From: a virus
Length of the DNA: 23,200 nt
Direction: 5' to 3' (one strand)
Virus record (IMG/VR): IMGVR_UViG_3300036801_000047
Span: 1 to 23,200 of that record
Part shown: positions 1 to 23,200 of the stretch, piece after piece
Numbering within the stretch: position 1 is the first letter of the stretch
Layout of the letters: every line of letters begins with the position of its first letter
The notes under the pieces: model-generated
Seen by the model: only the letters and a program-made list of their open reading frames with translations
Database searches by the model: none
What the model was told of the DNA's origin: nothing
Program-made: the position numbers and the translations under genes

Positions 1-1089
1 CAGCGTGTTGAACACTCCTCGCATGAACTGAGCTATAGATTCTCGTTTCGATGCCCAGCCTCCAGCCCGGAAATCCCTTAACGTATCTTGTATAGTATCC
101 ATCCTATTAGTCATGGCCCCAACATCTTTTGCAGCGTCATTTACATCCTTTACAGTCTCGCCATAATTCTCCCCAGCCTTCTTACCCATTTCCTTTTCAG
201 TTGTTGTCTGCCCTCTCCACGGTACAAGATTTGTAGGCGCCCCCGCCGGAGCTTGAGTACTAGCTGGCTGGACTCCACCAGTTGTATCCCCTGGAGCTTG
301 CGGCTGTCCTTGCGGCTGTCCTTGCGGCTGTCCTTGCGGCTGTCCTTGTCCTGGAGCCTGTGGCTGTGGCTGGCCAGGAGCTAAATTGATTACCGGCGCT
401 GGTGATTGTCCAAGTGGCCTTATTGTAGTTGCACCTCCAAGTGGGCCTCCAACAATAGAAGGTATTTTTTCACCCTCTGGTCCTTCAAGCTCATGGAATC
501 CTGGTGCAACCTGCCCCATTATACCTCTAACAGTCTCAGGTGTTTGGCCGCTCCCCATGTTAAAGCCAATAACTCTCTTTTGCCATTCTGCTGCTCTTTC
601 GTCTGGATTAGTCGGGAGACCATCGTATAAGCCAGATACAAGTGCTTGAAAAGCTGGCATAGCTCTCTTCTGTGCTTCAGGAGACAGTGATTTAAATGTT
701 GAGTTAACAGTTGCATTCCACTGGTCTGGATCATGAAACAATGCAGGACTTGCTTTATGAACAACCTCTAATGCTGAACCAGCCTCCTTCGTAATCGACT
801 CATTAAACTGTCTTTGGAAGAAAGCAGCTTGTCTATATTCACCTATAAGCCTTCCTGAGTACGGCCCAGCTAATGGATCTTGTGCTACCGCAGCCAATCC
901 TTGGTCAAGCGATGGCGCCTGAGACATTATCTCACCAGCGCGTTGTTTGGCTGCAAACTCATACTGTTGCATCCGGTTCTGGTTCATCTCTATAGCGAAC
1001 CGGCCCATCTCCACAGCACTGTGGAGCGGATCAACCGCGCCAACTGTACCAGGCGGTTTAACTTGCAATGCTATAGTAGGATCTGACAT
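1..1089 (-). CDS. Ejection/internal virion-type protein, partial (3' end beyond window)
   Basis: An open frame of 363 codons starts at the ATG at 1089-1087 and reaches the left edge without a stop. The start follows an AAGGA-type ribosome site that overlaps the end of the gene before it. The protein begins MSDPTIALQVKPPG, continues with about 200 mostly helical, charged residues, then a Pro/Gln/Gly-rich linker with four GQPQ repeats (near residues 248-265), and resumes as a helical segment ending ...RGVFNTL. It has no signal peptide or membrane segment. Its position after the gp7-like and 217-residue genes matches the P22 region of gp7, gp20 and gp16, proteins ejected with the DNA. The ejection role is inferred from position and composition; no catalytic motif is visible in this part. 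Confidence 0.7.
   Translation of the reverse strand, partial: MSDPTIALQVKPPGTVGAVDPLHSAVEMGRFAIEMNQNRMQQYEFAAKQRAGEIMSQAPSLDQGLAAVAQDPLAGPYSGRLIGEYRQAAFFQRQFNESITKEAGSALEVVHKASPALFHDPDQWNATVNSTFKSLSPEAQKRAMPAFQALVSGLYDGLPTNPDERAAEWQKRVIGFNMGSGQTPETVRGIMGQVAPGFHELEGPEGEKIPSIVGGPLGGATTIRPLGQSPAPVINLAPGQPQPQAPGQGQPQGQPQGQPQGQPQAPGDTTGGVQPASTQAPAGAPTNLVPWRGQTTTEKEMGKKAGENYGETVKDVNDAAKDVGAMTNRMDTIQDTLRDFRAGGWASKRESIAQFMRGVFNTL
297..344 (-). repeat. Four tandem 12-bp repeats encoding GQPQ
   Basis: Four perfect copies of CTTGCGGCTGTC (plus strand) lie end to end inside the partial ejection-type gene. Each copy encodes Gly-Gln-Pro-Gln on the minus strand and extends a Pro/Gln-rich linker between two helical parts. 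As 12 is a multiple of three, copy number can change without breaking the frame. Confidence 0.95.
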
Positions 1090-1093
1090 CGTG

Positions 1094-1747
1094 CTATCCT
1101 TGTTGTCCCTCGTCAGGAGACATTACAGAAGCTTGTGGCATACTCTGACCTAAGCCACCACTGCCATTGGCAGGACCTCCAGCACTCAAAGCATTCTGGG
1201 CCTGACCCTGGCCCTGGCCCTGGCCCATTGTAGTCATCTCTTTAATCTTGTCCTCTGTATGAGTGGCGGCTAATGATCTGAAGGCTGAGACAGCCATCTT
1301 ATGCCGATACAGATCAGTTTCTTTAGCCAAGTTCATCTCAGTCTGTTTCACAGTAATATCATGCATCCTAATCCAGCTTGCCAGACCTTGCCCTCCAAGT
1401 GTCGGCATATCGGCCAGCAGAGTTGCAAGATTTTCGGCACCCAGCCCATGTCCAACCAATCTTCCAGCTGCTTGTACTACATCCTCAGGCCTTACTATAT
1501 CTCCCTTATCCAATAGCCCGTCTAGTTCCCTCCTAACATGGTCGATGACTTCAAACGCTTTTACATTATTCTTATACTGATTTTGATCCATCTTAAAATT
1601 CTGATGAACCTGATCGAATGGAGAAGCCCCAGGTCCAGATCCTGCTTTAGACGATGGGGGTGCCCCTGGACCTGCAGAAGCATTCGGAGCCATACCATTA
1701 CCTAGAGTCCCTAAACTTGGCGAAGGACCAAGTGGATTATCCGACAT
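1094..1747 (-). CDS. Virion-associated hypothetical protein (217 aa), possible ejection protein
   Basis: This is a 217-residue protein between the gp7-like gene and the large partial gene. The ATG at 1747 follows AGGTGAACA, a good ribosome site. The first 45 residues are a low-complexity Gly/Pro/Ser/Ala segment, the middle (about 50-170) is charged and helical, and the end is Gly/Gln-rich with a GQGQGQGQ run. There are no cysteines, signal peptide or membrane helix. Two disordered ends around a helical core, in this position, fit a small protein that is packaged and ejected or helps such proteins. I do not recognise a family, so the role is inferred from context only. Confidence 0.75.
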   Translation of the reverse strand: MSDNPLGPSPSLGTLGNGMAPNASAGPGAPPSSKAGSGPGASPFDQVHQNFKMDQNQYKNNVKAFEVIDHVRRELDGLLDKGDIVRPEDVVQAAGRLVGHGLGAENLATLLADMPTLGGQGLASWIRMHDITVKQTEMNLAKETDLYRHKMAVSAFRSLAATHTEDKIKEMTTMGQGQGQGQAQNALSAGGPANGSGGLGQSMPQASVMSPDEGQQG

Positions 1748-1757
1748 TGTTCACCTA

Positions 1758-2597
1758 TTATCCTGTGGGATAGGGATAGTCAACACCGACTATGGGAGTT
1801 GAGGCACCACTGACTGGAGCATTGCCAGTGAAACCAGGATCATTACCAGCAGTTCTAGTTAAGGCGAATAGATTTGCTGCGTTGCTGGCAGCATTTCCAA
1901 CACCAGTCAGCCCGCCTGTCAAAGCATTAGCCGAACCAACAACTCCAGAAGCTTGTGCCGCACCAACATTCTGAATATTTTGAGCAATCTGACCAGAAAT
2001 AGGAACAGCCGCCCCAGCACCAGCTGCCGCCGCTTGTAAGCCTGTATTAACTGGACCTGCTAACATATTATATTGTTGTCCTCTCTGTTGAAGCTCTTGC
2101 GATCTTGACGCCATCAAGTTCTGAACCTGGGATAGATAATTCGAGAATTGCTGCTGGTATGTTGTGGAAGCGAGGTTTGTCGCATAATTAATGGCACCCT
2201 GCTGGCTTGGACCACCTCTTCCTAAACCTCCTGCAGTCAATTGATTCTGTGCAGCTCTCAGCCCTTGGCTTAACGTAAATTGATAACCTGGAGTCTGCTC
2301 CAGCTGGGCTTGTGTCGGCGACCACTGGGGCAGGGACGTATCAATTGGAGCAGTAAGCCCAGGGATTGCACCTTGGAACGATGGAATAGCTCCAGTGCCG
2401 AAATCTAGAAATGGCTGAATATTGCCTTGTATCCTATTAAAGACTTCTCTCTGAAAATCTATAGCCCTTTGTGCAGAAGCAGCTTGGAGCCCGGCTGCAT
2501 CCGTAGCTGCACTGGCTCCCTTCTTACCACCAGCAAGAGAGGATGCACCGGAGATCCCTGCACCTGCTAGTATCGCTGTTCCTGTTCCAATAGGCAT
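1758..2597 (-). CDS. P22 gp7-like DNA transfer/ejection protein
   Basis: This 279-residue protein has an Ala/Gly-rich N-terminus that could insert in a membrane (IGTGTAILAGAGISGASSLAG), followed by a segment of the form QRAIDFQREVFNRIQGNIQPF and TPGYQFTLSQGLRAAQNQLTAGG. That combination is typical of a widespread podovirus protein annotated as a DNA transfer or injection protein. The rest is Ala/Gln-rich and probably helical. P22 gp7 is ejected into the host and helps form the DNA channel. The start at 2597 follows AGGAGATCGTT, and the gene lies just after the acetyltransferase and before two further ejection-type genes. The family resemblance is seen in the sequence; the function is transferred from the family. 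Confidence 0.72.
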   Translation of the reverse strand: MPIGTGTAILAGAGISGASSLAGGKKGASAATDAAGLQAASAQRAIDFQREVFNRIQGNIQPFLDFGTGAIPSFQGAIPGLTAPIDTSLPQWSPTQAQLEQTPGYQFTLSQGLRAAQNQLTAGGLGRGGPSQQGAINYATNLASTTYQQQFSNYLSQVQNLMASRSQELQQRGQQYNMLAGPVNTGLQAAAAGAGAAVPISGQIAQNIQNVGAAQASGVVGSANALTGGLTGVGNAASNAANLFALTRTAGNDPGFTGNAPVSGASTPIVGVDYPYPTG

Positions 2598-2628
2598 AAC
2601 GATCTCCTGCCTCTCATCTTACTTTATC

Positions 2629-3078
2629 TTACTTTATCTTTAATATATAGTTGTAGCCGAGTAATTCGGCTCCCTTCTTAATAAAGAACCGTCCTAAACC
2701 TGCACCTCTGCCTCTTGTAGTATGATGCAGATATGCAAACTTCACTCCAAGCTTCTTGAACTCTTTCACCGCCACGTCAAACATCTTGGCTCCAACAATT
2801 GGGTGCCCAGGCTCCACGTACCAAGCAGCTTGATTAATTATAAGAGTTCCTTTAGCTTCCATGTCAAAATCAATCAACCAAGATAAATAACCTACCATCC
2901 TTCCATCAACTCGAGCAGTCAAAACTTGAAACCTACCAGTATCGTTAAGTATCTTCATCGACTCCCAATCAGGCTTAAATTCCCTCCAACCCACCTCAAC
3001 CTCGTCATACTCTTTCCTTGCAAGCTCGTGCAATTCCTCCCAAATATCCTTTACCTTCTCCATCTTTATGTCTATCAT
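2629..3078 (-). CDS. GNAT-family N-acetyltransferase
   Basis: The 149-residue product has the GNAT layout: an N-terminal helical part, then VDGRMVGYLSWLI (strands b2-b3, about 57-69), a strand around IINQAAWYVEP (about 80-90), and the acetyl-CoA loop HTTRGRGAGLGRFFIKKGAE (about 119-138) containing R-G-x-G-x-G-R. GNAT enzymes transfer an acetyl group from acetyl-CoA to an amine; the substrate cannot be read here. The ATG at 3078 has no clear ribosome site; an alternative is the ATG at 3063. The gene is A+T-rich (18 G+C in the 60 bases at 3061-3120), unlike the fibre genes. GNAT genes of this type recur in the structural blocks of P22-like phages, suggesting virion or host-surface modification. 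Confidence 0.8.
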   Translation of the reverse strand: MIDIKMEKVKDIWEELHELARKEYDEVEVGWREFKPDWESMKILNDTGRFQVLTARVDGRMVGYLSWLIDFDMEAKGTLIINQAAWYVEPGHPIVGAKMFDVAVKEFKKLGVKFAYLHHTTRGRGAGLGRFFIKKGAELLGYNYILKIK

Positions 3079-3087
3079 AATGCAAAT

Positions 3088-3678
3088 TTAATGCAAGATG
3101 CTATGGATTTCTTTCATCCTTTCCAGGACATCTTGCCGAAATGCATTGTATCTCACCTCAATTTCATCTTTATTCTTCATTACATCCTCCAATTTAACCT
3201 GTATATCAAGGGCCGATATCTGTGCCCACCAGTCAAAATCAAACTCAAGCTCGAGACAATACTCAAAGAGCCATTTGCATACAGCAGGAGAATCAAGCAT
3301 TCTAGTCTCGATTGACAGAACGTCAGATTGGGCTGATACGACGTTTAACATCTCATCTAACTCAGCTAAATTAGCCAAGTGTCCTTGATACCCTTCCTCA
3401 GTAATAGAACTATATACCTCTTGAATAGGTCTTCTTACTACTATAGTCTTCAAATCCGGCAGCTCTTTCCGAATAACCTGCCATGCAACAACGCCTCCAA
3501 TCTCAACAGAACCCCACATTCCTTCTTCTTTATATGCCTTAACAAAATTCTCTATACTCTTACAAAGAGGAGCAACATCATGGGCAACAGGCTGAAGAGG
3601 GCGGGCAAGAGGATAGTTAAGGTAGTGGGTCATCCACGATGACCTGCTTCGAGGAAGGCAATAAATAATGAAGGCCAT
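3088..3678 (-). CDS. Sulfotransferase-like P-loop protein
   Basis: The product is 196 residues. It opens with MAFIIYCLPRSRSSWMTHYL, a hydrophobic strand followed by a PRSxSSW loop like the 5'-phosphosulfate-binding loop of PAPS-dependent sulfotransferases. Near residues 75-91, LKTIVVRRPIQEVYSSI resembles the 3'-phosphate-binding strand-helix (R-x-P...S). The length is short for the family (usually 250 or more residues), so it may be a minimal or divergent member. The start overlaps the previous stop by one base (TAATG), implying translational coupling to the needle-like gene. The substrate is unknown; a surface glycan or virion protein is possible. It could instead be another P-loop kinase, but the paired motifs favour sulfotransferase. 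Confidence 0.65.
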   Translation of the reverse strand: MAFIIYCLPRSRSSWMTHYLNYPLARPLQPVAHDVAPLCKSIENFVKAYKEEGMWGSVEIGGVVAWQVIRKELPDLKTIVVRRPIQEVYSSITEEGYQGHLANLAELDEMLNVVSAQSDVLSIETRMLDSPAVCKWLFEYCLELEFDFDWWAQISALDIQVKLEDVMKNKDEIEVRYNAFRQDVLERMKEIHSILH

Positions 3679-4184
3679 TATGGAATACCTGCTGCTGCCA
3701 ATCTATTCTCTATCGTCGTGACCCTGCCTTCCAGCGACGAAACCCTCCCCTGCAAGTTTGTAATATTCGACTCTGCTGTATTCATCCGCCCTTGCAAGCT
3801 GGCTATATTGTTGTTCGCCGTGGTCATCTGGCTCTGCAATGCGGATATGTTAGCCTCCGCAGTGTTCATTCGGCCCTGGAGGTTGGATACTTGGCCCTGC
3901 AGGGTACTTATCTGCCCTTGGATAATAGTGATGTTGTCGTTGGCAGTGTTTAATCCGTCAAAGAGCTGGTCAATGAAAGATGCGCGAGTGGAGATGAAGA
4001 CAAGGAGGTTGTACCAGGGAACACCAAGAGTCCCTGTCACCGGGTTCATAATCGGAGAGTTATAACTGGGGATCGTGAACCAATTCGGCGGAGCCGAAGG
4101 AGAAGGGAATGTTGTATCTCGGAGCGCAGGACTCCCTCCAACGCTTGCCACAACAACACCATTCCGTACGACTGGCCTTGGCAT
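3678..4184 (-). CDS. Coiled-coil tail needle-like protein (gp26-like position)
   Basis: I place the start at the ATG at 4184, two bases after the gp10-like stop, giving 168 residues (MPRPVVRNGVVV...). An upstream in-frame ATG at 4217 would run 31 bases into gp10. Residues 1-85 form a Pro-rich N-domain containing GVPWYNLLVFISTRASFIDQ, a pattern common at the N-terminus of phage tail appendage proteins. The rest is eleven uninterrupted heptads (QGQISTL to ENRLAAA, about 89-165), with the chain ending three residues later. In P22, gene 26 follows gene 10 and encodes a trimeric coiled-coil needle that plugs the tail. Position and coiled coil support that role; no C-terminal knob is present. A short fibre is the alternative. 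Confidence 0.65.
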   Translation of the reverse strand: MPRPVVRNGVVVASVGGSPALRDTTFPSPSAPPNWFTIPSYNSPIMNPVTGTLGVPWYNLLVFISTRASFIDQLFDGLNTANDNITIIQGQISTLQGQVSNLQGRMNTAEANISALQSQMTTANNNIASLQGRMNTAESNITNLQGRVSSLEGRVTTIENRLAAAGIP

Positions 4185-4186
4185 CG

Positions 4187-5695
4187 CTATGTTCCCAATA
4201 CTTCTGCGTCTACCCAAGCCCCATTCAGTGCAGCAGGGCCTGCAATAGCATGTTGCAGTTCAAATATTCTATCCCTGGCCACTCCCATTCCCAACCATTG
4301 AGGCTGCGTCAGATACTCTCCTGGCGCGCCATTGCTTTGCAGTACATCTGTTCCAAATGTCCTTCCCCTGTCATCACTCCATCGCAGCGTGAGTTGGGCT
4401 GGCTTCCCATCAACCTGGAGTGGCCCCATACCGCTCTCAATATCCGCCCGGAGTGCAGAGAACTGCAATCGGCGACCGTCTACCTCTGCCATCTGACTTC
4501 CGCCAGCCACCCGTGCCTGACCTAGATGAGGAAAGCTGCGGATACAGGTGAGGGGACAATTGACTCCATTAACGGTGTCGAAATACTGGTCTAGATTAAG
4601 ATAGTATACTGTATTATTCTGCCAATCTCCTGCAGTGCTGCGGCCATTGATAAAGGCCATACAGCTGGCTCTATGTCGATTTAGAGAATTATCTGCTGGG
4701 TTTGTCCAGGCTTCTTGGTGCCATGCCGCTGTAATGTCTTCTACCGCTGCATCATAGACCCAGGTTTGATTACCAGCAGGGAAGGTCAGCATGTAGAACC
4801 AGTGCCCGTCTATTTGGAAAGTAAAGCCCCTGGCATCTGTGATACCTACTGTCTTTTGCATCTTTCGGATGGCGTCTTCGAGGGCATGATTGGAGATGCG
4901 CTTGGTCAGGTAGCCTCTGAACGAGAAAACAACCCCTTCGCCCTGTAAATCCCTGCTAAGCCAATAGACATCAATATCATTACTAGCCACACTGAAAGGA
5001 GCAGCAATCCCATGCTCCACATAAGTACCAGGCAGAATTTGGAAAGGGAATGCCGAAGCTGACGTACCACCAACATTGTACCACACCTCAGTCTTAACAT
5101 CCCCAAACAGAAATATCTCCCTCCTATTGACATAAATCGCTCTAAGATCATCTGGATACGCTACCTTTCCAGAGAAGAACAACGCGTCAAACCCTATCTG
5201 ATTGGACAAGGTAGAGCCAAAGAACACACTTCGAGGCAGATTCCATATTATGAAGGTGTCCACATACGCGACCTGATCGGCCCCTTGAAAGAGGCCTGTC
5301 GAGTCAACAACTGTCGCAAAGTTACCCTGTCCCAACGTACTTGTGTACCCCGTGGTCGAACCATCAACAAGCAGGAGGTCTATGCCGTTGTCTGTCATGG
5401 AGACAGGACCAACAGAGGTTCCTAGGGGACCCAAGTCTGTTAAGGTGAAGTCGCTGTTGATTTTGAAGAATAGGTTGCCACTGACTCCGTACCCGACACC
5501 ATCGGAGGCTCTGAAAAGTCCTCGCATCGGTCCAGGGCCGTGACTGAAGAGAGGAGTTAAGCCTGGGCGCTGATAGTGGGTAAGAGGTATTATTGCACTC
5601 CGAGGGTTTACCTCAGAGTAATAGTTAATACATCTCTGTGCAGAAGCAATCACACTTCTGGTCGTATAAGAGCCGCCAACTAGAGGAATCCTCAT
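4187..5695 (-). CDS. P22 gp10-like packaged DNA stabilization protein
   Basis: At 502 residues this is close to P22 gp10 (about 470). The N-terminus MRIPLVGGSYTTRSVIASAQ followed by RCINYYSEVNP is the hallmark opening of the phage DNA-stabilisation family, and GLTPLFSHGPGPMRGLF and WLSRDLQGEGVVFSFRGY (about 243-260) are typical of it. It is a mostly beta protein predicted to form the tail-hub ring below gp4, binding the needle and holding packaged DNA. The ATG at 5695 follows GGGGTAAGGA. The needle-like gene begins two bases after its stop, as expected from P22 order (10 then 26). What differs from P22 is that gp4 is about 11 kb away rather than adjacent. Confidence 0.9.
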   Translation of the reverse strand: MRIPLVGGSYTTRSVIASAQRCINYYSEVNPRSAIIPLTHYQRPGLTPLFSHGPGPMRGLFRASDGVGYGVSGNLFFKINSDFTLTDLGPLGTSVGPVSMTDNGIDLLLVDGSTTGYTSTLGQGNFATVVDSTGLFQGADQVAYVDTFIIWNLPRSVFFGSTLSNQIGFDALFFSGKVAYPDDLRAIYVNRREIFLFGDVKTEVWYNVGGTSASAFPFQILPGTYVEHGIAAPFSVASNDIDVYWLSRDLQGEGVVFSFRGYLTKRISNHALEDAIRKMQKTVGITDARGFTFQIDGHWFYMLTFPAGNQTWVYDAAVEDITAAWHQEAWTNPADNSLNRHRASCMAFINGRSTAGDWQNNTVYYLNLDQYFDTVNGVNCPLTCIRSFPHLGQARVAGGSQMAEVDGRRLQFSALRADIESGMGPLQVDGKPAQLTLRWSDDRGRTFGTDVLQSNGAPGEYLTQPQWLGMGVARDRIFELQHAIAGPAALNGAWVDAEVLGT

Positions 5696-5704
5696 TCCTT
5701 ACCC

Positions 5705-5848
5705 CTAGTATTTCCTCTTCCCTACACTTGCACCCTTCTTCCCATTCCCATTCTCACTGAAGGGCATCTTCGTGAGAGGCTTCCCAGGATGCATCTTCTT
5801 CTCATGAGCATGAACACCCTTCTTTACCTTCTTCCCGTTCCCAGCCAT
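5705..5848 (-). CDS. Small Lys/Gly-rich basic protein, 47 aa
   Basis: This short gene is easily missed. The ATG at 5848 follows AGGAGGAGGATATT, one of the strongest ribosome sites in the window, and the frame runs 47 codons to TAG at 5705. The product (MAGNGKKVKKGVHAHEKKMH...) has about a quarter lysine, many Gly and His, and no predicted hydrophobic core. It fits exactly between the 73-residue gene and the gp10-like gene. The composition suggests a nucleic-acid-binding or virion-packaged peptide, but I recognise no family and this is inference. The strong ribosome site and perfect fit in the gap are the reasons to call it. Confidence 0.7.
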   Translation of the reverse strand: MAGNGKKVKKGVHAHEKKMHPGKPLTKMPFSENGNGKKGASVGKRKY

Positions 5849-5860
5849 AATATCCTCCTC

Positions 5861-6082
5861 CTATGGTCTTGCTTCCTCATATCTGTCTGAGCCATTACCT
5901 ACAACAGGTTGTTGCAGTGCAGGTTCTTGCAGTTGTGTCTGTGTTGCTGCCTGCTGCCCGATAGCTTGTATAAGCGGCTGAACTATTTTGTAAGGGCCTT
6001 CAGCCAGAAACTGAATAATCAAATTCCACTGCTGCACCTCAAAGGTGATAGTCAGCGTCTTGTTCAGCGGTAGATCGCTCAT
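5861..6082 (-). CDS. Small phage protein, 73 aa
   Basis: I choose the ATG at 6082, preceded by AAAGGAAAGTGAGTG; a GTG one codon earlier is also possible. The product MSDLPLNKTLTITFEVQQWN is followed by LIIQFLAEGPYKIVQPLIQAI and a Gln/Thr-rich end. The 'strand, QQWN, helix, E-x-P-Y-K-I-x-x-P-L-I-x-x-I' pattern recurs in small proteins near podovirus tail genes, but I know no assigned function. It starts within a few bases of the preceding stop and lies in a run of three tiny genes between the fibres and gp10. The role is unknown; a tail or fibre assembly accessory is a guess from position. Confidence 0.7.
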   Translation of the reverse strand: MSDLPLNKTLTITFEVQQWNLIIQFLAEGPYKIVQPLIQAIGQQAATQTQLQEPALQQPVVGNGSDRYEEARP

Positions 6083-6085
6083 CAC

Positions 6086-6274
6086 TCACTTTCCTTTCGG
6101 TGGTACATAGGGGTTGATCTTGTGGTTATGCTTAACGATAGCAGCATACTCGACATTAGCCGGATCGCACGGCACGTAGAGAGTGGTTGGCCCAGCTATA
6201 TTGCCCAGCATTTCATCCTTATCGAGCATCACCTCGATAGTGTTTCCGTCTGCGCTTGTATAGGTGAGTTTCAT
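6086..6274 (-). CDS. Small protein after fibre genes, 62 aa
   Basis: The longer frame in this phase reaches back to 6445 but would cover the end of the fourth fibre gene. The ATG at 6274, two bases after that gene's stop, gives 62 residues (MKLTYTSADGNTIEVMLDKD...). The segment LYVPCDPANVEYAAIVKHN resembles the short 'PxDPANxDYxx' motif of small proteins encoded after phage tail fibres, some described as fibre-assembly factors. The ribosome site is weak (GGCGGA), so translation may be coupled to the fibre gene. The function is not established. Confidence 0.68.
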   Translation of the reverse strand: MKLTYTSADGNTIEVMLDKDEMLGNIAGPTTLYVPCDPANVEYAAIVKHNHKINPYVPPKGK

Positions 6275-6276
6275 GT

Positions 6277-7416
6277 TCAGAGATCCGCCGATGCGGTGAA
6301 ATTCCCATTGATCGCTGTCTGTGCAGTAGCCGTTGTCAAAGCATAGACAGTAATTTGCCCAGGATTGTACTGCACAATCCCCAACCCCGTACAGTTCACC
6401 AGTGCAGGACTTAGGAAAGTGATCGTTGGATTCGCCCGCATCCAAACCGGCAGACTGACGGTGTTGGCAAAGTTCTGCACCGCCACTCCCTGCATTTGAA
6501 AATTAATGTTGCCTTGCGAATAAAACCGCTGGCATTTCGCCAGATCCTGCTGCGGATCGGGCTTTTCCAAGGGCGTCGCAACGCTGCCGATCTCGAGCTG
6601 GACGCCCCAGAGCTGCACCGTGCCGGTCTGCACGCCGATATTGCCGGCTGCTGCACTGTTGTTGGCCCCCGAGGAGAGCCAGATTTGTAAGACGTTGCGG
6701 TCATTACCATTAGTGCCAAGCGTCTTACCCACAGACGTTGGCACCGCGAACGTTACGCTATAGCGCGCCCACGTCGTCGCCGTGGTGATCGATGTGCCCC
6801 CAGGACCGGCTGGCCCAGAGGGCGAACCACCCGTCCCGTAATCGCTATAGAGACTGAGGCCCAGCTTTAATCCAGCGGGAGTTCCAGACGCCCAAAAGCT
6901 AAGTGTGACGGTCTTGCCAGCAAGGCGACGAACACCTTCGATAGAGTGCGTGATCTCGGTGTATGCGCCAGCGGCGGCGTTGCCTGTCGTGAAAAGTTGC
7001 AAGGCAAAAAGCGCCGCCTCGTCACCAATCTGAGCGCGTATACTATCGGCTAGCGCCACTTGATAAACTGAGACAGGGCCGGTATCGAGCGCCCACTGCA
7101 GTTGCCAGCGGTCCAGCGTGTACCCCCCAGTCCCGGTGAACGGCCCCGTGGCGCGCTGCGCCACATTAAAGAGCGGGTTGTGCACGAGGTTGCGGCCTAC
7201 GTTGTTAAGTGCAGCTGCTGGTGCAGCTCCCAGGTTCGTAAGGGCTAGTGGGGCGGTGATAGCTCCCGTCCCGCCCTGCGCAACCGGAACAGGAACAGTT
7301 AGAGTTGATGCTGGTGTAGTAACAGCCCACTTCGTACCGTCCCACTGATAGAGGGCACCATTTGGACCAGTGACCTGCTGCCCATTAGTCGGAGCACTAG
7401 GAAAATCAAACGCCAT
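6277..7416 (-). CDS. Tail fibre/appendage protein with jelly-roll-like module (fibre 4)
   Basis: The 379-residue product starts MAFDFPSAPTNGQQVTGPNG with YQWDGTKWAV, the same N-terminal tag as fibre 3, then one PVAQGGTGA linker repeat. From about residue 73, NLVHNPLFNVAQRATGPFTG through the LSFWASG strand and ending VQLWGVQLEIGSVATPLE with the CQRFYSQG tail is a common phage-appendage module resembling carbohydrate-binding beta-sandwich domains. Unlike the other three fibres it has no S74 chaperone. No strong ribosome site precedes the ATG at 7416; a 22-codon mini-ORF ends two bases upstream. It is G+C-rich. The likely role is binding of host surface sugars as a side or tip fibre. Confidence 0.82.
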   Translation of the reverse strand: MAFDFPSAPTNGQQVTGPNGALYQWDGTKWAVTTPASTLTVPVPVAQGGTGAITAPLALTNLGAAPAAALNNVGRNLVHNPLFNVAQRATGPFTGTGGYTLDRWQLQWALDTGPVSVYQVALADSIRAQIGDEAALFALQLFTTGNAAAGAYTEITHSIEGVRRLAGKTVTLSFWASGTPAGLKLGLSLYSDYGTGGSPSGPAGPGGTSITTATTWARYSVTFAVPTSVGKTLGTNGNDRNVLQIWLSSGANNSAAAGNIGVQTGTVQLWGVQLEIGSVATPLEKPDPQQDLAKCQRFYSQGNINFQMQGVAVQNFANTVSLPVWMRANPTITFLSPALVNCTGLGIVQYNPGQITVYALTTATAQTAINGNFTASADL

Positions 7417-7482
7417 ATCAAATCCGAGTCTGGTTGAGGGCAGACGAAGCGCCGCAGTTAATATTGCCTTGCGCCCAAAATG

Positions 7483-8841
7483 TCATTGTGGTTTGTCCTG
7501 TTCGAGAAGCGCAACTTTCGCTGCCAGTTCCTTGACTGCGTTCACGAGCGCGTAAATCAGCGGCCCAGAATCGACCGCGCCATATTCCTGCGCCGGCTGC
7601 TTAGGGTCGAGTTGATGCGAGTAAGTCCGCGCCATTTCCGGGATAACCGCCGCCGCATCCTCAGCGTCGAGCCCGACAAAATCAGTCTCGGGCAGGTTCC
7701 AGTTATCGTCGTTGTAGCGGTAATTGAGGGGCCGCAATGCAAGCACCGCCGCAAGGCCGGTGTTCCATTCTGCTGTCATCGCTTTTAGTGAGCGATCGGA
7801 GGGCGCAGTCCATGTGCCGCCGCTGGGTTTGTAGGCGTTGGCGCTAAAGATAGAAAAATCTCCGTTGGCGGTTATGTTCATCAAGTTGCTTCCACCCGGC
7901 AGCACCGCGCCGGCCGTTCCCGTGGGATAGCCGGTAATCGTAAAGCCACCAGCGGGATAGACCGCCCGAATGCTGACGGCGGTATTGGCGAAGGCATAGC
8001 AATACTGCCCGCCCGAGATGTACGAGTTAAACGATATGCCATTCGTTGTGCCAACCCAATCGGCATAGCTCTGCCCTTGGTTAGCAACGCGGGCCTGCCC
8101 GGCTGTTATCGTGCCTCCGGTGTAGAAGCCGTTGAGCGCATAGACCGTGCCACCGCCCATGTCAGCTCCGGTCGCGCCAACCGACACTCCTTCGGTCACA
8201 TACATGCGAGTGGTGGCACTGGTGCTAGCGGGGGCTGTCGTTGAAAATGCGATTTGAGTGGGGTTGGATGTCGGCGTCCACGTCGCTGGCGCCTGGATCG
8301 AAATTAGCCCGCGAGAGGTCGTGCCGTAAGCAGTGCCGTCGTGGCCGATCGTCTGAAACGTGGCGAGGATGTTACCGCTCGCCGTCGCGGCCGGCGCGGC
8401 TGCAGTACCGCCAGCCTGACGAAACAGCATAATATTTGCCGCGCCAAACGCATCGGAAACAAACGTCGTGTTTGCGGCGTCAGGAGAGGCGAGCCGCGCT
8501 TGCACATTGTAGACAGCCGGAACGGCTGGCAGAGCCGCAGCGTTGGTGTTGATTGCCAAAGCGCCGGTCAGCGAGCCGCCCGTCAGCGGTAGATAGGAAG
8601 AGGCGACCGCGTAACCTTGCGCTTTGACGTAAGCCGTTGTCGCGAGAGAGGTGTCGTTGTCCGCTGTGGCGGGTGTTGGGCCTCTGGGATCCCCTGTAAA
8701 GACAGGAGAAATGAGAGGGGCGTAGGCACCACTACCCTGGACACCAGACACCCATTTACTGCCATCCCACGACCAAACAGTTCCATCTGGCCCTGTATAA
8801 GACTGGCCATTAGTAGGCGAGATTGGAAAATTAATTGCCAT
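7483..8841 (-). CDS. Tail fibre with C-terminal S74 chaperone (fibre 3)
   Basis: The frame opens at a TTG (8853), but the ATG at 8841 gives MAINFPISPTNGQSYTGPDG, matching the N-terminus of fibre 4, so I use it (452 residues). Residues 1-35 are the attachment tag (WSWDGSKWVSG), followed by one fibre repeat (DNDTSLATTAYVKAQGY), a distal module related to the second half of fibre 2 (INTNAAALPAVPAVYN, RQAGGTAAAP), and a C-terminal peptidase S74 domain from about 335. The S74 motif SDRSLK places Ser348 and Lys353 five apart, as in the self-cleaving endosialidase chaperones that fold and then release trimeric fibres. It ends in a Leu/Val coiled coil. It is G+C-rich (40 of 60 at 8521-8580). Confidence 0.85.
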   Translation of the reverse strand: MAINFPISPTNGQSYTGPDGTVWSWDGSKWVSGVQGSGAYAPLISPVFTGDPRGPTPATADNDTSLATTAYVKAQGYAVASSYLPLTGGSLTGALAINTNAAALPAVPAVYNVQARLASPDAANTTFVSDAFGAANIMLFRQAGGTAAAPAATASGNILATFQTIGHDGTAYGTTSRGLISIQAPATWTPTSNPTQIAFSTTAPASTSATTRMYVTEGVSVGATGADMGGGTVYALNGFYTGGTITAGQARVANQGQSYADWVGTTNGISFNSYISGGQYCYAFANTAVSIRAVYPAGGFTITGYPTGTAGAVLPGGSNLMNITANGDFSIFSANAYKPSGGTWTAPSDRSLKAMTAEWNTGLAAVLALRPLNYRYNDDNWNLPETDFVGLDAEDAAAVIPEMARTYSHQLDPKQPAQEYGAVDSGPLIYALVNAVKELAAKVALLEQDKPQ

Positions 8842-8856
8842 ATCAGCGTCCAAGCA

Positions 8857-11800
8857 TTATTGTGGCTCTTCCGGAGCGGGCAGCGGCTGAATACCCGGCG
8901 GCAGCGCTGCTCGCAATTCGTCAAGCTCCGCCTTCAAGGTCTTGACGCTGTTTATCAGCGCGTAGATCAGATCGCCACCGTTGAGGGTGGCAACCTCACA
9001 CTGTTCCTCGCCGACCGTCGCTATCATACTGCCAACGATTTCGGGGATATACGGCTCGACGTCCTGTGCTACGAGGCCGAAAAGGATTTGACTCGGCTCG
9101 TCGCGCGGCGCGAAGGGCGTCGCTGGCTTGTAGCGAAACGTCACTGGGTTGAGTTGCAGCACCGCATCGAGGCCGCGCGTATAGGGCTGCACATCCTGCT
9201 TCAGAGAGATATCACTGAGCGCCGTCCAAGTGCCGGTCGTATTGACGCAACCCCCGTTCGAGGCAGCGACCCCTATCGTGAGGGCGGCGCGTGTGTTGTC
9301 ATAAAGCCAGTAATCGCCGGTGGCGCCTTGGGGGCCAAACGACCAAGAATGGCTGCCGTCCTGGCGCATAAAGCAGTCGGAGCCGGGATTTCTGAGAAAC
9401 AGCGGTGTCGCGCCGCCGGCTGCCATTACCGTCTGTCCAGTCGCGCGGTTGATCTGCAACGGTATGGCGCGAAACGCCCCGGCATCCGTCCACGCACCAA
9501 TCGCAAAGTCGCTGCCGCTATTCGCGCCAGTTTCTGTTGTGTTATCCCCTAGCACAATGGTCCAGCGAGTTGCGCCAGCCCGCTGGCCATAAACGAACGC
9601 CTGATTAGCGCCCGCCGCTTTATTGAGAGCCAACGTGCTGTCCGACGGGGTGCTTACGATGATGGTTCCGCCGCTTTGGATGTTGCCCGCCGCGTTGAGC
9701 GTGCCGGGTCCAAGATCGCCGCCTGCGGGCACCGTTCCGCTCGCATCGCGGATTAGCAGGCCGCGCCCGATGGATGCGCGAGTTAGAGTCGTAGACGCGC
9801 CAGTGGCGCAGGTGTCGAATGTGATCTGCGACCCGTGCGCGGTATCGGTCCAAGCCTCAGTCGCATAAAAACTAACCTGTGCGCCCAGACCATAAGATGT
9901 TGTGCCGCGCCCGTTGCCTTGCACGGAACCAAAGAATGCACCGTTAACCGATGCCGTAGGCGCGGCAGCCGTTCCGCCCGATGTACGCAACGCGAGAACG
10001 GAACCGACAGAACCAAAGCCATCAATGACGGCACAAGGGTATTGGCCGTCCGTGCCGCCGAGCCGTAACAGATTCTGTGCAGTAGGCCCGGCGGGCAATG
10101 CCGCCGCGTTGGCGTTGATGATGAGCGAGCCGGTCATTGTGCCGCCAGCAAGTGGCAGTGCACCGAGGTTAGTTAGGGCCGTTGGGGCGGTTGCGGCTCC
10201 GGTGCCGCCATTGGAGATGGAGATTGGGGTAGGTGGGCTGGTGCCGCTCGGCACGTTGACCGCAGGGGTCCACTGAGTGCTGGTGCCATCATTATACCGA
10301 ACATACAACTGAAGATCAACACTATTCCACCAAAGGCTGGAATCGAGGGGGTTGACAGGAGGGGTATCACTGACATTGACGAGTGCGCTTACTGCAGGGA
10401 GGTGAGCGCTCAGATTGTTCGCAATCACCCATTGCAACGAGTCCCCATCATCGTATAGGACGAACAACTGCCCGCTTATTGTATCCCACCACAGACTACC
10501 CGAAGTCGGAGCCGGTGACACAGGAGGCGCAGGTGAGATTGCTGCTTTTGACGCAACTGCACTGGCTGCTGCTATAGCTGCGGATACAAAAGAGGTCGTT
10601 GCAACTCTAATGGAGTTGTCGTTGACAGGAGGCACCGATGAAGTAGGCGTCCCAGTGAATGCAGGACTATTGAGAGGAGCACCTCCTAAGTTAAACAGAG
10701 CCGCTTGAGGTGTAGTCCCTCCCGTCCCGCCATCAGCTACAGACACAGGGATCGAAAGGGCTATCGTAAGAGTCCCTGAAGTCCCACCCCCAACCAGCCC
10801 TTCACCAGCAATGATACCGGAGATCGGACCGCCCTCCACGCCGAGGGCCACTTCGATGGCCTCCTGCACAAAGGCAGTAGTAGCTATCTGGCTAGTATTC
10901 GTCGTCGGGGCTGCGCTAGGCGCAGTTGGGACGCCAATAAGATTCGGACTATTAACAGCTGCAGCGCCCAAATTGTTTCTAGCCGTATTACTATCGGTCG
11001 CTCCCGTCCCGCCATCTGCAATAGGAACTGGAGAAACTAGGCTGATTGTGACCGCACCAACCCCGCCGCCAGTCAGACCATTCCCTGCTGTTACCGAGAT
11101 AACTCCCGACCCTATCGCCCCTATCGCATCAGTAATCGCATCATTAACCCAACCAGTTGTAGCGATCTTATTAGTATCATCTGCCGTTGGTGGATTAGGA
11201 GCCAGCGGCACTCCTAACAGCTGCGGTGAGACAATAGGAGCCCCACCCAAGTTGGATAGCCCAGCACTTGGATTTGTCGCTCCAGTCCCACCATTACCAA
11301 CCGATACAGGAACTTGAAGTGCAATCGAGACAGCACCCTGACCGCCACCAACAATACCCACGCCAGCCGCAATGGAGATAACACTACCCCCTGCAACTCC
11401 AAGCTGGTTCAGAGCCTGATGGACAAACTCGGTTGTAGCCAAGATCGTACTGCTGTTAGAAACCGGCACTGTAGGTGCAGTTGGAGTCCCTATAAACCCA
11501 GGGCTGGCAATAGGCGCTGCACCCAAATTAGAGAGGGCTTGATTAGGATTATTGGCTCCAGTCCCCCCATTAAGTATCGAGACAGGGAAGAATGCATCAA
11601 CATACTGCTTTGTAGCCGCACCTAGATTGTTAGTCGGATTGAGGGCAAGAATGAGCGGCCCGGTAAGGGTGCCCCCTGTCAGTGGCAATCCCCCTATATT
11701 CCGCAGAGCGTCCTGTGCAATAGTGGCTCCAGTACCACCATGAGATATACTGACTGGGATTGTAAGGCCGACTGCTCCTTGTAGAGCCTCAATCTCCTGT

Positions 11801-11883
11801 TTCGCGACAAGGAAATTATGGCGGACGCTCTCTGTAGTAGGAGCCCCAAAGATCGGAACAGATGGATCAATAAAGCTAGTCAT
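8857..11883 (-). CDS. Long tail fibre with C-terminal S74 chaperone (fibre 2)
   Basis: This is 1008 residues. The N-terminus (SFIDPSVPIFGAPTTESVRH) is nearly the same as fibre 1 and is probably the virion anchor. Residues 40-445 hold repeats of the form NGGTGATNPSAGLSNLGGAP plus NKIATTGWV. Residues 455-490 and 507-543 are two copies of a SLWWD...QLYVRYNDG...QW unit common in phage fibres. From about 575 the distal module parallels fibre 3. The S74 chaperone occupies about 885-990 with SDISLK (Ser890/Lys895), then a coiled coil and a short Pro-rich end. The start follows AAGGTAAAGCGA. Base composition changes inside the gene, from about 47% G+C in sampled N-terminal stretches to about 70% at 9661-9780, suggesting a swapped distal half. 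Confidence 0.88.
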   Translation of the reverse strand: MTSFIDPSVPIFGAPTTESVRHNFLVAKQEIEALQGAVGLTIPVSISHGGTGATIAQDALRNIGGLPLTGGTLTGPLILALNPTNNLGAATKQYVDAFFPVSILNGGTGANNPNQALSNLGAAPIASPGFIGTPTAPTVPVSNSSTILATTEFVHQALNQLGVAGGSVISIAAGVGIVGGGQGAVSIALQVPVSVGNGGTGATNPSAGLSNLGGAPIVSPQLLGVPLAPNPPTADDTNKIATTGWVNDAITDAIGAIGSGVISVTAGNGLTGGGVGAVTISLVSPVPIADGGTGATDSNTARNNLGAAAVNSPNLIGVPTAPSAAPTTNTSQIATTAFVQEAIEVALGVEGGPISGIIAGEGLVGGGTSGTLTIALSIPVSVADGGTGGTTPQAALFNLGGAPLNSPAFTGTPTSSVPPVNDNSIRVATTSFVSAAIAAASAVASKAAISPAPPVSPAPTSGSLWWDTISGQLFVLYDDGDSLQWVIANNLSAHLPAVSALVNVSDTPPVNPLDSSLWWNSVDLQLYVRYNDGTSTQWTPAVNVPSGTSPPTPISISNGGTGAATAPTALTNLGALPLAGGTMTGSLIINANAAALPAGPTAQNLLRLGGTDGQYPCAVIDGFGSVGSVLALRTSGGTAAAPTASVNGAFFGSVQGNGRGTTSYGLGAQVSFYATEAWTDTAHGSQITFDTCATGASTTLTRASIGRGLLIRDASGTVPAGGDLGPGTLNAAGNIQSGGTIIVSTPSDSTLALNKAAGANQAFVYGQRAGATRWTIVLGDNTTETGANSGSDFAIGAWTDAGAFRAIPLQINRATGQTVMAAGGATPLFLRNPGSDCFMRQDGSHSWSFGPQGATGDYWLYDNTRAALTIGVAASNGGCVNTTGTWTALSDISLKQDVQPYTRGLDAVLQLNPVTFRYKPATPFAPRDEPSQILFGLVAQDVEPYIPEIVGSMIATVGEEQCEVATLNGGDLIYALINSVKTLKAELDELRAALPPGIQPLPAPEEPQ

Positions 11884-11888
11884 TCGCT

Positions 11889-14807
11889 TTACCTTGCATT
11901 AGAAGGAGGTGTAATCGGCCTTCTCCCTCTCGGTAGTGCAACTGGCGTCGTCGGGGCAGGTGCTGGAGTAGAAGCCCTGTTAGGTTCCGGAGGCTTTCCT
12001 TTGGAACCTTCTAGCTTCTCCAATCTCTCTACTATTTCCTTTATGGCGTTGACAAGAGCATACGTAAGCGCAGTTGAGTCAAGGGCTGGAATCTCCGACT
12101 CCTCTTCATCTTCCGGCTTCAATTTGGCCTTATAAGTTGCTTGCATCTCCGGCATGTGGTGAGTCTCATCAGAAACGAGGCCGATAAACGTTCTATCTGT
12201 TGGCATACCTGCCAAACCATTATACCTATATTCGACCGGATTCAATTTAATGATGGCGTCAGTCCCCTGTTTGTAGGGCTTTATATCCTCCTTAAGTTGT
12301 CGGGCCGATGTTGCTACCCAAGACCCTCCACCAGGCTTATACGCTCCAGCCGAAATAGTGAGAGTGCCATCACCAGCAGTATGCATAACCTCAGTGGCAC
12401 CACTATTCCTAAAGCTCCAACCCAGATCCGTACCACTTCCAAGCTGGAACGTAAAGGTATTGATATCAGCAAAAATAAGAGGGCCGCCGCTGGCTACCGT
12501 ATTTCCGCCAGGAGGCTTATGGACAAAGGTAATATAGTTGCCACCAAGCTGTAGATCCCCGGTATTGTACAGCTGGAGCTGTAGAGTTGTGCCATTGTCG
12601 GGAGAGAGGCTGAACCTGTTGCTTTGGACTCCCGCAGCCCAATCCCAAGTCCCCGTATTTCGGAAGCGGATATATGATGGAGAGCCAGAGACAGGAGACA
12701 ACGTTATTGGAGCACTGTTAGCGGTTGTAATGCTGATGGGGCCGGTCAAAGCCCCTCCCGTTAGAGAGAGGAATGGACTACCTGCCATCCTTGTGTCAAT
12801 ATAGTTCTTATTCGCTGCCTCGGCAGGGTTGATCGGATCGGCCGCTAACGTTAAGCGGCCCGTCAAGGTTCCTCCTACAAGCGGGAGATAAGAGTTCAGG
12901 GCTGTAGCCACAAAGGCGGTCGTAGCAAGGCTTGTCGTGTTGTCAAGCGCAACTGGCGTTGGTGCAGTGGGATTGCCGGTAAATACTGGACTATTGGTGG
13001 GCGCAGCGTTGATAGTTGCAGGTGCCCAATTGCTACCCGAGCTATGATACTGAAGATATTGGCCGTCCGTCGGAGCCGTCGGAGAAATCTGAATCCCTCG
13101 AATAGCATCTACTGTCGCTGCGATGCTTGTCGTACCACTACCAGTCACATCCCCGGTGATGGAGATATTCTGGTTGGCCTTAATGTAATTCTGCGAGTTG
13201 ACCCAACTAGTAGTGGCAACAACTGCACTATTTTCATTGGTTACAGGGACTGGTGCGCTAACCACCCCTGTAAACGTGGGACTGTCAATGGAGGCTGCAC
13301 CTAATGCAGTCCTGGCAGCAAGAGCCGTCGTCGCCCCCGTTCCACCACTGGATACGGCTACCGGGATATCTAGAGAAAGAGTCACATCCCCTACAGTCCC
13401 ACCGCCAACAAGTCCTGTCCCCGAGGCAACTCCAGTGATGACTCCAGGTGGCACCACATTCGACACAGCCGTATCAACATACTGTTTTGTAGCCGCCTGA
13501 AGATTTGTCGTCGGATTACCTGCCAGCGTAATGGAACCTGTCATCGTGCCGCCGACAAGCCGCAGATAGCGGACATCCGCCTCAGAGGCGGAGAGGCCGC
13601 CATACGGCGACCGAACATGCGTCCATCCTTGTGCGACCGTGTAGCGGAGCAGATCACCATTATACAGAACAGTACCGATAGTAAGTGGCGGCAACGCAAC
13701 AGTTAAATTCTCTCCTGCTGATGGATCAACTGTAACACAAGTCCAACTATTCCCATCGGCAGGAGTCCCCACAGTTAGATTGGGCACATTGGTCGCGACC
13801 AGATAATTTCCTTGAAAATGATAGGGATTAGTAATGGCTGTATCAACATATTGCTTGGTTGCTGCATCCAACGGCGCAGCTGGATCAGCAGACAGCCTTA
13901 CAATCCCCGACATCACCCCGCCAGACAATCGCAGGTATCCGCCCAGTGCAGTGGTGACAAACCCAGTCGTAGCAACCTGGCTACTATTATTCCCCGGAGC
14001 GGCAGTCGGAGCCGTCGGAATCCCTGTAAAGCCAGGGCTTACGAAAGCCGTTGCTGTGAAATCACTGAGAGCCTCCACGACAAACGAGGTCGTGGCAATC
14101 TTATTGCTATTATCTGTAGCGACAGGATTAGGTGCCGTCGGTATTCCAAGAAGCCCTGCATCAACAAGCGGGGCTCCCCCCAGCTGAGTCAATCCAGCCG
14201 ATGCAGTCGTTGCTCCGGTCCCGCCATAGGAAATTGGGACAGGAATAAGCAGACCTATAGTAACCGATCCAATACCTCCCCCAACAAGACCTGACCCAGG
14301 GTTGACCCGACTAACACCAGTAGTAAGACTATCAACAACACTATGAACAAATTGAGTAGTAGCAACAACGTTAGAATTGTCTCCGGGTGTTGGAGTAGGA
14401 GCTTGAGGCAATCCTGTAAACACCGGACTAACAGTGGGAGCACCCCCAAGACCAAGAAGCGCTTGCGAAGGGTTATTAGCTCCAGTACCACCCCTAGCAA
14501 CAGACACAGGGAAATAAGCATCAACATACTGTTTAGTTGCCGGGGCTAACAAATCTGTCGGATTTGCATTGAGCAATAGAGGGCCGGTCATCGTACCACC
14601 GGCCAGCGGCAAACCGCCGAGATTGGCGATAGCACTTACTGCGTTGTTTGCTCCTGTCCCACCATTGGCGACCGTGACAGGGACTGTAAGCCCAACCGCA
14701 GTCTGGAGGGCTTCTATCTCGGACTTGGCGACAGCGAAATTGCTTCTAACGCTTTGTGTCGTAGGAGCCCCAAAAATAGGAACGCTTGGGTCAATTAAAC
14801 TAGGCAT
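11889..14807 (-). CDS. Long tail fibre with C-terminal S74 chaperone (fibre 1)
   Basis: This is 972 residues. The anchor SLIDPSVPIFGAPTTQSVRS and helix AVAKSEIEALQ match fibre 2. Residues 40-660 carry GGTGA-type repeats with SPVFTGNPTAPTPVALDN and SLATTAFV units and ATKQYVD motifs, giving an elongated trimeric shaft. Residues 335-405 insert a different unit (FQGNYLVAT...TCVTVDPS). The distal module, 680-820, is unlike that of fibres 2 and 3. The S74 domain starts near 825 (SARQLK, Ser834/Lys839), which should trimerise the fibre and cleave itself off. A Pro/Arg-rich tail of about 40 residues follows the domain. The start follows AGGAGATATGA. The likely role is a receptor-binding tail fibre. 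Confidence 0.88.
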   Translation of the reverse strand: MPSLIDPSVPIFGAPTTQSVRSNFAVAKSEIEALQTAVGLTVPVTVANGGTGANNAVSAIANLGGLPLAGGTMTGPLLLNANPTDLLAPATKQYVDAYFPVSVARGGTGANNPSQALLGLGGAPTVSPVFTGLPQAPTPTPGDNSNVVATTQFVHSVVDSLTTGVSRVNPGSGLVGGGIGSVTIGLLIPVPISYGGTGATTASAGLTQLGGAPLVDAGLLGIPTAPNPVATDNSNKIATTSFVVEALSDFTATAFVSPGFTGIPTAPTAAPGNNSSQVATTGFVTTALGGYLRLSGGVMSGIVRLSADPAAPLDAATKQYVDTAITNPYHFQGNYLVATNVPNLTVGTPADGNSWTCVTVDPSAGENLTVALPPLTIGTVLYNGDLLRYTVAQGWTHVRSPYGGLSASEADVRYLRLVGGTMTGSITLAGNPTTNLQAATKQYVDTAVSNVVPPGVITGVASGTGLVGGGTVGDVTLSLDIPVAVSSGGTGATTALAARTALGAASIDSPTFTGVVSAPVPVTNENSAVVATTSWVNSQNYIKANQNISITGDVTGSGTTSIAATVDAIRGIQISPTAPTDGQYLQYHSSGSNWAPATINAAPTNSPVFTGNPTAPTPVALDNTTSLATTAFVATALNSYLPLVGGTLTGRLTLAADPINPAEAANKNYIDTRMAGSPFLSLTGGALTGPISITTANSAPITLSPVSGSPSYIRFRNTGTWDWAAGVQSNRFSLSPDNGTTLQLQLYNTGDLQLGGNYITFVHKPPGGNTVASGGPLIFADINTFTFQLGSGTDLGWSFRNSGATEVMHTAGDGTLTISAGAYKPGGGSWVATSARQLKEDIKPYKQGTDAIIKLNPVEYRYNGLAGMPTDRTFIGLVSDETHHMPEMQATYKAKLKPEDEEESEIPALDSTALTYALVNAIKEIVERLEKLEGSKGKPPEPNRASTPAPAPTTPVALPRGRRPITPPSNAR

Positions 14808-14826
14808 TCATATCTCCTATATTCTC

Positions 14827-15222
14827 CTAGTCAACAAAACCGTCCCAAATCGACTGATCGTCATCCCAGAGCGATCCACCCAGCGACATATCCCAATAAC
14901 TACGGATAATCCGGGCCATAGCTGCATCCCGCAGGAACGCACTATGGGAGCTTATTTCGTCATGTGCAATAAAACGCCACTCAGTACCAGGGTTGACAAG
15001 ATAGGTTCTATTAAAGAGGAGAACAGGAAACACCTGCATAGTATAATTCTTGACGCCATATATGCCCGGCTTCATCTTCTCAAATTCAAACTCGTTCCGC
15101 CCTGCCAGAGCCGAAGGCACATCTAGATATCCATGTGCCTCAGAGGTCAGAGTATTCCAAATGACAAGAGGCTCTTCTAATGCATCAATCAGAAGAGAGC
15201 CGTATGGCATAACACTTAGCAT
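14827..15222 (-). CDS. Unknown structural protein, third copy of tandem domain
   Basis: The 131-residue product contains the third copy of an unrecognised domain: FEFEKMKPGIYGVKNYTMQV, then FPVLLFNRTYLVNPGTEWRF and IAHDEISSH. Shared features with its two upstream neighbours are P-G-x-Y, a variable turn, V-x-LFNRxY, a Trp seven to ten residues later, and AHxE. The C-terminus is acidic and aromatic (SYWDMSLGGSLWDDDQSIW). The ATG at 15222 follows GGGGAG and overlaps the preceding stop by seven bases. It lies directly before fibre 1 and after the tail factor, so a tail or fibre-attachment role is likely, but no function is known to me. Confidence 0.75.
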   Translation of the reverse strand: MLSVMPYGSLLIDALEEPLVIWNTLTSEAHGYLDVPSALAGRNEFEFEKMKPGIYGVKNYTMQVFPVLLFNRTYLVNPGTEWRFIAHDEISSHSAFLRDAAMARIIRSYWDMSLGGSLWDDDQSIWDGFVD

Positions 15223-15575
15223 TCTTTAATTCTCCCCACTTCCTGCCAATCTAAATGCCCCTCCAGCTCTCTATGAGCCATGAGTTGCCACTTCATATTC
15301 GGCTTTATACTATAATTCCGGTTGAAGAGGGCTACATTCACCTCTCGCTCTGTTGTGTTCTCTATAGTATAGAGACCAGGGCTAAACATATTAAAGGTGA
15401 AGTAGTCAGCATGTCTTGTCAGACTGTACAAGGCATGATACCGTCTAAACTTCCAAACCTCTCCAGTCAGCTCATTAGTGATCTCAATCCTACCTTCTCC
15501 TAGGGATGCTAGGTCCAGTTCTTGGAGGGGCAGGTCCGCCGGTTCCAGCTCCAGTTCTAGTGGATCCAGAAGCAT
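15216..15575 (-). CDS. Unknown structural protein, second copy of tandem domain (start uncertain)
   Basis: The reading frame is open from 15875, but above about 15790 it covers the conserved domain of the upstream gene in another phase, so that part is a shadow. The supported part runs from about 15490 (RIEITNELTGEVWKF) to the stop, with SPGLYTIENTTEREVNVALF and NRNYSI...WQLMAHRELEGH matching the other two copies. The only in-frame ATG between is at 15575, which has a poor ribosome site. The segment before the domain (PLELELEPADLPLQELDL) looks like a real acidic linker. Either translation starts near 15575, or ribosomes enter from the first copy by a +1 (or -2) shift, or the sequence has an indel. 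The function is unknown. Confidence 0.6.
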   Translation of the reverse strand: MLLDPLELELEPADLPLQELDLASLGEGRIEITNELTGEVWKFRRYHALYSLTRHADYFTFNMFSPGLYTIENTTEREVNVALFNRNYSIKPNMKWQLMAHRELEGHLDWQEVGRIKEC

Positions 15576-15996
15576 TGGGGTCCAATCTAGGCTCACCCTC
15601 GGTGCGGTTATCCTGACGGTCGGTACGCGACTCTGCAGGAACGCCTCTGTCGGGAGTTGGACTGGAGCGGGCCGGTCTTGAATCGGCTGCAGTGGGGCTT
15701 GGTCCGACTTGAAGTTCCACCGGGTCAGGAACTCCCCTTTGCTTTCCCACAGGCGGGCCGTATAGCCAATGGAAGCTCGCCAAACCCTCGTGAGCCATGA
15801 AGTACCAGCGCGTATGCGCTGGAACTGTGAACCTCTGGTTAAAGAGAACGACCACGACATTGGCGTTACTCGCATTAACTAAGATATATTCCCCAGGGTG
15901 CCACCTGTCTCCAACGAACATAAACGGATTGACAGGCAGCGCATTGTCTACAAAATTCCACCTCTTCCTTGTAAGAACTTCTATAAGTTCAATCAC
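15490..15996 (-). CDS. Unknown structural protein, first copy of tandem domain
   Basis: The GTG at 15996 abuts the preceding stop (TAA then GTG), giving 168 residues. Residues 1-75 are the domain: MIELIEVLTRKRWNFVDN, HPGEYILVNASNANVVVVLF, NQRFTVPAHTRWYFMAHEGL. Residues 76-168 are a disordered Pro/Arg/Thr/Gly-rich stretch (…RSSPTPDRGVPAESRT…) ending in PRRR. The start is supported because the domain's first strand aligns with copy two (IELIEVLT against IEITNELT). From 15790 to 15490 the second copy's frame is open as well, so this tail may not be translated if a frame change links the two. It lies in a tightly packed row between the gp4-like gene and the fibres. Confidence 0.68.
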   Translation of the reverse strand: MIELIEVLTRKRWNFVDNALPVNPFMFVGDRWHPGEYILVNASNANVVVVLFNQRFTVPAHTRWYFMAHEGLASFHWLYGPPVGKQRGVPDPVELQVGPSPTAADSRPARSSPTPDRGVPAESRTDRQDNRTEGEPRLDPNASGSTRTGAGTGGPAPPRTGPSIPRRR

Positions 15997-16416
15997 TTAT
16001 ACACCCAGAACCTGCTTCCAATGCCCTGACCTTGTGCAGATAAAGACGGTTGTAGCAGACGAAGCCAAAGCCACGCTTGCTGTCAGTACATTAACCGCAT
16101 TACCTACAATCTGGTCCGGTGCACTAGCAAAGATCGCAAGTGCAGTAGTAGTCCCGTTAATAACCCAGACCATGCCACCAGGTAACGCACTTGGCAGCTT
16201 CACTGCTGCTCCATTTGCGACATCAATTACCTCATTAACGCCACCTTGCAGCTGTGTTGCAGTAACCGCTGTCGCGCCGTTACCCCTAACAGCAGCAGTG
16301 CTCCACATATACTGAAACAGCGCAGCGAGTTCACCAGCATCAACTTGCCGGAACCCTGGCGTCTGGAGAGACGGGACGAGACCAAGAAGACTCTTTGGAG
16401 GTGCTGCAGGATCCAT
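15997..16416 (-). CDS. Small structural protein, 139 aa (second of a pair)
   Basis: The ATG at 16416 follows AGGAGATTGTT. The product is 139 residues, the same length as the gene before it, and the two align from NGATAVTATQLQGGVNEVID through the VWVINGTTTALAIF strand to the ICTRSGHWKQVLGV end. The pattern is short, Ala/Val-rich beta strands with few charges, like phage decoration or adsorption proteins. The conserved N-G-(A)-T and Q-L-x-G/N motifs and a C-terminal F-x-C strand define the pair. I do not recognise a named family. Its place between gp4 and the tandem-domain genes suggests a virion surface component. Confidence 0.75.
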   Translation of the reverse strand: MDPAAPPKSLLGLVPSLQTPGFRQVDAGELAALFQYMWSTAAVRGNGATAVTATQLQGGVNEVIDVANGAAVKLPSALPGGMVWVINGTTTALAIFASAPDQIVGNAVNVLTASVALASSATTVFICTRSGHWKQVLGV

Positions 16417-16426
16417 AACAATCTCC

Positions 16427-16846
16427 TTATGTAAGAATCTTAGCGCGCCACATCGCAGGAGCGATCCCGTTCGTCATAGCACCCTGGCCAGTCATACAGA
16501 AAAACACTCCAACCGCGCCACTTGCCACTGGCACTCCAGCCACGCCCTGCACGATACTAGCTGGCGGAGCAATAGTATCCGTCACAATATCCCCAGGTGA
16601 CGTATTCATGTACCCAAAGACAGTGCAACTATTCGCCCCGTTATTGATAATCGTAATCTCCATCCCCGCATACCCAGGTGGGAGCATCACAGAGTCGTTT
16701 GCAGTGGCAACAGCTGTCACAGTGTTCAACCACCCATTCAACTGAGTAGCGTTAGAGTTACCACCGCCAGGGCGAGCACTCACCCCATAATGTGCATGAA
16801 AACCCGGCAGTCCGGAAGGATTAGGGGCACCTGGACCCAACGGCAT
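16427..16846 (-). CDS. Small structural protein, 139 aa (first of a pair)
   Basis: The ATG at 16846 follows TAGGAGAATCGAG. The N-terminal 35 residues are Gly/Pro/Ser-rich (MPLGPGAPNPSGLPGFHAHY), then NSNATQLNGWLNTVTAVATA, DSVMLPPGYAGMEITIINNG, TVFGYMNTSPGDIVTD and VGVFFCMTGQG align with the downstream 139-residue paralogue. The body is beta-rich and uncharged, consistent with an external virion protein. It follows the gp4-like gene after 30 bases. The function is unknown; a head or tail decoration role is inferred from composition and neighbours. Confidence 0.75.
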   Translation of the reverse strand: MPLGPGAPNPSGLPGFHAHYGVSARPGGGNSNATQLNGWLNTVTAVATANDSVMLPPGYAGMEITIINNGANSCTVFGYMNTSPGDIVTDTIAPPASIVQGVAGVPVASGAVGVFFCMTGQGAMTNGIAPAMWRAKILT

Positions 16847-16876
16847 CTCGATTCTCCTAACTAAGTTTGACTAAAT

Positions 16877-17638
16877 CTAGTAAGACCGATCTGAGAAGAT
16901 ATTGTACTGCCCTCTTCTCTGAAGCGTACTTGGCATCCTCAACCTTGCAATCTGAGCATTCGGTATCCGCACGACCATCAAACTATCTCTCGCCATTCCA
17001 GGCAGATGATCCCCCGGATAAGTTCCCAGCCGGTATTTTGGCCTCAACCGGACGGCTAAATTATACATCATCGCAAGATAGTATTCGTAAGGAATGTGGA
17101 GAGCGGTAGAGGAATCCACGAAATGGTAAGGCAGTTGAGCATGAATACTTATATGAATCTCGTAAACACCAGGCTGTGGAATAGGCCAAATATAAAGCCG
17201 TGCAGCTGGCCAATCAGTGTCGAGGAAAGCTGCTTCACCTGGACCTGATATGAGGCCTTTCAGCGTGATACGATCATAATCCTCTCGGCTGGGTAGAATG
17301 TCCAGGGCAAAATCTACCGAGTTCTGCGTCCCCTGCAACTGCCGAGTGAATGCACTACTTAAACGTCCAGGACGTACTCCCGTAGCACCCAAATCAAAGT
17401 CAGCACCAGGACCCACAGTATAAGACTGAGCACCAGTTGAAATCTTAGAGAGGTTGACAAGGTGGTAGACGAGCCATCTCTTTCGTTCCCACTGCATAAG
17501 CATCCACTGAAGGCGAGCAAGTCCATCGGTCGTATCCTCCGCAAGCGGAGTCTGACCTACGCCAATAGCTCCGCATTCCTTCAGAGCCGCAAGGACGATA
17601 TCATCCATAGAAGTATTAGTGGGATCAACTTGGCTCAT
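16877..17638 (-). CDS. P22 gp4-like tail accessory / head-completion protein
   Basis: The 253-residue product has the family's opening helix (SMDDIVLAALKECGAIGVGQ) followed by DGLARLQWMLMQWERKRWLV, then SYTVGPGADFDLG, RPGRLSSAF, ILPSREDYDRI and the C-terminal IPYEYYLAMMYNLAVRLRPK. These match the P22 tail accessory factor gp4 family, which attaches first to the portal after packaging and recruits gp10. It is longer than P22 gp4 (166 residues), as many phage relatives are. It overlaps the preceding gene by four bases (ATGA), so it is probably translationally coupled. Some gp4 proteins have muralytic activity; I see no motif that proves it here. Confidence 0.88.
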   Translation of the reverse strand: MSQVDPTNTSMDDIVLAALKECGAIGVGQTPLAEDTTDGLARLQWMLMQWERKRWLVYHLVNLSKISTGAQSYTVGPGADFDLGATGVRPGRLSSAFTRQLQGTQNSVDFALDILPSREDYDRITLKGLISGPGEAAFLDTDWPAARLYIWPIPQPGVYEIHISIHAQLPYHFVDSSTALHIPYEYYLAMMYNLAVRLRPKYRLGTYPGDHLPGMARDSLMVVRIPNAQIARLRMPSTLQRRGQYNIFSDRSY

Positions 17639-18096
17639 ATTTTATCAGCCTCATCCTCCTTAGGCAGTGGTGCCCTTGTAGCAAGCTTAGTCGCCGCCAA
17701 CTGATTCATCAACAAATCAATCTGAGCCTGTAGTTCTGTCTCTCGATCCCTCGATACCATCGGCGGTGCATCGCCCCCTGACGCCTTAATCGCCAGGGCC
17801 GGATGATCCCACCACCCAGCCTCACGCAGTGCGTGCTCTTCATCCGCATCATTAGCAACTCTATGGATTAATTCCTTCATCTCTCCAACGCGCTGTGGTC
17901 CCAGCGGGGTCGAGATGACTTCAGCTCTCTGAGTCACCCTAGTATCCCCCTTCGGATGATAGAACATCTTGGGATACTGAACAGGCCCTTTGAAATCCGG
18001 ACTCGTCGAGTTCGCAGGATTGGCGTCGAAGACTCCTTGAGCCTCCATCACGTCAAACACCGTAAAACGGTGCGCCCTTGCATTACCTCTCCTCAT
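17635..18096 (-). CDS. Hypothetical head-module protein, 153 aa
   Basis: The ATG at 18096 overlaps the preceding stop by four bases, and its own stop overlaps gp4. The segment PKMFYHPKGDTRVTQRAEVI is followed by DEEHALREAGWWDHPALAI. This resembles a recurring phage motif in which a 'MxYHPxG' strand is followed by 'ExExALGxGWxxxP', also seen in the 162-residue gene two positions upstream (AMFHMLQGSRVV, LGDDWYPTMDEA). The C-terminus is a charged helix (TELQAQIDLLMNQLAATK). It is likely a small virion or head-assembly protein located between coat and tail factor; no biochemical role is known to me. Confidence 0.75.
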   Translation of the reverse strand: MRRGNARAHRFTVFDVMEAQGVFDANPANSTSPDFKGPVQYPKMFYHPKGDTRVTQRAEVISTPLGPQRVGEMKELIHRVANDADEEHALREAGWWDHPALAIKASGGDAPPMVSRDRETELQAQIDLLMNQLAATKLATRAPLPKEDEADKI

Positions 18097-18257
18097 TTAT
18101 CCTTCCCCTTCACTTTATTGGGAAGACCCTTCCTCTTCGTCGCAGCAAAATCCTCAAGTTTATCCGCACTCATACCAGTCTTAGTCTTCTTTCCAGCCTT
18201 TGCGCGAGCCAGATCCGCCCCCATAAACCTCTGTTGCGCTTTAGATTTGGCGGGCAT
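18093..18257 (-). CDS. DUF3008-like small basic protein, 54 aa
   Basis: A longer frame starts at 18311 inside the previous gene, but MPAKSKAQQRFMGADLARAK at the ATG at 18257 is the classic opening of the small 'MPAKSKxQQ' family (DUF3008), and GGAGG lies nine bases upstream. The 54-residue chain is very rich in Lys and Arg and ends GLPNKVKGKDK. It probably binds nucleic acid or an acidic partner, by composition only. Proteins of this family are common in phages and in bacteria; its role in virions is not known. It overlaps the next gene by four bases. Confidence 0.8.
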   Translation of the reverse strand: MPAKSKAQQRFMGADLARAKAGKKTKTGMSADKLEDFAATKRKGLPNKVKGKDK

Positions 18258-18729
18258 TTCTCTTCGCCTCCGGCACTCCATAGTTAGCTCTATGGATCGC
18301 TCTCTGTTCATTCACAAATTTGCGATGCACCTCATTCGCGGCCCTTACCATCGCATCCGCGGTACTCTCTTCCTCAGGACTTTTCTTAAAAAGGGACGGT
18401 AAGGCTCTCGAAAAGATACCACCACGCTGATTTTGCTTTGCCATTCCTGCCGCGTGCTTGGCCTCATCCATCGTCGGATACCAGTCATCCCCCAACTCTT
18501 CGAGGTCTGCTTGGCAGGACACGACTCGACTGCCTTGCAACATATGGAACATCGCTTTCGGCCACTCAGGCTTAGGCGGGGGTGTATACCCCTCTTCAAC
18601 ATGCAGCGGATGCCCTAAGCTAGCCAATGCAGCAAGTCCGTCTTCAATCTGCTTCAATGCTTCTCTTGCCCTATGACTCTTCTGAGGTTCATTCGGCCAA
18701 TCGACGATGATCCGCTGTCTCCAATTCAT
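18241..18729 (-). CDS. Hypothetical head-module protein, 162 aa
   Basis: The ATG at 18729 follows GAGGTGAGTGC. The product has a charged N-terminal helix (QKSHRAREALKQIEDGLAAL), a Pro-rich middle, AMFHMLQGSRVVSCQADLEE with LGDDWYPTMDEAKHA (about 59-91), and a basic C-terminal helix. The middle matches the strand-plus-'LGxxW' motif found in the 153-residue gene downstream, so the two are probably distant paralogues. Its stop lies past the start of the 54-residue gene (17-base overlap). The gene directly follows the coat gene; the role is unknown, possibly a head or decoration accessory. Confidence 0.75.
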   Translation of the reverse strand: MNWRQRIIVDWPNEPQKSHRAREALKQIEDGLAALASLGHPLHVEEGYTPPPKPEWPKAMFHMLQGSRVVSCQADLEELGDDWYPTMDEAKHAAGMAKQNQRGGIFSRALPSLFKKSPEEESTADAMVRAANEVHRKFVNEQRAIHRANYGVPEAKRNARQI

Positions 18730-18745
18730 GCACTCACCTCTTTTT

Positions 18746-18778
18746 CCATGTCACCGACACATGGTTTGACCGTCAAAC
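18746..18778 (-). other. Two adjacent inverted repeats after the coat gene
   Basis: In the 85-base gap between coat and the 162-residue gene, two inverted repeats touch: GTTTGAC-C-GTCAAAC at 18764-18778 (7-bp arms, one central base) and CCATGT...ACATGG at 18746-18764 (6-bp arms). On the transcript they are followed by AAAAAGAGGTGAG rather than a U run, so they do not look like an intrinsic terminator. They may protect the coat message or regulate the next gene. Confidence 0.6.
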
Positions 18779-18814
18779 TTCACCTTTACCTACTCTATGC
18801 CACACCGCACCAGC

Positions 18815-20047
18815 CTATTGATACACTTGATCTGCTACGATACAAGCCCACTCTGGCCGGATCCACAAATAGCCGTATAGGACATCGAGCCGGGTGATAA
18901 GCTGATCAGTTCCAATGAAGTAGTCAGTGACCATCCTCATCGACACACCATCGAACTCCTCGCGAGCAGCCTCATGCACATTCCGTGGCATCTCAAGATC
19001 GGCTGTTGCGAGCGTCACTGCCTCCGGTGCATAGGCAAAGTTCTTGGTGTATGTCGAGGAGGCCGGAAGACTGAGGGCCGGGTTAACCGCCGCACCATTG
19101 ATCGGGCTCACATCAACAGTCTGATATTGCTGAGGGATACCCGGAGCCAGCTGCGGAACGATGGCGGGATAAATAGGGATGCTAGTAGCACCCGACGGCA
19201 CATTCGCAGTCACCGCAAAGGTACGCAGCCGCCCGTAAGCTTGCTTTGTAATCCGGTTGACAGCATGGACTCCATCAATGGTGATAATGTCGCCCATATT
19301 AAGATTGGCAGGGAGTGGATTGACCGTAAGACTGAGGCCGGTCTGGCTTCCCCCGTTCACCGTCGAGCTTCCAGGCGCAAGCCCGCCATTCGCATGAGTG
19401 ATGACCGTCTGATCTGCCATCCAGATAAATCCAAGCGCGTCGTACATGCGCCCTGTGATGTATTGGCGGCTGATCTCAGGGGCCGGGTTCAAGAGGCCTG
19501 AGAGGCTGCTGACCACGGAAGCCTCAGTATCTGGACTATTGACAATCTTCCAATTCGCCACAGGGGAAGAATTATTTCTGAGGGTTGCGCCAGCTCGCAG
19601 ATATGTGCTTGCGATCGGAGCCAATATATCCTGAGTCGCATCGAGATTGGCGACAATGTTGCAGATCCCTCCTTCAGAGCCTGAAATGAGATCGACAGCC
19701 ACTTGCCCCGCGAGATTGTTAACCATCGGGGCCAGGATACGTCTACTATAATCATCGAGGGAGAGTGTCCGATCAGCCAGACTGAACGCCACGTCCACAT
19801 GCTTCTGTGTCGCCAGGACGAGTGTAGTCGATTGCTCTGCCGTGTCTTGCACGTTCAAAGCAGGACCAGTCGTAACAACGAAGTCATTGGGCAGCCTAAT
19901 TCGGAGACTCGAACCAATCTTCGCTCCTGTAACTGCAAAACTATCGTCGTACTGCATATCGACGTTTTGTAAGAAAGCATTGGAATTTTTCCAGAGCCTA
20001 ACCGCTTCCCTCGTAATCATGTTTATCGTAAGTAATTGATTTGGCAC
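18815..20047 (-). CDS. Major capsid (coat) protein, P22 coat-like
   Basis: I start at the GTG at 20047, five bases after GGGAGG, giving 410 residues (P22 coat: 430). The N-terminus (M)PNQLLTINMITREAVRLWKN with VDMQYDDSFAVTGAKIGSSL and IRLPNDFVVTTGPALNVQD is the standard opening of the P22 coat-protein family found in many podoviruses. DVAFSLADRTLSLDDYSRRI and the later beta-rich Ala/Gly/Thr region, where P22-type coats carry an inserted domain, continue the match. The TTG at 20071 is an open upstream alternative but adds residues not in the family. The gene follows the scaffold gene after a 162-base region rich in hairpins. It forms the icosahedral shell in the cytoplasm with scaffold. Confidence 0.92.
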   Translation of the reverse strand: MPNQLLTINMITREAVRLWKNSNAFLQNVDMQYDDSFAVTGAKIGSSLRIRLPNDFVVTTGPALNVQDTAEQSTTLVLATQKHVDVAFSLADRTLSLDDYSRRILAPMVNNLAGQVAVDLISGSEGGICNIVANLDATQDILAPIASTYLRAGATLRNNSSPVANWKIVNSPDTEASVVSSLSGLLNPAPEISRQYITGRMYDALGFIWMADQTVITHANGGLAPGSSTVNGGSQTGLSLTVNPLPANLNMGDIITIDGVHAVNRITKQAYGRLRTFAVTANVPSGATSIPIYPAIVPQLAPGIPQQYQTVDVSPINGAAVNPALSLPASSTYTKNFAYAPEAVTLATADLEMPRNVHEAAREEFDGVSMRMVTDYFIGTDQLITRLDVLYGYLWIRPEWACIVADQVYQ

Positions 20048-20209
20048 ACCTGCCTCCCTAGCTAAACCCAATCATTTGGGCGAAATGGGCTCAGGCTTGC
20101 CCCCAATATAGCCTGTAGCACCAGCTATACACCGCTGGGAGGTGAACATCCGTCTATACGCCGACGGAGAGGCGAGAGCTATCTACACGCCGATAGCTAG
20201 GCGACAGCT
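20048..20209 (-). promoter_or_regulatory. Scaffold-coat intergenic region with structured leader
   Basis: These 162 bases between the scaffold stop and the coat GTG contain no gene. From 5' to 3' on the transcript they hold three hairpins with a shared loop (20198-20121), a G-rich stretch (20095-20085), a 5-bp hairpin CCCAA-AUGA-UUGGG (20080-20067), and the coat ribosome site GGGAGG (20058-20053). I see no convincing promoter and no U-run terminator. The layout suggests a 5' element controlling coat translation or message processing. Confidence 0.6.
20121..20198 (-). repeat. Three tandem hairpins with conserved loop, 29-nt period
   Basis: On the minus strand, three stem-loops occur at 20198-20177 (AGCTATC/GATAGCT, loop GGCGTGTA), 20168-20149 (TCCGTC/GACGGA, loop GGCGTATA) and 20138-20121 (CCAGC/GCTGG, loop GGTGTATA). 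The loops start exactly 29 bases apart, every loop is closed by C-G, and the stems differ in sequence while keeping pairing. The spacers also share T-C-R-C-C-T. Conserved loop with compensating stem changes is the signature of a selected RNA structure, probably a protein-binding array. Confidence 0.8.
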
Positions 20210-20989
20210 CTATCGAGCCCTTCGTCTTGTAGCAACCTGCTCTTCTCTACGCCTCATCCATTCTTCCGTAGTCAAATTATCCGAGTCTGGGTTGTCTGCC
20301 CCCAATGCAGTCCTATTATTCACACCCATCGAAGCAGCCGGATTGATAGGACGTGGCGCACTACTAATCTCTTGTACAGGCCGTGAGGACATCTTTGTCA
20401 ACTCAACAGCCATACGAATGGGATTCAGGCTAAGTATTCGAGACGCCTCATTCAAGTCTCCACCAAGCCCGTATATTAGCTTTGAGGCCTCTCCAGTCTC
20501 CATCGCAGCAGACAGGAACGAGTTGTACGTCGAGACCGCCATCGGGTCGTTGTTATCAACAAGGCCAACCAGCTTCTGCACCCTCGTATCGAAATCAGGA
20601 AAAGCCCGCCGTCCTACTTCCGCAGCCTCATTGCACCGACGATTAAACTCTTGCGTCGCCGCGAGGGCTGCAGCCCTCTCTTCTATCTGCCTCTCTATAA
20701 ACGCCCCATCGGGCGGAGGCATCGTATACGGCTGCTGGGCCTGCGGCACAGGCTGTCCTTGCGGTTGCGGCGCATTGGCCCTGTGTCGCTCTATCTCTGC
20801 CCTGAGTTCTCTAATCCGAGCCTGTTGTTCTCCAATCCGCCGATCCCTCCAATCAGTAGTCGGCCTAGCAGGTTCCGGCGGCGGGGATGGCTCAGGAGTC
20901 TGGTCAACCTGTTGCTGTTCTACAGCAGGTTGTTCCGTTGCTTCCTGTTGGTTGTCGGGTCTTTCTTCCTGACTTGGGCTGTCAGACAT
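20210..20989 (-). CDS. Scaffold protein
   Basis: The 259-residue protein has the composition and layout of P22-type scaffolds (P22 gp8, 303 residues). It has an acidic Gln/Pro/Glu-rich disordered N-terminus (residues 1-45), a charged helix (GEQQARIRELRAEIERHRA), and a second helical block (IERQIEERAAALAATQEFNR with PDFDTRVQKLVGLV). A basic C-terminus (EEWMRRREEQVATRRRAR) follows, where P22 scaffold contacts coat. The ATG at 20989 follows AGAGGATAATC. It directly precedes coat, as in P22. It guides procapsid assembly and leaves before or during packaging. P22 scaffold is known to limit its own synthesis; the structured region just after this gene could be relevant. Confidence 0.85.
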   Translation of the reverse strand: MSDSPSQEERPDNQQEATEQPAVEQQQVDQTPEPSPPPEPARPTTDWRDRRIGEQQARIRELRAEIERHRANAPQPQGQPVPQAQQPYTMPPPDGAFIERQIEERAAALAATQEFNRRCNEAAEVGRRAFPDFDTRVQKLVGLVDNNDPMAVSTYNSFLSAAMETGEASKLIYGLGGDLNEASRILSLNPIRMAVELTKMSSRPVQEISSAPRPINPAASMGVNNRTALGADNPDSDNLTTEEWMRRREEQVATRRRAR

Positions 20990-21015
20990 GATTATCCTCT
21001 AATCCCATACTGTGT

Positions 21016-21044
21016 GTTTTAACACATCCCCGCATCGCAGTCAA
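21016..21044 (-). promoter_or_regulatory. Possible sigma70-type promoter before scaffold
   Basis: On the minus strand, TTGACT at 21044-21039 (5 of 6 to TTGACA) and TAAAAC at 21021-21016 (4 of 6 to TATAAT) are 17 bases apart, in the 63-base gap before the scaffold gene. The site also overlaps a 6-bp inverted repeat, TGTGTT/AACACA (21013-21026). It would start transcription just upstream of the head genes. The -10 match is modest. Confidence 0.3.
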
Positions 21045-21052
21045 TTCTTATA

Positions 21053-21388
21053 TCAATGGGTTTTGCGTCCGGTCCCGAACGGTGGGCCGGATACATTCAT
21101 ATTTCTAATACTCTGATCCTGCTCCAGTATTATCATTATCTCTTCCTTCAGACTTTCATCTACATCATCCCTGGTCAGCATTAACGTCATAGTCGCTCTA
21201 GCAAACTCTATACAGTTCTGCCAATTCTTGTTAATAAATCTCTTCTCAAGCTCTTTAGGGCTTGCACCAGGATTCTGCTTCTTCCATATCTCATAATATT
21301 CATTATCTCCCATCAAAGCCTCATACAACCGTCCCGCCGCTGCCTTTGCAACCTCAGCTACCTTGACGTGACAAACCTTTCTACCCAT
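21053..21388 (-). CDS. Hypothetical helical protein, 111 aa
   Basis: The ATG at 21388 overlaps the preceding stop by eight bases, so it is probably coupled to the nucleotidyltransferase gene. The 111 residues are charged and mostly helical (EVAKAAAGRLYEALMGDNEY, ASPKELEKRFINKNWQNCIE, VDESLKEEIMIILEQDQ) with a flexible end GPPFGTGRKTH. There is no signal peptide or membrane segment. I recognise no family. A place just before scaffold is common for small head-assembly accessories, but nothing in the sequence proves this. Confidence 0.72.
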   Translation of the reverse strand: MGRKVCHVKVAEVAKAAAGRLYEALMGDNEYYEIWKKQNPGASPKELEKRFINKNWQNCIEFARATMTLMLTRDDVDESLKEEIMIILEQDQSIRNMNVSGPPFGTGRKTH

Positions 21389-21734
21389 AATAACGCCTAA
21401 TCGCTGAAGCCGAGATCAATTCTATATCTGCACTTAGTTTAACCTGTTCAACGCTATATCCGACATCTCTTCCATAAATCACCGCAGCGATATTCGGCAG
21501 CGATATAACGGTAAAACGACCCTCATACTGACACATAACATGCTCAATCCGAGCCTTAATTTTGTCAAACCCGAACGGATTATCGCAGTCGATAGGCATA
21601 CACCTCACCGCGATGCATACCTGACCTACCCGCCCAATACCCTCCTCAGCCAACGCTTTATGTCCATCGTGAAACGGCTGGTATCTCCCAACCATCAGTG
21701 CTGTCGGTTTATTATAGTCGAAACCTTCTTCCAC
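21381..21734 (-). CDS. Short HxGH nucleotidyltransferase (adenylyl/cytidylyltransferase-like)
   Basis: The 117-residue product has MVGRYQPFHDGHKALAEEGI, with the HxGH nucleotide-binding motif at residues 22-25. It also has NPFGFDKIKARI, a GRDVGYSVEQVKL segment and the C-terminal ISASAIRRYYG, the equivalent of the IS-x-T-x-IR motif. Together these mark the nucleotidyltransferase alpha/beta-phosphodiesterase superfamily (NMN adenylyltransferase, cytidylyltransferases). It is shorter than typical NadM-type enzymes (about 170 residues) and ends almost at the last motif, so it may be a minimal version. The start is a GTG at 21734, about ten bases after AGAGGA. It could feed NAD metabolism or activate a sugar or polyol phosphate; the substrate cannot be told. 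Confidence 0.8.
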   Translation of the reverse strand: MEEGFDYNKPTALMVGRYQPFHDGHKALAEEGIGRVGQVCIAVRCMPIDCDNPFGFDKIKARIEHVMCQYEGRFTVISLPNIAAVIYGRDVGYSVEQVKLSADIELISASAIRRYYG

Positions 21735-21752
21735 AGTCTTACATCCTCTGCC

Positions 21753-21772
21753 GAGGGGGATTTCTCCCCCTC
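21753..21772 (-). other. GC-rich hairpin downstream of PEP-CTERM gene
   Basis: GAGGGGG and CCCCCTC form a perfect 7-bp stem around a 6-base loop, 11 bases after the PEP-CTERM stop. On the transcript it reads GAGGGGG-AGAAAU-CCCCCUC. No U run follows, so it is not a standard terminator; it may stabilise the 3' end of the message or cause a pause. It resembles the hairpin on the other side of the same gene. Confidence 0.75.
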
Positions 21773-21783
21773 AACACAGCCTA

Positions 21784-22515
21784 CTAAGCAGGGACACTCA
21801 TACCTTTGCGGCGGCGGAATACAAAAAACCCGCCGATCAGGCCACCACCCAACAGCAGGAGACTGCTTGGCTCTGGCACCTCATTAGTCTTGACCAGGGC
21901 CTGACCTCTACTTACCAATTCTGCGCCTGCTGTCAGGGTTCCGGTTGCCCCCAACGTCATTGAGTAGAGCGCCGGATCAAAGATTACACCACTCTGAGTC
22001 AAGTTAAAGCTGTCAACCACACCGACTGCAGTGTCGGCCAGCGTTGACAAAAGCGTCCCTGGCAGATCGGTTGGTGTATCGGCTCCCTGACTATTAGCCG
22101 GATCGTCGAAATAGGTCATTGTGATTGTCGAGCCTGCTGCACCCTGCCACGTCCCTGAGCCCGACGAGTCAAAGTTAGTCACAGGTCCATTAAAGCCAGT
22201 CGCACCAATAGCAATAGTATAACTCACCGACGAGCCGTTATTGTTGATGACTTGCAACGCAGAGGTGTTCAACGCACCAAACGAAGCTGGGTTGGATGCG
22301 ATTGACACCTGCCCAGTAACAGTCACACCGCCGATAGTCTGAGTCCCAACTGCCAGGGTGCCCGTCGCCGGATTAGTATCGCAGGCCGCATTATCAACGC
22401 AGCTGAAGTTGGCACCATTGAAAGTCGATGACAGTTGCAACACCGCATTCGCAGGAGAGACTGCATAGAGCGACAAAGCAACTGCACTCAGGCCCCCTAG
22501 AAGATACTTACTCAT
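21784..22515 (-). CDS. Secreted PEP-CTERM sorting-domain protein
   Basis: The frame is open from an ATG at 22581, but that ATG lies in a hairpin and has no ribosome site. The ATG at 22515 follows AGGGAGTGAGGAA and gives a signal peptide, MSKYLLGGLSAVALSLYAVS with an ANA cleavage site near residue 24, so I use it (243 residues). The middle is beta-rich, Ser/Thr/Asn/Gly-rich, with a likely disulphide pair (CVDNAACD). The C-terminus NEVPEPSSLLLLGGGLIGGF followed by FVFRRRKG is a textbook PEP-CTERM tail: PEP motif, hydrophobic helix, Arg cluster. Exosortase of the host cleaves such tails during surface export. No exosortase gene is present here. It is unusual in a phage structural block. Confidence 0.88.
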   Translation of the reverse strand: MSKYLLGGLSAVALSLYAVSPANAVLQLSSTFNGANFSCVDNAACDTNPATGTLAVGTQTIGGVTVTGQVSIASNPASFGALNTSALQVINNNGSSVSYTIAIGATGFNGPVTNFDSSGSGTWQGAAGSTITMTYFDDPANSQGADTPTDLPGTLLSTLADTAVGVVDSFNLTQSGVIFDPALYSMTLGATGTLTAGAELVSRGQALVKTNEVPEPSSLLLLGGGLIGGFFVFRRRKGMSVPA

Positions 22516-22557
22516 TTCCTCACTCCCTATCTCTAAGTCTGTTAAATAGTCTCCGCC

Positions 22558-22582
22558 GATGAGGGGGGTCTTCCCCCTCATC
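22558..22582 (-). other. GC-rich hairpin upstream of PEP-CTERM gene
   Basis: GATGAGGGGG and CCCCCTCATC form a perfect 10-bp stem with a 5-base loop in the 78-base gap between the Pro-rich gene and the PEP-CTERM gene. The transcript strand reads GAUGAGGGGG-AAGAC-CCCCCUCAUC. The next bases (GGCGGAGACUAUUUAAC) lack a U run. It shares the GAGGGGG/CCCCCTC core with the hairpin on the other side of the gene. Confidence 0.8.
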
Positions 22583-22593
22583 AGGCAACGTCT

Positions 22594-23163
22594 CTACGGG
22601 GTCGCTGGCGGCACTCCTGGTTGTGGCTTGCCGCCCTGCATAGGAAAATATCCCCATCCATACTCTGAAGAGTAGCCCCATCCTCCACCCTCCGGCGGTG
22701 GCTTATCACCTTCGGCTGGGGGGGTTGGGAAGTCAACCGGCGGGCGCGGGATCACGATCGGGTTGGTTGGGAAACCTGGACCTGTCGAGGCAGTTGGCGG
22801 ATACCACGGCCCGCCCCAAATATGCGTTGGCCCACCGGGCTGCGGTCCCGGAAAGCCGATATCCATGTAAGGCGGACGGATCGGCCAGAGGCCCGGCTGG
22901 TTCCCCGGCAGACCCTGATCGGGGTAATTGATCGGCCCCCAAGGACGCGGTGGTTGGCCCGGCTGCGGTCCCGGGAGTCCTGCATCGGGGTAGTTTCCGA
23001 CTCCTCCCCCACCCCAAATGCCAAGTGGAGGTCCACCGGGCATAGGACCACCGCCAATGCCGAGACCCTGATAAGATAGGTCACAGACGATGGTGACGGG
23101 ATGACCGTTCAGAGATTTATCGGTATAAGCGATTCCAACTAGTGTAACGGGTATGCTGGCCAT
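22594..23163 (-). CDS. Pro/Gly/Trp-rich repeat protein, 189 aa
   Basis: The ATG at 23163 follows AAGGAAGGAACTAGA. After a short beta-like start (MASIPVTLVGIAYTDKSLNG) the protein is dominated by Pro, Gly and Trp. It has three imperfect repeats of the form Y-P-D-x-G-L-P-G-x-Q-P-G-x-P...W-G-P (about residues 57-120) and an aromatic C-terminus, GGGWGYSSEYGWGYFPMQGG. It has no signal peptide and no transmembrane segment. Proteins with the 'PPPEGGGWGYSPEYGWGYFP' type of ending occur before the scaffold gene in related podoviruses, where they remain hypothetical. It may be a flexible virion component; I would not assign more. Confidence 0.78.
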   Translation of the reverse strand: MASIPVTLVGIAYTDKSLNGHPVTIVCDLSYQGLGIGGGPMPGGPPLGIWGGGGVGNYPDAGLPGPQPGQPPRPWGPINYPDQGLPGNQPGLWPIRPPYMDIGFPGPQPGGPTHIWGGPWYPPTASTGPGFPTNPIVIPRPPVDFPTPPAEGDKPPPEGGGWGYSSEYGWGYFPMQGGKPQPGVPPATP

Positions 23164-23200
23164 TCTAGTTCCTTCCTTTCCTGATTCTTCGATAAACAGT

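Follow-up and report, generated by a model that had tools for sequence, protein, structure and literature searches.

What structure do three tandem hairpins form in the spacer before the coat gene of a P22-like phage, and what could it do to the coat mRNA? In P22, the scaffolding protein regulates its own production post-transcriptionally, and it is only partly understood how the ratio of coat to scaffold protein is kept up in phages. The hairpins lie in the window, a stretch of 23,200 nucleotides from the IMG/VR virus record IMGVR_UViG_3300036801_000047, and the original prediction proposed them as an array of protein-binding loops controlling this ratio.

Structure of the hairpins in the window

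The minus strand of the window is the gene-bearing strand, and the array lies on it in the mRNA sense. The hairpins had been placed between scaffold and coat genes, which was borne out: a spacer of 162 nt separates a scaffold-like ORF (stop codon 20212-20210, 6 nt before the first structure) from a gene encoding a P22_CoatProtein (PF11651), which makes the locus part of a P22-type coat operon (Table 1). Since the coat genes of relatives start at the equivalent ATG or GTG, the coat start is best placed at the GTG at 20047; the ORF list has a TTG instead. No match to the scaffold-like ORF was found in Pfam or PHROG, and no intrinsic terminator (a GC stem followed by a U run) was predicted in the spacer.

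All three hairpins were recovered with the sequences, the position and the loop spacing of exactly 29 nt originally reported, the loops starting at 20191, 20162, and 20133 on their 5' side. In each case, the 3-4 nt 5' of the hairpin are complementary to, and pair with, the 3-4 nt that open its loop (CGCC:GGCG, CGCC:GGCG, and CACC:GGTG in pseudoknots 1, 2, and 3, respectively). The bases before the hairpin and the 5' bases of the loop thereby form a second helix, which makes each unit a compact pseudoknot of the H type, and the “shared loop” is one strand of this second helix. The stems of the predicted hairpin units are real, but half of the structure had been missed. The second helix (S1) of pseudoknot 3 covaries in comparison with pseudoknots 1 and 2, with the variable Y of GGYG being the covarying base, C opposite the spacer CGCC and T opposite the spacer CACC. 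Loop 1 spans the stem of 5-7 bp with 1-2 nt and loop 3 spans the 4-bp stem with 4 nt, which are the dimensions expected for H-type pseudoknots.

Folding without pseudoknots was tried as support for the structure and set aside as not informative. For the window alone it gave a weak signal (z = -1.2 for 156 nt), the minimum free energy structure swapped hairpin 1 for a competing pairing, and nearest-neighbour folding did not favour the set of hairpins.

Table 1. Positions of RNA structures and genes in the window and of introns in relatives
Feature	Position	Strand	Basis
Scaffold-like gene, upstream of array	20210..20989	-	position; tblastn finds relatives at same place
Pseudoknot 1	20177..20203	-	module-class covariation
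Pseudoknot 1, helix S1	S1a CGCC 20203-20200; S1b GGCG 20191-20188		
Pseudoknot 1, helix S2	S2a AGCTATC 20198-20192; S2b GATAGCT 20183-20177		
Pseudoknot 1, loops	L1 t; L3 tgta 20187-20184		
Hairpin 1, AGCTATC GGCGTGTA GATAGCT	20177-20198	- (mRNA)	
Pseudoknot 2, CGCC-tc-TCCGTC-[GGCG]tata-GACGGA	20149..20174	-	module-class covariation
Hairpin 2, TCCGTC GGCGTATA GACGGA	20149-20168	- (mRNA)	
Pseudoknot 3, CACC-tc-CCAGC-[GGTG]tata-GCTGG	20121..20144	-	
Hairpin 3, CCAGC GGTGTATA GCTGG	20121-20138	- (mRNA)	
Terminal pseudoknot, CAGGCT-atattgg-[GGGC]-a-AGCCTG-a-[GCCC]	20087..20115	-	topology count in leaders
Small hairpin CCCAA[atga]TTGGG, just 5' of coat Shine-Dalgarno	20067..20080	-	window sequence
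Coat Shine-Dalgarno GGGAGG	20053..20058	-	sequence; start site from relatives
Coat gene (P22_CoatProtein)	18815..20047	-	PF11651 E 9.3e-29; phrog_283 E 3e-51
Group I introns	L017:2723-2943 and 3041-3255		Rfam RF00028
Group I introns	L018:2144-2382 and 2748-2973		Rfam RF00028
Group I intron	L016:2741-2950		Rfam RF00028

Pseudoknots and covariation in the coat leaders of relatives

The array in relatives usually has one to four units, with 3-5 bp in S1, mostly 1-2 nt in L1, 5-7 bp in S2 (the hairpin stem), and 3-5 nt in L3. A strict descriptor identified 70 pseudoknots in 61 non-redundant pre-coat leaders, compared with 5.5 ± 2.0 after dinucleotide shuffling (maximum 10), and 57 of the strict-descriptor pseudoknots begin 100-200 nt 5' of the coat gene, a density of 9.3 per kb, compared with about 0.6 per kb in the other parts of these loci. 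With both module types counted (the second is described below), 103 modules occurred in 73 leaders, compared with 8.1 ± 2.8 in shuffles. At least one module was present in 58 of the 73 leaders and at least two in 30 (7.8 and 0.35 in shuffles, respectively), and 15 carried none under the strict rules. Among hairpins picked blind to the second helix, pairing of loop and spacer was found in 76 of 191, compared with 15.2 ± 3.6 when spacers were permuted among hairpins (2000 permutations, maximum 28). In ten hold-out relatives, for which the descriptor had been fixed beforehand, 8 modules were found versus 1.0 ± 0.9; kinship among the sequences inflates some of these controls, and some of the control probabilities are optimistic. 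Judged by these sequence comparisons, the hairpins of the window are more than a product of chance.

Covariation was scored in an alignment of 16 modules, four others having been misplaced in a first MAFFT alignment of 20 and set aside. In the three inner pairs of S1, 95.8% of the aligned cells were paired versus 57% after shuffling, with a covariation score of 0.98 versus 0.24 ± 0.09 and a lower score at every slide, and double changes occurred at all ten pairs. Three of the four modules set aside also pair in S1 by eye (ctcg/cgag, atcg/cgat, and actg/cagt). Partners in this helix change together in the leaders of relatives (GAG to CTC, CGG to CCG, CGCC to GGCG, AGCC to GGCT), and GGYG is replaced by GGCT, AGCC, CTC, CCG, GCC, ACC, and others, each time with a change of its partner. 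Covariation thus supports both helices, the second of them formed by the hairpin loop and its flank, as the definition of an H-type pseudoknot requires. On the mRNA strand, G.U pairs outnumbered A.C mismatches by 25 to 10, an excess that RNA of this sense would show and a DNA structure would not.

The covariation of the stems and the selection on RNA structure proposed in the original prediction therefore find comparative support in the excess over shuffles and in helices that are rewritten with pairing kept. Relatives with broken stems would have spoken against it; instead, they keep the stems at the same place, and changed loops are still paired. The proposed protein-binding loop C-GGYGTRTA-G does not hold as a conserved motif, since its constant part is helix 1, which is rewritten in relatives with pairing kept. 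As a search pattern, CGGYGTRTAG-N19-CGGYGTRTAG matched only two viral contigs (L082 and L083), and both matches are attributed to chance because they lie inside coding sequence and lack the stems.

A second module type occurs in more distant relatives, with the order S1a - 1-2 nt - C-U-S2a - S1b - 3-5 nt - S2b-U-G. Single mismatches are tolerated in helix 2, and 35 of the 59 were U.U. Modules with this mismatch numbered 40 versus 0.88 ± 0.84 in shuffles; the U.U is nearly fixed in them, and the closing outer pair is C-G in 38 of the 40. Scans with the module-B and U.U-module patterns gave 14 matches, comprising seven coat leaders, six stretches of unrelated coding sequence, and the tail of one homing-endonuclease-like ORF. 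On one contig with no detectable P22-type coat, a lone module, GAG-tc-CCAGTC-[CTC]ctgat-GACTGG (L328:11055-11079, minus), covers the last codons and the stop of a GIY-YIG-like ORF, at its 3' end. It could be the remnant of a homing gene that took part of the array along, or else a rare coincidence.

The array was found in IMG/VR relatives with coat proteins 71-94% identical, a family that includes soil phages, as well as in a contig of a Rhizobiales MAG (L104) and, at a coat identity of about 42%, in Acetobacter phage phiAX1 and prophages of Gluconobacter and Acetobacter. One Acetobacteraceae pair has both helices rewritten and the fold kept (AGCC-a-CGGG-[GGCT]ctaa-CCCG versus CGCC-a-CGAG-[GGCG]ctaa-CTCG). 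The hosts of the array-bearing phages, mostly uncultured, are probably Alphaproteobacteria, as judged from the one MAG contig and the Acetobacteraceae relatives. In Pseudomonas phage PAE2 (coat 56% identical), the gap between scaffold and coat is 6 nt and holds no array, which shows that P22-type coats can do without the element; the gaps of cultured P22-like phages are mostly 5-60 nt, also with no array.

In the relatives, the gap between scaffold and coat ranges from 119 to 998 nt, with the intron-bearing L018 excluded. The array stays beside the coat gene, within about 80-200 nt of its start, when an HNH or other gene intervenes after the scaffold gene. ORFs of HNH-type endonucleases lie between scaffold and coat in three loci (gaps L006:1468-2113, L011:2002-2618, and L061:2282-2973), and in L006 and L011 the ORF terminates at the first pseudoknots of the array. 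Elsewhere in the genomes of the near-complete relatives G001 and G002, no further credible tandem array was found. Three close relatives carry group I introns (RF00028) within the coat gene or immediately before it. In four further contigs (L267 and L290-L292), the coat matches run about 300-350 nt over the normal length, which may reflect further insertions.

Terminal pseudoknot and the coat ribosome-binding site

A terminal pseudoknot lies 3' of the array. Its topology is unlike that of the array units, and the 3' strands of its two helices are nearly continuous. This topology was found in 46 of 63 leaders, compared with 20.2 ± 3.4 in shuffles.

Segments about 37-110 nt 5' of the coat gene are complementary to the coat ribosome-binding site (RBS) above expectation (z of about 5-6), with a peak in the segments from -95 to -40 (z = 5.8) and no such complementarity in the array segments from -200 to -100. 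Complementarity of leader segments to coat codons was absent (z = 0.7, -1.0, and 0.9, compared with 5.2 for the RBS as target). Long complementarity occurs in some relatives only, namely over 12 nt in L049 (GTCCAGCCCTTT with AAAGGGCTGGAC), 10 nt in L076 (TGTCCAACTC with GAGTTGGACA), and 9-11 nt in L039 (TCCAGCTCATA with TATGAGCTGGA), and these longest cases overlap the 3' strand of the terminal pseudoknot. The longest match to the RBS within the window itself, 7 nt at pseudoknot 1, does not reach significance. For part of the family, the comparison supports the RBS as an alternative pairing partner of the terminal segment.

Possible roles and known systems

With moderate confidence, the locus is interpreted as a cis-acting 5' leader of the coat mRNA of P22-like phages, in which a pseudoknot array and a terminal pseudoknot would form a switch at the RBS. 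The leader array is probably a new family of leader RNAs controlling the coat mRNA after transcription by gating the access of ribosomes. At the level of sequence comparison, the pseudoknot fold and its covariation, the place before the coat gene, the mRNA-strand bias, and the complementarity of the terminal segment to the RBS are established. In an open state, the terminal segment would be held in its own pseudoknot with the RBS free, and in a closed state it would pair with the RBS; switching between them would set coat translation independently of scaffold. The array may hold or nucleate the open fold, or may be the site for a structure-specific ligand, for which the coat or scaffold protein is the obvious putative candidate. 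A more specific and only tentative version is a capsid-gene riboregulator, in which the row of pseudoknots would sense free scaffold or coat protein or the state of assembly and the terminal pseudoknot would compete with RBS pairing, tuning the ratio of coat to scaffold during assembly.

The main rival, which we regard as unlikely, is an mRNA-stability element or roadblock, with pseudoknots that would stop exoribonucleases (5'-3' RNase J or 3'-5' enzymes) or would shield coat from the decay of the mRNA 5' of it, so that coat would exceed scaffold with no ligand involved. A folded viral xrRNA halts bacterial RNase J1 in vitro (PMC5760640), and the tandem copies, the fold conserved while its sequence is free, the site between a cistron of low and one of high demand, and a spacer with no predicted terminator would all suit such an element. 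It does not, however, predict an RBS complementarity confined to the terminal segment or a fixed U.U mismatch with its C-G pair. Direct binding of scaffold or coat protein to the hairpin loops as an autogenous operator, repressing translation or synthesis, is considered improbable: the loops share no common sequence, their 5' half is helix 1, and their 3' half varies (UAUA, UCU, UAAU, UGA), even within one genome (L008). It draws support from the place of the array, from the suitability of arrays for cooperative binding, and from T4 gp32, which binds a leader pseudoknot and represses its own mRNA (PMC3014915). A binder specific for structure could possibly merge this explanation with the favoured RBS switch.

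Three other explanations were weighed. Homing-endonuclease-like genes adjoin the array in L006 and L011 and one module lies at the 3' end of the GIY-YIG-like ORF of L328, as could be the case for a feature acting at the DNA level (a cruciform, single-stranded DNA fold, recombination or homing site), but the excess of G.U over A.C on the mRNA strand (25 to 10), the fixed U.U motif, and the complementarity to the coat RBS make this very unlikely. Antitoxins of type III toxin-antitoxin systems (ToxI) are likewise tandem RNA repeats, described as pseudoknots (PMC5086642, PMC8860590), and the array could be a decoy of this kind that is carried on the most abundant late mRNA and neutralises a host toxin. 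In ToxI loci, however, a toxin gene follows; here, no endoribonuclease toxin gene stands after the array, the downstream gene is coat, both helices differ between the repeats of one genome, and the array accompanies coat in different hosts, so that a decoy is highly unlikely. A stimulator of frameshifting or stop-codon read-through for scaffold would fit the start of pseudoknot 1 at 6 nt after the scaffold stop in the window, but with 119 to 998 nt between scaffold stop and coat in relatives, and an array that tracks coat and not the stop, hardly any weight is given to it.

Of the motifs already described, STAXI comes closest to the array; in function, the nearest analogue is the leader of T4 gene 32. 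STAXI is a pseudoknot repeated at least twice and usually three times (PMC2864571; Rfam), comparable to the two or more modules found in 30 of the 73 leaders. In contrast to the window modules, which have no UUCG loops, STAXI often has UUCG tetraloops, and it lies near ssb, topoisomerase, antirestriction, and integrase genes, whereas the array precedes a P22-type coat gene. The Rfam model of STAXI matched neither the window nor any of 17 other loci at the gathering threshold, nor any of three leaders at E<=10. In T4 and T2, an H-type pseudoknot likewise precedes the RBS in the 5' leader of gene 32 and controls translation (PMC3014915), a role that is predicted for the coat leader. There, however, the pseudoknot is present in a single copy, the product is its own repressor, and an A+U-rich tract follows, whereas here the copies are in tandem at a capsid gene. 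In tobamoviruses, too, pseudoknots follow one another in a viral RNA: their upstream pseudoknot domain has roles in both translation and replication (PMC4683447). It belongs to the 3' UTR of a plant RNA virus, unlike the internal leader of a late mRNA of a DNA phage.

Rfam 15 gave no match to the array, and no earlier description of it was found in the literature searched, which did not cover the 2017 Weinberg survey (224 candidate RNAs). Strongly selected RNA can escape ordinary covariance models, which cannot hold pseudoknots. Very few cis-acting pseudoknots that control phage translation are known so far, and a 2010 review describes T4 gene 32 as perhaps the only viral case of one used in translational autoregulation (PMC3014915). 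Here, a strongly covarying leader of tandem pseudoknots stands at the capsid gene of a widespread phage family, giving the question of the coat to scaffold ratio a concrete RNA target. Culturable hosts are available through Acetobacter phage phiAX1 and the Gluconobacter and Acetobacter prophages.

Other ORFs on the minus strand of the window were also noted. Three long tail-fibre-like ORFs (7483-8853, 8857-11883, and 11889-14807) have similar repeats, and their C-termini resemble an intramolecular chaperone domain. A small nucleotidyltransferase-like ORF (21381-21734) matches phrog_10255, which is annotated as a kinase. The C-terminus of a further ORF (21784-22581), VPEPSSLLLLGGGLIGGFFVFRRRK, resembles a PEP-CTERM sorting signal, which is unusual for a phage genome.
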